64,000 bases of DNA from Phyllobacterium myrsinacearum. Its GTDB lineage: Bacteria > Pseudomonadota > Alphaproteobacteria > Rhizobiales > Rhizobiaceae. A program made the translations under genes and the position numbers. Under the pieces are notes generated by a model. It saw only the letters and a list, made by a program, of their open reading frames with translations. It was not told the origin of the DNA and did not search any database. The stretch is from assembly GCF_002980555.1 (NCBI RefSeq), contig NZ_PVBT01000001.1, positions 1,352,422-1,416,421 on the forward strand. The letters run 5' to 3'. This document shows, one piece after another, positions 1 to 64,000 of the stretch (positions are counted from its first letter, which is position 1; every line of letters begins with the position of its first letter).

Positions 1-1514
<1,514 letters not shown>

Positions 1515-1523
1515 CGTCTGCTC

Positions 1524-2537
1524 CTACCCTTCCAGCGTTTCAAGGAATGCACGGCCAACGCGCGCGGGACCCGGAAAATAGTCCCACTCCTGCGCATGCG
1601 GATAGGGCGTATCCCAGCCCGTCACCCGCGCCACCGGCGCTTCCAGATTGTAGAAACAATGCTGCTGGACCAGTGCGGCGAGTTCCGCACCGAAACCGGA
1701 GGTCAGCGTTGCCTCATGCACGATGACGCAGCGGCCCGTCTTGGTGACGGATTCAACGATGGTTTCCAGATCGAGCGGCAGCAGCGTGCGCAGATCGATG
1801 ATCTCCGCGTCGATGCCGGTCTCCTCGGCGGCGGCTTCCGCCACATAGACCATCGTGCCATAGGCCAGCACGGTCAGCTGTTTGCCCTCGCGGCGCTTGA
1901 TGGCCTTGCCCAGCGGCACCGTATAGTGCCCATCCGGCACCTCGCCCAGTTCATGCTTCGACCACGGCGTCACCGGGCGGTCATGATGGCCGTCGAACGG
2001 ACCGTTATAGAGCCGCTTCGGCTCGAGGAAGATCACCGGGTCCGGGTCTTCGATGGATGAAATCAGCAGGCCCTTGGCATCATGCGGATTGGACGGCACG
2101 ACCACCTTCAGACCGGAAACATGCGTGAACAGCGCTTCCGGGCTCTGGCTGTGGGTCTGGCCGCCGAAAATACCGCCGCCCGCCGGCATGCGGATGACGA
2201 TCGGCGCGGTAAAGCCGCCATTGGAACGGTAGCGCAGGCGCGCGGCTTCCGAGACGATCTGGTCATAGGCCGGATAGACATAGTCGGCGAACTGGATTTC
2301 AACGCAGGGTTTCAGGCCATAGGCCGCCATGCCGATGGCGGCGCCGACGATACCGCCTTCGCTGATCGGGGCATCGAAACAGCGGGTCTTGCCGTATTTG
2401 GCCTGCAGCCCGTGGGTGCAGCGGAACACGCCGCCGAAGAAACCGACGTCTTCACCGAACACGACCACGTTGTCGTCGCGTTCCATCATCACATCCATCG
2501 CGTCACGGATGGCTTCAATCATTGTCTTACGCGGCAT
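1524..2537 (-). CDS. bkdA2: Branched-chain 2-oxoacid dehydrogenase E1 beta subunit
   Basis: A 337-residue transketolase-type beta subunit of 2-oxoisovalerate dehydrogenase. With E1 alpha it forms the thiamine-diphosphate site that decarboxylates the keto acids of valine, leucine and isoleucine. The N-terminal half has the Transket_pyr features (FGEDVGFFGGVFRCTHGL near residue 27, AIGMAAYGLKPCVEIQFADY near 87). The C-terminal half is a transketolase-C domain with LEPKRLYNG and IIDLRTLLPLD. It starts 3 nt after the E1 alpha stop, consistent with translational coupling. The length is normal for BkdA2. Confidence 0.95.
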   Translation of the reverse strand: MPRKTMIEAIRDAMDVMMERDDNVVVFGEDVGFFGGVFRCTHGLQAKYGKTRCFDAPISEGGIVGAAIGMAAYGLKPCVEIQFADYVYPAYDQIVSEAARLRYRSNGGFTAPIVIRMPAGGGIFGGQTHSQSPEALFTHVSGLKVVVPSNPHDAKGLLISSIEDPDPVIFLEPKRLYNGPFDGHHDRPVTPWSKHELGEVPDGHYTVPLGKAIKRREGKQLTVLAYGTMVYVAEAAAEETGIDAEIIDLRTLLPLDLETIVESVTKTGRCVIVHEATLTSGFGAELAALVQQHCFYNLEAPVARVTGWDTPYPHAQEWDYFPGPARVGRAFLETLEG

Positions 2538-2540
2538 CCC

Positions 2541-3788
<1,248 letters not shown>

Positions 3789-3844
3789 TCAGCAGACCTC
3801 CCAGTCACGCGATGTTTGCGCACTCTACCATGAAATATTAGGTC

Positions 3845-3864
3845 AATAATACTGTCTTATTATT
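3845..3864 (-). promoter_or_regulatory. Inverted repeat upstream of the bkd operon
   Basis: A perfect 7-bp inverted repeat, AATAATA and TATTATT with a 6-nt spacer, lies 57-76 nt upstream of the bkdA1 start. bkd operons are often controlled by Lrp/AsnC-type activators that bind AT-rich dyads. No regulator gene is adjacent, so the role is inferred from position and symmetry only. Confidence 0.3.
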
Positions 3865-4077
3865 CCGCCTTGCTCCCCGCAAATGCCGGCAAACATCAAT
3901 ATCCAGCGGCAACAACATGAAATCTATGATCATTCCGGCGCGGCTTCGGGACGGAGCCACGGCACTGCGCCGGAAAAAAGCAATTTTGCATCACGGAACA
4001 CGCGGCGCGCATATTCATTCGTTCACGCAGGCATCTGATTTTGTAATCAAATATGCGCTCGTGGCGAAAAAGCCGGG

Positions 4078-5226
4078 TCAAGCGGCGGCGATGGCCAGTC
4101 CGTGGCTGCGCGCATTCTCCCGAATCGCTTCCAGGTAAATCTTGCGCAGGAGCGACTGCATGCCGTCATTGGCCGCGGTCAGGTCGTGCACCATTGCAGG
4201 CTTTTCCGGCGCCAGACGTTCCATCATGCGGCGGGTGACCTCCTGTGCCCCGATGGCCAGCTTGCCATTAGCGACATCACGCCAGGCATGCAGCGCGACG
4301 CGCAGCGGCTGGTGCGTGCTGTCGGGCAGTCCGGCGGCACTGAACAGCGCGCCGAGGGCTGCATCGCGGCCATCGATCAGAAGATTGCGCACCCGGGCAA
4401 GATTATGCCCGGACAGCGCCACCAGAATGGCGCCAAAAAAATCGATCTTGCCGGAGGCAACGATGCGGATGACAAAGGCCGTGGTCAGGTCGCCGCGCAG
4501 CTGCAGATGCTCGATCAGCGCCGGATATTGCGCTGGCGGGGTTTCGGCAACCAGACTGATCGAGGCCTTGACGCAGGCTTCGCTGGTGATGCGCCGGGCG
4601 CGGCGCTCGCCCATCAGGGCCATGACCATATCCATCTGGCACAGGGCTTCGGCCACCCTGATCGCCAGCGCATGACGGCAATCGGCGGGCAAGCGGTCAT
4701 CATCGGCGAGCAGCGAGCGGATATCAGCGACATGGCCAAGGCGCTCGACCAGACGGCGGAAGCTGATGTCGGCAATCTCGGCGCGGCTGTTGGCCAGCAG
4801 GTCGAGAATGGCAACCGGTTCGGCGATCTCGATCAGCGCCGCGCTGACGGCAAAGGACACCTTGGCCCTGCCCGCAATCACCCTCTGGCTTTGCGCACAG
4901 CCCCCGGCAATGCAGTCGATCAGGTCGATATCGGTCAGCACGGTCGAGCGCGCCAGCATATAGGCGGCAATTTCCGCCTGGTCGCGCGAAAGGCTGGCGA
5001 CGATGTGGGCGGGCGCATGGGCGCTTGTCGAAAAAGCTTCGGCCAGAGCAAGCCGCACCTTTGGCGACGGATCATCGAGCAGCAGCGTCAGCGCCGCCTC
5101 CGCCGCACAGCGGTCTTCGAAAGCGCGTCCGGTTTCAAGATAGACATGGGCCAGCGCCCCTGCGGCATGGCAACGCTGTGCCGCAGAAGCATGTCCGACC
5201 ATCGCCAGATAATGCTGTATTGTCAT
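4078..5226 (-). CDS. DUF2336 domain protein
   Basis: A 382-residue all-alpha, HEAT-like protein of the DUF2336 family, common in alphaproteobacteria and of unknown function. The alanine- and leucine-rich helical repeats fill the chain (for example DPSPKVRLALAEAFSTSAHA near residue 55). No signal peptide or transmembrane segment is visible, so it is probably cytoplasmic. A TTG at 5241 lies in frame, but ATG at 5226 is the more natural start. It is a single gene: it is transcribed away from the plus-strand MaoC gene at 5409 and separated from bkdA1 by about 290 bp. Family assignment is fairly sure; function is not known. Confidence 0.82.
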   Translation of the reverse strand: MTIQHYLAMVGHASAAQRCHAAGALAHVYLETGRAFEDRCAAEAALTLLLDDPSPKVRLALAEAFSTSAHAPAHIVASLSRDQAEIAAYMLARSTVLTDIDLIDCIAGGCAQSQRVIAGRAKVSFAVSAALIEIAEPVAILDLLANSRAEIADISFRRLVERLGHVADIRSLLADDDRLPADCRHALAIRVAEALCQMDMVMALMGERRARRITSEACVKASISLVAETPPAQYPALIEHLQLRGDLTTAFVIRIVASGKIDFFGAILVALSGHNLARVRNLLIDGRDAALGALFSAAGLPDSTHQPLRVALHAWRDVANGKLAIGAQEVTRRMMERLAPEKPAMVHDLTAANDGMQSLLRKIYLEAIRENARSHGLAIAAA

Positions 5227-5408
5227 GAATTTATACCCCAAGCCCTTATTGCAGCCAAGGCTAGCGGCAAAAGGTTTACGATCGGTTCACCATGTCGATT
5301 AACCATGTTGTTTCGGCGCCGCGAGAGAACTTTGATCCTTCCCCGTTGCGAACCCGCCGAAGCCGCCCTAGTCTTTCGCCAAAAATCGCATCGAGGAGAC
5401 GCCAGCAC

Positions 5409-5864
5409 ATGGCCGGACTGTATCTGGAAGAATTCGAAGTCGGGCACGTGTTCAATCACAGCCTGCGCAAGACCATCACCGAGAGCGACAACATGCTGTT
5501 CTCGGTCATGACACTCAACACGCAGCCGCTGCACATCGATTTCGACTTCGCCGCCAAGACCGAATGGGGCAAGCCGCTGGTCAATTCGCTGTTCACGCTC
5601 GGCCTGATGATCGGCATTTCCGTCAATGACACCACCATCGGCACGACGATTGCCAATCTGGGCATGACCGACGTGACCTTCCCTGCCCCGCTGTTCCACG
5701 GCGATACGGTGCGGGTGGAGACAACGGTGCTTTCAACGCGGCCGTCCCAATCCAAGCCGGATCGCGGCGTCGTTGTGTTCGAGCATCGCGCCTACAACCA
5801 GAACGGCGTTCTCGTTGCCAAATGCACGCGTCAGGCGATGATGAAATCCAGGAGTGCTGCCTGA
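5409..5864 (+). CDS. MaoC-family (hotdog) enoyl-CoA hydratase
   Basis: A 151-residue MaoC-like hydratase with a single hotdog domain. The family hydratase signature is at NTQPLHIDFDFA (residues ~38-49), with the D/H pair expected for water addition to an enoyl-CoA, and a VNSLFTLGLMIG helix follows. The start ATG at 5409 has a GAGGAG site 10 nt upstream; an upstream in-frame start at 5292 would add an extension absent from the family. The stop overlaps the next gene start by one base (TGATG), so the two are coupled. The partner is a CitE-like lyase, which suggests that the pair hydrates and cleaves or forms a beta-hydroxyacyl-CoA. The substrate is unknown. Confidence 0.88.
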   Translation: MAGLYLEEFEVGHVFNHSLRKTITESDNMLFSVMTLNTQPLHIDFDFAAKTEWGKPLVNSLFTLGLMIGISVNDTTIGTTIANLGMTDVTFPAPLFHGDTVRVETTVLSTRPSQSKPDRGVVVFEHRAYNQNGVLVAKCTRQAMMKSRSAA

Positions 5865-6733
5865 TGCGCTCGCTTTTGTTCGTGCCGGGCGATTCGGAAA
5901 AGAAGCTGGAAAAGGGTCTTGCCAGCGGCGCTGATGTGCTGCTGATCGATCTGGAAGATTCGGTCAGCGCCGAGCGCAAGCCCGCTGCCCGGCAGATCGC
6001 GGCGGATTTTCTTAAATCGAACCGGGACAAGAATTCACAACGCCTGTTCGTGCGCATCAATGATCTGGCGAGCGGGCTTGCCGATGCCGATCTCGAGGCG
6101 GTCATGCCATCGCTTCCCCACGGGATTCTGCTGCCCAAATCCAACAGCGGCAAGGATGTGACGCGGCTGTCGGCCAAGCTGAACGTGCACGAGGCCCATG
6201 CGGGCGCGCCGGAGGGGTCGACGCAGATTCTCGCCATTATCACCGAAACCGCGCTCGGCACCCTGTCGGCAGCCAGTTATCCCGATGCATCGGCACGCCT
6301 CATCGGCCTCACCTGGGGCGCGGAAGACCTGTCGGCGGTCATTGGCGCACGTGCGGTGCGCGATGACAACGGGCGCTATACGGATGTTTTCCGGCTGGCG
6401 CGGGCGCTGACCGTTCTTGGCGCTTCGGCCGCCGATACCGCTGCCATCGATACGGTCTACATCAACTACAAGGACGATGCCGGGCTTGCCCGCGAATGCG
6501 CCGAGGCGGAGCGTGACGGCTTTACCGCCAAGCTCGCCATCCATCCGGCGCAGGTCCCGGTGATCAACGCCGTGTTCACGCCCTCAGCCGAAGCGGTGGC
6601 ACAGGCGCAAAAGATCATCCGGGCGTTCGCCGACGATCCCGCTGCGGGTGTCATCGGCATTGATGGGCTGATGTTCGACCGCCCGCATCTGCGCCGGGCG
6701 GAACGGCTGATGGGACGGGTTGGTGCTGTTTAA
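5864..6733 (+). CDS. HpcH/HpaI aldolase / CitE-like CoA-ester lyase
   Basis: A 289-residue TIM-barrel protein of the citrate lyase beta subunit (CitE) superfamily, which makes or breaks beta-hydroxyacyl-CoA C-C bonds such as malyl- or citramalyl-CoA. Family landmarks: N-terminal RSLLFVPGDSEKKLEK; DLEDSV (residues ~27-32) and the catalytic Arg region LFVRIND (~63); a Mg-binding Glu in the IITETALGTL stretch (~125); and WGAEDLSA (~151). The start overlaps the MaoC stop by one base. No citrate lyase alpha or gamma genes are nearby, so it is a stand-alone CitE-like lyase and not part of citrate fermentation. Confidence 0.88.
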   Translation: MRSLLFVPGDSEKKLEKGLASGADVLLIDLEDSVSAERKPAARQIAADFLKSNRDKNSQRLFVRINDLASGLADADLEAVMPSLPHGILLPKSNSGKDVTRLSAKLNVHEAHAGAPEGSTQILAIITETALGTLSAASYPDASARLIGLTWGAEDLSAVIGARAVRDDNGRYTDVFRLARALTVLGASAADTAAIDTVYINYKDDAGLARECAEAERDGFTAKLAIHPAQVPVINAVFTPSAEAVAQAQKIIRAFADDPAAGVIGIDGLMFDRPHLRRAERLMGRVGAV

Positions 6734-6752
6734 GTCGATAAGGGATGCAATT

Positions 6753-6910
6753 ACCCCCCTCTGCCCTGCCGGGCATCTCCCCCACAGGGGGGGAGATCAC
6801 ATTGGCATCAACGCTTTTGCGTTGTTCTTAATGTTGAAGATTGGCTGAAACAGCAATGACAGCTGATCTCCCCCCTTGTGGGGGAGATGGGCGGCAGCCC
6901 AGAGGGGGGT
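6753..6910. repeat. RIME-like palindromic intergenic element
   Basis: Two 47-bp arms (6753-6799 and 6864-6910) are near-perfect inverted copies around a 64-bp centre. Each arm also contains its own CATCTCCCCC/GGGGGAGAT palindrome. C-rich intergenic palindromes of this kind (RIME-type mosaic elements) are widespread in Rhizobiales genomes. It lies between the convergent lyase and flavin reductase genes and could fold into a transcription-blocking structure on either strand. Confidence 0.8.
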
Positions 6911-6926
6911 GTTTGCATTAACGCCT

Positions 6927-7532
6927 TCACCCCTCCCACTTCGGCCGGAACATCTGAAACGTTTCCGACACGGTTGCAAAGTCCATATAGCCAAGCCGCG
7001 ACACCGGCTGCGCCTTGGTCATGTCGACAAGGCCGTTGGTCAGGATCGCCTCGTCGATGTGAACGCCGACGACTTCGCCGGTGACCATCAGTGCCTGCAC
7101 CGGATTGCCATGGCGGTCGACGGGGTGACGGATGTCGGTGACGACGCATTCCAGCGTTGCAAAGGCTTCGGCCACGCGCGGCGCACCAATCAGCCTGCAA
7201 TCGGCGGCATTGAGGCCGGCATAGTCGAACTCGCTGACGCCGCGCGGCGCATTGACCGATGTTTTGTTCATGGCCACCGACAGATTGGCGCTGACGAGAT
7301 TGGCGGCAAACTCCCGCGTTTCCTCGATGAAGGTGACGCTGTCCTTGCGCCCCTCCGAGGAAAACATGATCAGGCAGGGTTTCGTGCTGATCATGTTGAA
7401 GAAGGAATAGGGCGCCAGGTTGATTTTGCCCTCCGCCGAACGGCTGGATATCCAGCCGATGGGACGGGGCGAAACGATGGCCTTCAACGGATCATGCGGC
7501 AGGCCGTGGCCGTCCTCGAATTTGTAGAACAT
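6927..7532 (-). CDS. Flavin reductase-like FMN-binding protein
   Basis: A 201-residue protein of the flavin reductase-like (DIM6/NTAB) FMN-binding family. Family features are IVSPRPIGWISSRSAEGKIN near residue 20, NLAPYSFFNMISTKPCLIMF (~38-57) and the EFDYAGLNA segment (~122). Members are flavin:NAD(P)H oxidoreductases or FMN-binding oxygenase partners. It sits 6 nt downstream of a nitroreductase on the same strand, so the two flavoproteins are likely one transcript. The substrate is unknown. Confidence 0.85.
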   Translation of the reverse strand: MFYKFEDGHGLPHDPLKAIVSPRPIGWISSRSAEGKINLAPYSFFNMISTKPCLIMFSSEGRKDSVTFIEETREFAANLVSANLSVAMNKTSVNAPRGVSEFDYAGLNAADCRLIGAPRVAEAFATLECVVTDIRHPVDRHGNPVQALMVTGEVVGVHIDEAILTNGLVDMTKAQPVSRLGYMDFATVSETFQMFRPKWEG

Positions 7533-7538
7533 CGCGGC

Positions 7539-8120
7539 TCAGCCCTTCCACGGCCCGGCATATTCGGACAGGATATCCTTCACCTCGGGACGCGGGCGTT
7601 CCGGCACTTTCGCGTCGCAGCTGCCGATATGGACAAAACCGGCCACCCGCTCATGCGGCGCGAGGCCAAGCAGCGCCCGGCCCTTCTCATCGGATGAATA
7701 CCAGTTGCTGATCCAGTTGGTGGCATAGCCAAGCCCGTTGGCCGCGTGGACGAGGTTCATCGCCGCCGCACCGGACGACAGGAACTGTTCCCATTCCGGG
7801 ATGTGATGATCGACCTTGGAGAAGATCACGCCGATGACCAGCGGCGCCCGGGCAAAGCGCTTCAGCTCCTGCTCGCGCCGCTGTTCGGTCAGCGGCCCTT
7901 CCCGTTCCTCGGCCAGGTCAGCGAGATATTTGCCGACCTCGACGCGCGCATCGCCGCGGTAAAGGACAAAACGCCAGGGCGTCAGGCGGCCGTGATCGGG
8001 CACGCGTGCGGCGATGCGGACCATGGTTTCGATCTCCGCATCGCTTGGACCGGGAAGGCCAATGGCGGAAATCGGGGTTGAGCTGCGCTGCGACAGAAAA
8101 TCAATGATGGGAGAAGGCAT
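7539..8120 (-). CDS. Nitroreductase family protein
   Basis: A 193-residue FMN-dependent nitroreductase-fold protein. It carries the N-terminal FLSQRSSTPISAIGLPGPS region, ARVPDHGRLTPWRFVLYRG (residues ~34-52) and a C-terminal GLGYATNWISNWYSSDEKG region typical of the YdjA-like subgroup. YdjA-type members reduce nitro or quinone compounds with NAD(P)H. The length is normal for the small subgroup. It is co-directional with, and only 6 nt from, the flavin reductase gene. Confidence 0.87.
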   Translation of the reverse strand: MPSPIIDFLSQRSSTPISAIGLPGPSDAEIETMVRIAARVPDHGRLTPWRFVLYRGDARVEVGKYLADLAEEREGPLTEQRREQELKRFARAPLVIGVIFSKVDHHIPEWEQFLSSGAAAMNLVHAANGLGYATNWISNWYSSDEKGRALLGLAPHERVAGFVHIGSCDAKVPERPRPEVKDILSEYAGPWKG

Positions 8121-8244
8121 GAAACGGGGTACCAGATGCTGTTTTTCGAATGGGCGGACAATGTCGCGGTTTCACCGGCCGTGTAAAGTCATGATCGCGT
8201 GAAAAAGCCTTGAAATTGCCACCGGCTTCGGATCAAAACAGTGC

Positions 8245-9273
8245 ATGGGCATATTCGACACTCAGAAAGCGGGCTTCAGCTCCGGCGCATCCTGGATTTT
8301 GCAGGCGGCGCTGGCGGCAGCTCTCCTATCAACGGGCGCCTGGGCGCAGGCGCTCGCCCCCGAGATGGCCACGCCCGACGTGGAATTGCCGTCTATCCCC
8401 AGCATCAACCAATATGCCAACCCGAAAGCCCCGGCCAACAATCCGCTTGCCACGGAGGCCGAGCTGGTCCTGTCGGCCAAACTGGCGGAGAACGGCGAAA
8501 ACATCGGCCGCGGCCTCGTCTGGCGCGTGTTCGCGCCGGATGCCGATACGGATGGCAAGCTGCCATTGCTGGCCACGGCCAAGGGCGGCACGACATCGTT
8601 CAACCTCGCCCCCGGCAGCTATCTCGTGCATGTGGCCTTCGGCCGGGCGGGCGCCACCAAGCGCATCACCATGACCCGCGCCAAGCGCAACGAGACGATG
8701 ATTCTCGATGCGGGCGGCGTCAAGCTCAACGCGGTTCTGTCGGGCGGCGCGCGCATTCCGCAGGACCAGCTGCGATTCTCCATCTATGAGGATCACGAGG
8801 ATGCCAGCGGCGAACGCGCGCTCATCATTCCCGACGTCAAGCCGGAAAGCGTCGTGCGGCTGAATGCGGGGACCTATCAGATCGTCTCCAATTACGGCAC
8901 GGCCAATGCGGTCATCCGCGCGGATATCCGTGTCGAGGCCGGCAAGATCACCGAGGCCAATGTGGAGCACCGGGCCGCGCAGCTAACGATGAAACTGGTG
9001 CGGGAAGCGGGCGGCGAAGCCCTTGCCGATACCGCCTGGTCGGTGCTGACGACCTCGGGCGACATCGTGCGCGAAAGCGTCGGCGCCTTTGCCTCCATCG
9101 TCCTGGCGGAAGGCGAATACGTCATCATCGCCAAGAACAAGGACAAGATTTACCAGCGCGATTTCAAGGTCGTCGCCGGGCGCAACCAGGATGTGGAACT
9201 TCTGGCGACCAATGGCGCCAGCGCCGCCTCCACCGCCAATCAGCCCGCCAGCGGCGACGATCCGCTGGACTGA
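8245..9273 (+). CDS. Exported protein of unknown function
   Basis: A 342-residue protein with an N-terminal hydrophobic segment (residues ~17-34, WILQAALAAALLSTGAWAQA) ending in a possible signal peptidase site (AWA-QA). The mature part looks beta-rich and repetitive. It has phrases such as SFNLAPGSYLVHVAFGRAGA and LNAGTYQIVSNYGTANAVIR that resemble carboxypeptidase-regulatory or bacterial Ig-like repeats. I recognise no catalytic motif. No clear ribosome site precedes the ATG, so the start is uncertain, but it preserves the signal sequence. Its 3' end overlaps the convergent acyltransferase gene by 34 bp. Confidence 0.7.
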   Translation: MGIFDTQKAGFSSGASWILQAALAAALLSTGAWAQALAPEMATPDVELPSIPSINQYANPKAPANNPLATEAELVLSAKLAENGENIGRGLVWRVFAPDADTDGKLPLLATAKGGTTSFNLAPGSYLVHVAFGRAGATKRITMTRAKRNETMILDAGGVKLNAVLSGGARIPQDQLRFSIYEDHEDASGERALIIPDVKPESVVRLNAGTYQIVSNYGTANAVIRADIRVEAGKITEANVEHRAAQLTMKLVREAGGEALADTAWSVLTTSGDIVRESVGAFASIVLAEGEYVIIAKNKDKIYQRDFKVVAGRNQDVELLATNGASAASTANQPASGDDPLD

Positions 9274-10088
9274 GGTTTGACCGGAGCCAGCGCAAACACC
9301 GCGTCATACATATAATCCAGCAGGTGCTTGCGGTCGGCCAGCGGCGCCAGTTCCGGCCAGTCCATCGTCCGGCCGATGCGCACGGTGATGGCCTTGCCGG
9401 ACAGTTTGCGGAATTCGCGGATGAGCAGCGAGATGCGCAGCGTCATCGAAATCTTGCTGGCGAGATGAAAAACCCGGCCATTCTGCCCGCCGAAATAGAC
9501 CGGAATGACCGACGCCTTGGCCTGCTGCACCAGCTTAGCCGGAAAAATCTTCCAGGGCAGATCCTCCGCCCGGCCAAAGCCCTTGGGCGCCGTGGCAACC
9601 CCGCCCGCCGGGAAGACGACGATGGTAACGCCCTCCTTCAACAGGCGTACCGCCTCATGGCGGGTGGCCATGTTCATCGCCACCGCTTCCTTGGTTTCGT
9701 CGAAGCAGACCGGCAGCGCATAGGGGCGGATTTCCGGCACCTTCATCAGATCGTTGTTGATGAGCACGCGGAACGGCCGGCCGAGCTGTTCGGCCAGCGC
9801 CAGCGCGGCGATGCCGTCGCCGATACCGAAGGGATGGTTGGCGACGATCACCAGGGGCGTATCGGGTACATGCTGCGGCGGCCACTGGTCCGCAACGTCG
9901 AGCCTGATGTTGATGAGGTCCATCATGCGGCAGAACACATCGATCCCCGCCGGGACGATGTCGGTGCGCCAGGCATTGTAGAGCCGGACATAGTGGTCGC
10001 GGCCGGACAGGCCTTCAATCGAACGGATCAGCCATTGGGTGATGCGCGACTGGGTGTCATTGGCGTAGGAGAGTTCTCTGAACTGCAC
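9240..10088 (-). CDS. Lysophospholipid acyltransferase family protein (PlsC-like)
   Basis: A 282-residue acyltransferase of the PlsC/LPLAT superfamily. The catalytic HX4D box is VANHPFGIGDG (residues ~84-94), and the second acyltransferase motif VVFPAGGVAT is at ~156-165. Members acylate lysophosphatidate or lyso-lipids at the membrane, including ornithine lipids (OlsA-like). No strong transmembrane helix is obvious, so peripheral association is likely. It is transcribed toward the exported-protein gene. Its upstream region holds a 53-bp direct repeat and a double-hairpin repeat, so its promoter region has been remodelled. Confidence 0.85.
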   Translation of the reverse strand: MQFRELSYANDTQSRITQWLIRSIEGLSGRDHYVRLYNAWRTDIVPAGIDVFCRMMDLINIRLDVADQWPPQHVPDTPLVIVANHPFGIGDGIAALALAEQLGRPFRVLINNDLMKVPEIRPYALPVCFDETKEAVAMNMATRHEAVRLLKEGVTIVVFPAGGVATAPKGFGRAEDLPWKIFPAKLVQQAKASVIPVYFGGQNGRVFHLASKISMTLRISLLIREFRKLSGKAITVRIGRTMDWPELAPLADRKHLLDYMYDAVFALAPVKPQSSGSSPLAG

Positions 10089-10125
10089 GATCGCATCCCG
10101 GCAAATAATGAAACGGCTGAATAGT

Positions 10126-10178
10126 CACGCAACTCCATGACAACGTGATGAAAGTCACCACGCTGTCACAAAGCAATG
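10126..10178 (+). repeat. 53-bp direct repeat, left copy
   Basis: Matches 12858-12910 in the same orientation at 50 of 53 positions. It contains an internal dyad, imperfect in this copy (TGACAACGTG / CACGCTGTCA). The two copies bracket the RES-Xre pair and the EamA gene, so they may be the boundaries of an inserted segment. Confidence 0.85.
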
Positions 10179-10189
10179 GGTGGCATCTG

Positions 10190-10358
10190 CTAGTGGAACG
10201 AATTTGACATTCGCATCCCATTTGACATCACGCGGGGCAGGCGAATGTCAAATTCAAAGTTCCACTAGAATTATAGACTTGCTAGTGGTCCTTCGATTCT
10301 GACATTTGCCTGAATGGCTGGTATCAAAGGGGTGCAAATGTCAGAATCGGACCACTAG
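10190..10358 (+). repeat. CTAG-bounded double-hairpin element, copy 1
   Basis: Two adjacent palindromic units, A (10190-10268, 79 bp) and B (10282-10358, 77 bp), are separated by a 13-bp AT-rich spacer. Each unit begins CTAGTGG and ends CCACTAG and has long arms that would fold into a cruciform. The whole 169-bp block is repeated in reverse orientation at 18111-18279 with the same unit and spacer lengths, about 93% identical by eye. No coding potential. It resembles a non-autonomous palindromic mobile element; no transposase is in the window. Confidence 0.85.
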
Positions 10359-10424
10359 ATTACTTTGTGAACTGGCGCAACAGAGGACACATTTTATGAC
10401 TCTTCTACGGCCACATGCCGCCTG

Positions 10425-11147
10425 TTACGTCACCGCCAAAACTGCTCCCGTGTCGTACTGACGCACAAAGTCGACCCGCGTGCCGTTCCAGTGATAACAA
10501 TAGTGCCGTCCCTGGACGGGAATGGGTATCGCGTCCGGCCAGAAGATACCGATGCACCGTTGACCGCGCATTCGAACGCTGTTCCACAGGAGGCCATCGC
10601 TTCCCGCGGCCCGAAGCCCACGTCCCTCAACCTGCGAAGCGGTGTAATCGTGCGGATGAAGAACGTCGGGCACCGCGTTCACGTCGTCCAGTGCCCGGTC
10701 CAGGCTGCCCACCAGGACACGGAAGTCCGAGGTCCAGCCCGGAGACTGAGGTGTTGAACGCATGAATTCCTGATGGTGGTGTATGGTTTCGGCAACGGCG
10801 ACTTCTTCACTGTCGCCTGCATAATAGATACCATAGCTTCCGTCCGTGAAGCGGCCCGGCCGCCCTGTGGAGCAATGGACAAAGGGGGCCATGACATAAC
10901 TGGCGCCGATGCCCGACACGCGACGGTGCGCGGGTACCTTGCCAAGATCGCCCACCTCAAATCGAATGCGCGGATTCGTTTTCGCCTCGACAGCGACCAG
11001 CGCCTCCCAGTCGCGCGGATCGGCGATGTCCTCGAACAAATCGATGGGCGGATAGATGGATCGGATAATGCGGTAGGTTTTGGGCCACTGTACCTGGGTT
11101 CGGACAGCAAGGCCACTTACCACGCACTGCGCTCCGCATCGAGCCAT
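10425..11147 (-). CDS. RES-domain toxin of a RES-Xre toxin-antitoxin pair
   Basis: A 240-residue RES-family protein. RES toxins resemble ADP-ribosyltransferases and degrade NAD+, causing growth arrest. Family features are the conserved Arg in TYRIIRSIYPPIDLFE (residues ~24-39), the Glu in AVAETIHHHQEF (~118-129), and the Ser in LLWNSVRMRG near residue 190. Two starts are possible: ATG at 11147, overlapping the antitoxin gene by 31 nt, or GTG at 11123, overlapping by 7. Overlap downstream of the Xre gene is the usual antitoxin-first order. The pair lies in a segment bounded by direct repeats. Confidence 0.9.
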   Translation of the reverse strand: MARCGAQCVVSGLAVRTQVQWPKTYRIIRSIYPPIDLFEDIADPRDWEALVAVEAKTNPRIRFEVGDLGKVPAHRRVSGIGASYVMAPFVHCSTGRPGRFTDGSYGIYYAGDSEEVAVAETIHHHQEFMRSTPQSPGWTSDFRVLVGSLDRALDDVNAVPDVLHPHDYTASQVEGRGLRAAGSDGLLWNSVRMRGQRCIGIFWPDAIPIPVQGRHYCYHWNGTRVDFVRQYDTGAVLAVT

Positions 11148-11530
11148 TCACGCATTACCGCCAGATCAGAAAGCTCGCCTTGAAGCATCACATCGAGCGC
11201 TGACTTACCGCCAAAGGCCGTATTGGGCGCTTTAATCCACTCATATCCTCTTGCCGGGTCCTTAAACAGGTGCCGGACGCCCTTATGAATCCCCATCAGA
11301 TGCGCCATCCGCATTTTCAGGTCTCGATCGACACGCCCTACATTGCCTTCTTTCCAACGCGCCCAGGTGCGGGCCGACAAACCACCGAGCAAGGTGCAGG
11401 CTTGTGCGTCGGTGAGTTTCCAGGCGTTGAAGAGGTTCACCGTCGTGCGGGCAAGCGCCCCTGCTTCCACATCGGTGATTTCAGCAGATGACCGGTTGAA
11501 TGGAGTCGAAGCGATAGGCTGGAGTTGCAT
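11117..11530 (-). CDS. Xre/MbcA/ParS-type antitoxin
   Basis: A 137-residue partner of the RES toxin. The N-terminal helix-turn-helix region includes NLFNAWKLTDAQACTLLGGL (residues ~33-52) and TWARWKEGNVGRVDRDL. The C-terminal DUF2384 (MbcA/ParS/Xre) part includes LFKDPARGYEWIKAPNTAFG and the closing SALDVMLQG segment, which in this family contacts the toxin active site. ATG at 11530 follows a GGGAGG ribosome site; an in-frame start at 11551 is less likely. It is likely autoregulated through the palindrome at 11567-11580. Confidence 0.9.
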   Translation of the reverse strand: MQLQPIASTPFNRSSAEITDVEAGALARTTVNLFNAWKLTDAQACTLLGGLSARTWARWKEGNVGRVDRDLKMRMAHLMGIHKGVRHLFKDPARGYEWIKAPNTAFGGKSALDVMLQGELSDLAVMREWLDAERSAW

Positions 11531-11566
11531 GGCAACCTCCCTTTCTGGCATAAACCTAACAGATTA

Positions 11567-11580
11567 TTGCCAATTGGCAA
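11567..11580 (-). promoter_or_regulatory. Palindromic operator candidate of the RES-Xre operon
   Basis: TTGCCAATTGGCAA is a perfect 14-bp palindrome 37-50 nt upstream of the antitoxin start. Xre antitoxins of this family bind dyads in their own promoters, so this is the best candidate site. No convincing -10/-35 pair was found at a fixed distance. Confidence 0.5.
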
Positions 11581-11693
11581 GAATTATTTCTTCGGACAGC
11601 TTTTGCGAAGGACAATCTCGTCGCGCTCCGTTGGATGCTTTTTGGGGGCCGATCAGATTAATCTTAACCGCTTCGACCCTTGCCATAGGCAAT

Positions 11694-12608
11694 TCAAGCT
11701 CCCGTTCTGACCGTGGCCTGCACTGCTGCTTTTTCACGGCGATCTCCTGCCCACATAATGAGCGAGGCTGTTAAAATCAAAACTCCACCGAGAAATTGCA
11801 GATATCCCAGGCGCTCGCCAATGATCAGGAACGCCAGACCTGCAGCCCACAAAGGTTCCAGTAAATAAGTAAACGATACGAATACCGCAGACAGGTGCTT
11901 TTGAGCATATGTCGAGAACAAAACCGGCAGCATCGTCGTAAATATAGCCGAGTAAGCACCAACAAATACAAAGTCCCTGCTATGAAACACCTGAAGTGGC
12001 GCGGTTCCGATTCCAATATAAACAACAATCGCAAGTGCAGAAACCGTAAGCATTTGTGCTGCCCACAAGATCAGCGAATTGGCTCTCTCCCCAGCCCGGC
12101 GTTCCAGCAATAGAATATAGAGAACAAAAACAGCCGTTGCGACAAATGCTAAAATGTCTCCACGCCAATTGCCACTGGCATTGAAACCGCTGGAGATGAG
12201 GACCACTGCTCCAGCGAATGCAATAAGCGCGGCCAGAAGATGGCGCGATAGAAGCTCTATGCCGAAAACAAGCCATGCAGCGAAGACTGTCATGGGACCA
12301 ATGAGTGCAGGATAAAAACCCGCGTTCGTCACCATCGTGAAAGAAATCGACCATACGCTTATGAACATGTTCAAAAACAATACGGATCCCAGCAAGAGGC
12401 CTGAAACCACTGTATCTCTATCCAGTTCCTTCAGATGGAAGACGAGAATCCCAATGGAAATCGGAAACAAGAACAAGGCTTCAAGGGACAAAAAACTCCC
12501 CGCATCTATCCAGTCTAATGTCTTTGCGACAACGACATAGTAGCTTCCGGCGAGCGCCGGATTACACAAAATAGCCGCTCGCGGAAGAATATCGGAAAGA
12601 TTTATCAA
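11694..12608 (-). CDS. EamA/DMT-superfamily transporter
   Basis: A 304-residue membrane protein with about ten hydrophobic segments in two five-helix halves, the layout of the drug/metabolite transporter (EamA) superfamily. The second half ends with SFTYLLEPLWAAGLAFLIIG and a GERLGYLQFLGGVLIL segment typical of EamA repeats. The substrate cannot be inferred. The gene is more AT-rich than its neighbours (47% GC in the 12121-12180 line by count), which together with the flanking direct repeats suggests acquisition by transfer. There is no partner gene in the same operon. Confidence 0.85.
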   Translation of the reverse strand: MINLSDILPRAAILCNPALAGSYYVVVAKTLDWIDAGSFLSLEALFLFPISIGILVFHLKELDRDTVVSGLLLGSVLFLNMFISVWSISFTMVTNAGFYPALIGPMTVFAAWLVFGIELLSRHLLAALIAFAGAVVLISSGFNASGNWRGDILAFVATAVFVLYILLLERRAGERANSLILWAAQMLTVSALAIVVYIGIGTAPLQVFHSRDFVFVGAYSAIFTTMLPVLFSTYAQKHLSAVFVSFTYLLEPLWAAGLAFLIIGERLGYLQFLGGVLILTASLIMWAGDRREKAAVQATVRTGA

Positions 12609-12857
12609 GATAATCTCTCAGCCGATTTCATGCCAAAGTGATTGAGAATCCGTCAGAGCAATTTTCAAGAACGACCCGCCAAAGTCGCCGGGATAGCATG
12701 AAACTGCTTCGTTTTCCCCGGCCATGGCGTGCCCATCCACATTGCATTTGTGGAGGCAGTTTATCAGGCGATGTGCATCCCAGGAATCCGCAGAGCTACC
12801 GAGGCATACAAGCCCGCCTTGCTCAGCGCCCACTGAAACAGCTGTATTAACCCGGCG
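12609..12857. other. Intergenic DNA between EamA and the right direct repeat
   Basis: This stretch plus the following repeat makes ~309 bp without a confident gene. A minus-strand open frame (12618-12908) runs through the 53-bp repeat and shows no recognisable domain or good ribosome site, so it is not called. The EamA promoter should be here. Confidence 0.5.
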
Positions 12858-12910
12858 CACGCAACGCCATGACAGCGTGATGAACGTCACCACGCTGTCA
12901 CAAAGCAATG
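12858..12910 (+). repeat. 53-bp direct repeat, right copy
   Basis: Partner of 10126-10178 (50 of 53 positions identical). It lies 7 bp past the thrS stop and contains a perfect 10-bp dyad, TGACAGCGTG / CACGCTGTCA with an 11-nt loop. It could therefore also act as the thrS 3' hairpin, although no T-tract follows on the minus strand. Confidence 0.85.
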
Positions 12911-12917
12911 TACGGAC

Positions 12918-14900
12918 TTACTGCGCCGCGGCGCGTAGCAGGTCCGGCGGCGTGGCTTCCTCGCCGAGCTGGCGGATCGCATCGTCAAGGCTGAGCGACG
13001 TCTGGTTCTGCGAACCCAGACGGCGCATGTTCACCGTCCGCTCCTCCGCCTCGCGCATGCCGCAGACGAGAATGACCGGGACCTTCTGCAGGGAGTGCTC
13101 GCGCACCTTGTAGTTGATCTTCTCATTGCGGAAGTCGGTGATGACCTGCAGCCCCGCCGCCTTCAGTTCCTTGGCGACCTGCCTGCCGTAATCGTCGGCT
13201 TCCGTGGTGATCGTGGCCACCACCACCTGCACCGGCGCAAACCACAGCGGCAGATGACCGGCAAAGTTCTCGATGAGAATGCCGAGGAAGCGCTCCATCG
13301 AACCGCAGATGGCGCGGTGGATCATGACAGGCTGCTTCTTTTCCGACGTGGAGTCGATATAGAAGGCACCGAACCGCTCGGGCAGGTTGAAATCGACCTG
13401 CGTCGTGCCGCATTGCCATTCGCGGCCGATGGCGTCCTTCAGCGTGTATTCGAACTTGGGACCGTAGAAGGCACCCTCGCCCGGCAGAATGCCGGTCTTG
13501 ATGTCGTTCGACTGTTTTTGGATCTGCTCCAGCACGCCCATCATCACGCTTTCAGCCCGATCCCACAACGCATCGGAACCGACACGCTTTTCCGGGCGCG
13601 TCGACAGCTTGATGGTGATCTCGTCGAAGCCGAAATCCTTGTAGACCGACAGGATCAGGTCATTGATGCGCAGGCATTCGGCCGCCATCTGCTCGTCCGT
13701 GCAGAAGACATGCGCATCGTCCTGCGTGAAGCCGCGCACGCGCATCAGGCCGTGCAGCGCGCCCGATGGTTCATAGCGGTGCACATTGCCGAATTCCGCA
13801 AGCCGCACCGGCAGATCGCGGTAAGACTTCAAGCCATGCTTGAAGATCTGCACGTGGCCCGGACAGTTCATCGGCTTGAGCGCAAAAACACGTTCGTCAT
13901 CGGTTTCATCGCCGGCGACCGTGACCTTGAACATGTTGTCGCGATACCAGCCCCAGTGACCCGACGTCTCCCACAGGGATTTGTCCAGCACCTGCGGCGC
14001 ATTGACTTCCTGATAGACACCGTCGAGACGGCGGCGCATGTAGCTGACCAGCGTCTGGAACATGCGCCAGCCCTTGGCGTGCCAGAACACGACGCCGGGG
14101 CCCTCCTCCTGGAAATGGAACAGGTCCATTTCGCGGCCGAGCTTGCGGTGATCGCGCTTTTCCGCCTCTTCCAGCACGTGCAGGTAGGATTGCAGCTCGG
14201 CATCGGTGGCAAAAGCGGTGCCGTAAATGCGGCTGAGCATCGGGTTGTTGCTGTCGCCGCGCCAGTAGGCGCCGGCCACCTTCATCAGCTTGAAGGCATT
14301 GCCGATCTGGCCGGTCGAGGCCATGTGCGGGCCGCGGCACAGATCATACCAGTCGCCCTGCGCGTAAATCTTCAGGTCCTGCCCTTCGGGAATGGCATCG
14401 ACCAGCTCGACCTTGTAGGCCTCGCCCTTGTCGGCAAAAACCTTGCGGGCTTTTTCGCGCGACCAGATTTCCTTGGTGAACGGCCGGTTGCGCGCAATGA
14501 TCTCGCGCATCTTCTTCTCGATGAGCGGCAGGTCATCGGGCGTGAACGGCTCGTTCTTGGCAAAATCGTAATAGAACCCGTTCTCGATCACCGGGCCGAT
14601 GGTGACCTGGGTGCCCGGAAACAGCTCCTGCACGGCCTCGGCAAGGACATGGGCGCAATCGTGCCGGATCAGCTCGAGCGCACGCGGATCGTCGCGGGTC
14701 AGGATTTCAATCTTGCCGGAGTCCTGCAGCGGATCGGACAGATCGCGCACGACGCCGTCGACCGCATAGGCCACGGCCTTCTTGGCCAGGGATTTCGAAA
14801 TGGATTCGGCAAGTTCCGCACCGGACAGGGCCGCGTCGTAGTCGCGCTTCGAGCCATCGGGGAATTGCATGGATACAGTTTTGGAAACTGTCTGTGACAT
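12918..14900 (-). CDS. thrS: Threonine-tRNA ligase
   Basis: A 660-residue class II aminoacyl-tRNA synthetase. In order: N-terminal TGS domain (residues ~1-65); the editing (SAD) domain with [17 protein letters not shown] (~80) and the [12 protein letters not shown] Zn-type motif (~186); the catalytic core with [20 protein letters not shown] and [14 protein letters not shown]; and a C-terminal anticodon-binding domain. The length is normal. ATG at 14900 follows a TAGGAGC ribosome site. It charges tRNA-Thr in the cytoplasm. Accessory genes flank it on both sides (RES-Xre/EamA downstream, Xre/nucleotidyltransferase upstream). Confidence 0.98.
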
Positions 14901-15048
14901 CAGTTGCTCCTATCCAGTCCCGCCAACAATCGCGGGTGGTGTTTCATGACCGGAACGGCTCCGGCGAGCGGACTTTTATGCGCAGTTTTGCCCGGCGTAA
15001 AGTGGCGGTTGCGGAAAAGCGGGTTTTACGGTCAAGGATGCGTGTGGG

Positions 15049-15300
15049 CTATTCCCGGCGCAAGCGCACGCCCGGACCGCTTGCGGAGGCCTGGCCGTCG
15101 TCAAGCAGTTCGACACCGGCGGTGAACAGCGCGCTGCGAATGGCTTCCAGCGTGTCGATCCTGCCGCGAACGATTGCTTGGCCTGCCCCCTCGAAATTAC
15201 GGATCGTGTTGATGCCAACCCCGGCAGCGTCGGCAAGGGCTTTCTGGTCCATCCCCGCCAAGGCACGCGCCGCTTTGATCTGGTTCCCTGATACCGGCAT
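15049..15300 (-). CDS. Small Xre-family HTH regulator
   Basis: An 83-residue single-domain helix-turn-helix protein. The HTH covers residues ~5-60 (KAARALAGMDQKALADAAGV, then the recognition helix NTIRNFEGAG), followed by a short tail with GVELLDDG and GPGVRLRR. The same tail pattern appears in the two Xre genes at 29936-30410, so the three are one family. ATG at 15300 is preceded by CTGGAG; an upstream in-frame start would add an unrelated leader. Divergent from the nucleotidyltransferase at 15476, which it might regulate. Confidence 0.82.
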   Translation of the reverse strand: MPVSGNQIKAARALAGMDQKALADAAGVGINTIRNFEGAGQAIVRGRIDTLEAIRSALFTAGVELLDDGQASASGPGVRLRRE

Positions 15301-15398
15301 GCATACTCCAGACACTTTTATTTGGGTTTTACCGCGTTGTGGCGCTGGCACAAATCGGCAACCCTACGCATCGGGATCGAACGCACCATTATATAGAT

Positions 15399-15464
15399 AA
15401 CAATAGTAAACTAAAGATATCTATTGTTTTATAAAGATATTCATATATAAAGGCAGATATCTTT
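15399..15464 (+). promoter_or_regulatory. Nested dyads upstream of the nucleotidyltransferase gene
   Basis: An AT-rich divergent promoter region with two interleaved inverted repeats: AACAATAG (15399-15406) with CTATTGTT (15421-15428), and AAAGATATC (15413-15421) with GATATCTTT (15456-15464). They are likely binding sites for the winged-helix part of the nucleotidyltransferase, for the Xre protein, or for both. Confidence 0.45.
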
Positions 15465-15475
15465 CAGGAGTTATC

Positions 15476-16141
15476 GTGGCCCGCCCAAAGCCCCAGAGCG
15501 CTATTCGCTTTCCTCTCTCTTCGGTTTTCGGAACCGAAGCCAACGTCAGGGTCGTGCGTGAACTGTCACGCCATGGCGGTCAACTGGATGCATCCACTCT
15601 CGTCAAGAGAACAAAACTGACGCTGCCTTCGGTGCTCAATGCGCTTTCCATTCTCGTCGCGTTCGGCATACTTGACGAAGTGGGCAGTGGACGCACTCGG
15701 CTTTTCAGCATGAGCCGAACATCGCCGCTCAACACGTCCATTCTGTCTCTCTTCGACGCAGAAGAGGCACGCTTCAATGCTGTTATCGATGCTCTAAGAG
15801 AGTGCGTAGCCTCACTCGGCAACAAAGTGATAGCGGCATGGATTTATGGCAGTGTCGCCCGGGGAGAAGATCGTGCGGAAAGCGATCTTGATATCGTCCT
15901 TATCGCTCAAGACGCCGATGTTTCGTCTGTGCAAAGCGGGAGCGTCGATTTTCTATTGGCCAGAGGTGAGGACCTATCGTTCTCACCATCGGTCAATACG
16001 CTTTCACGCGCCGATCTTAGACGATTAATGGGAAACAATGATCCGTTGTGGCAAGCACTTGCGGCCGATGCTTTGGTGGTCAGCGGTCCGCGCCCCACAT
16101 CCATCTTTCAAGCAGTTCCTGATAAGGCAATTCCAACGTGA
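15476..16141 (+). CDS. Winged-helix plus nucleotidyltransferase protein (MNT-like antitoxin candidate)
   Basis: A 221-residue protein with an N-terminal winged HTH (residues ~15-85, with TLVKRTKLTLPSVLNALSIL) fused to a minimal nucleotidyltransferase domain. The signature is GSVARGEDRAESDLDIVLI (residues ~125-143), with the conserved Gly-Ser and the metal Asp pair D137/D139. MNT enzymes of this type are antitoxins that AMPylate or otherwise inactivate a HEPN toxin. The start is GTG at 15476 with CAGGAG 5 nt upstream. Its stop overlaps the next start by 4 nt (GTGA). The dyads upstream suggest autoregulation. Confidence 0.82.
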   Translation: MARPKPQSAIRFPLSSVFGTEANVRVVRELSRHGGQLDASTLVKRTKLTLPSVLNALSILVAFGILDEVGSGRTRLFSMSRTSPLNTSILSLFDAEEARFNAVIDALRECVASLGNKVIAAWIYGSVARGEDRAESDLDIVLIAQDADVSSVQSGSVDFLLARGEDLSFSPSVNTLSRADLRRLMGNNDPLWQALAADALVVSGPRPTSIFQAVPDKAIPT

Positions 16142-16350
16142 CAAGAAGCGGCTCCACGAAAGCAGTTGACGCCAGCCACGGCTTAAATCGCCTACCAAAG
16201 GCCCAAGAAACGAGATTGGCCCGAATACTCGGGAATAAGGACTTGGCCCAATATGGCGGGCGTTTCATGCTGCTCTCTGACGCCCAGTCACTGCTAACCC
16301 AACTCGAAGAATACGCCGCATGGGCCGAATCCGAGATGACCCGCGCTTAA
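16138..16350 (+). CDS. Short partner of the nucleotidyltransferase, resembling the C-terminal half of a HEPN protein
   Basis: A 70-residue protein starting with GTG inside the stop of the upstream gene (4-nt overlap), so it is the operon partner. The sequence from LARILGNKDLAQYGGRFM (residues ~27-44) to the end has two helices and matches, from memory, the C-terminal half of HEPN partners of MNT proteins (K-x-x-AQY, then LEEYAAWAES). The N-terminal half, which would hold the RX4-6H RNase motif, is not present and there is no room for it upstream. It is either a decayed or shortened toxin or a distinct small protein. Function is an inference. Confidence 0.55.
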   Translation: MTRSGSTKAVDASHGLNRLPKAQETRLARILGNKDLAQYGGRFMLLSDAQSLLTQLEEYAAWAESEMTRA

Positions 16351-16391
16351 TCGGCACCCGGGTGGCGTTAGATCAATGCTGACAACCCATT

Positions 16392-16754
16392 CTATCTATT
16401 TTTGCTCACCCCCCAATACCGCCAGGGCATGTACCAGACGAAACGCTTGTCCAGCGTTGCCGGTACCGGATCAAGGCCGCTGGTGCCGCCAGGCCCGCAG
16501 CGCACGAACCGGAACAGGCCCATCCACCCGCCGGTCCACAGGCCATGGCGGGCGATGGATTCATAGGCATATTCGGAACAGGTTGGCAGGTGGCGGCAGG
16601 AATTGCCGATGAAACCCGACAGCGTCAGCTGGTACAGCCGGACAAACGCCGTGCCGAACAGTCGCCCCGGCGTCTTGCGCCACGGCCCGCTCCAGTTGCG
16701 GGAATATTTTTTGCCCGCCGCAGGCGGATGGTTGTGGGCCGGGTCAGCGCACAT
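16392..16754 (-). CDS. yidD: Membrane protein insertion efficiency factor YidD
   Basis: A 120-residue YidD-family protein that assists YidC-dependent membrane protein insertion. It contains the signature [20 protein letters not shown] (residues ~40-59) and [20 protein letters not shown] (~60-79), with the family cysteines in CRHLPTCS and [15 protein letters not shown]. The amphipathic N-terminus fits inner-face membrane association. Here it is next to an iron-sulfur scaffold gene (7 nt apart), and not in the rnpA/yidC locus, as is usual in Rhizobiales. Confidence 0.93.
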
Positions 16755-16761
16755 TGGCGGC

Positions 16762-17208
16762 TCAGGCGGCTGCTTCGGCGTTTTTCTTCTCGATCTGGTC
16801 GAGGCAATCCACCACCGCCTCGAAGGTCAGCATGGTGGAATTGTGCCGGGCCTTGTAATCGCGCACCGGTTCGAGGAATTTCAGGTCGTCAAAACGGCCT
16901 TCCGGCGGCGCACCATTCTCTTTCAGCATTTTGAACATGGCATCACGCACCGCGCGCAATTCCCCGCCGGTGGCGCCGATCACATGCCGCGCCATGATCG
17001 ACGAGGATGCCTGCCCGAGCGCGCAGGCTTTGACGTCGTGGGCGAAATCCGTCACCACGCCGTCCTTCATCGTGAGATCGACGATCACGGTCGATCCGCA
17101 CAGCTTCGAATGGGCCTTTGCCGTCGCATCGGGATTGTCCAGACGGCCGAGGCGCTGGATGTTTCCGGCAAACTCCAGAATGCGCGTGTTGTAGACATCA
17201 TTGATCAT
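16762..17208 (-). CDS. IscU/NifU-N-like iron-sulfur cluster scaffold protein
   Basis: A 148-residue NifU N-terminal-like scaffold. The family cysteines are in [13 protein letters not shown] (residues ~33-45) and [12 protein letters not shown] (~62-73). The third scaffold cysteine expected in the R-x-x-C-A/S region is replaced: the chain reads [11 protein letters not shown] here. That is a change in a ligand position of classical IscU; rhizobial homologues share it, so it is a subfamily trait and not damage. It may bind zinc or iron or pass clusters in another way. Confidence 0.85.
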
Positions 17209-17487
17209 AATGAGCTTCCGCTGGTGGCACGGCCCGAAGCGAAGCGCAAACAGACAATTGTCTATCGCTTAGGCCCTATGAATCCCAAATTCACTCTCTA
17301 TATAGTATGTGAGCGGGCGAGCACAAAGCGCCATGGCGTAAATTCTGCGCCAGTGGTAGATGTAATGGCCCAGGTTCAAGCCTCAGGGCCAAGCCGGCTT
17401 CAATACACCACGTATTCGTTTCGCAACGACTATCGTGTATTGCCGTTTAACTCGTCGCTCCATCGAGGGCGACTACGGGAGATCGCG

Positions 17488-18114
17488 ATGGATGCGGTAA
17501 TCAAAAGTTTGCAGTCACCGACTGGCAATCAGAATAATCTACGACGCCCAACCCAGGAAGAAGCGGAAGCCGCCGTTCGCACGCTGCTGCTCTGGGCTGG
17601 CGACAATCCGGACCGCGAAGGCCTGCTCGACACGCCGCAGCGCGTGGCAAAAGCCTATAAGGAACTGTTTTCGGGCTATCATGAAGACCCGGAAGAGGTG
17701 CTCGGACGCACCTTTGAAGAAGTTGCCGGCTATGACGACATCGTCTTCATCAAGGACATACCGTTCTTTTCGCACTGCGAGCATCACATGGTGCCCATCA
17801 TCGGCAAGGCGCATGTCGCCTATCTGCCCGATGGCGAGAAAGTGGTCGGCCTGTCAAAGATCGCCCGCGTCGTGCATATCTATGCCCGCCGCCTGCAGAC
17901 GCAGGAGAGCATGACCGCCCAGATCGCCAATGCGATCCAGGGAGCGCTGCGCCCGCGCGGCGTGGCCGTCATGATCGAGGCCGAGCATATGTGCATGGCC
18001 ATGCGCGGCATCCGCGTGTCCGGTTCAACGACGACCACCACCACCTTTACCGGTGCCTTCAAGAGTGACGTCAACGAACAGGTGCGCTTCATGACCCTTC
18101 TCAAGGGTCGCTAG
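17488..18114 (+). CDS. folE: GTP cyclohydrolase I
   Basis: A 208-residue type I GTP cyclohydrolase that makes 7,8-dihydroneopterin triphosphate, the first step of folate synthesis. It has the zinc Cys/His ligands in [20 protein letters not shown] (residues ~93-112), the [20 protein letters not shown] helix (~121), and [20 protein letters not shown] near the end. ATG at 17488 follows a GGGAGA ribosome site. The upstream open frame to 16603 is non-coding. The TAG stop at 18112-18114 falls inside the CTAG that begins the double-hairpin repeat at 18111, so the repeat supplies the stop codon. Confidence 0.97.
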
Positions 18115-18279
18115 TGGTCCGATTCTGACATTTGCATCCCGTTGATACAGGCCGTTCAGGCAAATGTCAGAATCAAAGGACCACTAGCAACTATAAGATT
18201 CTAGTGGAACTTTGAATTTGACATTCGCATGCTGCGCGTCATGTCAAATGGGATGCGAATGTCAAATTCGTTCCACTAA
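18111..18279 (-). repeat. CTAG-bounded double-hairpin element, copy 2
   Basis: The reverse-oriented copy of 10190-10358. Unit B is 18111-18187 (77 bp) and unit A is 18201-18279 (79 bp, last base changed from G to A), with a 13-bp spacer. It begins exactly at CTAG within the folE stop and ends 27 bp before the hisI start at 18306, so it fills the folE-hisI gap. Unit lengths match copy 1 exactly; identity is about 93% by eye. Confidence 0.85.
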
Positions 18280-18305
18280 ACCAGTCTTTTCCAGAATTGG
18301 CAGTC

Positions 18306-18725
18306 ATGTCCAACAGTTCCTTTTCACCGGCCCTCGCCGACAAGCATGCAAACGAAGAAGGCGCGGTGTTCGCACCGCGCTTCGATGCCGCCGGTCTCGT
18401 CACCACCGTCGTCACCGATGCGCGTGACGGCCATCTGCTGATGGTCGCGCATATGAACGCGGAGGCATTGCGCCTGACGCTGGAGACCGGCATTGCGCAT
18501 TACTGGTCGCGGTCGCGCCAGTCGCTGTGGAAGAAGGGCGAAACCTCCGGAAATCTGCAGACCGTCGTCAGAATGCGCACCGATTGCGATCAGGACGCGC
18601 TTTGGCTGGAGGTAACGGTGGCTGGAAACGGCCCGACGTGCCATACTGGCCGCCGATCATGTTTCTACCGTCAGGTCATCAGCGAAAATGGCACATCCCA
18701 CCTGGTCATGACACCGGAGGCGTAG
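18306..18725 (+). CDS. hisI: Phosphoribosyl-AMP cyclohydrolase
   Basis: A 139-residue HisI enzyme of histidine biosynthesis that opens the adenine ring of phosphoribosyl-AMP. Landmarks are [20 protein letters not shown] (residues ~47-66), [17 protein letters not shown] (~67-83), the metal Asp/Cys pair in [10 protein letters not shown] (~90-99), and [14 protein letters not shown] (~109-122) with the zinc cysteines. ATG at 18306 is chosen over TTG at 18297. It stands as a single-domain HisI without a HisE domain. Confidence 0.95.
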
Positions 18726-18866
18726 CACGTTTCTGCTCTCCGGCGCCCTGTACTCCCCTGTCTCATTTTTGATTGGTTGGCTAAGCGGCCATAATTCCGC
18801 AATATTCATCCTTTGGATACCAAAGTGAGGGGATAATGTGCGAATACGACTTTAGGAGTGCATGCC

Positions 18867-19841
18867 ATGCTCGAATGGGCATCGCGACGGCTACGTGCGG
18901 CAGAACCGATTGGCGTTACGAACGGTCCTGAAACACCGGTCATGGACCCGTCCCCCCACAGTGACAAGAGAGCCCCGATTGCGCTGGCCCTGGGCGGCGG
19001 CGCGGCGCGCGGCTGGGCACATATCGGCGTGCTGCGCGCGCTCGACGAGGCCGGCATCGAGATTTCGATGATTGCGGGCACCTCGATCGGCGCCCTCGTC
19101 GGCGGCTGCTATCTCGGCGGCAAGCTCGACCAGCTGGAGGAATTCGCGCGCAGCCTGACCAAGCGCGGCATTTTCTCGCTGCTGGACCTGCGGTTTGGCG
19201 GCAGCGGCCTGTTCGGCGGCATGAAGCTTGACAAGCGCCTGCGCGATCATCTCTCCGAGCTTTCCATCGAAGACCTGCCAAAGCCGTTCATCGCGGTGTG
19301 CACGGAAATCAATACCGGCCACGAAATCTGGCTGACGCGCGGCAATCTGATCACCGCCATGCGGGCATCCTATGCCCTGCCCGGCGTGTTCGAGCCGGTT
19401 GAATGCAACGGCCGCATCCTGGTGGACGGTGCGCTGGTCAATCCGGTGCCGGTTTCCGTCTGCCGTTCCTACGAACAACCGCTGGTGGTGGCGGTGAACC
19501 TGCATTACGACCAGTTCGGCCGTGCCGCTGTGATCAAGCATTCCGCTGGAGCACCGCTTGCCGCCGATGCGGAACGCGAGGGCGCGGTGGCGCATTTCCG
19601 TGCGGCGCGGGCCACGCGGCTTGGCATTACCGGCGTGATGATGGAATCGTTCAACATCATTCAGGACCGGATTTCCCGCGCCCGCATGGCCGGCGATCCG
19701 CCTGACATCGCGCTGCTGCCGAAAATCGGCCATGTGGGGCTTGCCGAGTTTCACCGCGCCGACGAGGCGATCAAACTCGGCTATGAGGAAACCATGGCCC
19801 GGCTCGGTGAGCTCGAGCGCATGCAGAAGGTCGTGTTCTGA
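18867..19841 (+). CDS. Patatin-like phospholipase (RssA type)
   Basis: A 324-residue patatin-family serine lipase. The oxyanion hole is LALGGGAARGWAHIGVL (residues ~40-56), the nucleophile elbow is GTSIG (~71-75) and the catalytic Asp is in ILVDGALVNPVPV (~184-196). This Ser-Asp dyad hydrolyses phospholipid acyl esters. ATG at 18867 has AGGAG 8 nt upstream; two alternative nearby starts (18858, 18862) are less well placed. No signal peptide is visible, so it is probably cytoplasmic or peripheral. It ends at 19841, where a hairpin begins soon after. Confidence 0.92.
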   Translation: MLEWASRRLRAAEPIGVTNGPETPVMDPSPHSDKRAPIALALGGGAARGWAHIGVLRALDEAGIEISMIAGTSIGALVGGCYLGGKLDQLEEFARSLTKRGIFSLLDLRFGGSGLFGGMKLDKRLRDHLSELSIEDLPKPFIAVCTEINTGHEIWLTRGNLITAMRASYALPGVFEPVECNGRILVDGALVNPVPVSVCRSYEQPLVVAVNLHYDQFGRAAVIKHSAGAPLAADAEREGAVAHFRAARATRLGITGVMMESFNIIQDRISRARMAGDPPDIALLPKIGHVGLAEFHRADEAIKLGYEETMARLGELERMQKVVF

Positions 19842-19854
19842 CCCGATCTGTCAG

Positions 19855-19877
19855 CGCAACCGCTTCAGGCGGTTGCG
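19855..19877. terminator. Hairpin between convergent genes
   Basis: A perfect 9-bp stem, CGCAACCGC and GCGGTTGCG, with a 5-nt loop, between the patatin gene and the convergent CBS gene, overlapping the CBS 3' end. It may stop transcription from either side, but there is no clear T-tract. Confidence 0.45.
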
Positions 19878-20296
19878 ATGTAACTGCGAATTTCCTGGGA
19901 CTCGCGCTCCACTTCCTCGATGCGCAGCTTGACCACGTCGCCGATGGACACGATGCCGTGCAACTGGCCATCCTTCTCGACCGGCAAGTGGCGGAAACGG
20001 CCGCGGGTCATCATTTCCATGACCTGATTGACCGTATGCCTTTCCGTGCACACGCTGACCTTGATGGTCATGATTTCGGAAACGGGACGCCAGAGCACAT
20101 CGGCGCCATCGGCAGCAAGGGCGCGCACGACGTCGCGCTCGGAGAGAATGCCCTTGATGGCCTTCTTGTCATCGACGATGACAATGGCGCCGATCTTATG
20201 CTTTGCAAGTGCGGCGACCGCGTCGCCAAGGGTCGTTTCCGGTGCTGCACTAAAAACGTCGTAGCCTTTGCGTTCCAGTATCATTTTGACTGTCAT
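19865..20296 (-). CDS. Tandem CBS-domain protein
   Basis: A 143-residue protein made of two CBS domains (residues ~1-60 and ~75-140), the usual adenine-nucleotide-sensing pair. Clear CBS features are KHKIGAIVIVDDKKAIKGIL, SERDVVRAL and the second GRFRHLPVEKDGQLHGIVSI. It has no other domain, so it probably binds AMP/ATP or similar and regulates a partner that is not identifiable here. The length is that of the family. It sits downstream of, and on the same strand as, the rhomboid gene (about 125 bp apart). Confidence 0.93.
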   Translation of the reverse strand: MTVKMILERKGYDVFSAAPETTLGDAVAALAKHKIGAIVIVDDKKAIKGILSERDVVRALAADGADVLWRPVSEIMTIKVSVCTERHTVNQVMEMMTRGRFRHLPVEKDGQLHGIVSIGDVVKLRIEEVERESQEIRSYIATA

Positions 20297-20421
20297 GTAC
20301 GTCCTCCTTGCACATAAGTCCTAACGCTGACCGCCGCGATCCTCCTTTATCCCGCCGGTCAATGCGCCATGGTGCGCGTATGTTGCCGCCAATGCAACAG
20401 CTTTGCAATCATACCAGCAAT

Positions 20422-21120
20422 TCAGCGCCGGTCGCTGCGGTCAAACAGGGCAATGCCCAGAAAACCGATGAGAAAGCCCCCAATATGCGCCTCCCAGGCA
20501 ATGGTGGCGGACTCCCCCGGCGCCACGGCGAAGAGGCCGGTGCCGATATTGGTGATGAACCAGACGGCGACGAAAACAAGAACGGTGCGGGTTTGCAGCG
20601 CGACGGCAATCGGCAGGATCGGCCCGGTAAAGGCTGCGGAATTGCGCTGGGTGGAACGGCGGAAACCGAAACGCGCGGCCGCCCCCATCATGCCGGATAT
20701 GGCGCCGGAGGCACCGACCAGGGGAATTTGACTGTCGGGGTAAATGGCAAAATGCATCATGACGGCAGCAACCGCGGTGACGATCCAGAACAGCGAGGTG
20801 CGCAGCGGCCCGATGCGCGCCGCCAGCGGCGAGCCGAAGGCGGCAAGCCAGACCATGTTCAGCGCTATATGGGCAAAACTGCCATGCATGAAGGAATAGG
20901 TGATGGCGGTCAGCCAGGCGGCGGGCGAATGCCATCCGCCAAACTGGGAAAACCGGGCTGGAATGAAGGCGTAGTCGAGCAGAAAATTATTGTCCTGCGC
21001 CTCGGTCAGCACATAGGTCTCGACCAGAAACACCGCCGCGCAGATCGCGAATATGGCGAGGATCACGCCGGGAATGTTGAAGATCGGCTCGCGGGCCGGT
21101 GCTTGATCAGGGGTGCTCAT
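20422..21120 (-). CDS. Rhomboid family intramembrane serine protease
   Basis: A 232-residue membrane protein with about six hydrophobic segments. The rhomboid Ser motif is in LVGASGAISGMMGA (residues ~136-149), the partner His is in WEAHIGGFLIGFLG (~207-220), and a MHGSFAHIALNMVWLAAFG segment (~74-92) supplies the L1-type HxxxN region. It should cleave substrates within the inner membrane. Start ATG 21120. The gene is single, with the orphan terminator at 21190 upstream. Confidence 0.92.
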   Translation of the reverse strand: MSTPDQAPAREPIFNIPGVILAIFAICAAVFLVETYVLTEAQDNNFLLDYAFIPARFSQFGGWHSPAAWLTAITYSFMHGSFAHIALNMVWLAAFGSPLAARIGPLRTSLFWIVTAVAAVMMHFAIYPDSQIPLVGASGAISGMMGAAARFGFRRSTQRNSAAFTGPILPIAVALQTRTVLVFVAVWFITNIGTGLFAVAPGESATIAWEAHIGGFLIGFLGIALFDRSDRR

Positions 21121-21178
21121 AGGTCAGTCATTCTTCCCGCAGCCGATTCATGGAAACTGTGCTTAGCAGCAAACTCTC

Positions 21179-21217
21179 CAAACAAAAATAAGGCCGTTCA
21201 ATGATGTTGAACGGCCT
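21179..21217 (-). terminator. Rho-independent terminator
   Basis: An 11-bp perfect stem (AGGCCGTTCAA with TTGAACGGCCT, 5-nt loop, 21191-21217) is followed on the minus strand by TTATTTTTGTTT. The structure and tail are those of a strong intrinsic terminator for minus-strand transcription. It has no obvious coding gene to terminate. Confidence 0.85.
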
Positions 21218-21270
21218 CAAGCTGGATACATGAACATAGAACTCTACTCGCCCCCCTTATCGCATACCGG
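21179..21270 (-). ncRNA. Candidate small RNA ending at the orphan terminator
   Basis: A minus-strand intrinsic terminator (21190-21217) has no protein gene upstream of it on its own strand: the nearest upstream minus-strand gene is far away and the PAS gene is plus-strand. A possible promoter on the minus strand reads TTGAGC, an 18-nt gap, then ATAAGG, followed by GGGGGG. A transcript of roughly 75-80 nt would run to the hairpin and T-rich tail. I could not match it to a named sRNA, and the 5' end is a guess. Confidence 0.4.
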
Positions 21271-21457
21271 CAGCACAGGCTCAATCTAAACCATTTGTTA
21301 ACCTTAATCGCTCCCTGCGGTGGACGCCGCCGCTTCGCCAATGGCGCTTCCCGGCCGCCGGTGCCAAAGTGCCGGCATTACCAAAGCCTGCGATATTGGA
21401 TGGTGCGCGATGCAACGCGCTCACCACCCGAACAGGCATGGCAACAGGAAGCGGCAG

Positions 21458-22087
21458 ATGCGGCACGACGGAACCAGCGAGATCTTCGCCTACTGGAATG
21501 ATCTGCGCGGCACCCGCGCAGCGCCGGAACGGCGTGAGATTTCACCCGCCCTCATCCGCTCGCGCCTGTCCGACACGTTCATCCTGCGTGCCAGCGGCCC
21601 CGGCGAAGCGCGGTTCCGGCTGGCGGGAACCCGTATCTGTTCGATCTATGGCCGCGAACTGAAAGGCCAGAGCTTCAGCTCCATCTGGCAGGCCAAGGAC
21701 AAGGCCGTCATCGCGCGCATCGTCGCCAGCAGCCTGACCAGCAAGACCGTCGTCCAGTCGGCCTATGAGGGCAAGAGCAGCCGCGGGCGCAAAATGCTGT
21801 TCAATCTCATCCTGCTGCCCCTCGCCAACGAGGTGCATGAACGGCATCTTCTCGGCATGATCGCACCGGCAGGCAAGCCGTTCTGGCTGGAATCCGACGC
21901 GATCATCGAAAACAGCCTGCGCTCGATCTCGATGATCGATCCGCGCAAACCGGCCAACAGGCCTGCCGGTGGCCACCGGGCTGAAGATCATAAACCCCTG
22001 ATATCCAATACACTCCTGCCTGCTCCCAGCGGCAGCCGCCGGGTCAGGCATCTCATGGTCTTCGACGGCGGGAAAATCTTGGATTAG
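21458..22087 (+). CDS. PAS_5-type sensory domain protein
   Basis: A 209-residue protein with a PAS_5-type domain (residues ~1-140, with FAYWNDLRGTRAAPERREIS at the start and the ALIRSRLSDTFILRASGPGE region). Rhizobial PAS_5 proteins are soluble sensors of unknown partners. ATG at 21458 is preceded by AGGAAG; an upstream ATG at 21410 is possible. The stop TAG at 22085-22087 is the first three bases of the terminal repeat of the MITE at 22085. The MITE insertion therefore defines the C-terminus (GGKILD), and the native end may have been lost. Confidence 0.82.
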   Translation: MRHDGTSEIFAYWNDLRGTRAAPERREISPALIRSRLSDTFILRASGPGEARFRLAGTRICSIYGRELKGQSFSSIWQAKDKAVIARIVASSLTSKTVVQSAYEGKSSRGRKMLFNLILLPLANEVHERHLLGMIAPAGKPFWLESDAIIENSLRSISMIDPRKPANRPAGGHRAEDHKPLISNTLLPAPSGSRRVRHLMVFDGGKILD

Positions 22088-22358
22088 AGCAAGTTTTGTT
22101 TATACGGAGCCGTTCTGCCGGAGGGAATTTGGTTCAAGGTCGAGGGGTTTGGCGAGACCGATGTCTTTCCATCGGGCGAAGCCGAAGCCCGATGGAATTG
22201 GGCCAAATTCACCCGGCCCTCCGGGTTTCCGGCTGGCGGACACCCACTTTGTCAGGCAGCTTCGTCCGATGGGTAAACATCGGCCTCGCTACCTTCCGCG
22301 TGGATTGTCTCGCCATCCGAGAAACAGAACTGGCTTCGTATAAACAAAATTTGCTCTA
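22085..22358 (+). mobile_element. MITE-like element with ~33-bp terminal inverted repeats
   Basis: The left end TAGAGCAAGTTTTGTTTATA (22085-) and the right end, read on the opposite strand from 22358 as TAGAGCAAATTTTGTTTATA, match over ~33 bp with two mismatches and one gap. The element is 274 bp and is flanked by TA at both ends, as expected for TA-targeting (IS630/Tc1-like) elements. A smaller internal hairpin is at CCATCGGGC/GCCCGATGG. Open frames inside it are read-through of the palindromes and encode nothing recognisable. It supplies the stop codon of the PAS gene. Confidence 0.8.
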
Positions 22359-22461
22359 GGTTAGTAAAACCTAAGCAAGACGTGCATCTGTTACATCGCC
22401 GTTAAGACTTGTGTTCTAATCTTTAGACATAAAGATCATTATAAGCTTTCGGACACACTTC

Positions 22462-23070
22462 ATGCATCTGACCCGTGACGATTCAACCCAGACCATCGCC
22501 ACGACGGGAAAATTCCATCGCGTGAAGGTCGAGCTCTACGGCCGTTTCATGCTGGAGGACCGGACCGAGCATGTCGGCCAGATCAGTGAAATGTCGCCGG
22601 GCGAAGCCCTGTTCACCACCGAGGTCATGGCCGCCCCGGGCGAGCGCGTCATTGCCTATGTCGATCACATCGGCCGCATCGAGGGCACGGTGGAGCGCCT
22701 CGTCAGCAACGGCTTTTACCTTTCGCTCGTCGCATCGGAGCGCAAGAAGAACAAGATCGCGGCACAGCTGACCTGGCTTGCCAACAAGCATGAGCTGGAC
22801 ATGCCGGAAGACCGGCGCCACCAGCGCATCGCGCCGCGCAATCCCATTGCCAAGCTCGGCATGGCGGATGGCCGCGAATATCCCTGCCGCATCATCGATT
22901 TGTCGATCTCCGGCGCGGCGGTCGAAATCCGCATGCGCCCTGCCCTGCACAGCCAGGTCGTTCTCGGCACCATGCGCGGGCGCGTCGTGCGCCATTTCGA
23001 GGAAGGCATTGCCATCGAATTCGCCACGGTCCAGAGCCGCGAAGCCATCGAACTCTCCCTGCAGAATTAA
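22462..23070 (+). CDS. PilZ-domain protein (likely c-di-GMP receptor)
   Basis: A 202-residue protein with a C-terminal PilZ domain (residues ~115-195). It has the c-di-GMP contact signature EDRRHQRIAPRNP (~116) and DLSISGAAV (~147), the R-x-x-x-R and D-x-S-x-x-G pieces of a binding site. The N-terminal half (residues ~18-100) also looks PilZ- or YcgR-N-like, so this may be a duplicated fold. Starts with ATG at 22462; no clear ribosome site is close. It stands alone, downstream of the MITE. Confidence 0.85.
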   Translation: MHLTRDDSTQTIATTGKFHRVKVELYGRFMLEDRTEHVGQISEMSPGEALFTTEVMAAPGERVIAYVDHIGRIEGTVERLVSNGFYLSLVASERKKNKIAAQLTWLANKHELDMPEDRRHQRIAPRNPIAKLGMADGREYPCRIIDLSISGAAVEIRMRPALHSQVVLGTMRGRVVRHFEEGIAIEFATVQSREAIELSLQN

Positions 23071-23355
23071 ATCTCCCTTGCTTGGTTACCAAATGACTTC
23101 AGCGCGCACTCCGTGTATTGGAGAGCCTTAAGCAATCATAAATGATTGTTTTATGAGAAAAACCAAACTTTAACCGGTATATACCTTGTATACTTCATTC
23201 AATTCTTACTTTAAATAAAACAGTAACATTCAATAATACATTGCAACGCGCAATAGTTTATTTTTTGCTACCCGCATTGTTCAGATTTACTGCTTCAGAT
23301 TTCCATCAGATCAAGGTCTGCATGTCATTGTCGCCTCAACCGGGGAGACGACGGT

Positions 23356-23964
23356 ATGATAAAAAGCATAATTCTTGCGGGCGCAGCCCTTCTGTTGATG
23401 AGCATAGGCACCCAGGCGGGTCCGGCACGGTCCACGGCGACGGTGATGCAGACCGGCGGGCGCACATCGCAGCCCATCGGCCATTACGACTTCTGCCAGA
23501 TTTACAAGGACGAATGCCGCATCCGCAGCATCAGCGATACGCCGGTAAGCCTGACGCCAAAGCTCTGGGCGCAGCTGGTTCAGGTCAACACCCAGGTCAA
23601 CACGGATATCAAGCCGGCGACCGATATGGAAATCTGGGGCAAGGAAGAGGTCTGGTCCTATCCGACCACAGTTGGCGACTGTGAAGACTATGTGCTGCTC
23701 AAGCGCCGGATGCTGATGCAGCGTGGCCTGCCCGTCAGTTCGCTGCTGATCACCGTCGTGCGCCAGATGAATGGCGAAGGCCATGCGGTTCTGACCGTAC
23801 GCACCGACCGGGGCGACTATATCCTCGACAATCTGGAACCGCAGATCAAGCCGTGGAACGAAACGAGCTATGACTATCTGAAGCGCCAGTCGACGCAGTA
23901 TACCGGCGCATGGGTATCGATCACCGACGACCGCCAGGTTCTGGTCGGCAGCATCGGGAAATAA
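23356..23964 (+). CDS. Transglutaminase-like cysteine peptidase (BTLCP), secreted
   Basis: A 202-residue protein of the bacterial transglutaminase-like cysteine peptidase family (PF06035), with a Sec signal peptide (residues ~1-21, MIKSIILAGAALLLMSIGTQ). The catalytic triad is visible: Cys in TVGDCEDYVLLKRR (~112), His in GEGHAVLTVRTD (~146), Asp in DYILDNLEP (~160). Members are periplasmic and common in rhizobia; the substrate is unknown. AT-rich intergenic DNA (23071-23355) precedes it. It ends near the convergent gamma-carbonic anhydrase gene. Confidence 0.9.
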   Translation: MIKSIILAGAALLLMSIGTQAGPARSTATVMQTGGRTSQPIGHYDFCQIYKDECRIRSISDTPVSLTPKLWAQLVQVNTQVNTDIKPATDMEIWGKEEVWSYPTTVGDCEDYVLLKRRMLMQRGLPVSSLLITVVRQMNGEGHAVLTVRTDRGDYILDNLEPQIKPWNETSYDYLKRQSTQYTGAWVSITDDRQVLVGSIGK

Positions 23965-23972
23965 TGCCGGAC

Positions 23973-23988
23973 GAGGTCAGCTGACCTC
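23973..23988. terminator. 16-bp perfect palindrome between convergent genes
   Basis: GAGGTCAGCTGACCTC is a perfect palindrome between the convergent peptidase and carbonic anhydrase genes and overlaps the latter's stop. A hairpin with a very small loop could form, so this is only a weak terminator candidate. Confidence 0.25.
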
Positions 23989-24504
23989 AAGCCCGCGCAT
24001 GAAGCGCCGGCCGTTCTCGACATAATGGGCGGCGGAAAGCCGGAGCTGCTCGATGGCAGCATCGTCCAGCGTGCGGATGACCCGCGCCGGCGATCCGACA
24101 ATCAGCGCATTGTCGGGGAACTCCTTGCGCTCCGTCACCAGCGCCCCGGCACCAACCAGCGAATTCCTGCCGATTTTTGCGCCGTTCAGAATGATGGCGC
24201 CGATGCCGATCAGCGTGTTCTCGCCGATGGTGCAGCCATGCAGCATGGCGCGGTGGCCGATGGTGCAGCCCTCGCCGATATCAAGGGGATAGCCCATATC
24301 CGTATGCATCACCGTATGTTCCTGCACATTGGTGTTGCGGCCGACATGGATCCGTTCATTGTCGCCGCGCAGAACGGCACCGAACCAGATGCCGGCATTT
24401 TCGCCGAGAAAGACCTTGCCGACCAGCGTCGCGTCGGGCGCGATCCAGTTGGATTTCCGGTGTTCAAATTCGGGCGCGTGGCCGTCGAGCGTGAATAGGG
24501 GCAT
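23977..24504 (-). CDS. Gamma carbonic anhydrase family protein (left-handed beta-helix)
   Basis: A 175-residue hexapeptide-repeat protein. The gamma-CA zinc histidines are present as [15 protein letters not shown] and [20 protein letters not shown] (residues ~70-98). The middle section has regular hexapeptide repeats and the C-terminus is helical. Members bind zinc or act as carbonic anhydrases or acyltransferase-like proteins. ATG at 24504 follows a strong AGGAGG site 7 nt upstream; the longer frame to 24576 has no such site. A convergent gene ends only 12 bp away. Confidence 0.92.
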
Positions 24505-24655
24505 CGTTCCTCCTGAGATTCTGTGCGGCAAGCTTAGCGAGCTGCCGCCCGCTTGGCGATGCCGATACGAGTACAACTTTCACGTGTGGTTAACCATAAA
24601 TCAGCACTTTAACGTTAGTCTCCCCATCAACCAAGGCAACAGGACCTGAAGGTTG

Positions 24656-25381
24656 ATGCAGACTTCCGCACAGCGCGTGGAATCGATAACGGGCAGCCCC
24701 TTTCTGCAACGCCTTTTCTATGGCGCGGCGGCGCTGGCGCTCCTGACCGTGGTGCTGGTCGTTGCCGGACATTATGTCGGCCACACGATTTCCCTTGGCG
24801 GGCATACGGAAGACACCGATGTGCATGAGGTCGTCATCGGCAACAGCGTGCTGGCGCTGCCGGCCAACACCATTCGCTTCCGGGCGCAGCGGCGCGACGG
24901 CGTGGCACAGCGGGTTGACCTTTATCTGCACTGGCCCGACATGCAGGGTTACCGGCCGGAATTCATCCGGGATTTCAACGGTGCAGGGGACAAGAAAGCG
25001 CTGCTCTTCCTGACGTTCGAGCCGCGCGCAACCTCGCGCGACATGTCCGGCCGCTACGGTCCGGTCTACAGTACCCTGACGGACGGCCCCGGCATCAAAG
25101 GTCCGGCGGGCCTCACCATCCAGAATTTTCGAGCCACCAGCGGTTTCGTCAGCGAGCAGCTCATCTCCTCACCGGAAAGCAAGGGCCGCAGCTTCTTTGT
25201 GGCGCGCTGCCTCGATGAAGCAACATCGAAAAGCAACCTCGCCTCCTGCCAGCGCGATGTTTTCATCGGTGAGGATTTGCAGCTGACCTACCGTTTCCCG
25301 CGCGAATTTCTCGCCAACTGGCAGGAATTGGAGCAAAAGGTCCTGGCCTTTGCCGAGGGTCACCTCAAGACACCGAAGTGA
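24656..25381 (+). CDS. Membrane-anchored protein of unknown function
   Basis: A 241-residue protein with one N-terminal transmembrane segment (residues ~20-40, GAAALALLTVVLVVAGHYVG) and a periplasmic remainder that reads as a beta-rich domain. I find no known motif. A start at TTG 24653 is possible; ATG 24656 is chosen, with AGGACCTGAAGG just upstream. It is separated from the divergent carbonic anhydrase gene by 150 bp and is followed by the convergent DUF3126 gene. The single-helix anchor suggests that it acts at the inner membrane. Confidence 0.7.
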   Translation: MQTSAQRVESITGSPFLQRLFYGAAALALLTVVLVVAGHYVGHTISLGGHTEDTDVHEVVIGNSVLALPANTIRFRAQRRDGVAQRVDLYLHWPDMQGYRPEFIRDFNGAGDKKALLFLTFEPRATSRDMSGRYGPVYSTLTDGPGIKGPAGLTIQNFRATSGFVSEQLISSPESKGRSFFVARCLDEATSKSNLASCQRDVFIGEDLQLTYRFPREFLANWQELEQKVLAFAEGHLKTPK

Positions 25382-25409
25382 CGCCTCCATTTTCAAACGG
25401 CATTTACCG

Positions 25410-25616
25410 TCAGAGATCCATGTCGAGAATGGCCATGGAGAAGTTGTAGGACAGTTCGCCCTCATCTTCGTCCTTGTAGATCAGGCCGAGAAATTCATCG
25501 CCAAGATAGAGTTCAGCCGAATCGTCCTTGCGGGGACGGGCCTTTACCGTGAGTTCCGTGTTTCTGAATGTACGCTTGAAATAGCTGTCGAGTTTTTTCA
25601 GTTCTTCGGGTTTCAC
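25410..25616 (-). CDS. DUF3126 family protein
   Basis: A 68-residue protein of DUF3126, conserved in Rhizobiales and of unknown function. It starts at GTG 25616 with an AGGAG site; the longer frame upstream is not supported. The family core KKLDSYFKRTFRNTELTVKA is in the N-terminal half and FLGLIYKDEDEGELSYNFSM in the C-terminal half. It lies downstream of cysE with a gap of about 106 bp and is transcribed the same way, so the two may be co-transcribed. Confidence 0.8.
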   Translation of the reverse strand: MKPEELKKLDSYFKRTFRNTELTVKARPRKDDSAELYLGDEFLGLIYKDEDEGELSYNFSMAILDMDL

Positions 25617-25722
25617 GCGGTTTCTCCTGTCGAATGCAAAATAGTGAAGCGGGCTTGTGGCATGCAGCAACCGGCCCTGTAAAGGGCCGGTGCAGTCGTT
25701 TCAATCGCTGAAGCGCCCGGTT

Positions 25723-26547
25723 TCAGTCGAAATTGGTGATGAGCTGGTCCATGGCGCGCGACGGTTCGGCGCAGCCGGTTTCGCCAACGACGCGGGCGGG
25801 AACCCCGGCGACGGTGACATTGTGCGGCACGGGCTTGAGCACCACGGACCCGGAGGCAACTTTCGAGCAATGGCCGATTTCGATATTGCCAAGAATGTTG
25901 GCTCCGGCGCCGATCAGCACGCCGTGGCGAATTTTTGGATGACGGTCGCCGGTTTCCTTGCCGGTGCCGCCGAGGGTGACACCCTGCAGGATCGACACAT
26001 TGTCCTCGATGACGGCGGTCATGCCGACGACGATGCCGGTGGCATGGTCGAAGAACACGCCCTGCCCCATCGGCACGGCGGGATGGATATCGGTCTGAAA
26101 CACCGAGGACGAGCGGCTCTGCAGATAGAGGGCAAAGTCCTTGCGGCCCTCATTCCACAGCCAGTTGGCCAGCCGGTGCGTCTGGATCGCCTGGAACCCC
26201 TTGAAATAGAGGATCGGCTCGATGAAGCGGGTGCAGGCGGGATCGCGATCATAGACGGCCTGGATGTCGACGCGCAGAATCTGCGACCAGGATGGCGTGG
26301 CGTCCATCATCGCGGTAAAGGTCTGGCGCAGCAGCTCCGATTCCACATCGGGATGATCGAGCCGCTGCGAAATGCGGTGAATGACCGCCTGCTCCAGCGA
26401 CTGGTGGTTGAGAATCGTGGTGTACAGGAACGTCGCCAGCAGCGGCTCCTGACGGATGGTTTCCTCGGCTTCGGCACGGATGGACAGCCAGATCGGATCC
26501 ATCTGCTTGACCGATCCGGTCATTTTCATCGGGTTGCTTGCGGACAT
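25723..26547 (-). CDS. cysE: Serine O-acetyltransferase
   Basis: A 274-residue serine acetyltransferase that makes O-acetylserine for cysteine synthesis. It has the N-terminal helical SAT domain (residues ~18-130) and C-terminal left-handed beta-helix with hexapeptide repeats (FFDHATGIVVGMTAVIEDNV, then LIGAGANILGNIEIG). The catalytic His/Asp region is DIHPAVPMGQGVFFDHATG, and the GGTGKETGDRHPKI loop follows. The C-terminus is the region that binds cysteine as feedback inhibitor or the OAS sulfhydrylase. The length fits alphaproteobacterial CysE. Confidence 0.96.
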   Translation of the reverse strand: MSASNPMKMTGSVKQMDPIWLSIRAEAEETIRQEPLLATFLYTTILNHQSLEQAVIHRISQRLDHPDVESELLRQTFTAMMDATPSWSQILRVDIQAVYDRDPACTRFIEPILYFKGFQAIQTHRLANWLWNEGRKDFALYLQSRSSSVFQTDIHPAVPMGQGVFFDHATGIVVGMTAVIEDNVSILQGVTLGGTGKETGDRHPKIRHGVLIGAGANILGNIEIGHCSKVASGSVVLKPVPHNVTVAGVPARVVGETGCAEPSRAMDQLITNFD

Positions 26548-26665
26548 GTCCTACTCCAGGCAATCAGCCAATCGTCTTGCGTTGCCACCAGCATACGGCA
26601 AAAGCGATGTGTTGACACCTCAAATTCAGCGGACTGAAACAGTGTCGCGGTTTACACCGCCGCCC

Positions 26666-27421
26666 TCAGAGCGGATGGGCTTTCAAAAACCTGAGCACGG
26701 CTTCCTTGAACACTTTGTCGCCGACGGCAAGCATGTGATCGCGGTTGGGGATATCGATGGCTTCGCCCTGCGGCATCAGCGCCGCCAGCCGCTGCGGGCT
26801 GCCGCCAATGTCGTCCCTGGTTCCCACTGCCACCAGCGCGGGCTGGGTGATGCGCGCCATATTGGCTTCGCTGATTTCCTCCTTGGAGGTGATGACGCAG
26901 GCCGCCAGGGCGATCTTGTCGCTTCTGGTCTTGTCGGCGAACATGCGGAACATTTTTCCGCGCGGATGCGTCACCGTTTCGGCGTCTTGCGCCAGCAGTG
27001 CCTCGGCGATGGGGGTCCAGTCGCCCGCGCCTTCCACCATGCCGATGCCAAGCCCGCCGAAAATCACGTCATGCACCAGTTCGGGATGTTCCAGCGCCAG
27101 GAAAGCGGTGATGCGCGCGCCCATGGAATAGCCCATCACATGGGCTTTGGCGATGCCGAGATGCCTGAGCAGGGCCGCGGCATCGCCCGCCATCAGGGTT
27201 GGCGTATACAGCGATTTTTCGTGCGGCTTGTCCGACTGGCCATGGCCGCGATTGTCGATGGCGATGGTCCGGTAGCCCGCAGCAGTCAGGGCCGGCACCC
27301 AGCCGGGCTGCACCCAATTGTAGAAGTGCGACGAGGCAAAACCATGGATCAGCAGGACCGGTTCGCCCGCGCCCTCATCGAGATATGCGAGCTTCAGTCC
27401 GTCATTTTCAAAAAACTGCAT
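26666..27421 (-). CDS. Alpha/beta-fold hydrolase
   Basis: A 251-residue alpha/beta hydrolase. The nucleophile elbow is MGYSMGARI (residues ~96-104), with the oxyanion segment LLIHGFASSHFYNW near residue 24. The catalytic Asp is in VAVGTRDDIGG and the His in NRDHMLAVG near the C-terminus. The residues support esterase, lipase or haloperoxidase-like activity, but the substrate is not inferable. ATG at 27421 is chosen; the longer frame to 27622 reads through DUF192 coding sequence and is not real. It is 7 nt downstream of the DUF192 gene on the same strand. Confidence 0.9.
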   Translation of the reverse strand: MQFFENDGLKLAYLDEGAGEPVLLIHGFASSHFYNWVQPGWVPALTAAGYRTIAIDNRGHGQSDKPHEKSLYTPTLMAGDAAALLRHLGIAKAHVMGYSMGARITAFLALEHPELVHDVIFGGLGIGMVEGAGDWTPIAEALLAQDAETVTHPRGKMFRMFADKTRSDKIALAACVITSKEEISEANMARITQPALVAVGTRDDIGGSPQRLAALMPQGEAIDIPNRDHMLAVGDKVFKEAVLRFLKAHPL

Positions 27422-27428
27422 ATCAAAC

Positions 27429-27941
27429 CTATTTCTTGCTGCAGGTACCGCAGACCGCCGCAATCGCGGGGTGGCGGACCTTGTCGCCGACCGCAACACC
27501 GAGCCGCCGGGCCGTGCCCGCCTTGACTTCGATGACGAACCGCGCCGGACCGCCGGAGGAAATCGTCGTGCGGGAAAACGGCACCGCATTGGCGCGAATT
27601 GCCGACACACGGCCGTTTTCATCGAGGAAAATCATGTCGAGCGCCGAAGGGGTATTCTCCATCCACATGGTGACGAGACGGCTGTCCTCGAACACGAACA
27701 GCATGGCGCTGTTGTCCTTGAGGTCGGTGCGGAACATCAGTCCGCGCTCGCGCGCCTCGTCGGTATCGGCCACCTCGACCTGGAAGGGAACATCGCCTTT
27801 GGCGGTGTTGATCACCAGCGGCGCCGCATCGATGGGCAGATGCATCGGCTGCTGGTCGGCGGCGGGCGCGGCCGTTGCGGCGAAGACCAGCGCAAGGAGG
27901 CCGATCAGCAAAGACCGGCACACGCGCAAGAGCCTGTTCAT
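27429..27941 (-). CDS. DUF192 family exported protein
   Basis: A 170-residue DUF192 protein with an N-terminal signal sequence (residues ~1-28, including SLLIGLLALVFAATAAPAAD). The domain (~45-165) contains the family landmarks EARERGLMFRTDLKDNSAML and IFLDENGRVSAIRAN. The function is unknown; many members are exported. It is the middle of a minus-strand run (cold-shock, DUF192, hydrolase) with gaps of 8 and 7 nt, so the three are probably one operon. ATG 27941 is chosen because it gives a clean signal peptide. Confidence 0.87.
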   Translation of the reverse strand: MNRLLRVCRSLLIGLLALVFAATAAPAADQQPMHLPIDAAPLVINTAKGDVPFQVEVADTDEARERGLMFRTDLKDNSAMLFVFEDSRLVTMWMENTPSALDMIFLDENGRVSAIRANAVPFSRTTISSGGPARFVIEVKAGTARRLGVAVGDKVRHPAIAAVCGTCSKK

Positions 27942-27949
27942 GGGATGTC

Positions 27950-28531
27950 TTAGTGGGATGCCGGCAGCTGCGTGCCGATATCCGGGTGAATTTCCGAAGC
28001 CATCAGGCCCTTGTCGCCATTGCCGAAGCGGATCAGCACCACCTGTCCCGGGCGCAGTTCGGTCAGGCCGAAGCGGCGCAGGGTTTCCATATGGATGAAA
28101 ATATCCTCGGTGCCTTCGCCGCGGGTAAGGAACCCAAAGCCCTTGGTGCGGTTGAACCACTTGACCAGAACCCGCTCCAGTCCGCTCGACGGCGTGACGG
28201 AGACATGGGTGCGCACCGGCGGCAGTTCGGTCGGGTGAACGGCGGTGGAACTGTCCATGGACAGCACGCGGAAGCACTGCATGCCGCGCTCGCCCTGCTT
28301 GACTTCGCAGACGACGCGCGCGCCTTCGAGCGCGGTCTGGAAACCGTCGCGGCGCAGGCAGGTCACATGCAGCAGAATATCAGGCAGATCAGCATTGTCG
28401 GGGATTACAAAACCATATCCCTTGGCGACGTCGAACCATTTGATAGCGCCCGCAACCTCGATGAGGTCGAGGCCATCGGCTAATTGTTCATCATCGGGGG
28501 AATGCCGGGCTGATACTGGTCTGTCTGACAT
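27950..28531 (-). CDS. Double cold-shock-domain protein
   Basis: A 193-residue protein with two cold-shock domains (residues ~28-90 and ~120-185). Each has the RNP1-like signature: IKWFDVAKGYGFVIPD in the first and VKWFNRTKGFGFLTRGEGTE in the second. CSD proteins bind single-stranded nucleic acids and act as RNA chaperones. Two-domain forms are typical of Rhizobiales. ATG 28531 is preceded by GGAGGGGC. It heads the minus-strand run with DUF192 and the hydrolase. Confidence 0.92.
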   Translation of the reverse strand: MSDRPVSARHSPDDEQLADGLDLIEVAGAIKWFDVAKGYGFVIPDNADLPDILLHVTCLRRDGFQTALEGARVVCEVKQGERGMQCFRVLSMDSSTAVHPTELPPVRTHVSVTPSSGLERVLVKWFNRTKGFGFLTRGEGTEDIFIHMETLRRFGLTELRPGQVVLIRFGNGDKGLMASEIHPDIGTQLPASH

Positions 28532-28843
28532 GAAGCGAGCCCCTCCTCTCCTGAAAGCAACCACTGATTCTCTTCATTCAGAATAACACCTGTCCGATGG
28601 ATGAGGGCAAGTATCATCTGGCTGTTTTTGTTGAAAAACAGGTGCAAATCTTGTGATCACCGGTTCAACCACCCGTTGCATGCATGTCAATTTGTGACGT
28701 CATGAAAATAATGTTACCAAAAAGATGTAGGCGCGCAGCCTGGGCGATCGCATGATGGACCCGGTGGCAATTGCACGATGAACCCGGCAATTGGACGGTT
28801 GCTGCCGCCTTTCACACACTGACGCACACATCAAGGGAAAACG
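28532..28843. other. Divergent promoter region of the cold-shock and gloA genes
   Basis: 312 bp without a gene. It holds the promoters of the two divergent genes. A short imperfect tandem repeat (GATGGACCCGGTGGCAATTG at 28754-28773 and GATGAACCCGGCAATTG at 28777-28793) is the only structure seen. Confidence 0.5.
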
Positions 28844-29284
28844 ATGCGCTATCTTCACACAATGGTCCGCGTCCGCGATATCGATGAATCGCTGGATTTC
28901 TACTGCAACAAATTCGGCCTTGAGGAAATTCGGCGTACGGAAAACGAAAAAGGCCGTTTCACGCTGATTTTCCTGGCTGCTCCCGACGATAAGGGCCGCG
29001 CCGTGGCCGAACGGGCGCCGGAACTGGAACTGACCTATAACTGGGACCCGGAAACCTATACGGGCGGGCGCAATTTCGGCCACCTCGCCTATGTCGTCGA
29101 GAATATCTACGCCACCTGCCAGAAGTTGCAGGACAGCGGCGTCATCATCAACCGCCCGCCCCGCGACGGCAACATGGCCTTCGTCCGCTCGCCCGACGGC
29201 ATTTCCATCGAAATCCTGCAGAAGGGCGCACCGCTGCCGCCGCAGGAACCCTGGCTGTCAATGCCGAACACCGGCAGCTGGTAA
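28844..29284 (+). CDS. gloA: Lactoylglutathione lyase (glyoxalase I)
   Basis: A 146-residue glyoxalase I. It isomerises the hemithioacetal of methylglyoxal and glutathione to S-lactoylglutathione. The family pattern [20 protein letters not shown] is at the start; the metal ligands H6, E55-like and the [10 protein letters not shown] (~83) and [10 protein letters not shown] regions complete the vicinal-oxygen-chelate fold. ATG 28844 follows AAGGGAAAACG. Length is normal. Confidence 0.95.
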
Positions 29285-29522
29285 TTTTATGCCGACGCCA
29301 CCGCCGTCCTCAACGGGGCGGCGGTGACGGATGGTGTTTGATGCAAGGTCGCGGGCTGCAAAGTTAGCCAAAATGATAGCTGCCAAGCTGATCGGAAATG
29401 TTGCAGAATAGAGTTTCTTGCAATCCTCGTCGTCCCTCATGGTGAGCTTCCTGAGCGTGCCGAAGCGCGAACCACGCACCGCACGCCTTGCAAATGGCGA
29501 CTGGAAGGAAAGGGAGCCTGTG

Positions 29523-29723
29523 ATGAACGGCAAACTCAAAAACCTGCTCCCTTTCAGCGATGAGGAGGAAGTCCGGATACAGCGGGGCATTGCCGAAGAT
29601 GCGGACAATCCCGAACTGACCGATGAGGAAATGCGGCAGATGCGGCCGTTCAGGGAGGTGTTTCCCGAACTTGCGCGTGAAATCGACAAGGAGATCGCCG
29701 CGCGCAGCCGCCCGGAAAGATGA
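29523..29723 (+). CDS. BrnA-N-like mini-protein 1
   Basis: A 66-residue protein resembling the N-terminal half of BrnA antitoxins (EEEVRIQRGIAEDADNPELT, then the RPFREVFPELAREI core), ending where a BrnA would begin its ribbon-helix-helix DNA-binding half. GGAAAGGGAG precedes ATG 29523. A 111-bp stretch (29604-29714) is duplicated at 29814-29924 with about 105 of 111 bases identical. No BrnT toxin is adjacent. It is the first gene of a four-gene operon with two Xre genes. Function is unknown. Confidence 0.7.
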   Translation: MNGKLKNLLPFSDEEEVRIQRGIAEDADNPELTDEEMRQMRPFREVFPELAREIDKEIAARSRPER

Positions 29724-29738
29724 AGGGAAGCTCATCTG

Positions 29739-29939
29739 ATGGCTGTCAAACGCGAATTGCAGAAAGCGTTCCAACCGGACCGCGGCTATACAAGAGAAGA
29801 CTGGGATGCCGTCGACAACCCCGAACTGACCGACGACGAAATGCGGCAGATGCGGCCGTTCAGGGAGGTGTTTCCCGAACTTGCGCGTGAAATCGACAAG
29901 GAAATCGCCGCGCGTGGCCGCCCGACACGAAGAACGTGA
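29739..29939 (+). CDS. BrnA-N-like mini-protein 2
   Basis: A 66-residue paralogue of the previous gene: residues ~26-62 are nearly identical (DNPELTDDEMRQMRPFREVF). The N-terminus differs (MAVKRELQKAFQPDRGYTRE) and the end reads GRPTRRT. The stop overlaps the Xre gene start by 4 nt (GTGA), which ties it to the Xre pair. It also lacks the DNA-binding half of BrnA. Recent tandem duplication is likely. Function is unknown. Confidence 0.7.
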   Translation: MAVKRELQKAFQPDRGYTREDWDAVDNPELTDDEMRQMRPFREVFPELAREIDKEIAARGRPTRRT

Positions 29940-30169
29940 TTACTCCTGAGCAAATACGCGGTGCACGGGCGATGCTGGGTCTGACCCAGGCGGAACTGGC
30001 TACACTGGCTGGCCTGTCGACAACCGGTCTCAACAATATCGAACGCGGTCTGGCCGACCCCAAGGCGTCCACTTTGCGGGCTATTCAAGCGGCGCTTGAA
30101 GCCAAGTCCGTGGTCTTCCTCGCCGATGGCCAGACGGTCGATGGCGGGCCGGGCGTCAGGCTGAAATAG
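29936..30169 (+). CDS. Small Xre-family HTH regulator
   Basis: A 77-residue single-domain HTH (residues ~4-60, with RGARAMLGLTQAELATLAGL and the recognition helix STTGLNNIERG) plus the short tail DGQTVDGGPGVRLK. GTG at 29936 overlaps the previous stop by 4 nt, so translation is probably coupled. It is related to the Xre at 30171 and to that at 15049. Confidence 0.82.
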   Translation: MITPEQIRGARAMLGLTQAELATLAGLSTTGLNNIERGLADPKASTLRAIQAALEAKSVVFLADGQTVDGGPGVRLK

Positions 30170-30170
30170 C

Positions 30171-30410
30171 ATGACGCTCTCCCCCGCGCAGTGCCGCGCT
30201 GCACGCGCCCTGATTGGCTGGTCGCAATCCAGGCTTGCGGAGGTGGCAAAGGTTGCACCGGCGACCATTGCAACCTTCGAAACCGGCAAACGCATCCCCT
30301 ATGACCGGACGCTTGATGATCTCAAGAATGCCTTGTCGGCCGCCGGCGTGGTCTTTCTCGACAAGGGCGCCGAGCGTGCCGGCGGCGCAGGGGTGCGGCT
30401 GGCGGATTAG
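30171..30410 (+). CDS. Small Xre-family HTH regulator
   Basis: A 79-residue HTH protein (residues ~5-60, with CRAARALIGWSQSRLAEVAK and APATIATFETGKRIP) with the same GVVFLDKG...GAGVRLAD tail. It starts one base after the preceding stop. The two Xre proteins are related but not close duplicates. They could regulate this operon or form a pair with each other. Confidence 0.82.
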   Translation: MTLSPAQCRAARALIGWSQSRLAEVAKVAPATIATFETGKRIPYDRTLDDLKNALSAAGVVFLDKGAERAGGAGVRLAD

Positions 30411-30438
30411 CGCATTTCACGTCTGCAGCTAAAACAGT

Positions 30439-30483
30439 TTGCCAAATGGAAAACTTTTGTCTATAGTTCTCCATATGGAAAAC
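30439..30483 (+). promoter_or_regulatory. Promoter and overlapping operator of the ArsR gene
   Basis: TTGCCA (30439-30444), a 17-nt spacer and TATAGT (30462-30467) form a good sigma-70-type promoter. The expected start point is about 30474, right at the ATG (30475), so the message would be leaderless. The near-palindrome GTTCTCCATATGGAAAAC (30466-30483) covers the start codon, and TGGAAAAC occurs again at 30447. It is probably the operator of the ArsR protein. Confidence 0.6.
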
Positions 30484-30825
30484 TATCAGACTTCGCTGGA
30501 TGCCGCCTTTCACGCCCTCGCCGACCCCACCCGCCGGGCCGTGGTCAGCCGCCTGACCCGCGGCCCTGCCCCGGTCAAGGAACTGGCGGAACCCTTTGCC
30601 ATGGGATTGCCGTCCTTCATGAAGCACCTGCGGGTGCTTGAGGCCGACGGGCTGATCCATTCCAGAAAGACCGGCCGCGTGCGCACCTGCTGGGTGGATA
30701 CCGAAAGGCTCGCGGCCGCTGAAACCTGGCTCGCCGAGCAGCGGGCCCTCTGGCAGGGCCGGGCGGACCGGCTGGCCGATTATGTGGAAACCCAGATGAA
30801 CGGGAGTGTTGACGATGCCGGCTAA
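30475..30825 (+). CDS. ArsR-family transcriptional regulator
   Basis: A 116-residue winged-helix regulator of the ArsR/SmtB fold (residues ~8-85): AFHALADPTRRAVVSRLTRG, then ELAEPFAMGLPSFMKHLRVL as the HTH. No metal-binding cysteines are obvious, as in the ArsR proteins paired with SRPBCC genes. Starts at ATG 30475 without a ribosome site; the longer frame to 30439 would read into the promoter. Its last 11 nt overlap the SRPBCC gene. Such pairs commonly regulate themselves. Confidence 0.92.
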   Translation: MENYQTSLDAAFHALADPTRRAVVSRLTRGPAPVKELAEPFAMGLPSFMKHLRVLEADGLIHSRKTGRVRTCWVDTERLAAAETWLAEQRALWQGRADRLADYVETQMNGSVDDAG

Positions 30826-31285
30826 CCCATCCGAACTGACCATTGCGCGTTTCATCAAGGCGCCGCCCGCCCTCGTGTGGAAGGCCTGGAGCACACCGGA
30901 ACATCTGGCGAAATGGTGGATCCCCGCCCCCATCGAATGCAAGGTGGTCAAGCTCGATCTTCACCCCGGCGGCGCGTTCGAAACGCGCATGCGCGAGGAC
31001 GGCGGCGATTTCCAACCGCATGTCGATGGCTGTTTCCTGGAGATCGTGCCGGAAGCAAAACTCGTCTTCACCACCGTCATGACCGGCGGCTGGAAACCGG
31101 CCGAACCCTGGCTGGCCCTGACCGCGATCATCACCTTCGAGGCGGAGGGCAGCGGCACCCGCTACGCCTCGCGCGTTCTGCACAAGGACGCCGCCGACGC
31201 CCGCAAGCATGAAGAGATGGGATTTGAGGAGGGCTGGGGCACCGCCATTGGCCAGCTGGCAGCCTTCGTCCAGCAACTGGCCTGA
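30815..31285 (+). CDS. SRPBCC-family protein (AHSA1-like)
   Basis: A 156-residue START/SRPBCC protein of the AHSA1/Aha1 C-terminal-like type (LTIARFIKAPPALVWKAWST, then PEHLAKWWIPAP near residue 28). It binds hydrophobic ligands in a helix-grip fold. ATG 30815 overlaps the ArsR stop by 11 nt, so translation is coupled. The length is normal. The ligand is unknown; the gene order ArsR-SRPBCC is common in bacteria. Confidence 0.9.
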   Translation: MPANPSELTIARFIKAPPALVWKAWSTPEHLAKWWIPAPIECKVVKLDLHPGGAFETRMREDGGDFQPHVDGCFLEIVPEAKLVFTTVMTGGWKPAEPWLALTAIITFEAEGSGTRYASRVLHKDAADARKHEEMGFEEGWGTAIGQLAAFVQQLA

Positions 31286-31286
31286 G

Positions 31287-32345
31287 CTAGTTGCTTGTCC
31301 CGGCCCTCGCCTTCAGTTCCCCGGCATAATCGAGTACCATTTTGCGCCGCTCGGGCGTGCCGGGATGGGTTTCCAGCATGCTGGTGGGACTGTGGTCGTT
31401 GAGCTTGTCCTCCACCAGCGCGAAGAAGCGGGCAATGGCGGCGGGATCAAACCCGGCCTTCTGCATCAATTCGACGCTGTGCCGGTCGGCGGCGCTTTCA
31501 TCGGCGCGTGAGTAGGACAAGGCCAGTAAACCGCCGCCCTGCACCAGCACATCATGGGTGCTGCCGCCGATATCGCCGCCGATCAGCATGATCAGCCCGG
31601 CAACCCCGGCGGCACGATAGAGCTGGCGCAGGCTGTGTTTCAGCTCCACATGGCCGATTTCATGGGCAAGCACGCCGAGCAGCATTTCCGTGTCGCCATC
31701 CGCCAGCTTGACCAGCTGGTCGGTGATGACAACCGTGCCATCCGGCAAGGCAAAGGCATTGGGGCCGATGATGCCGCCATCGCGAAAATTCAGGTTGAAG
31801 CCGCCAGCGCCGAGGCCGGATTTGGCCGCGAGTTTCTCAAAACCGTCCTTCAGCCCGGCCTTGTCGGCATCTGTCAGGGTGCTTTGCGAGAAAACCGTGG
31901 TGTCGAGCGTTTGCAGCGTTCCCTTCGACATGAGTGCCGGGACAACCGGCGGCGTGACCAGAACGGCAACTTCGACCAGAGCGGGCACGGCAAAGCGGTA
32001 AATCGAGAAGGCAAAGGCGAAGGTCAGGAGGACAAGCACCAGCAGCCGGGGGTGGAACCGCTCCAGCCGGTGTATCCACCCGGCGCTGCGCCCCTTTTGC
32101 GCCGCCACCAGCGCATCGATGGCGTCATTGTCCATCGTCTCGAAACTGGTCCTGTCGGGATAGGTCAGGCGCCGCGGTATCGATCCGACGCGGTCGCTGA
32201 TGCCGATCTGGCCGAAGGCGGCGGCGGACAGGATGGTTCCGTCCACGGCAACGACGGATACGGCATCGTCGGCGAAAACCAGACTGGCTCCCCGTCCCGC
32301 GCTCGATCCTTCGCGGTACCAGAGGCCTGTCGTCAGTTTCCCCAT
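31287..32345 (-). CDS. M48-family metalloprotease (membrane-bound)
   Basis: A 352-residue protein with one transmembrane helix (residues ~98-122, LLVLVLLTFAFAFSIYRFAV) and an M48 domain. The zinc motif HEIGH is in GVLAHEIGHVELKHSLRQLY near residue 236, and the third ligand Glu is in SRADESAADRHSVEL near residue 290. N-terminal residues ~1-70 form a small extra domain. ATG 32345 lies one base after the YjgN stop, so the two genes are co-transcribed. It likely cleaves membrane or periplasmic proteins. Confidence 0.9.
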   Translation of the reverse strand: MGKLTTGLWYREGSSAGRGASLVFADDAVSVVAVDGTILSAAAFGQIGISDRVGSIPRRLTYPDRTSFETMDNDAIDALVAAQKGRSAGWIHRLERFHPRLLVLVLLTFAFAFSIYRFAVPALVEVAVLVTPPVVPALMSKGTLQTLDTTVFSQSTLTDADKAGLKDGFEKLAAKSGLGAGGFNLNFRDGGIIGPNAFALPDGTVVITDQLVKLADGDTEMLLGVLAHEIGHVELKHSLRQLYRAAGVAGLIMLIGGDIGGSTHDVLVQGGGLLALSYSRADESAADRHSVELMQKAGFDPAAIARFFALVEDKLNDHSPTSMLETHPGTPERRKMVLDYAGELKARAGTSN

Positions 32346-32346
32346 G

Positions 32347-33441
32347 TCAGAAACCAAAATCGATACCTTCGATATCCATGAATTCCGAACCGACAGCCGA
32401 ACCGCTGTCCTTGATATCCGAGAAAATCTCGCCGACATCGCCGTCAAAGACAATAGCCGTATAGTCCGCGTGAAAGCGCGCCAGCCGGACGGCGGCCCAG
32501 GGCCGCATCAGGCCGAGTGTGAGGATGGTGACAACCAGATTGGAGACCATCACCCAGGCATAGGTCCAGCGCGGCATGTCGGAGAAGAGGTAATGGCGCC
32601 CGTCGAATGTGGTGGCGCTAAAACCGGCATTGCGCACACCCGCCGAATACAGCAGCCCGACAACCGCGTAGAGCAGCAGGACCGGCAGGAGCATGAGATA
32701 GAGCGTGACGATGAAGGCGACGTTGCGGGCAGGATCATTGGCAAAGTCATTGGCCTTCAGCGCCTGCAGGCCGGCGGCCGAACCGCCGATGATGATGCCG
32801 AGCAGGACAAGGCCGCCGACCGTCAGCACTGCGGGCAGCACCCAGGCGCGGTAGAGCGCACCGAGGGTCGGATCGGGTGAAAACACCTTTCCGCCATAGC
32901 GCAGGTTGCCGAGGGTGTAGCGCAGCGTCCACCGGCTGGCGATGGGCGCAAGCAGGCCGAAGCTGAGCCCAGCCACCAGGCTGCTGAGGAAAAAGGCCCG
33001 GACAGCGCCCCAGTAACCGCCGGTGAAATCGAAGCGCACATTGCGGTAGCTGGTGACGCGCGCGCTGAAACGCAGGCCGCGTGCGATCAGCCAGGGGATC
33101 GCGACGATGAACACCAGGCCGAGCAGTCCGCCAAGGAGCGGCGAAAACCGCAGGAGCAGATTGTAGAGGATGAGATAGCCGACGACGAGGATGCGTCCGA
33201 TCAGAATCTGTTTCGGCCGGGCATGATAATCGAACCAGCCATCGGCCAGCTTGGTATTGCCGAAGAAATAGCGATTGCGCCGCACCTTTGCCCAGGCAGA
33301 ATAGATGCCGAGCGTTACAATCGTCAGCAATATATTGACGATCCAGATGCCGAAATACTCTTTGCCGGTGCCGGAAAAGGCAAACCGGTGACCTGTATAT
33401 TCAGCCGGACGGCCGAACTGTACGTGTGGCGAGCCTTCCAT
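32347..33441 (-). CDS. YjgN/DUF898 family membrane protein
   Basis: A 364-residue polytopic protein of DUF898 (YjgN) with about six to eight transmembrane segments, including the family opening YFGIWIVNILLTIVTLGIYS and the AWAKVRRNRYFFGNTKL repeat. A similar pattern recurs in the second half (LVVTILTLGLMRPWAAVRLA), a duplication typical of the family. ATG 33441 is used; the longer frame is not supported. Function is unknown. The M48 protease follows one base later. Confidence 0.87.
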   Translation of the reverse strand: MEGSPHVQFGRPAEYTGHRFAFSGTGKEYFGIWIVNILLTIVTLGIYSAWAKVRRNRYFFGNTKLADGWFDYHARPKQILIGRILVVGYLILYNLLLRFSPLLGGLLGLVFIVAIPWLIARGLRFSARVTSYRNVRFDFTGGYWGAVRAFFLSSLVAGLSFGLLAPIASRWTLRYTLGNLRYGGKVFSPDPTLGALYRAWVLPAVLTVGGLVLLGIIIGGSAAGLQALKANDFANDPARNVAFIVTLYLMLLPVLLLYAVVGLLYSAGVRNAGFSATTFDGRHYLFSDMPRWTYAWVMVSNLVVTILTLGLMRPWAAVRLARFHADYTAIVFDGDVGEIFSDIKDSGSAVGSEFMDIEGIDFGF

Positions 33442-33618
33442 GTTTCCCCCGAAACAGAATTGTCGAACTGGACACTGCGACTTGCTTAGCCCGACTTGGG
33501 GCGGGATAGCAATCGCGCGGCCGGAATTTCGCTTCAACAGCCGTTTGATATCGCCGACAAACCGCTTTCACAGGCCGGTTTGTCCTGATATCAGAAATGT
33601 CACAATGAGGAGGATGCC

Positions 33619-35151
33619 ATGAAGGATGTGCTGATCGAGCTGGAGCGCCGCAGGACCATTGCGCGGGAGGGCGGCGGCAAGGCGCGGATAGAGGCCCAGC
33701 ACAAGCGCGGCAAGCTGACGGCGCGCGAGCGCATCGACATTTTTCTCGATGAAGGCTCCTTTGAGGAGTTCGACATGTTCGTCGAACACCGCTCGACCGA
33801 TTTCGGCATGGAAGAGACAAAATTTGCCGGCGATGGCGTCGTGACCGGCTGGGGCACCATCAACGGGCGCACGGTGTTCGTCTTCGCCAAGGATTTTACC
33901 GTGTTCGGCGGCTCGCTGTCCGAAGCGCATGCGGAAAAGGTGCAGAAAATCCAGGACATGGCCCTGCGCAACCGCGCGCCGGTGATCGGGCTTTACGATG
34001 CGGGCGGCGCGCGCATCCAGGAGGGCGTGGCGGCGCTCGGCGGCTATGCGGAAATCTTTCAGCGCAATGTGCTTGCATCGGGCGTTATCCCGCAAATCTC
34101 CGTCATCATGGGCCCCTGTGCGGGCGGCGATGTCTATTCCCCCGCCATGACCGATTTCATCTTCATGGTGCGCGACACCTCCTACATGTTCGTCACCGGG
34201 CCTGATGTGGTGAAGACCGTGACCAATGAAACGGTGACGGCCGAACAGCTGGGCGGCGCGTCGATCCACACCACCAAATCGTCGATTGCCGACGGCGCCT
34301 ATGACAATGACGTGGCGGCGCTGTTGCAGATGCGCCGCCTCATTGATTTTCTCCCGGCATCCAACACCGCCGATATTCCCGAGATCGAATGTTTCCAGGA
34401 TACGGATGAACCGGACTATTCGCTCGACCGGCTGGTGCCGGACAATGCCAACAAGCCCTATGACATCAAGGAACTGATCCGCAAAACCGTGGATGAGGCC
34501 GACTTTTTCGAGATTCAGGAAAGCTTTGCCAAAAACATCGTCGTCGGCTTCGGCCGCGTCGAGGGCCGCACCGTCGGGATCGTCGGCAACCAGCCGATGG
34601 TTCTTGCCGGGGTGCTCGACAGCGATGCCTCGCGCAAGGCGGCGCGCTTCGTCCGCTTCTGCGACTGTTTCAACATTCCCATCGTCACCTTCGTCGATGT
34701 GCCGGGCTTCCTCCCCGGTACGGCGCAGGAATATGGCGGCCTGATCAAACATGGCGCCAAGCTTCTGTTCGCCTATGCGGAGGCCACGGTGCCAAAAATC
34801 ACCATCATCACGCGCAAGGCCTATGGCGGCGCCTATGACGTGATGGCGTCCAAGCATCTGCGCGGCGACATCAATTATGCCTGGCCGTCGGCGCAGATCG
34901 CGGTGATGGGTGCCAAGGGCGCGGTGGAAATCATCTACCGCAAGGATATTGGCGATGCGGAGAAAATCGCGGCGCACACGAAACGCTACGAGGACCGGTT
35001 CCTGTCGCCATTCGTGGCGGCCGAGCGCGGCTATATCGATGAGGTGATCATGCCCCATTCCACGCGCAAGCGGGTTTCACGGGCACTGCGCATGCTGCGC
35101 AACAAGGATCTCGAAAATCCCTGGAAGAAACATGACAATATCCCGCTTTAA
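33619..35151 (+). CDS. pccB: Propionyl-CoA carboxylase beta (carboxyltransferase) subunit
   Basis: A 510-residue acyl-CoA carboxyltransferase with the N- and C-terminal crotonase-like halves. Landmarks: [20 protein letters not shown] (residues ~31-50), biotin/acyl-CoA-binding [20 protein letters not shown] (~165), and [20 protein letters not shown] (~361). It carboxylates propionyl-CoA on a biotinylated alpha subunit, which is not in the window. AGGAGG precedes ATG 33619. Length and signatures fit PccB better than AccD or MccB. Confidence 0.94.
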
Positions 35152-35161
35152 GGCGGGATAT
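35138..35161 (+). terminator. Hairpin at the pccB stop
   Basis: A 9-bp stem (ATATCCCGC with GCGGGATAT, 6-nt loop) overlaps the pccB stop. No U-rich tail follows, so its role as terminator is uncertain. Confidence 0.35.
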
Positions 35162-35193
35162 CGGCAGTTCAAGACAAAAAGAATATCGGGGAT

Positions 35194-35379
35194 TTAACGG
35201 CGGAAGCTGAAGCCGCCGCTGGATTCGCGAAGGATCTGCGAGATGGTGCGCTTGTCGCATGGCTCTGCCATTTTGGCGGCGGCCTTGACCATTGTTGCGC
35301 TCGACTTCACGCCGACCTTCGGCAATTTGATGACACGTGCTTCAGACGGCGACGACGTTTCTTTATTTATTGTTAGCAT
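35194..35379 (-). CDS. Small hypothetical protein
   Basis: A 61-residue protein preceded by a GAGGTG ribosome site. The C-terminus CDKRTISQILRESSGGFSFR is the most distinctive part. No domain is recognised. It lies convergent with pccB, with a 42-bp gap. Conservation in relatives would decide whether it is real. Confidence 0.5.
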   Translation of the reverse strand: MLTINKETSSPSEARVIKLPKVGVKSSATMVKAAAKMAEPCDKRTISQILRESSGGFSFRR

Positions 35380-35721
35380 TGTTCACACCTCTAGTTAAAC
35401 TATTCTCGCCAAGAGAATAATCCTGTTTCAGCATGCGTCTGTATTTCGGATGCATTGTGACATTAAGAAAATTCAAACGATTTAACAAATCACTATTTGT
35501 ATCCGATTTTGACTCTCGTTTGAATAAAACCAATAAATCGTAAAAAGGTTCCCCGTCCGTAAATATCACGCAAATATTACATTATGAAACAACAGTAAAA
35601 CACCGTTTTGGGGCGGGATTCCTCTACCCTTATGGTTAATGCAGAGGTGTGGCCGGGGGTGAGCGCGTGGTTCAGGGAACCACGCACCAAGGCATTGCAA
35701 CGGGGGTGAGCGCGTGGCGGC
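35380..35721. other. AT-rich intergenic stretch with direct repeats and a hairpin
   Basis: 342 bp without a confident gene. A 17-bp sequence, CGGGGGTGAGCGCGTGG, occurs at 35654-35670 and again at 35701-35717. A perfect hairpin (GCGTGGTTC and GAACCACGC, 35665-35685) overlaps the first copy. The AT-rich part around 35400-35600 could be the promoter of the small gene at 35194. Confidence 0.55.
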
Positions 35722-35901
35722 TTAAATGGACTCGATGCCGACCTTGCTCTGGATCTGGTCAATGGTTTCCTTGACGAAGAAGGTCAAACCAGCGGTTGTC
35801 GTAACGATGTGTGTTCCTGTCCCGTAAGGGTTGAACGAAACGACATGGGCGAAATTGAGTGTGATGAGATCGCCGTTAACGTCGGTCAGTTTGATCCACA
35901 T
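35722..35901 (-). CDS. Small hypothetical protein
   Basis: A 59-residue protein with a GGGAGGT site 10 nt before ATG 35901; the upstream in-frame start at 35982 would add a leader not preceded by such a site. It reads like a beta-rich small domain (MWIKLTDVNGDLITLNFAHV, then ETIDQIQSKVGIESI). Function unknown. It is a small stand-alone gene next to the GNAT operon end. Confidence 0.65.
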   Translation of the reverse strand: MWIKLTDVNGDLITLNFAHVVSFNPYGTGTHIVTTTAGLTFFVKETIDQIQSKVGIESI

Positions 35902-36024
35902 GGCTGTCTTACCTCCCAGTTTGACTGCAGCAGCGGCTTGAACAGACACGCTGCTGCCGTCAAGGAAGCAGGATTCCCGCAATCAGGCAATTCGATTAAC
36001 GGCATTAGCGGAGATTCTTGCCGT

Positions 36025-36768
36025 CTATGGTTTCCGGCGATAGTGATAACTGTGGAGTTCGCGCTCGAAACCCAGCGAGGCATAGAGCGCCCGCGCCGGC
36101 TGATTGTCGGTGAGAACCTGCAGGCAGGCACCCTCGGCCCCCTCGTCCCGCGCCCAGTCAAGCAAGGTTCCGACCGCCCGCTGGCCATAGCCGCGCTTGC
36201 GGTAATCCGCATCGGTGGCAACGGATTCCAGCACGAGCAGGCCGTTGCTGATGGCGCCGTAGGCCTTGGCGACGATCCGGCCATCCATGGTGACGGAGGC
36301 AAAAGCCTTTGGCACGACGATGGAGGCGATCATATCGGTAAAAACCGCCTGCTCATCATCCGGCCAGCCGGAGATGCGCTTGCCGTCACGCGCCCAGCCC
36401 GGCGTCATCTCACGCGACAGGTCGGCAGCGGCTGCACTGCCCATGCGATGGCGGCTGAGGTCGCAGTGCAAAACCGTGCTGCCGCCCTCGAAGCGGTAGC
36501 CGCGCTCGACCAGCATGGCTTCCATGTCATCGGCAATGGTCGGCACCCGGAAAATGTAGTCGCGGCCAAGCGCGCCATAGAGTTTTTCCGCCGCATCGAT
36601 CACGCCGGCGGGCGCGGCACGCGGTCCGCGCAAGGGGTTGACCGAGTTGGTGCGGCGAACACCGCCGCCGGCAAACCGCATCAGCCAGCCGCCATGCAGA
36701 ATCTGCCGCGGCGACGGCCACGCATTGAAACAGGCTTCCTCGGCACGCCAGTTCAGATCATCACTCAC
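36025..36768 (-). CDS. GNAT-family N-acetyltransferase
   Basis: A 247-residue acetyltransferase with the acetyl-CoA-binding signature in KRGYGQRAVGTLLDWARDEG near residue 188 and NQPARALYASLGFERELHSY near residue 220, the typical GNAT C-terminal part. The N-terminal half (residues 1-130) is divergent and may define the substrate. It is the last gene of a minus-strand run starting with gatC, 9 nt after the preceding gene. The acceptor is unknown. Confidence 0.88.
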   Translation of the reverse strand: MSDDLNWRAEEACFNAWPSPRQILHGGWLMRFAGGGVRRTNSVNPLRGPRAAPAGVIDAAEKLYGALGRDYIFRVPTIADDMEAMLVERGYRFEGGSTVLHCDLSRHRMGSAAAADLSREMTPGWARDGKRISGWPDDEQAVFTDMIASIVVPKAFASVTMDGRIVAKAYGAISNGLLVLESVATDADYRKRGYGQRAVGTLLDWARDEGAEGACLQVLTDNQPARALYASLGFERELHSYHYRRKP

Positions 36769-36777
36769 GTTTCTCTC

Positions 36778-37959
36778 CTAGACCGCCTGTCCCGCCACCC
36801 AGCCGGATGACCAGGCCCACTGAAAATTGTAGCCGCCGAGCCAGCCCGTCACGTCGACCACTTCACCGATGAAGTAGAGGCCTTTGACGGATTTGGCTTC
36901 CATCGTCTTCTGGTCGAGCCCATCCGTATCAACACCGCCCAGCGTGACTTCCGCCGTGCGGTAGCCCTCGGACCCCGCCGGTTTGACCTGCCACTCATTG
37001 ATGGCCTTTTCGACGCCGAGCAACTGCTTGTCGGAGACATCGGCGAGATGGCTGTGGATGCCGCTATTTTCGGCGATCAGCTGCGCCAGCCGCTTCGGCA
37101 AAAGCTCCGACAGGGCTGTCTGCAGCGCCTGCCGCCCATTGCGCGCGCGGGCGGCACGCAGCGCGTCAAGGATGTTGACGCCCGGCAGCATGGCGACGCT
37201 GATCGTGTCGCCCTCGCGCCAGTAGGACGAAATCTGCAGGATCGACGGACCGCTGAGGCCGCGATGGGTGAAGAGCATGGCTTCGGCAAATTTTGTCTTG
37301 CCGTGGCTGACGACGGCATCGACGGAAATACCGGACAGGGGTTTCAAGGGTGCCAGCGTGTTGTCATCGAAGGTCAGCGGCACCAGCGCCGGGCGGATGC
37401 CGGTCAGCGCCAGACCGAACTGCTTGGCAACATCATAGCCAAAGCCGGTTGCACCCATTTTGGGGATGGATTTACCGCCGCAGGCCACCACCAGCGAGGT
37501 ACAGCGCACACGCTCGCCGGACAGCACGACGGTATAACCGTCCGCCGTTGCTTCAATGGACTCCACCACCGTCTGCAACTGCAGATCGACATTGGCCTGC
37601 TTCATCTCCGTCACAAGCAGATCGATGATCTGCTTGGCCGAACCGTCGCAGAACAGCTGGCCCAGCGTCTTCTCGTGCCAGGCGATGCCATAGCGGTCGA
37701 CCAGCGCGATGAAATGGCGCTGGGTGTAGCGGCGCAGCGCGGAAATGCAGAAATGCGGGTTTTTGCTGATGTAGTTCTGCGGGGCAGCGTTGAGATTGGT
37801 GAAATTGCAGCGCCCGCCGCCGGAAATGCGGATCTTGTCGCCCGGCGCCCTGGCGTGATCGACAATGAGCACCGAGCGGCCGCGCTTGCCCGCCTCGACA
37901 GCGCACATCATGCCCGCGGCGCCCGCGCCGATGATGAGAACGTCCACCTGCTTCATCAT
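36778..37959 (-). CDS. NAD(P)/FAD-dependent oxidoreductase (HI0933/BaiN-like)
   Basis: A 393-residue flavoprotein of the HI0933/YhiN/BaiN family. It has the N-terminal FAD motif DVLIIGAGAAGMMCAVEAGK (residues ~5-24), the RISGGGRCNFTNLNA signature (~44-58) and a C-terminal TLGGVDTDGLDQKTMEAK segment with GLYFIGEVVDVTGWLGGYN. Members reduce double bonds or have unknown roles. ATG at 37959 overlaps the YdcF-like stop by 4 nt. A second ATG at 37956 is equally plausible. Confidence 0.9.
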   Translation of the reverse strand: MMKQVDVLIIGAGAAGMMCAVEAGKRGRSVLIVDHARAPGDKIRISGGGRCNFTNLNAAPQNYISKNPHFCISALRRYTQRHFIALVDRYGIAWHEKTLGQLFCDGSAKQIIDLLVTEMKQANVDLQLQTVVESIEATADGYTVVLSGERVRCTSLVVACGGKSIPKMGATGFGYDVAKQFGLALTGIRPALVPLTFDDNTLAPLKPLSGISVDAVVSHGKTKFAEAMLFTHRGLSGPSILQISSYWREGDTISVAMLPGVNILDALRAARARNGRQALQTALSELLPKRLAQLIAENSGIHSHLADVSDKQLLGVEKAINEWQVKPAGSEGYRTAEVTLGGVDTDGLDQKTMEAKSVKGLYFIGEVVDVTGWLGGYNFQWAWSSGWVAGQAV

Positions 37960-38750
37960 GGCGACGGCAGCAGTTCATCGGTGCGGCCGGTGGCCCAATA
38001 GGCGAAAAGCCCGACCCATTCCTTCAGGACGATCGTCAGGTTCTGCAGGGAGTCAATCGGGTTGTCCTGGGCAAAGCCAGGATATTCGATGCCGGAGGTA
38101 CGGTAATCGGCAGGCCACGGCACCACGTGGAAACCCGCCTTACGGAACAGCCCGACCGAACGGGGCATGTGGAAGGCTGAGGTGACGAGCAGCCATGTCT
38201 CACCGGGTTTGATATCAAGCAGTTTTTTGGTGAACTGGGCATTCTCGTAGGTGTTGCGCGATTCATTCTCGAGAACCAGCCGGTCGGCGGACACGCCGAG
38301 GGCCGTCAGCAGGCGCGGCGCCGTGGCGGCATCGCCCTCGCCCTCCAGCACCAGCGTACCGCCACCGCCTGTCACCACGACCTTTGCCTCGGGGTAACGC
38401 CGCGCCAGCACCGCCGTTTCGACAAAACGGTCGCCGCTGGCGTTCAGCTCATAGCCGCCGCGCACGAGGTTGACCCCGCCTTCAAAACCGCCGCCAAGGA
38501 CGATGATGCCATCGACATGCGAGGGTGCGGGCGACGGGCGCTGGAACCGGTCTTCCAGCGGATGCAGGAGAAGCGCACCCAGCGAACTCCAGACGGCGAG
38601 GCCCAGGATCAGAAATGCGCTGGCGGATGCGGTCATCGCAATGCGCCGCCAGGAGAACCACACGGCAAAAAATGCGAGGCCCATCAGCAGAATGGAAAAA
38701 TTCAAAGGTTGAGCAACGAACCAGAACAGCTTGGAAACAAAGAAAAACAT
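37956..38750 (-). CDS. YdcF/ElyC/SanA-like membrane protein
   Basis: A 264-residue DUF218 (YdcF) protein with two N-terminal hydrophobic segments (residues ~5-30 and ~38-62) and a DUF218 domain containing VDGIIVLGGGFEGGVNLVRG, KVVVTGGGGTL, and a LVTSAFHMPRSVGLFRKAGF segment near the C-terminus. ElyC and SanA members take part in envelope or peptidoglycan homeostasis. It is in the gat operon, 9 nt after a GNAT gene and overlapping the BaiN-like gene. Confidence 0.88.
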   Translation of the reverse strand: MFFFVSKLFWFVAQPLNFSILLMGLAFFAVWFSWRRIAMTASASAFLILGLAVWSSLGALLLHPLEDRFQRPSPAPSHVDGIIVLGGGFEGGVNLVRGGYELNASGDRFVETAVLARRYPEAKVVVTGGGGTLVLEGEGDAATAPRLLTALGVSADRLVLENESRNTYENAQFTKKLLDIKPGETWLLVTSAFHMPRSVGLFRKAGFHVVPWPADYRTSGIEYPGFAQDNPIDSLQNLTIVLKEWVGLFAYWATGRTDELLPSP

Positions 38751-38759
38751 TGAAAATTC

Positions 38760-39239
38760 CTACGTCAGCTTCGCCAGCATTTTGACCTTCTCGATCTTGC
38801 GCTCGAGGCTCTCGGACCATTCGAGGCTCCGGTGCACGATTGCAAAGCCTTCGCGCTGGTACAGGCGTATGGCACCGGCATTGCGCGCATGGGATTCAAG
38901 CCGCGCGGTTGCATATCCCGCAGCGGCAATGTCGGCTTTCAGCGCCTTGAGCAGGAGCGAACCGATGCCCTGCCCCTGATACACGGGATCAACCCACATA
39001 TCCGAGATGTAATCATCGTTCTTTTCGCGCGCACCCCAGCCGAGAATGACACCATCCGCCTCGGCCACGAGCACGCGGGCAAAGTGTTCCTCGGCAAAGG
39101 CTTGGTAGGCACGCTCGACATGGGCACGCATGCCGGGCAGCTCCGGCTCGAAGGAAAAGATATTCGAAGCCCAGGCCCGTGAGCCGACCGCGGCCAGGGC
39201 CGCGATGTCGGCTTGCGCGGCAGGCCTGATTACCACCAT
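38760..39239 (-). CDS. GNAT-family N-acetyltransferase
   Basis: A 159-residue acetyltransferase with a well-formed acetyl-CoA-binding motif [20 protein letters not shown] (residues ~92-111) and [20 protein letters not shown] (~115-134). The start at 39239 overlaps the gatA stop by 10 nt, so its translation is coupled to gatA. The acceptor is unknown. Confidence 0.9.
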
Positions 39240-40711
39240 TTCGGCGCGTTGAACCGGCCCGCGGCCTGTTCGATGACATAGGCGGTCTGGAACAGGGTTT
39301 CCTCGTCAAACGGGCGTCCGATCAGCTGCAGGCCAAGCGGCAGGCCCCGGCTGTCCAGTCCGGCAGGCACGGCGATGCCGGGAAGCCCGGCCATGTTGAC
39401 GGTCACCGTGAAAATATCGTTCAGGTACATTTTCACCGGATCGGAGGCGAGATCCTGATCGGCAATGCCGAAGGCAGCCGAAGGCGTCGCCGGTGTCAGG
39501 ATCGCATCGACGCCGGCATGGAAGACGTCCTCGAAATCCTTCTTGATCAGGGTGCGGACCTTTTGCGCCTGCAGGTAATAGGCGTCGTAGTAGCCGGCTG
39601 ACAGCACATAGGTGCCGATCATGATGCGGCGCTTGACCTCGTCGCCAAAACCGCTGGCGCGGGTTCTTTCATACATGTCGACAATGTCCTTGCCCGGCAC
39701 GCGCAGGCCAAAACGCACGCCGTCATAGCGGGCAAGGTTCGACGAGGCTTCCGCCGGTGCCACGATATAATAGGCGGGCAGCGCGTATTTCGTGTGCGGC
39801 AGCGAGATATCGACGATGGATGCACCGGCATCTTTCAGCCAGGCAATGCCCTGCTGCCACAGCTTTTCGATCTCTTCCGGCATGCCCTCGACACGGTATT
39901 CCTTGGGAATGCCGATCTTGAGGCCGGTCAGCGGCTTGCCGATGATGGATTCGTAGTCGGGAATGGCGATATCGACCGATGTCGTATCCTTGGAATCGAC
40001 GGAGGCCATGGATTTGAGCAGGATCGCCGCATCGCGCACGTCGCGGGCAATCGGACCCGCCTGATCCAGCGACGAGGCAAAGGCAACAATGCCCCAGCGC
40101 GAGCAGCGGCCATAGGTCGGCTTGATGCCGACAGTACCGGTGAAGGCGGCGGGCTGGCGGATGGAGCCGCCGGTATCGGTGGCTGTCGCACCGGCGCACA
40201 GGCGGGCGGCAACCGCCGCGGCCGAACCGCCGGACGAGCCGCCGGGCACCAGATCGGCATTGGAGCCGTTGGCGCGCCACGGGTTTTTCACCGGACCGTA
40301 ATAGGAGCTTTCGTTGGAGGAGCCCATGGCGAACTCATCCATGTTGAGCTTGCCGAGCATGACGGCGCCATCGGCCCACAGGTTGGATGTGACGGTGGAT
40401 TCGTAATGCGGCTTGAAGCCGTCGAGAATGTGCGAACAGGCCTGCGTGTGGACGCCTTCGGTACCGAACAGGTCCTTGATCCCAAGCGGAATGCCTTCCA
40501 GCGCACCGGCCTTGCCTGCAGCCAGACGGGCATCGGATGCCTTGGCCATGTCAAGCGCCTTGTCAGGCGTGACGGCGATGTAGGCATTGAGGGCCCCGTT
40601 CGCAGTCTCGATTGCCTTGAGATAGGCACTGGTCAGCTCGGTGGCGGTGATCGCCCTGGCTTTCAGCTGGTCGCGCGCCTCGGCAATGGTGAGAGCGGTC
40701 AGATCGGTCAT
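39230..40711 (-). CDS. gatA: Aspartyl/glutamyl-tRNA amidotransferase subunit A
   Basis: A 493-residue amidase-signature protein, the glutaminase subunit of GatCAB, which converts misacylated Glu-tRNA-Gln (and Asp-tRNA-Asn) in the cytoplasm. The catalytic Lys is in [11 protein letters not shown] (~76), the cis-Ser in [15 protein letters not shown] (~157) and the nucleophile Ser in [16 protein letters not shown] (~181). Length fits GatA. gatC is in the same operon with a GNAT gene between; gatB is not in the window. Confidence 0.96.
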
Positions 40712-40723
40712 ATCAAGTCCTGT

Positions 40724-41206
40724 TTATTGGGCTGGCGCGAGGGCGAGCCGCTTTTCGTAAAATGCACTGTGTTCCGAATCCGGATAATCGAGGAGTACGC
40801 CGCAGCGGGTGAAGCCGGAACGCTCATACAGCCGCCATGCCGCATCAAATCCGGGGCCAACGCCCGTCTCCAGCACAAGCCGGGATATGCCCTTGTCGCG
40901 GGCGAGCCCGGTTATGGCCGCAAGCAGGATCGAACCGACACGTTTGCCGCGCACGGACGGCAGGGTGAACATGCGCTTGATCTCGCCGGTTTCAGCATCA
41001 TGCCGCTTCAGCGCGCCGCAGCCGACCGCCTGTCCGGTTTCGTCGCGGGCGATGAAAACCGTGGTGTCGTCACCCGCCATCTCCTCCACCGTCATCTTGA
41101 ACTGGAATTCGACCGGCGACAGCGGCAGAAGATGCGCATTCAGCGCATCGACCAGAGCGCGGACATCATCCTGCAGGGGCGTTTCGATGGCGACGGTGAC
41201 CGGCAT
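40724..41206 (-). CDS. GNAT-family N-acetyltransferase
   Basis: A 160-residue acetyltransferase with acetyl-CoA motif LPSVRGKRVGSILLAAITGL (residues ~77-96) and a closing GPGFDAAWRLYERSGFTRCG stretch. It lies between gatC (8 nt upstream) and gatA (12 nt downstream) on the same strand. The acceptor is unknown. Confidence 0.9.
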   Translation of the reverse strand: MPVTVAIETPLQDDVRALVDALNAHLLPLSPVEFQFKMTVEEMAGDDTTVFIARDETGQAVGCGALKRHDAETGEIKRMFTLPSVRGKRVGSILLAAITGLARDKGISRLVLETGVGPGFDAAWRLYERSGFTRCGVLLDYPDSEHSAFYEKRLALAPAQ

Positions 41207-41214
41207 GGCTGCGC

Positions 41215-41502
41215 CTACTCCACCACTTTCGGAACGACGAAGAAATTCTCCTCGGTGACCGGCGCATTGGCAACGATATCGGCCGCCTTGCCGCCGTCAT
41301 TGACGACATCCCGGCGCTTCTTCATCGCCATGGGCGTGACCGACGTCATGGGCTCCACGCCATCCACATTCACTTCGTTCAATTGTTCGACGAAACCGAG
41401 GATGGCATTCAGCTCGCCGGTCATGCGGGTCGCATCGTCCTCACTCACGGCAATACGGGCAAGACGCGCGACGCGTTTGACGGTGGAAATATCGACAGAC
41501 AT
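41215..41502 (-). CDS. gatC: Aspartyl/glutamyl-tRNA amidotransferase subunit C
   Basis: A 95-residue GatC, the small subunit that wraps around and stabilises GatA in GatCAB. The family features are the N-terminal [20 protein letters not shown] and the core [20 protein letters not shown]. It is the first gene of the seven-gene minus-strand run. Confidence 0.96.
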
Positions 41503-41591
41503 TGGGATTCCCGAAATTCAAATCTTGATCAAGCAGCTATAGTGTCCGTTGCGGGCAAGCGCAACGGACAAGTCGGCGCGGCAGGCGCCGA

Positions 41592-43199
41592 TTACTGCGC
41601 CTTGTCCGTCTGCGCATCCGGATTGTCTTCTTCATCCTCGGGCGCAGGCACATCCATGGTGTCGTCGCTGCCCGGCTCGACAACGGGGTCCGGGCCCTTC
41701 ACAGGATTGCCGTTGATGGCAACGGAACCGTCGGCCTTCTGGTCAACGACCCACCGGACCCGTCCGCCGTCCACTTCCGTGCCGAAATCCTTCGCCAGCT
41801 TGACGAAGGTGATGTAGTTCTTGATCTCGGCATCGGTTTCCGCCGCCTTGTTCAGGCGTTCCACGACCTTGTCGAAACCGGCCATCTCCCACGTGGTGTG
41901 GCTGGCGGGCTTCAACCCCGTAAAGGTCATCTCGCCTTCGACCGTCAGCTCCGCATCGGCGGTGCGCACCAGGCTCTTCGAAATCACGAGCTTGGGCGGC
42001 GCAACCAGGAATTGTGCTGCGGTTGCAGCTTCAAACTCCTCAGAGAGAACCTTTTCGCGGTTCAGGTCCATATCGTCGATGGCGCCCTTGACGACCGTAT
42101 CGAGATCGACACCGGCCGTCCCGATCACCAGTTCCACATCGGTCGGAAGGAACGGCACACCCCATTCAGGGATCGGCAGGGCCGGATATTTCAGGCCGTT
42201 GGTGCGCATGGCGTAGTGATAGGCGCCATCCTTGCTGATGCCGTCGAGGTTGGTTTCCTGCGAAATGTTCTGAGCGGCGAAATTGCCCAGCGGCGTTTCA
42301 ACGGCAAAGTCCTTGAAATGATACTCGCCCTTGAGCTTGTCCCAAAGCGGCAGCGCGGCCTTCAGCTTCTGCTTCAGTTCATCCTGTCCGGCCTTGTTCA
42401 GCTTCTTCTCGTCCACATGGGCGATGACGAACGCCCACAAATCCATCAGCTCCCGGTTGCGCAAGCCCTTGCCCTCGGCAACGCTGCCGAGTTCGCTGCT
42501 GCGCAGTGTCACCTTTACCGGTTCACCGGCGGCCGGCGTTTCGGTCTTGGGCGTTTCAGTCTTGGCCGCTTCGCCCTCATCCGAGGCTGCGTCGAGATTG
42601 GGGAGCTTGGTGACGATCGTTTCGTTGAAGTTGGCGAAGGATTGCGTCATGTTGAGATCGACACCGCCCGAAGCGGCGGCTGTGGCAAGCATCTGCCCCT
42701 TTGCCGCGCTGGCACTGGCATCAATATCCTGTTCGGCCGACTTCAGCGACAGCTTGAACGCATCATAGGCGAAGGTCGAGGTCGAGAACGTGCCGATCTT
42801 CGGGTCGAACAATCCGGTCCAGCTGCCGTCATCGACCGACCACTGGAACGACTCAGGCCCCTTCGGCCCGCTCACTTCGAACGCAGCCGAGGGCATGTTG
42901 CCCGATGTCACGTTCCACGTGCCGTCGGCCAGCGGCTTGGTCAGAATGCTATACTCACCCAGGCTACCCTTCAGCAGGTCCTGCTTCGGCATGGCCTTGA
43001 GGAAAGCATCGGTGCTGAAGGTGATGCGGTAGCCGTCGGCCTCTGGCGCTACCTTGAGAATGCCGTTCTTGAGCGCGGTCTTGCCGACATATTTCGACAG
43101 GGTATTGGCAAGTTCATCGGCGCCCTTGGCGTCGATCGTCTGGGCGAAAGCCGGTGCCGACAGCGCCATGACGCAGGAAATCAGGAATAGTTTACGCAC
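41592..43199 (-). CDS. Large secreted protein, possibly DUF2125-like
   Basis: A 535-residue protein with a clear signal peptide (residues ~1-19, MRKLFLISCVMALSAPAFAQ). The body is beta-rich with long charged or Ala/Thr/Glu-rich parts (for example KTETPKTETPAAGEP near residue 215). It ends in a very acidic tail (PEDEEDNPDAQTDKAQ). I suspect the DUF2125 family seen in rhizobia, but the assignment is from memory and not certain. Probably periplasmic. No enzyme motif is visible. Confidence 0.7.
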   Translation of the reverse strand: MRKLFLISCVMALSAPAFAQTIDAKGADELANTLSKYVGKTALKNGILKVAPEADGYRITFSTDAFLKAMPKQDLLKGSLGEYSILTKPLADGTWNVTSGNMPSAAFEVSGPKGPESFQWSVDDGSWTGLFDPKIGTFSTSTFAYDAFKLSLKSAEQDIDASASAAKGQMLATAAASGGVDLNMTQSFANFNETIVTKLPNLDAASDEGEAAKTETPKTETPAAGEPVKVTLRSSELGSVAEGKGLRNRELMDLWAFVIAHVDEKKLNKAGQDELKQKLKAALPLWDKLKGEYHFKDFAVETPLGNFAAQNISQETNLDGISKDGAYHYAMRTNGLKYPALPIPEWGVPFLPTDVELVIGTAGVDLDTVVKGAIDDMDLNREKVLSEEFEAATAAQFLVAPPKLVISKSLVRTADAELTVEGEMTFTGLKPASHTTWEMAGFDKVVERLNKAAETDAEIKNYITFVKLAKDFGTEVDGGRVRWVVDQKADGSVAINGNPVKGPDPVVEPGSDDTMDVPAPEDEEDNPDAQTDKAQ

Positions 43200-43268
43200 A
43201 ATACCTCCAATAGCTCAGTCCATCGTCGTGGTGACGACCAAATTCACAACGGCTTTAGCAACCCAAAC

Positions 43269-43973
43269 TCAAACCGTAAACTGATCATTTGTCCCGGCGA
43301 CAAAGACCTGCGTCTTGCTGCCTTCCATGCCAGCGACAAATTTGTCGGCGGTCTGGTCGATGATCGGGAACGAGCCGTAATGGCACGGAATTGCCCTGGC
43401 GAATTTGAAATAGCGCTGCGTTGCCAATGCGGCGACGGCACCGCCCATGGTGAAGCGGTCACCGATCGGCACGATGCCGATCTCCGGCTGGTGCAGTTCG
43501 TTGACCAGCGCCATGTCGGAGAAGATGTCCGTGTCGCCCATGTGATAGAGCGTCGGCTCATTGTCGAAATGCAGGACGACGCCATTGGCCGAACCCAGCG
43601 AATGCGACACGCCATCCTCGGTGATCTGTGCCGATGAATGCAGTGCGTTGACATAGGTCACGGTGAAGCCATTGTGCGACACGGTCCCGCCGGTATTGGT
43701 TGGATCGACCCGTGCGACACCGCGATTGTTGAGCCAGGTCACCAGATCGGCGTTGCCGATCACCACCGCGCCGGTATCCTTGGCGATGGCGGCGGTATCG
43801 CCGACATGGTCGCCATGACCGTGCGTCAGGATGATGTGGGTGGCGCCGCGCGCCGCTTCCTTCGGATCGACACCGCGCGCGCCCGGATTGCCGTTGAGGA
43901 AAGGATCAATCAGAATCGTGCTCTGGGCGATTTCAATGCGAAAGGCCGAATGGCCAAGCCAGGTAATCTTCAT
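43269..43973 (-). CDS. UPF0173 metal-dependent hydrolase
   Basis: A 234-residue metallo-beta-lactamase-fold protein of the UPF0173/YtkL type. The metal motif HxHxDH is [10 protein letters not shown] (residues ~51-60). The start ATG 43973 gives the family's [20 protein letters not shown] opening; a longer frame is not supported. It is a predicted hydrolase with an unknown substrate. Confidence 0.92.
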
Positions 43974-44102
43974 GGGGTTTTCCCTTCCATTGTCAGTCTT
44001 TGCTCGCCACAACCGTCTATTGCAGCTATGTGACATTCATTCGAATTACAACGTCGAATTACAACGGCCTTTCGCCGGCCAATTCAAGTGCAGGAAACAC
44101 CC

Positions 44103-44597
44103 TTGACGGTTCTGACCATTGAACAGCTCGAAGATCATGTCGCCGACGGCCAGACCGTCGCGGGGCTCGATCTCGGCACGAAAACCATCGGCATCGCCAT
44201 TTCGGACCGGGGTTTTTCCTTTGCCAATCCGCGCCCTGTGCTCAAGCGCAGCAAGTTCACCCACGATGCGCAGGATCTGCTGAAGGCGCTGAAAAGCGAC
44301 AATGTCGGCGCCATCGTCATCGGCCTGCCGGTCAATATGGACGGCAGCGAAGGCCCGCGCGTGCAGGCCACCCGCGCCTTTGTCCGCAACATGGAAAAGC
44401 TGACCGACCTGCCCTTCGTCTACTGGGACGAGCGCCTGTCGACGGTTGCGGCAGAGCGCGCGCTGATCGGCATGGATGTATCACGGCAAAAACGCGCCGA
44501 GCGGATCGATTCCGCTGCGGCGGCATTCATCCTGCAAGGCGCATTGGACCGGTTGCAGAGCCTGCGTCAAAACGCCGACGGCAATTCCTTCGAATAG
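44103..44597 (+). CDS. ruvX: RuvX/YqgF Holliday-junction resolvase-like protein
   Basis: A 164-residue RNase H-fold protein of the RuvX/YqgF family, involved in 16S rRNA 5'-end processing or junction resolution. Landmarks are [19 protein letters not shown] and [20 protein letters not shown], then [20 protein letters not shown] and the closing [23 protein letters not shown] 44103 with AGGAA is preferred over GTG 44088, since rhizobial relatives begin with VLTIEQL. The 3' end overlaps the convergent DUF6105 gene by 31 bp. Confidence 0.93.
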
Positions 44598-44914
44598 GCC
44601 AGCGCCGTATTGGCCGATGCCGCGGCGGCGGCACGGTTTGCCCGCCACACCTTGCCCCAGGCGATGATCTGCTTGCGGCGGCGGAAGGCAATCAGGCAGA
44701 AAACCAGCCCCGTATCGACGATGCAGGCACGGGCGACCAGCGGCGGAATGCTGTCCGGCGCGATCCCCAGAATATTGCCGTAAATGGTGAAGACCAGATC
44801 GTGCATTTCACGGCTGAAGAAGTACATCCCCATGCTCAGATCGTAGTACGACAGAAAATACCAACCCCACAGAAAGCTTAACGGGCCTGCCCAGAATATC
44901 AGGAAGCTGCGCAT
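44567..44914 (-). CDS. DUF6105 family membrane protein
   Basis: A 115-residue membrane protein with two to three hydrophobic segments ([40 protein letters not shown]). It matches the DUF6105 pattern found in Rhizobiales. Function is unknown. It is convergent with ruvX and overlaps it. Confidence 0.8.
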
Positions 44915-45205
44915 TCATTTCTCCTAGCGGGGAAGACGGTGGCGGGTTGTGTAACCCCGTGAAATCACGAGGTATTTTCGAATCACATTGATATCTGCTA
45001 AGAGTTTAGGCGCAACGTAAACCGTTTGTTAAGGTTAATTTAAAAAAATTTTATTAAAATTGAAGGTATTAGCCGGGGCGGTTTTTGGCCCTGCGAGAGG
45101 GCCGATCAACGGCCGATGCACGTATTTGACAAAAGTGGTGTCCGCGCTGCTGAAACGCAGCGGGCACTGTGCGTGGTTCGACCGCCACGCCGGCGGAAAC
45201 GGTCC

Positions 45206-46855
45206 TCAGTTGGCCGGGGGATAGAGCGAGTTGACGATGCTCTTGGCGTTGTGACGGGCATCGAGCATGCCGTAGGTCGTGCGCCACTGCCCGCCAAGGC
45301 GGGTTTCAATGAAGGCATCGGCAATATCTTCCGAATGCAGGTGCCGCAGTTCCGCACCCGCTGCGGCCAGCGCCAGCTGTTCGGTCAGGATGCGCGCAGC
45401 GCCCTCGTCGTTTTCCGCCACGCGCATGGCCGCGCGCAGCACCTCGACCGTACCCTGCCCGCCGCGTCCGAGCTGTGCGCCGATCCAGTTCAACACCTCG
45501 TCGAACAGCTGCGGCCCGCGCTTGAGCACGCGCAGCACATCCAGCGCCATGACATTGCCGGAACCTTCCCAGATGGCATTGACCGGGGCTTCTCGGTAAT
45601 GGCGGGCCAGATTGCCCTCCTCGATGTAACCATTGCCACCAAGGCATTCCATCGCCTCGTACAACAGGGCCGGAGCGATCTTGGCGACCCAGTATTTAAC
45701 CACCGGGGTCATCACCCGGGCAAAGGCCGCCTCGCCGCGATTCTGCGCCGCATTGTCGAAGGCACGCGCCAGCCGGAAGGTCAGTGCCGTCGCGCCAGCC
45801 ACGTCGAGCGCCATGTCGGCCATGACCCGCAGCATCAGCGGCTTGTCGATCAGCGGCCCGTCAAACACGACGCGATGGCGCGCATGATGCACCGCCTCGG
45901 CAAGACCGGCGCGCATCATTCCGGCCGACGCGATGGCGCAGTCCAGCCGTGTCAGCGTCACCATGTCGATGATGGTTTTGACGCCGTCTCCAGGACCGCC
46001 AACCATCTGGCCCAGCGCATTGTCGAATTCGACCTCGGACGAGGCATTGGAGCGGTTGCCGAGCTTGTCCTTCAGCCGCTGGAAACGGAAACCGTTGGAT
46101 GATCCGTCCGGCAGGATGCGCGGCACGAGGAAGCAGGACAAGCCTTCCCGCGCCTGCGCCAGCACCAGAAACGCATCGGACATCGGTGCCGACATGAACC
46201 ATTTGTGGCCGGTAATCCGGTAAAAACCGCTGCCGGCGGGTTCGGCGCGCGTCGTATTGGTGCGCACATCCGTGCCGCCCTGCTTCTCCGTCATGCCCAT
46301 GCCGAGCGTCAGGCTTGCCTTCTTGGCCGGGGATTTGTTGCTGGAATCATATTTGCGCGGCAGGACCAGCGGCGACCATTCGCGGTACAGGCTTGGCGAG
46401 GACATCAATGCCGCCAGCGACGCGCTGGTCATGGTAATCGGGCAGAGATGCCCGCATTCCAGCTGCGCTGCCGTATAGAAGCGCGCCGTGCGTGCCTGGT
46501 GGCGCAGGCCGTTTTCCGTCGGGCCGTCTTCCCAGATGGATGAATGCAGGCCCTGCGCCACGGAACGGCGCATCAGCGCATGATAGGCCGGATGGTAATC
46601 CACGACATCGACGCGAAAGCCCTGGCGGTCATGGGTGCGCAGCTTCGGCGTTTCCGTGTTGGCGAGCCGCGCCAGATCCTGCGCATCACCGGACAGGACA
46701 AACCGGCCGCTTTGTTCCAGCTCCGTCCGGGTCGCCTGCGGAAACCGCTTGGTGATCTGCATCAGCAACGGATCGCCGAGATAGGCGTTGAGGCCGATCA
46801 TGGAGGGTGTCTGGTTGAGAACGTCGTGGGTTTTCAAGAAAATGTCCTGATCCAA
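45206..46855 (-). CDS. AidB-like acyl-CoA dehydrogenase
   Basis: A 549-residue acyl-CoA dehydrogenase of the AidB type. It has the family's opening QTPSMIGLNAYLGDPLLMQI, the FAD-contact MTEKQGGTDVRTNTTRAEPA near residue 188, and YEAMECLGGNGYIEEGNLAR near residue 415. AidB binds DNA and protects against alkylating agents; the length (~540) and N-terminus support this subfamily over a catabolic dehydrogenase. It is a single minus-strand gene with an AT-rich 3' flank. Confidence 0.9.
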   Translation of the reverse strand: MDQDIFLKTHDVLNQTPSMIGLNAYLGDPLLMQITKRFPQATRTELEQSGRFVLSGDAQDLARLANTETPKLRTHDRQGFRVDVVDYHPAYHALMRRSVAQGLHSSIWEDGPTENGLRHQARTARFYTAAQLECGHLCPITMTSASLAALMSSPSLYREWSPLVLPRKYDSSNKSPAKKASLTLGMGMTEKQGGTDVRTNTTRAEPAGSGFYRITGHKWFMSAPMSDAFLVLAQAREGLSCFLVPRILPDGSSNGFRFQRLKDKLGNRSNASSEVEFDNALGQMVGGPGDGVKTIIDMVTLTRLDCAIASAGMMRAGLAEAVHHARHRVVFDGPLIDKPLMLRVMADMALDVAGATALTFRLARAFDNAAQNRGEAAFARVMTPVVKYWVAKIAPALLYEAMECLGGNGYIEEGNLARHYREAPVNAIWEGSGNVMALDVLRVLKRGPQLFDEVLNWIGAQLGRGGQGTVEVLRAAMRVAENDEGAARILTEQLALAAAGAELRHLHSEDIADAFIETRLGGQWRTTYGMLDARHNAKSIVNSLYPPAN

Positions 46856-47037
46856 TATGAGCTGTCTTTACGGCATGGCCCGTTTCATCCGAACACGTCA
46901 GCGCCGCAATCATGAGTCGCGCATTTATGGAATGAAGGTTCTGACAAGCGGTTAACCGATCCACCTTCTTCTAGCTTAATGGCCGCGCCGATGCAAAATG
47001 TCTCAGGCAGCTTTTTCTGTATCCGGGCGCAAGCTTA

Positions 47038-47047
47038 TGTCTAGACA
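47038..47047 (+). promoter_or_regulatory. Palindromic site upstream of the ABC importer
   Basis: TGTCTAGACA is a perfect 10-bp palindrome 71-80 nt upstream of the substrate-binding protein start. The form resembles GntR-type operators. No regulator gene is adjacent, so assignment is a guess. Confidence 0.3.
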
Positions 47048-47117
47048 AAAGAAATCCTGCCCGCCTATCATGCCTGTATATTCATCGTGCCAAAAAAATG
47101 AACAAAGGGGTCATCAC

Positions 47118-48065
47118 ATGAAAATCAAATGGTATCTCGGCGCCGCATGCGCAGCGCTTCTGGCCTCCGCCGCCCCGTCACAGGCGGACACGGCGGTTTC
47201 CGTCGGCATTTCCGGCTGGACCGGCTTTGCCCCGCTGACGCTGGCCAAGGAAGCCGGCATCTTCAAGAAGAACGGTCTCGACGTCACGCTGACCAAGATT
47301 CCGCAGGCAAGCCGCCATCTGGCGCTGGCATCGGGCGACGTGCAGTGCGCCGCGACCACGGTGGAAACCTGGATCTCCTGGAACGCCAATGGCGTCGCCA
47401 CCAAGCAGATTTTCCAGATGGACAAGTCGTTCGGCGCCGACGGCATGGTCGTGCGCAGCGACGTCGCCAAGATTGCCGACCTCAAGGGCAAGGCCATCGC
47501 CGCCTCTGCGCCCGGTACATCGCCCTATTTCGTCCTGGCATGGATGCTGAAGCACAACGGCCTGTCGCTGAAAGACGTGAAGGTCGTCAATCTCGAGCCG
47601 GGACCGGCGGCCCAGGCCTTCGTTGCCGGCCAGAACGATGCGGCAATGACCTATGAGCCCTATCTCTCCACCGTGCGCGCCGCCCCGGACAAGGGCAAGA
47701 TCATCGCCACCACGCTGGATTATCCCGTCGTGATGGACACGTTCGGCTGCACCAATGCATTCCTCGACAAGAACCCGGAAGCGGCCAAAGCCTTCGCCAA
47801 GAGCTATTTCGACGCGCTGGAACTCATCGCCGCCGACAAGGACAAGGCCTACGGCATCATGGGCGCCGACGTGAAGCAGTCGGCGGAGGTGTTCGGCAAT
47901 TCCGCCCAGTATCTGCGCTGGCAGGACAAGGCCGCCAACCAGGCCTTCTTCGAGAAGGATTTTGCCAAATTCTCCGATGAAGCCGCCGACCTCCTGCTTG
48001 AAATCGGCATCATCAAGAAGAAGCCGGACATCAGCACCATCGTCGACACCAGCTTCATCAAGTAA
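47118..48065 (+). CDS. ABC importer substrate-binding protein (NitT/TauT type)
   Basis: A 315-residue periplasmic binding protein with a signal peptide (residues ~1-23, LGAACAALLASAAPSQAD). The fold is that of SsuA/TauA/NMT1-like proteins: GWTGFAPLTLAKEAGIFKKN, LKGKAIAASAPGTSPYFVLA and a YEPYLSTVRAAPDKGKIIAT stretch. The ligand may be a sulfonate, nitrate-like or pyrimidine-type compound; it cannot be fixed from the sequence. ATG 47118 follows AAGGGG. It is the first gene of the importer operon. Confidence 0.92.
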   Translation: MKIKWYLGAACAALLASAAPSQADTAVSVGISGWTGFAPLTLAKEAGIFKKNGLDVTLTKIPQASRHLALASGDVQCAATTVETWISWNANGVATKQIFQMDKSFGADGMVVRSDVAKIADLKGKAIAASAPGTSPYFVLAWMLKHNGLSLKDVKVVNLEPGPAAQAFVAGQNDAAMTYEPYLSTVRAAPDKGKIIATTLDYPVVMDTFGCTNAFLDKNPEAAKAFAKSYFDALELIAADKDKAYGIMGADVKQSAEVFGNSAQYLRWQDKAANQAFFEKDFAKFSDEAADLLLEIGIIKKKPDISTIVDTSFIK

Positions 48066-48079
48066 TCCGCCTTTATTCA

Positions 48080-48116
48080 GGGGAACGCGGGCAGCACCGC
48101 GTTTTCCCTTCTCTTT
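48080..48116 (+). terminator. Hairpin with T-rich tail between the binding-protein and permease genes
   Basis: AACGCGG and CCGCGTT with a 6-nt loop (48084-48103) followed by TTCCCTTCTCTTT. A partial terminator here is common after the binding-protein gene and would lower downstream expression. Confidence 0.6.
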
Positions 48117-48130
48117 GTATCGGGACAGTC

Positions 48131-48907
48131 ATGGTTCAACCTCTCCAGCCGATCGGGGCGTCGTCACGCATCCTGCTTGGCGTTCTCTTCTTTATCCTGT
48201 TCATAGCGGCCTGGTCCGCAGCCACCTTCGGCGGCTTCGTATCGAGCACATTCCTCGCCGATCCCCTGACCATGCTGCATGACGGCTGGTTCCTGTTGTC
48301 CCAGCAGAATTTTCTCCATGATATCGGCATGACCATCTGGCGGGTTGTCGGCGGTTTTGTCATCGCTGCCGTCATTGCCGTTCCCCTCGGCATTGCCATG
48401 GGCGCCTACAAGCCGATCGAGGCCATGCTGGAGCCGTTCGTCTCCTTTGCCCGCTATCTCCCCGCTTCGGCCTTCATTCCGCTCCTGATCCTGTGGGCCG
48501 GTATCGGCGAGATGCAAAAGCTGCTGGTGATCTTTATCGGCGCGGTGTTCCAGATCATCCTGATGGTGGCCGTGGCCGTCGCCAATACGCGCCGCGATCT
48601 GGTGGAAGCCGCCTATACGCTCGGCGCCAATGACAGCGGCATCGTCAAGCGCGTGCTCATTCCCGCCAATGCGCCGGATATCGCCGAAACGCTGAGGCTG
48701 GTGCTGGGCTGGGCCTGGACCTATGTCATCGTCGCCGAAATGATCGGCGCATCCTCCGGCATCGGTTACATGATCATCAACAGCCAGGCGCTGCTCGCCA
48801 CCGGGCAGATCATTTTCGGCATCATCGTCATCGGCATCATCGGCCTGATTTCCGACTTCCTGTTCAAATCGGTCAATCGCTGGCTTTTCGCCTGGAGGCT
48901 CGCATGA
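48131..48907 (+). CDS. ABC importer permease (NitT/TauT type)
   Basis: A 258-residue inner-membrane permease with about six transmembrane segments. The EAA-loop region (VEAAYTLGANDSGIVKRVLI, residues ~158-177) contacts the ATPase. The start ATG 48131 follows a GGGACAGTC stretch and not a strong ribosome site. Its stop overlaps the ATPase start by 4 nt. Confidence 0.92.
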   Translation: MVQPLQPIGASSRILLGVLFFILFIAAWSAATFGGFVSSTFLADPLTMLHDGWFLLSQQNFLHDIGMTIWRVVGGFVIAAVIAVPLGIAMGAYKPIEAMLEPFVSFARYLPASAFIPLLILWAGIGEMQKLLVIFIGAVFQIILMVAVAVANTRRDLVEAAYTLGANDSGIVKRVLIPANAPDIAETLRLVLGWAWTYVIVAEMIGASSGIGYMIINSQALLATGQIIFGIIVIGIIGLISDFLFKSVNRWLFAWRLA

Positions 48908-49689
48908 GCACGCTCGTCATCAAAGGCGTCAGCCGCATTTTTCCGGGCGTGCACGGCGGCAAGCCGACCGAGGCGCTGCAGCCAACCGACCTCACCGTTG
49001 CCCATAACGACTTCGTTTCGATCCTCGGTCCGTCCGGCTGCGGCAAGTCCACGCTCCTGCGCATCGTCGCCGGGCTCGACCGGCCGACCAGCGGCACCGT
49101 GACGCTTGACGGACAGGCGGTGACAGGCCCAGGCGCGGATCGCGGCGTGGTGTTCCAGTCCTATACACTGTTTCCGTGGCTGACCATCGAGCAGAATATC
49201 GGTTTTGGCCTGCGCGAACGCGGCATCGGCGAGAAGGAAAGGCGCGAGATCGTCGCTTCCTATATCGACAAGGTGGGCCTGCGCGGTTTCGAGAACCACT
49301 GGCCGAAACAGCTGTCGGGCGGCATGCAGCAGCGCACGGCGATTGCCCGGGCGCTCGCCAACAATCCCAAAATCCTGCTGCTCGACGAACCCTTCGGCGC
49401 GCTCGACAACCAGACGCGCGGGCTGATGCAGGAGCTTCTGCTCGGCATCTGGGAGCACGAGCAGAAAACCGTCATCTTCGTCACCCACGATATCGAGGAA
49501 GCAATCTTCATGGCGTCGCGGGTGGTGACCATGTCGGCGCGGCCGGGCCGGATCAAATCCATCATGCCCGTGCCGCTCGGCCATCCCCGGCATTATACGG
49601 TGAAGGCCAGCCCCGAGTTCACCGGCATGCGGCTGAAGCTGACGGAGGAAATCCGCAGCGAGGCCATTCTGGCGGCCGAGGCGCATTGA
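48904..49689 (+). CDS. ABC importer ATP-binding protein (NitT/TauT type)
   Basis: A 261-residue ATPase with Walker A GPSGCGKST (residues 42-50), the signature LSGGMQQR (~139) and Walker B ILLLDEPFGALD (~158-169), of the SsuB/TauB/NrtD type. It powers the importer with the two upstream proteins. It overlaps the permease by 4 nt. The genes together form a complete NitT/TauT-type importer; the ligand is unknown. Confidence 0.94.
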   Translation: MSTLVIKGVSRIFPGVHGGKPTEALQPTDLTVAHNDFVSILGPSGCGKSTLLRIVAGLDRPTSGTVTLDGQAVTGPGADRGVVFQSYTLFPWLTIEQNIGFGLRERGIGEKERREIVASYIDKVGLRGFENHWPKQLSGGMQQRTAIARALANNPKILLLDEPFGALDNQTRGLMQELLLGIWEHEQKTVIFVTHDIEEAIFMASRVVTMSARPGRIKSIMPVPLGHPRHYTVKASPEFTGMRLKLTEEIRSEAILAAEAH

Positions 49690-49774
49690 GCGGGATTTTT
49701 TAGGGGGAACAGGGCAGGATATGCTGCCAAACGCTTGCGGGGCGGCGGCATCGAGCCTATAGGGGGGACTTGAT

Positions 49775-50740
49775 ATGACATCAAAAACGCTCCCCCTCCT
49801 GTTTCCCCACCGCCATTTGCTTGGCATCAAGAACCTTTCCCCCGAGGACATCAATATTCTTCTCGACCTTGCCGACAGCGAGATCGCGGTTTCGCGCCAG
49901 TCGGAGAAGAAAAAGAGTGTCCTGCGGGGGCGCACGCAGATCAACCTGTTCTTCGAGGCGTCGACCCGGACACAGTCATCCTTCGAGCTGGCCGGAAAAC
50001 GGCTTGGCGCCGACGTGATGAACATGTCGGTCGGCAACTCCTCGGTGAAAAAGGGCGAAACGCTGATCGATACCGCCATGACGCTGAATGCGATGCGCCC
50101 GGATATCCTGATCATCCGGCACGGCTCCGCCGGTGCCGCCGCGCTGCTGGCGCAGAAGGTGGGCTGCTCGGTGGTCAATGCCGGCGACGGGGCGCACGAA
50201 CACCCCACGCAGGCCCTGCTCGATGCGCTGACGATCCGGCGCGCCAAGGGCAAGGTTGCGCGGCTGATCGTGGCGATCTGCGGCGACGTGCTGCATTCGC
50301 GCGTGGCCCGTTCCAACATTCTCCTGCTCAATGCCCTCGGGGCACGGGTGCGGGTGATCGCCCCGTCCACGCTCCTGCCCGCCGGGATCAGCCAGATGGG
50401 CGTCGAGGTCTTCAACTCGATGGAAGAAGGCCTGAAGGACGCCGACGTGGTGATGATGCTGCGCCTGCAGCGTGAGCGCATGGCGGGCGCCTTCGTGCCG
50501 TCGGTGCGCGAATATTTCCACTATCACGGGCTTGATCGCGAAAAGCTCAGGCATGCCAAGCCCGACGCGCTGGTCATGCACCCCGGCCCGATGAACCGCG
50601 GCGTCGAAATCGCCTCGGATGTGGCCGACGGCTCGCAGAGCGTCATTCAGGAACAGGTTGAAATGGGCGTTGCCGTGCGCATGGCGGTGATGGAAGCGCT
50701 GCTTGACCCGCGCCGCAACGCGGAAGGAGTAGCGGGATGA
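49775..50740 (+). CDS. pyrB: Aspartate carbamoyltransferase catalytic subunit
   Basis: A 321-residue ATCase catalytic chain for the second step of pyrimidine biosynthesis. The carbamoyl-phosphate motif is [20 protein letters not shown] (residues ~52-71), followed by [14 protein letters not shown] and a C-terminal [12 protein letters not shown] (near residue 269). No regulatory pyrI gene follows. The stop overlaps the pyrC-like gene start by 4 nt (ATGA), which fits a holoenzyme made with the downstream inactive dihydroorotase. Confidence 0.96.
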
Positions 50741-52023
50741 GCACGACCGTTCTGCACAATGCCCGGATCGTCGATCCATCCCGCGGTCTCGACGAGACCG
50801 GAACGATTATCGTCAAGGACGGCATCATCGCTGCCAGCGGTGCCGATGCCCGCAACCAGGGTACGCCAGAAGGCGCGACGGTTGTCGACTGCACGGGAAA
50901 AACCGTGCTGCCGGGCCTCGTCGATGCCCGCGTCTTCATCGGCGAGCCTGGCGCCGAACACCGCGAAACCATCGCCTCGGCCAGCCATGCGGCTGCGGCC
51001 GGCGGCGTGACCTCCATCATCATGATGCCGGATACCGATCCGGTGATCGACAATGTGGCGCTGGTCGAGTTCGTCCGGCGCACGGCGCGCGACACGGCCG
51101 TGGTCAATGTCTATCCGGCGGCAGCGGTCACCAAGGGTCTGCAGGGCGAGGAAATGACCGAGATCGGCCTGCTGCGCGCGGCAGGCGCCGTGGCGATCAC
51201 GGAAGGGCGCCATTCCATCGCCGACACGCAGCTCTTACGCCGCGCCCTCACCTATGCCAGGGATTTCGGCGTTGTCCTGGCGCATGAGACGCAGGACCCC
51301 TATCTCGGCATATCGGGCGTGATGAATGAAGGCCTCTATGCCAGCTGGCTCGGCCTTTCCGGCACGCCGCGCGAAGCGGAAGTCATTCCGCTTGAACGCG
51401 ACCTGCGCCTTGCCGCGCTGACCAAGGGCACCTATCACGCGGCGCAAATCTCGACGGCCATGTCCGCCGAGGTGGTGGCGCGGGCCAAGCAGAACGGCGT
51501 CAATGCCACCGCCGCCGTCTCCATCAATCATCTTTCGCTCAACGAGAATGACATCGGCGAATTCCGCACCTTCTTCCGCCTGCAGCCGCCGCTGCGGCTT
51601 GAGGAAGACCGGCTGGCCATGGTGGAAGCGCTGCGCAACGGCACCATCGACATCATCGTCTCGTCGCACGATCCGCAGGACGTCGACACCAAGCGCCTGC
51701 CCTTCGCCGATGCGGCGGCCGGAGCCATCGGCCTGGAAACCCTGCTCGGCGCTGCCCTGCGGCTCTACCACAATGGCGACGTGCCGCTGATGCGGGTCGT
51801 CGAAGCGCTTTCCAGCGGCCCCGCCAAAATTTTCGGCCTCGACGCGGGCACGCTCAAGCCGGGCGCGCGGGCGGATATGACCATAGTCGATCTTGACGAG
51901 CCATGGATTGTGAAGGAAGAACAGCTGCGGTCGCGCTCCAAGAACAGCTGCTTTGAAAGCGCCCGTTTCCAGGGCCGTGTTCTGCAGACATTTGTGGCAG
52001 GCAAGTCGGTTTTCACGATCTGA
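50737..52023 (+). CDS. pyrC: Dihydroorotase-like protein lacking metal ligands (PyrC' type)
   Basis: A 428-residue amidohydrolase-fold protein. The active DHOase HxH zinc motif (DxHxH) is replaced: here the region reads [15 protein letters not shown] (residues ~64-78). The DHAPH loop near the C-terminus is also changed to [11 protein letters not shown]. It should not be catalytically active. In Pseudomonas, such PyrC' proteins form part of the ATCase holoenzyme, and gene overlap with pyrB fits this here. The real dihydroorotase must be elsewhere in the genome. Confidence 0.88.
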
Positions 52024-52045
52024 AAATAGAACCGGGGAAAAGAGC

Positions 52046-52654
52046 ATGTCGGATTTCATCAATGGGCAGGCAGGATATCTTTTCGCCGCACTGGTTCTGG
52101 GCTACCTGCTCGGCTCCATTCCGTTCGGGCTGATCCTGACACGGCTGGCGGGCCTCGGCGACGTGCGCAACATCGGCTCCGGCAATATCGGCGCCACCAA
52201 CGTGCTGCGCACCGGCAGCAAGAAGCTGGCCGCGGCAACGCTGCTGCTCGACATGTTCAAGGGAACCGCTGCCGTGCTCATCGCCGGCGCCATCAGTCCG
52301 CAGGCCGCCATTGTCGCCGGTCTCGGCGCCTTCCTCGGGCATATTTTTCCGGTCTGGCTCCAATTCAAGGGCGGCAAGGGCGTTGCCACCTATCTCGGCG
52401 TCCTGCTTGGCCTTGTCTGGCAGGTGGCCCTGATCTTCGCCGCCATCTGGCTGATCATTGCCTACACCACCCGCTATTCCTCCCTATCGGCGCTGATTGC
52501 GGCGGTTGCCACCCCGGTCATTCTTTATGTCATGGGCTACCACGCCATCGCCCTGCTCTTCCTCGTCCTGACCGTCATCGTCTTCATCAAGCATCGCGCC
52601 AATATCGAGCGCCTTCTTGCCGGAACCGAAGGCAAGATCGGGTCCAAGGGGTGA
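52046..52654 (+). CDS. plsY: Glycerol-3-phosphate acyltransferase PlsY
   Basis: A 202-residue membrane acyltransferase that makes lysophosphatidate from acyl-phosphate. About five transmembrane segments are visible. The family motifs are [12 protein letters not shown] (~18-29), [12 protein letters not shown] (~42-53) and [17 protein letters not shown] (~105-121). ATG 52046 follows GGGGAAAAG. The stop overlaps the dprA start by 4 nt (GTGA). Confidence 0.96.
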
Positions 52655-53778
52655 CGGAGGACCAGAAAGGCATCCGCCTTTCTGACAGCCAGCGACTGAG
52701 CTGGCTCCGGCTGATCCGCAGTGAAAATGTCGGCCCGGTCACCTTCCGCCACCTGATCGCCCGCTACGGCTCGGCATCGGCTGCCTTGGAGATGCTGCCC
52801 GAACTCGTGCGCCGCGGCGGCGGCCGCCGTCCCATCCGGATTGCCAGCCTCGATGAGGCCCGGCGCGAAATGGCCATGGCCGCACGCATGGGGGCGGTCT
52901 TCACCGGCATCGGTGAACCCGACTATCCCCGCTATCTGCGCCACGCCGATAATCCGCCCCCGCTCGTGGCGATCAAGGGCGACCCGGCAGTGTTCCGTCT
53001 TCCGGCAGTCGCCATCGTCGGCGCGCGCAATGCCTCGCTGATCGGGATCAAGCTGACGCGCATCATGGCGCGGGAGTTGGGACAGGCGGGTTATGCCGTC
53101 ATTTCCGGGCTTGCCCGCGGCATTGACAAGGCGGCACATGAGGCAAGCCTCGACAGCGGCACCGTTGCCGTCATGGCCGGCGGCCTCGACAAGCCCTATC
53201 CGCCCGACAATCTCGACCTCTTCGCCGCCATCCCCGCAAGCGGCGGCGCCGTCATCAGCGAAATGCCGTTCGGCTGGGAGCCGCGCGCCCGGGATTTTCC
53301 ACGCCGCAACAGGATCATCGCGGCGCTTTCCCTCGGCCTGCTGGTGGTCGAGGCAGCCGAGCGCTCCGGCTCGCTGATCAGCGCGCGCTTTGCCGGGGAA
53401 CTCGGCCGCCTGGTTTTCGCCGTCCCCGGTTCGCCGCTCGATCCGCGCGCCAAGGGCACCAATGCTCTTTTGAAGACCGGCGCCATCCTCGTCACCGAAA
53501 CGGCTGATATCCTCGCGGCCATCGGGCCGCTCCTCGACCGGCCTCCCCCTGACGATACGGCGTTTTTCGCACCGGACTCCGCATTTCCGCCGATTCCGCC
53601 GCCCAATGAGACAGACCGCGACCGGGTCATCACCCTTTTGGGTCCAACCCCGGCCGATATCGATGAACTGATCAGGATGAGCGGAATTCATCCGGCGGCC
53701 ATATCGCTTATTCTGCTCGAATTGGATCTGGCCGGCCGGCTGCAGCGTCACTCAGGTGGAAGTGTTTCGCTTCTTTAG
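52651..53778 (+). CDS. dprA: DNA-processing protein DprA
   Basis: A 375-residue DprA/Smf that loads RecA on incoming single-stranded DNA. The Rossmann-like core has [40 protein letters not shown] and the [20 protein letters not shown] segment (residues ~112-195). The C-terminal DprA winged helix includes [20 protein letters not shown]. The start is GTG 52651 overlapping the plsY stop. The 3' end overlaps the small gene on the other strand by 27 bp. Confidence 0.95.
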
Positions 53779-53952
53779 AGGAGAGACAGTGTTTGTCTCT
53801 TTTGCAAGAAGATCATTGCTCTCGATATAGGCAATCTCGATGAGATAGGCCAGCATGTCCAGGTCATTCAACTTGGCCATGCTCCGCAATTCTCCCAGCA
53901 TTTGCTGAATATATCTTATGTTTTCTGTTCGACTGAACTTGTTCTCACCCAT
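53752..53952 (-). CDS. Small rhizobial protein of unknown function
   Basis: A 66-residue protein with AAGGA before ATG 53952. The pattern RTENIRYIQQMLGELRSMAK, then DMLAYLIEIAYIESND, is common beside dprA in Rhizobiales. The helical, acidic middle suggests an interaction domain. Convergent with dprA and overlapping its 3' end. Confidence 0.78.
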   Translation of the reverse strand: MGENKFSRTENIRYIQQMLGELRSMAKLNDLDMLAYLIEIAYIESNDLLAKETNTVSPLKKRNTST

Positions 53953-54302
53953 GACTTCGTCCTTAAATACGCATTTATACAGAAATAAATAAAGTTATAT
54001 TATACAGGTCTTTAATCCGGTGGATTTCACAGTTTGCCAGTCCGAACCTCCACAAAAACAATCAAATAGTGATTCGCTTTCTTAAAAAAGGCAGGACTCG
54101 CTGCCTTTCTCAATAAAGCACTTGAGACGTATGGATAATATCATTAATTGCAATATTTCAAATAGCAACTTTAAGTTGCATTTAACGATTTTTCACGCAC
54201 AGGCCTTGACGTTCCGACCAAGCCTGTTCATTTCACAGACCTGTTTCGAAGTGAAAACTGTGCTTTTGTAATGTGACAAGAGCAGGAAAGCCCAAGTCAA
54301 TA
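53953..54302. other. AT-rich intergenic region upstream of topA
   Basis: 350 bp without a gene. It must hold the topA promoter and the promoter of the divergent small gene. The only structure noted is a short dyad, GCAACTTTAAGTTGC (54165-54179). A TTGACG at 54208 may be part of a promoter, but no good -10 was found. Confidence 0.5.
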
Positions 54303-56909
54303 ATGAACGTTGTCGTCGTCGAATCGCCCGCCAAGGCTAAAACAATCAACAAATATCTGGGTTCAGGCTATACGGTTCTGGCCTCGTTCGGCCATGTCCG
54401 TGATCTGCCTGCCAAGGATGGGTCCGTTCGCCCGGACGAAGATTTTGCCATGTCGTGGGAAGTCGACGGGGCATCGGCCAAACGTCTCGGCGACATCGTC
54501 AAGGCCCTGAAGGACAGTGACGGCCTCATTCTGGCAACCGATCCGGATCGCGAGGGTGAAGCAATCTCCTGGCACGTCCTGGAAGTGTTGCGGCAGAAGA
54601 AGGCCATCGGCACCAAGCCGGTCAAGCGCGTGGTGTTCAATGCGATCACCAAGGGCGCGGTGCTCGACGCCATGGCCAATCCGCGCGACATCGACATGCC
54701 GCTGGTGGATGCCTATCTCGCCCGGCGTGCGCTCGACTATCTCTTCGGCTTCACCCTGTCGCCGGTGCTCTGGCGCAAACTGCCCGGCGCCCGCTCGGCC
54801 GGCCGCGTGCAATCGGTCGCCCTGCGGCTGGTCGCCGACCGCGAAGCGGAAATCGAACGCTTTGTGCGCGAGGAATACTGGAACATTGCCGCGCTCTTGA
54901 AGACGCCGCGCAATGACGGCTTCGAAGCCCGGCTGATCTCCGTCGAGGGCAAGAAGCTCGCCAAGCTCGATATCAAGAACGCCGAACAGGCCGGTGCGCT
55001 GCGCACCATGCTGGAGGGCGCGAGCTTCAAGGCGGCATCCGTCGAAGCCAAGCCGACCAAGCGCAACCCCGGACCGCCCTTCACCACCTCCACCCTGCAG
55101 CAGGCGGCATCCGGCCAGCTCGGCTTCTCGGCTTCGCGCACCATGCAGATCGCCCAGCGCCTGTATGAAGGCATGGACCTTGGCGGCGAAACCGCCGGTC
55201 TGATCACCTATATGCGTACGGACGGCGTGCAGATGGCGCCCGAAGCGGTTCAGGCCGCGCGCCAGACCATCGGCAAGGTGTTCGGCGAAAAATATGTGCC
55301 GGAGAAGCCGCGCTTCTATTCGACCAAGGCGAAAAACGCCCAGGAAGCGCACGAGGCCATCCGCCCGACCGATTTCAACCGCCACCCGAAGGATGTGCGC
55401 CAGTTCCTCGATGCCGACCAGGCGCGGCTCTATGAGCTGATCTGGAAGCGCGCCATCGCCAGCCAGATGCAGTCGGCCGATATCGAACGCACTGTCGTGG
55501 ACATTGACGCACAGAACGGCTCCAGTTTCGCGCAGCTGCGCGCCAATGGTTCCGTGGTGAAGTTCGACGGCTTCCTCGGTGCCTATGTGGATCACCGCGA
55601 GGAAGAGGATGTCGATGAGGACGGCGCCCGCCTGCCCGAAATCCGTGCCGGCGAGGCCCTCGCCCGCGAAAAGATCAACGCGACGCAGCACTCGACCGAA
55701 CCGCCGCCGCGCTATTCCGAAGCCACGCTGATCAAGCGCATGGAAGAGCTCGGCATCGGCCGCCCCTCGACCTATGCGGCGACCCTCGCCACCCTGCGCG
55801 ACCGCGAATACATCACCATCGAAAAGCGCAAGCTCATTCCCGAAGCCAAGGGCCGTCTGGTCATTGCCTTCCTCGAGAGCTTTTTCCAGCGCTACGTGGA
55901 ATATGATTTCACCGCCGATCTTGAGGAAAAGCTCGACGAGATTTCCGACGGCAAATTGCGCTGGAAGGATGTCCTGCGCGATTTCTGGACCGATTTCTTC
56001 GGTTCGGTCGACGGCATCAAGGAACTGCGCGTCACCAATGTTCTCGATGCGCTGAACGACCAGCTTGGCCCGCTCGTCTTCCCGCCGCGCGAAGATGGCA
56101 GCGATCCGCGTATCTGCCAGGTCTGCGGAACCGGCAATCTCTCGCTGAAGCTCGGCAAGTACGGCGCGTTCGTCGGCTGCTCGAACTATCCGGAATGCAA
56201 GTTCACCCGCCAGCTCGGCGGCAGTGAAGGCTCCGGTGAAAACGGCAATGGCGACGAGCCGAAACTGCTCGGCAAGGATCCCTATACGGACGAAGACGTC
56301 AGCGTGCGCAACGGCCGCTACGGCCCCTATGTGCAGCGCGGCGACGGCAAGGAAGCCAAGCGCGCCAGCCTGCCGAAGGGCTGGACCATCGACGCCATGG
56401 ACCATGAAAAGGCGCTGGCGCTGTTGTCCCTGCCACGGGATGTGGGCCAGCATCCTGAATCCGCCAAGATGATCTCAGCCGGTATCGGCCGTTACGGTCC
56501 CTACCTCTCGCATGACGGCACCTATGCCAATCTGGAAAGCGCGGAGGACGTGTTCTCCATCGGCCTCAACCGCGCTGTCACCGTGCTGGCGGAAAAACTG
56601 GCCAAGGGCCCGGGCCGCGGACGCGGCACACCGGCGGCGCTGAAAGAGCTGGGCGAGCACCCCGATGGCGGGCCGATCACCGTGCGTGACGGCAAATATG
56701 GTCCCTATGTCAATTGGGGCAAGGTCAACGCGACCCTGCCGAAGGGCAAGGACCCGGTAACCGTCACGGTTGAGGAAGCCCTGCTCCTGATCACCGAGAA
56801 GGCCGGGGCCAAGGGCACCAAGAAAGCCCCTGCCCGCAAGCCAGCGGCGAAAAAGCCCGCCGCCAAGAAACCAGCCGCCAAAAAGGCGGCAGCGAAAAAA
56901 GCAAGTTAA
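54303..56909 (+). CDS. topA: DNA topoisomerase I
   Basis: An 868-residue type IA topoisomerase. The TOPRIM motif is near the start (VVVESPAKAKTINKYLGSG, then ATDPDREGEAISWH at ~82-95). The catalytic Tyr is in GLITYMRTDGVQM (residue ~300), and AQEAHEAIRPTDF follows at ~344. One zinc-finger pattern is CQVCGTGNLSLKLGKYGAFV plus CSNYPEC. C-terminal GRYGPYV-type repeats and a Lys/Ala/Pro-rich tail complete the protein. ATG 54303 gives the family MNVVVVESPAK start; GTG 54273 is possible. topA leads the run topA-rnr-DUF983-NUDIX-MFS. Confidence 0.97.
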   Translation: MNVVVVESPAKAKTINKYLGSGYTVLASFGHVRDLPAKDGSVRPDEDFAMSWEVDGASAKRLGDIVKALKDSDGLILATDPDREGEAISWHVLEVLRQKKAIGTKPVKRVVFNAITKGAVLDAMANPRDIDMPLVDAYLARRALDYLFGFTLSPVLWRKLPGARSAGRVQSVALRLVADREAEIERFVREEYWNIAALLKTPRNDGFEARLISVEGKKLAKLDIKNAEQAGALRTMLEGASFKAASVEAKPTKRNPGPPFTTSTLQQAASGQLGFSASRTMQIAQRLYEGMDLGGETAGLITYMRTDGVQMAPEAVQAARQTIGKVFGEKYVPEKPRFYSTKAKNAQEAHEAIRPTDFNRHPKDVRQFLDADQARLYELIWKRAIASQMQSADIERTVVDIDAQNGSSFAQLRANGSVVKFDGFLGAYVDHREEEDVDEDGARLPEIRAGEALAREKINATQHSTEPPPRYSEATLIKRMEELGIGRPSTYAATLATLRDREYITIEKRKLIPEAKGRLVIAFLESFFQRYVEYDFTADLEEKLDEISDGKLRWKDVLRDFWTDFFGSVDGIKELRVTNVLDALNDQLGPLVFPPREDGSDPRICQVCGTGNLSLKLGKYGAFVGCSNYPECKFTRQLGGSEGSGENGNGDEPKLLGKDPYTDEDVSVRNGRYGPYVQRGDGKEAKRASLPKGWTIDAMDHEKALALLSLPRDVGQHPESAKMISAGIGRYGPYLSHDGTYANLESAEDVFSIGLNRAVTVLAEKLAKGPGRGRGTPAALKELGEHPDGGPITVRDGKYGPYVNWGKVNATLPKGKDPVTVTVEEALLLITEKAGAKGTKKAPARKPAAKKPAAKKPAAKKAAAKKAS

Positions 56910-56920
56910 GGACCCAAGAA

Positions 56921-59245
56921 TTGGCACGCCGTATCTCTCCACCCAAAGGAAAAAAGCGGCCTGCCAGTTCCGCAGACAGCGGTCGCGAGCCCTATCTGCC
57001 GGGCCGCGAGGAAATTCTCCAGTTCATCAAGGAGAATCCGGACCGTGCCGGCAAGCGCGATATCGCCAAAGCCTTCAACCTCAAGGGCGATGCCCGCATC
57101 GGCTTGAAAGACATTCTGCGCGATCTGGCCGATGACGGCCTCGTGGAAAAGCGGGCGAAGCGCCTTGCCGTTCCCGGCAGCCTGCCGAGCGTTGCCGTGC
57201 TCGATATCACCGGACGCGACGGTGATGGCGGCCTGATAGCCAAGCCGGCCGAATGGCCCGCCGATCACGAGGACCGGCCGCCCACGGTTTTCATCCGCGC
57301 TTCGCGCAACCAGAAGGGCCCGACGCCCGGCGTTGGCGACCGCGTTCTCGCCCGCATTTTTCAGGGCGCCGACCCGAGCGGTCCGGCCTATACGGCCCGC
57401 GTCATCAAGCGCATCGAACACCGCAAGGATGCGGTGCTCGGCGTTTTGCGCCATCTCGACAATGGCGAATGGCGGATCGAGCCGGTGGAGCGGCGGCAGG
57501 CCGAGCTTTCCGTCGATCCCGCCCAGCTGAACAATGCCAAGGCGAACGACCTCGTTGAAGTCGAAGTGAGCAAGATCGGCCGCTACGGGCTGGCGCTTGC
57601 CCGGATCAGCCAGATCATCGGCTCCGTCGCCAGCGAGCGGGCGCTGTCGATGATCGCCATCCACGAGCATGAAATCCCGCACGTGTTTCCCGACAGCGTC
57701 ATTGCCGAAGCGGAAAAGGCCAAGCCCGCCACCATGGCGCACCGGGAAGACTGGCGGCAGGTGCCGCTTGTCACCATCGATCCCGCCGACGCCAAGGATC
57801 ATGACGACGCCGTTTACGCCGAAGCGGACACGGACGAAAAGAATCCCGGCGGCTTCATCGCCACCGTCGCCATCGCCGACGTCGCCGCCTACATCACGCC
57901 GGGTTCGGCGCTGGACCGGGAAGCATTGAAGCGCGGCAATTCGGTCTATTTTCCCGACCGCGTCGTTCCCATGCTGCCCGAGCGCATTTCCAACGACCTG
58001 TGTTCGCTGAAGGAACTGGTCGACCGCCCCGCCCTTGCCGTGCGCATGATTTTCGGCGCGGACGGGCGCAAGATTTCGCACACATTCCACCGCATCATGA
58101 TGCGCTCGCATGCGCGCCTGTCCTATCCGCAGGCACAGGCGGCCATTGACGGCGCGACCGATGAGAAGACGGCGCCCATTCTCGACAGCATCCTGAAGCC
58201 GCTCTGGGCGGCCTATGCCGTGCTCAAGCGCGGGCGCGATTCGCGCGAACCGCTGGAACTCGATCTGCCGGAGAAGAAAATCCTGCTGACGCCGGAAGGC
58301 AAGGTCGACAAGGTGGTGATTCCGCCGCGGCTCGATGCGCACAAGCTCATCGAAGAATTCATGATCCAGGCCAATGTCGCCGCCGCCGAAACACTGGAGC
58401 GCAAGCGCCAGCCGCTGATCTTCCGCATTCATGATGCGCCCTCGCTGGCCAAGCAGGAAGTTTTGCGCGAGTTTCTGCGCACGCTGGATATTTCGCTGGC
58501 GCGCGGCGCCGAACTGCGTCCGAACCAGTTCAACCACATTCTCAAGCGCGTCGAAGGCAGCGAACAACAGGAGCTGGTCAACCAGGTCGTCCTGCGCTCG
58601 CAGTCGCAGGCGGAATACAACCCGGAGAATATTGGCCATTTCGGCCTCAACCTGCAGAAATATGCGCATTTCACCTCGCCGATCCGCCGCTATGCCGATT
58701 TGATCGTGCACCGGGCGCTGATCGCAGCGCTGGCGCTTGGACCCGATGGCATCACCCACAAGGAAGAGGAAGACCTGCCGGAGATCGCCGCGCTGATTTC
58801 CACCTCGGAACGGCGCGCCATGGCGGCCGAACGCGACACGGTCGACCGGCTGATCGCCCATCACCTCGCCGGACAGGTCGGCAGCAGTTTCCAGGGGCGG
58901 ATTTCCGGCGTGACCAAGGCCGGGCTGTTCGTTGCCCTTGCGACATATGGTGCCGATGGCTTTATTCCCATTTCAACCCTCGGCGATGATTACTATCTTT
59001 ATGACGAAACCAACCATGCCCTGTCGGGCGAAAGAAGCGGCAAGGGTTTTCGGCTGGGCGATATCGTTGATGTGCGCCTGATCGAGGCCCTGCCGGTGGC
59101 GGGTGCACTGCGGTTCGAAATGCTGACCGAACCGCATGCCGTTCCAAGCGGCGTGCGCTCGCATCACAAGGCCAAGCGCTTTGCGCGCGGAAGTCAGAAG
59201 CGTCCGGGCGGGTTCTCCCGCGGCGGGCGAAGAGGTAAGGGATGA
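56921..59245 (+). CDS. rnr: Ribonuclease R
   Basis: A 774-residue RNase II/R-family 3'-5' exoribonuclease that degrades structured RNA. An N-terminal winged helix (NPDRAGKRDIAKAFNLKGDA, residues ~39-58) and cold-shock/OB domains precede the RNB catalytic domain (TIDPADAKDHDDAVYAEADT, with metal-binding Asp residues, ~284-303). The S1 domain is at the C-terminus, followed by a basic tail (KRFARGSQKRPGGFSRGG). The start is TTG 56921 with AAGGA upstream. The stop overlaps the next gene by 4 nt. Confidence 0.96.
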   Translation: MARRISPPKGKKRPASSADSGREPYLPGREEILQFIKENPDRAGKRDIAKAFNLKGDARIGLKDILRDLADDGLVEKRAKRLAVPGSLPSVAVLDITGRDGDGGLIAKPAEWPADHEDRPPTVFIRASRNQKGPTPGVGDRVLARIFQGADPSGPAYTARVIKRIEHRKDAVLGVLRHLDNGEWRIEPVERRQAELSVDPAQLNNAKANDLVEVEVSKIGRYGLALARISQIIGSVASERALSMIAIHEHEIPHVFPDSVIAEAEKAKPATMAHREDWRQVPLVTIDPADAKDHDDAVYAEADTDEKNPGGFIATVAIADVAAYITPGSALDREALKRGNSVYFPDRVVPMLPERISNDLCSLKELVDRPALAVRMIFGADGRKISHTFHRIMMRSHARLSYPQAQAAIDGATDEKTAPILDSILKPLWAAYAVLKRGRDSREPLELDLPEKKILLTPEGKVDKVVIPPRLDAHKLIEEFMIQANVAAAETLERKRQPLIFRIHDAPSLAKQEVLREFLRTLDISLARGAELRPNQFNHILKRVEGSEQQELVNQVVLRSQSQAEYNPENIGHFGLNLQKYAHFTSPIRRYADLIVHRALIAALALGPDGITHKEEEDLPEIAALISTSERRAMAAERDTVDRLIAHHLAGQVGSSFQGRISGVTKAGLFVALATYGADGFIPISTLGDDYYLYDETNHALSGERSGKGFRLGDIVDVRLIEALPVAGALRFEMLTEPHAVPSGVRSHHKAKRFARGSQKRPGGFSRGGRRGKG

Positions 59246-59673
59246 CGGAACAGATTTTTGGTGCGGATACGGCCCCGGCAAGACCCGTCCGCCCGGTCGG
59301 TCAGGCCATGTGGCGCGGCTTTCGCAGCCGCTGCCCGCATTGCGGCGAAGGCAAACTGTTCCGCGCCTTCGTCAAATCGGTCGACCGCTGCGCGGTCTGC
59401 GGCGAGGACTATACCCACCAGCAAGCCGATGATTTTCCTGCTTATATAACCATCACAATTGTAGGCCATATTGTGCTGGGCGGATTCCTCGCGGTGGAAA
59501 CGCTCGTCCTGCTTTCAAGCTGGGTGCATCTGGCAATCTGGGCACCCCTCACGGTTGCCATGTCCATCGCCCTGCTCCAACCGATAAAGGGCGCGATCAT
59601 TGGATTGCAATGGGCCAATTACATGCATGGTTTCGGCGGCGAAACCGATGAGCTGGAACCGCCGGAACGGTGA
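59242..59673 (+). CDS. DUF983 membrane protein with a zinc-finger-like N-terminus
   Basis: A 143-residue protein of DUF983. The N-terminal part has two CxxC pairs (CPHCGEG and CAVCGED, residues ~31-57), which suggest metal binding. Two or three transmembrane segments follow (TITIVGHIVLGGFLAVETLV, then WAPLTVAMSIALLQPIKGAI). Function is unknown. ATG 59242 overlaps the rnr stop by 4 nt. Confidence 0.9.
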   Translation: MTEQIFGADTAPARPVRPVGQAMWRGFRSRCPHCGEGKLFRAFVKSVDRCAVCGEDYTHQQADDFPAYITITIVGHIVLGGFLAVETLVLLSSWVHLAIWAPLTVAMSIALLQPIKGAIIGLQWANYMHGFGGETDELEPPER

Positions 59674-59677
59674 TACG

Positions 59678-60412
59678 ATGCCATTGAGCGACCTCGACAA
59701 ATCCGCGCCTGCCAAAGCCGCCGCCCATGCCCGCCTGCGGCCGCGCGATGCCGCATCGCTGCTGCTCGTTGACCGCACCGGCAAGGAACTGCGCATCCTC
59801 ATGGGCCGGCGCCACATGCGCCATGTCTTCATGCCGGGGAAATTCGTGTTTCCGGGCGGGCGCACCGAACGCGCCGATGGCCGCATTGCCGCCTTTGGCG
59901 AGCTGACGCCCTCCGACGAAAACAATCTTTTGAAGGGCATGGGCACGCGCCCCAGCGCCCAGCGCTGCCGCGCCCTCGCCCTTTCCGCCATTCGCGAAAC
60001 CTATGAAGAAGCCGGGCTGTTCCTCGGCCGGCGCGCACCCGCCGCCATCGGCCATCCCGACTGGGCGGCCTTTGACCAGCGCGGCATCCTGCCCGACCTT
60101 TCGGCCATGCGCTATTTCGCCCGCGCCACCACGCCCCCCGGCGGCTCGCGCCGCTTCGACACGCGCTTCTTCATGGCCTTCCGCGAGGCGGTGGCCGACA
60201 GCCTGCCGGAAGGCACCGGACCGTCGCTCGAACTCGAGGAACTGTGCTGGCTGCCCTTCCATGACGCCCTGAAGCTCGATATTCCGACGATCACCCGCGC
60301 CATCATCCAGGAGGCGCAGCTGGTCCTCGGCGCCAATCCCGAGCTGTCGCCCGGCCACAGCGTTGTTCAATACCGCATGAAATACGGGCGTTTCGTCCGA
60401 GAGGTCTTCTAG
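59678..60412 (+). CDS. NUDIX hydrolase
   Basis: A 244-residue NUDIX protein. The Nudix box is stretched: GGRTERADGR is followed, after an insertion of ~40 residues, by the core ALALSAIRETYEEAGLFLG (residues ~104-122, with the Glu ligands in REXXEE). The extended spacing is that of NUDT19-like (CoA diphosphatase-related) members, so an acyl-CoA or CoA substrate is possible. ATG 59678 is used. It lies 4 nt after DUF983 and 3 nt before MFS. Confidence 0.88.
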   Translation: MPLSDLDKSAPAKAAAHARLRPRDAASLLLVDRTGKELRILMGRRHMRHVFMPGKFVFPGGRTERADGRIAAFGELTPSDENNLLKGMGTRPSAQRCRALALSAIRETYEEAGLFLGRRAPAAIGHPDWAAFDQRGILPDLSAMRYFARATTPPGGSRRFDTRFFMAFREAVADSLPEGTGPSLELEELCWLPFHDALKLDIPTITRAIIQEAQLVLGANPELSPGHSVVQYRMKYGRFVREVF

Positions 60413-60415
60413 CTC

Positions 60416-61594
60416 ATGGATGCAATGCAGAAGACGTCCGACCAGATCGTGGTCCGGTCATCCTGGCGCGCCCTCGTTGCGGCCATCGCAACGATCAGCG
60501 CCGTCGGTGTCGCCATCGGCCTCGGCATTCCGCTTCTGAGCGTCATCCTGGAGAATCGCGGCCATTCCGCCACGATGATCGGCCTCAATGCGGCGGTTGC
60601 CGGCATTGCCTCCATCGTTGCCGCGCCCTTCGCCGCCTCCATCGCCGCCCGGCTCGGCGTGGTGCCGACCCTGCTGCTGATGCTTTTGATCGGCGCCTGC
60701 TCCTTCTTCGGCTTCTATGTCTTCAGCGATTTCTGGGTGTGGGTGGTGCTGCGCGTCTTCCTGCATTTCGCCCTGACCATGCTGTTCATCCTGTCGGAAT
60801 ACTGGATCAACACCGCCGCGCCGCCAGAAAAGCGCGGGCTGGTGCTCGGCGTCTATGCCACGGTGCTGTCCATGGGCTTTGCGCTGGGGCCCTGGCTGTT
60901 TTCGCGCATCGGCAGCACCGGCATCACGCCGTTCGCCGTCGGCTTCGGCATCATCATCTTCGCCATGCTGCCCGTTCTCCTTGCCTGGAAGGAAAGCCCC
61001 GATTTTCACGAGGAAGAACATGTGCCCTTCGCGCCCTTCATCTGGGCGGTGCCGACGGCAACGGCCGCCGTCTTCGTGTTCGGCGCGGTGGAAACCGGCG
61101 GCTTCGCGCTGTTTCCGGTCTATGGCTCGCGCATCGGCTACAGCGAGGCCGATGCCGCCCTGCTGCTGACCACGATCGGCCTCGGCAATGTGCTGATGCA
61201 GATCCCGATCGGCCTGCTCAGCGACCATGTGCGCGACCGCCGCAAGATCCTGCTCACCTGCGCGCTGGTCGGGCTTGCCGGCATGTGCATCCTGCCCTTC
61301 ATCACCGCCAACTGGTATCTGGTGGCGGGCCTGTTCTTCATCTGGGGCGGCGTGGTGGCCGGGCTCTACACGGTGGGCCTTGCGCATCTCGGCTCGCAGC
61401 TCACGGGGCGCGAACTCGCCTCGGCCAATGCGGCATTCGTGTTCTGCTATGCCGTCGGCATGCTGGTCGGCCCGCAGGCACTCGGGCTTGGCATGGATGC
61501 GATGGGCCCCGGCGGATTTGCCGTGTCATTGGCGGTATTCTTCGCCGGTTACGCGCTTCTGGTCGGTTCCCGGCTGATACGGCGCAGGAATTAG
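60416..61594 (+). CDS. MFS transporter
   Basis: A 392-residue major facilitator with about twelve transmembrane segments. The cytoplasmic-loop motif A-like RIGYSEADAALLLTTIG and QIPIGLLSDHVRDRRKILLT are clear. No substrate can be inferred. It ends the topA-rnr run and is 3 nt from the NUDIX gene. ATG 60416 is preceded only weakly by a ribosome site, and translation may rely on coupling. Confidence 0.9.
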   Translation: MDAMQKTSDQIVVRSSWRALVAAIATISAVGVAIGLGIPLLSVILENRGHSATMIGLNAAVAGIASIVAAPFAASIAARLGVVPTLLLMLLIGACSFFGFYVFSDFWVWVVLRVFLHFALTMLFILSEYWINTAAPPEKRGLVLGVYATVLSMGFALGPWLFSRIGSTGITPFAVGFGIIIFAMLPVLLAWKESPDFHEEEHVPFAPFIWAVPTATAAVFVFGAVETGGFALFPVYGSRIGYSEADAALLLTTIGLGNVLMQIPIGLLSDHVRDRRKILLTCALVGLAGMCILPFITANWYLVAGLFFIWGGVVAGLYTVGLAHLGSQLTGRELASANAAFVFCYAVGMLVGPQALGLGMDAMGPGGFAVSLAVFFAGYALLVGSRLIRRRN

Positions 61595-61853
61595 CGGACA
61601 CATTGTTCTCGCTGTAGAGAATCATCCACAGATACATAGAAAAGTAGAGCCCACTCACCGTTTCTAGTTACAAGAGAAAAACGGGCGGAACTTCGTAATA
61701 CTTTAGTCTAAGTTACTGGAAAAATTTGCGGTTGAAATCGCTTCTCTAGAATTTGCACTTGACTATTACACATCATTGCAACTCTATTTGTCTCCATATT
61801 GCCTGTTTACATTCCTGCATTTCAAACGACATATATATTGGGAACCGTATTTC

Positions 61854-64000
61854 ATGTTTTTTCATGCCACAGGTGCGGCTTTTTCCGCGCGTTCTGATTG
61901 TCTGTCCAAATTCCGCAACCATCTGATGAGCAGCGTCTGCGCCGCGCTGATCATCGCCGCTTCCGGCTCCGGCGCCCATGCGCAGGATGTGCCGGGCAAG
62001 TATTTCAATGCGGATGGTTCAAAGACGGATGATCTGGAGAAGGCGGCGGCGACGTGGCGGAACGATCCAGAATTCAGAAGAAATTTTGGCGTCGGCGCGA
62101 TGAAAACAGAATACGCTTATGCCAGAGGTTTGAGTGGTGCCCATATAAAACTTGGAGTGTTTGATAACGGAACGTGGAGAGGGCACTCGGAGTTCGCCGA
62201 TCCCGGCAAACTAGAAACCATCACCACGACGGGCACACGGGCCTATACGGATCCTTATGTGTTGGCTGCCAAACAATCTGGAAACAAAGGAGACCCATTC
62301 GTATTGGATGGAGGGGATTCAATCCCTTGGGCATCCCGAAGTATATATCATGGCACAGGGGTCGCAGGCATTGTCGGAGCTCTTCGCAATGGAAAAGGCA
62401 TGCATGGTATTGCATTTAACTCTAGCATCGTTGCCGCAAGCAACGGCGACCCAGGACCAGAGGACGGCATCGTTGAAGGCAACGACGAGAACATATACCG
62501 CGCTGGGTTTGATGCTCTCATTAATGCAGGCGTGCGAGGTATCGTCAACAGTTGGGGTATCGGTTATGATGAAAAAACAAATGGAATTAACCTGCCGCCA
62601 CCTTTATACCGCGTCGGTACCAAACCCTACAAATTGAGCGATGGTATTGCTCAATATTATTCCAATCCTACACATGGGACTTATGCCGCCGCCGAAAAAG
62701 TAGCACGGGCTGGCATTGTGCAAGTTTTTGCGGCAGGAAATGATTACGGTTCCGAACCGGAAAGCATTCCGGGCCTTCCCTATTTCAGGCCGGATATTGA
62801 AGCTAACTGGATCACCGTAGTAGCGCTGACATCCCAAAGATCGCCTGCAAATTATACCAACTTTTGTGGTTATACGAAATGGTATTGCGTTTCTGCTCCT
62901 GGTCATCTGACAAACACGTCTTCATTCAACGGAGGCGGTGACAAAAAAATAGAAACTTATGAAGATTTTACCGGCACGTCTGCAGCCGCTCCGCACGTAC
63001 TTGGAGCATTGGGATTGGTATTCGAACGCTTTCACTACCTTACAAATGCACAGGCACGCGATGTATTACTGACAACGTCTAATCATCTTGGAACGGGTGA
63101 TGCAAACACACCTGATAAGCTTTATGGCTGGGGACTCATTGACCTGCAGAAAGCCATGAACGGCCCCGGTCAGTTCATGGGCCGGTTTGACGCCAATCTG
63201 GGTGCTGGTGTGCGGGACACCTGGAGCAACGACATCTCGCAGGTGGCGCTGGACCAGCGCAAGCGGGAAGAAGCGGAGGAAGTGGCGGCGTGGGCTGCGC
63301 GCAAGAAGGCGCAGGGCTGGGAGAGCGGTATTGGCGAGAAGCAGCGCTCGGAGCTGGCGAAGATAATCGAGCCAAAATTTTCCTCGGACAAGCTCACAAC
63401 CGCTGAGGGCCTGTTGGCTAATCTCTTCAAAGCCGTGGCTGCTAACGCTACCACTAAAGTTAATCTGGATGTAGCATTCGCAAACAGCAAAATCAAAGCA
63501 GATCCGCTCGCCAAAGTCCTGCTTGCAGACTTCACAAAAGCCTATCCGAAAGCAGTCACAACCTACGGAACAGATCCCAGCCTCGATTATGCGGCCTATA
63601 AGACCAACCGCAAGGACGATCCGCTTGCAGTGTTGAAACAGTCAATGCTGGCGGAACTGATGATGCCACTGGAAACAGAATACCAGTTCACCGAAACCCG
63701 CACGGCTTATCTCTCCGGCAAGCTTGCCGACGTGAAATCCTATGATGCGGGCCTGACGAAATCCGGTGCGGGTTCGTTGTGGCTGACGGGCAAAAACAGC
63801 TATCGCGGCGATACGGTGATCAATGGCGGCGAACTCGGCATCGGGCTGGGCGGTTCGATCATTTCGGCATCGGTCATCAATGATACCGGGCTTCTGACCG
63901 TCGATGGCACGGCAGCGGCGGTGACGGCCAATGCCGGCGGGCGATTGAAGATCAATACGACGGGGGTGACCGGCGATCTCACCTTGAATGGCGGCTTTGC
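61854..64000 (+). CDS. Subtilisin-family autotransporter, cut by the window end
   Basis: An open gene of at least 715 codons. A long N-terminus and signal segment are followed by an S8 serine protease domain: Asp D104 in KLGVFDNGTW, His H166 in YHGTGVAGIVGALRNG, oxyanion Asn N296 in FAAGND, and Ser S376 in FTGTSAAAPHVLGALG. After it comes a helical, Lys/Glu-rich insert (REEAEEVAAWAARKKAQGWE) and then PATR-like repeats (GSLWLTGKNSYRGDTVINGG). The beta-barrel should follow beyond 64000. ATG 61854 or 61926 are both possible starts. The protease part is AT-rich (43% GC in the 62641-62700 line), the flanks are GC-rich (63% in the 63181-63240 line). Confidence 0.9.
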   Translation, partial: MFFHATGAAFSARSDCLSKFRNHLMSSVCAALIIAASGSGAHAQDVPGKYFNADGSKTDDLEKAAATWRNDPEFRRNFGVGAMKTEYAYARGLSGAHIKLGVFDNGTWRGHSEFADPGKLETITTTGTRAYTDPYVLAAKQSGNKGDPFVLDGGDSIPWASRSIYHGTGVAGIVGALRNGKGMHGIAFNSSIVAASNGDPGPEDGIVEGNDENIYRAGFDALINAGVRGIVNSWGIGYDEKTNGINLPPPLYRVGTKPYKLSDGIAQYYSNPTHGTYAAAEKVARAGIVQVFAAGNDYGSEPESIPGLPYFRPDIEANWITVVALTSQRSPANYTNFCGYTKWYCVSAPGHLTNTSSFNGGGDKKIETYEDFTGTSAAAPHVLGALGLVFERFHYLTNAQARDVLLTTSNHLGTGDANTPDKLYGWGLIDLQKAMNGPGQFMGRFDANLGAGVRDTWSNDISQVALDQRKREEAEEVAAWAARKKAQGWESGIGEKQRSELAKIIEPKFSSDKLTTAEGLLANLFKAVAANATTKVNLDVAFANSKIKADPLAKVLLADFTKAYPKAVTTYGTDPSLDYAAYKTNRKDDPLAVLKQSMLAELMMPLETEYQFTETRTAYLSGKLADVKSYDAGLTKSGAGSLWLTGKNSYRGDTVINGGELGIGLGGSIISASVINDTGLLTVDGTAAAVTANAGGRLKINTTGVTGDLTLNGGF

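Follow-up and report, generated by a model that had tools for sequence, protein, structure and literature searches.

The thrS locus and its repeat pair

The window analysed here is a 64-kb stretch of the genome of Phyllobacterium myrsinacearum (G000), a soil bacterium. Between an acyltransferase gene and thrS, an essential tRNA-synthetase gene, our repeat search found two direct repeats of 53 nt, at 10126-10178 and 12858-12910, which are identical at 50 of 53 positions (94%) and lie 2732 bp apart from start to start. An earlier note made from the sequence alone had described a 50/53 match beside these two genes, and exactly its coordinates were recovered. The features of the locus are listed below, with the strand where one applies.

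9240..10088, minus strand: acyltransferase gene, left chromosomal flank (Pfam PF19576 and PF01553), adjoining thrS in 20 of 20 congeners
10126..10178: left 53-bp copy, on the acyltransferase side, with the hairpin at 10138-10168 inside it; its counterpart in P. calauticae (G003) differs at 1 of 53 positions
10190..10358: palindromic MITE of 169 bp with ends CTAGTGG and CCACTAG, within a duplicated TA; 15 other genomic copies; the P. calauticae site reads as an uninterrupted CTAG
10425..11147, minus strand: putative RES-domain toxin gene (PF08808, E 2.7e-31)
11117..11551, minus strand: putative Xre/MbcA/ParS antitoxin gene (PF20432 and PF09722)
11694..12608, minus strand: EamA (DMT family) transporter gene, A+T-richer (PF00892)
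11701..12704: segment missing from P. calauticae, holding nearly all of the EamA gene (BLAST blocks run up to 11700 and from 12705 onwards, matching adjoining bases in P. calauticae)
12705..12857: right end of the presumed original insert, a short sequence common to P. calauticae (95% identity over 147 bp)
12858..12910: right 53-bp copy, just 3' of thrS, with the hairpin at 12870-12900 inside it (repeat search, core scan and folding)
12918..14900, minus strand: thrS, threonyl-tRNA synthetase, right chromosomal flank (TIGR00418, E 4.9e-201)

The acyltransferase reading frame starts 37 bp from the left copy, and thrS ends 7 bp from the right one. All three genes between the repeats lie on the minus strand. 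Their earlier description as a RES-Xre pair and an A+T-richer EamA gene was borne out by Pfam matches and by the G+C content, which is 0.47-0.53 for EamA against 0.59-0.63 for thrS and the acyltransferase gene. Eight other ORFs of at least 80 aa between the repeats were scanned and gave no Pfam match, nor was any match obtained in an Rfam search of positions 9000-16600.

The 53-bp pair is not a product of chance, since the remaining direct repeats of at least 34 nt in the 64-kb window are shorter and far less alike (34-42 nt, 66-76% identity), apart from a local tandem pair of 121 nt at 29604-29934 found in the same search. An assembly artefact is unlikely because the same repeat pair is present in a second assembly, that of P. 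calauticae. When the 5.4-Mb genome was scanned with the 31-bp hairpin core, allowing up to 3 mismatches, only two matches were found, and both were the 53-bp copies.

The hairpin and its empty and occupied sites in Phyllobacterium

The hairpin has a G+C-rich stem of 14 bp, and its folding on the thrS strand gave z values of -3.6 and -4.8. Across 22 aligned sites, which are related rows including the repeat pairs of two genomes, so that the pairing counts are not independent, 306 of 308 stem cells were paired on the thrS-sense strand versus 276 of 308 on the other strand, a gap due mainly to G-U pairs that become A-C on the latter. One of the 14 stem pairs alters on both sides, from U-A to C-G (4 distinct sequences); this covariation is weak, as 361 of 500 shuffles did equally well and further pair types were no higher than in shuffles. 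The strand difference is the better argument for an RNA hairpin. No U-tract (no T run) follows the stem, and a terminator scan made no call at the hairpin coordinates. In our reading, the structure forms the 3' hairpin of the thrS mRNA, which would presumably serve in termination.

Twenty congeners, one genome per species, were searched with positions 9240-12960 of the window, and their acyltransferase-thrS junctions were then dissected. A single hairpin and no insert was found between the two genes in 17 of the 20, and in one further congener, G015, the site is likewise free of an insert and its hairpin has decayed; an empty site with one copy, for which the earlier note had proposed a search in related genomes, thus exists in 17 congeners, or in 18 if the decayed hairpin is counted. 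Inserts at the thrS hairpin occur in the other two (G003 and G008). In P. calauticae both hairpin repeats flank the RES-Xre genes, and neither EamA nor the 169-bp MITE is present. A search of 394 family genomes for the exact hairpin pattern gave 5 with a match, each a Phyllobacterium (8 Phyllobacterium were drawn, and diverged hairpins would escape the pattern); a genome-contig database gave 8 matching stretches, again all Phyllobacterium. Because nearly every congener has one copy and the exact pattern is confined to this genus, the sequence is a native feature and not a mobile repeat; on this comparison the 53-bp sequence is the native single-copy hairpin 3' of thrS, duplicated when the RES-Xre genes entered. 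The suggestion that one copy was the original thrS-downstream hairpin is therefore upheld, the hairpin being native in congeners and not scattered.

A reading of the 53-bp sequence as a scattered repeat was ruled out, as the whole hairpin occurs only at thrS. Among the 21 genomes searched, the 15-base left half of the hairpin occurs once away from thrS, in G020, and for the 13-base right half there are seven such occurrences (one each in G002, G008, G011 and G017, and three in G016). The question of whether the sequence always borders cargo received a divided answer: it is not a scattered repeat, but it borders no cargo in 17 of 20 congeners. The contrary arrangement named in the earlier note, with the same genes in the same place and no repeats, was not seen. 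A literature search returned no account of a thrS-hairpin insertion site among the matches listed.

At the second occupied site, in G008, the insert measures 0.74 kb and carries a transporter gene of the LysE family (PF01810, E 4.3e-27), a cargo unrelated to that of the RES-Xre event. On the left the insert is bordered by hairpin sequence that ends close to the apex, and on the right by the whole hairpin, restarting near the base; the two borders share 14 bp, GACAGCGTGATGAA, which lies within the 53-bp repeat, and G016 provides the matching empty site. Border overlaps were also surveyed in five pairs of genomes, at length differences of at least 250 bp within syntenic sequence (59-83 kb given per genome). 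The other overlaps of at least 10 bp were one of 48 bp in a tandem-repeat region, one of 17 bp where a palindromic insert lies at about 22.1-22.4 kb in the window, an overlap that shrinks to just 3 bp versus P. calauticae, and one of 10 bp.

As read from these junctions, two different events show insertion at a native hairpin with hairpin sequence duplicated. The 17 empty one-hairpin sites and the two different inserts give a clean before-and-after picture; the insertion is real and well polarised, its parts are ordinary, and the interest lies in one gene-end hairpin having been targeted repeatedly. The thrS hairpin has the appearance of a small insertion hotspot, with more than one candidate mechanism.

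Layers within the segment

Identity between the window and P. calauticae is 93% for the RES-Xre genes and 95% for the final 150 bp of the insert. The left and right 53-bp copies of P. calauticae differ at 1 of 53 positions, a T/G difference common to the copies of the window; since it is present in both genomes, the hairpin duplication predates their split, and on this evidence the entry of RES-Xre is placed before the split as well. Elsewhere in the genome the 169-bp MITE recurs 15 times, as full or partial copies. For another MITE, at 18111, P. calauticae offers a clean empty site, GCTAAACC, and TA is duplicated at both this MITE and the one at 10190-10358, which we take to fit IS630/Tc1-type elements. 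The precise empty TA site in P. calauticae marks the MITE beside the left repeat as an insertion and not a loss in that species, and by this comparison it is younger than the split of the two genomes.

The EamA block of about 1.0 kb (11701-12704) is absent from P. calauticae, and the BLAST blocks place its ends as nearly blunt, with a 4-bp overlap and no long direct repeat. The draw of 150 other family genomes contained no EamA relative at E<=1e-60, and that of 189 other class genomes none at E<=1e-45; remote relatives (26-32%) are present on 5 plasmids. The block is most likely a separate, later insertion, unless it was lost in P. calauticae. The segment was built in layers, because P. calauticae has the repeats and RES-Xre without the EamA block and the MITE. 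Consequently, the earlier picture of one inserted 2.7-kb cargo made of a transporter and an addiction module was not supported: with the MITE later and EamA most likely later, the transporter and the module are not one cargo.

The RES-Xre genes test positive as a toxin-antitoxin module by domains, with PF08808, PF20432 and PF09722 above cut-off in adjacent genes. The NCBIfam antitoxin model NF049845 matched below its cut-off (30.4 of 90 bits), and a PDB sequence search with the RES protein gave no match at E 0.001. As far as the consulted part of PMC12457610 describes them, the RES-Xre systems ParST, MbcTA and NatRT likewise combine a RES-domain toxin with an Xre-HTH antitoxin carrying a MbcA/ParS C-terminal domain; no difference from the systems in that part was found in the module, and the particularity of the window lies in the insertion site only. 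The same module is frequent on Rhizobium plasmids, and among the best 20 of 53 records its DNA (10410-11581) is 86-88% identical to Rhizobium and Pararhizobium plasmids, which points to horizontal spread. RES-Xre also sits elsewhere in congeners G012 and G015, where the 16 kb examined contains no 53-bp repeats; judging from these loci, the module travels independently of the 53-bp repeat.

Routes of entry at the thrS hairpin

The remark that no integrase is present was confirmed for the segment and extended to its 1.4-Mb contig, as neither held a tyrosine or serine recombinase. The search (PF00589 and PF00239) covered three genomes, G000, G003 and G008. Tyrosine integrases (PF00589) were absent from the G000 contig, at whose end the window lies, sequence beyond position 64000 being unseen; in G003 and G008 the nearest PF00589 matches lie at distances of about 90 and about 356 kb from the site. 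In each of the three genomes, the serine resolvase matches (PF00239) fall on contigs other than the one with the site. None of the 20 congeners was found to have a complete recombinase-bearing element at the thrS hairpin. RES, Xre, EamA and the 8 other ORFs gave no match to a transposase family, and no inverted repeats were seen by eye at the ends of the segment. To our knowledge, a target duplication of 53 bp is too long for any known transposase. Phage attachment was considered and rejected: the 15-mer TGACAGCGTGATGAA occurs in 56 viral stretches, and these matches are attributable to chance, the best extended score being 23 versus a maximum of 22 in 500 shuffled-flank controls. The hairpin was not present at the six best-scoring viral sites displayed.

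We tentatively prefer to read the segment as a decayed or trans-mobilised islet at an att-like hairpin site. A RES-Xre segment of about 1.6 kb entered at the hairpin before P. calauticae split off, with a whole hairpin remaining on either side; thrS retains its own 3' hairpin, and the second copy sits downstream of the inserted same-strand genes. On the preferred reading this first step would have been site-specific, with the thrS dyad hairpin as an attB-like site. The segment would be a remnant or a non-autonomous CIME-type islet with attL and attR, its recombinase either lost or acting in trans. Later, in the lineage of the window, the TA-duplicating MITE entered to the left of RES and the EamA segment, probably, to the right of Xre, and the LysE insert of G008 would represent a second user of the hairpin site. 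This reading is preferred because the 14-bp repeat falls inside the 53-bp one within the dyad site and because the anatomy is that of an attL/attR remnant. It is weakened by the lack of a recombinase in either insert and of a complete element in the 20 congeners, and by repeat lengths that differ (53 versus 14 bp); the inserts, of about 1.6 and 0.74 kb, are also small for integrative elements. Duplication in place fits as well as an outside attP, since the repeat spans both sides of the hairpin and the ancestral copies were probably 1 base apart.

Two known arrangements invite comparison. Integron gene cassettes, as commonly understood, likewise set single-gene or toxin-antitoxin cargo beside a foldable site. 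Their attC sites end in the motifs GTTRRRY/RYYYAAC, which were not seen by eye in the 53-bp repeat, and the site here is the host's own hairpin, present in nearly every congener. A CIME is a cis-mobilizable element that has lost its integration and transfer genes and kept attL and attR, according to the part of PMC5704250 consulted. The likeness to a CIME as that part presents it lies in cargo between direct repeats right after a housekeeping gene, an empty site in relatives and no integrase; against the same description, the segment of the window is much smaller, no related recombinase element lies at the site, the repeats are candidate att sites, and the place of insertion is a hairpin 3' of a protein gene.

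Capture without a recombinase is a serious rival, though we think it less likely than the islet: the hairpin would stall or break the DNA, and repair, by template switching or by end-joining of a staggered break with fill-in, would paste in a foreign fragment and re-copy the hairpin wholly or in part, giving repeats of variable length. Such a route would account both for the missing enzyme, as no recombinase lies near the site, and for repeats of 53 and 14 bp that are both resident hairpin sequence. It agrees with the G008 borders, where the left copy breaks off close to the apex of the hairpin and the right one begins again close to the base, with the unrelated cargo of the two events and with the presence of Ku genes in 20 of 21 Phyllobacterium genomes. 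End-joining and the acquisition of heterologous DNA in bacteria were reportedly treated by Dupuy et al. in 2019. Against capture, the 53-bp repeat extends 10-12 bp beyond each end of the hairpin, something that a simple stall there would not predict, and G000 has no Ku match, although the event predates its split from P. calauticae, which has Ku. Moreover, in the portion of PMC10932983 consulted, 37 of 40 chromosomal end-joining products of S. meliloti were deletions of 1-4 bp and not long duplications.

Homologous recombination with a conspecific circle or fragment bearing the hairpin and RES-Xre, of Campbell type or one-sided, would make the repeats the homology used. The P. calauticae copies, differing at just 1 of 53 positions, speak for it, and so does the repeat length, since RecA-type homology has its lower limit near 53 bp. 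Nevertheless, we regard it as improbable, since it leaves the first joining of the hairpin to RES-Xre, and the G008 insert, unexplained; sliding identity of window positions 1-22000 against 11 congeners gave no thrS-side break, a result of little weight either way. Least probable of all, in our estimate, is a 2.7-kb composite cargo in which EamA and RES-Xre moved together and P. calauticae later lost EamA and the MITE. Everything does sit between the repeats, and with only two carriers a loss of EamA could have occurred; however, the precise empty TA site argues for insertion of the MITE, and the nearly blunt ends and 4-bp overlap of the missing EamA block, as well as the failure to find EamA at the set E limits in other family or class genomes drawn, tell against joint movement.

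Whichever route was taken, the locus shows small cargo entering a chromosome without a visible recombinase and with the thrS 3' hairpin spared. A bolder generalisation, that the 3'-end RNA hairpin of a housekeeping gene is a recurrent recombinase-free landing site where DNA stalls or breaks and repair captures foreign genes and re-copies the hairpin, at low cost to the host because the old gene is still followed by a whole hairpin, seems to us unlikely; if true, hairpin-duplicating capture would be a general low-cost chromosomal entry for small genes such as toxin-antitoxin pairs and transporters. Should the hairpin itself be what is targeted, insertion hotspots could be looked for across genomes at conserved gene-end hairpins. 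At 30 thrS loci taken as best matches from 46 genomes, the picture is one of enrichment, not proof: a hairpin of -15 kcal/mol or lower lies within 90 nt of the thrS stop in 25 of 29 loci from other genera (26 of 30 with the window), while 48 of 120 dinucleotide shuffles also attain -15 kcal/mol and 12 of 120 do at least as well as the real hairpin.

Activity of the 169-bp MITE

10190-10358 and 18111-18278, palindromic MITE of 169 bp, ends CTAGTGG...CCACTAG, TA duplicated
22087-22357, insert of ~260 bp, inverted ends AGAGCAA-TTTTGTTTATACG
29604-29934, two direct copies of 121 nt each, 92% identical, 210 bp apart

Comparison of the window with the congener P. calauticae (G003) revealed clean empty sites at the positions matching both MITE copies. 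An extra copy, with less clean borders, was found in G003 near the counterpart of window 5309-5345 and is absent from the window. Because copies differ in presence between the two, this element has been active recently. The insert at 22087-22357 was lacking from both G003 and a second congener, G009, and is another MITE-like element. The length of region 29604-29934 also differed between G003 and the window.

Genes flanking thrS and the insert end

12705-12857, right end of the RES-Xre insert, carrying the tail of a plus-strand open frame that ends ...RRATEAYKPALLSAH
15049-16141, immediately upstream of thrS, two genes: one HTH, one winged-HTH nucleotidyltransferase

The open frame tail, which may be what is left of a truncated gene, was retained in G003 with a few residue changes. 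Neither of the genes directly upstream of thrS was matched at the DNA level in the compared stretches of 11 congeners (that of G019 covering the thrS side only), and the nucleotidyltransferase matched PADLOC PDC-M05A (E 2.2e-16). Accessory genes therefore lie on both sides of thrS.

Ku in Phyllobacterium genomes

A search for the end-joining protein Ku (PF02735), which bears on recombinase-free capture of the insert, gave zero matches in the genome of the window's strain and at least two per genome in each of the 20 other Phyllobacterium genomes searched.
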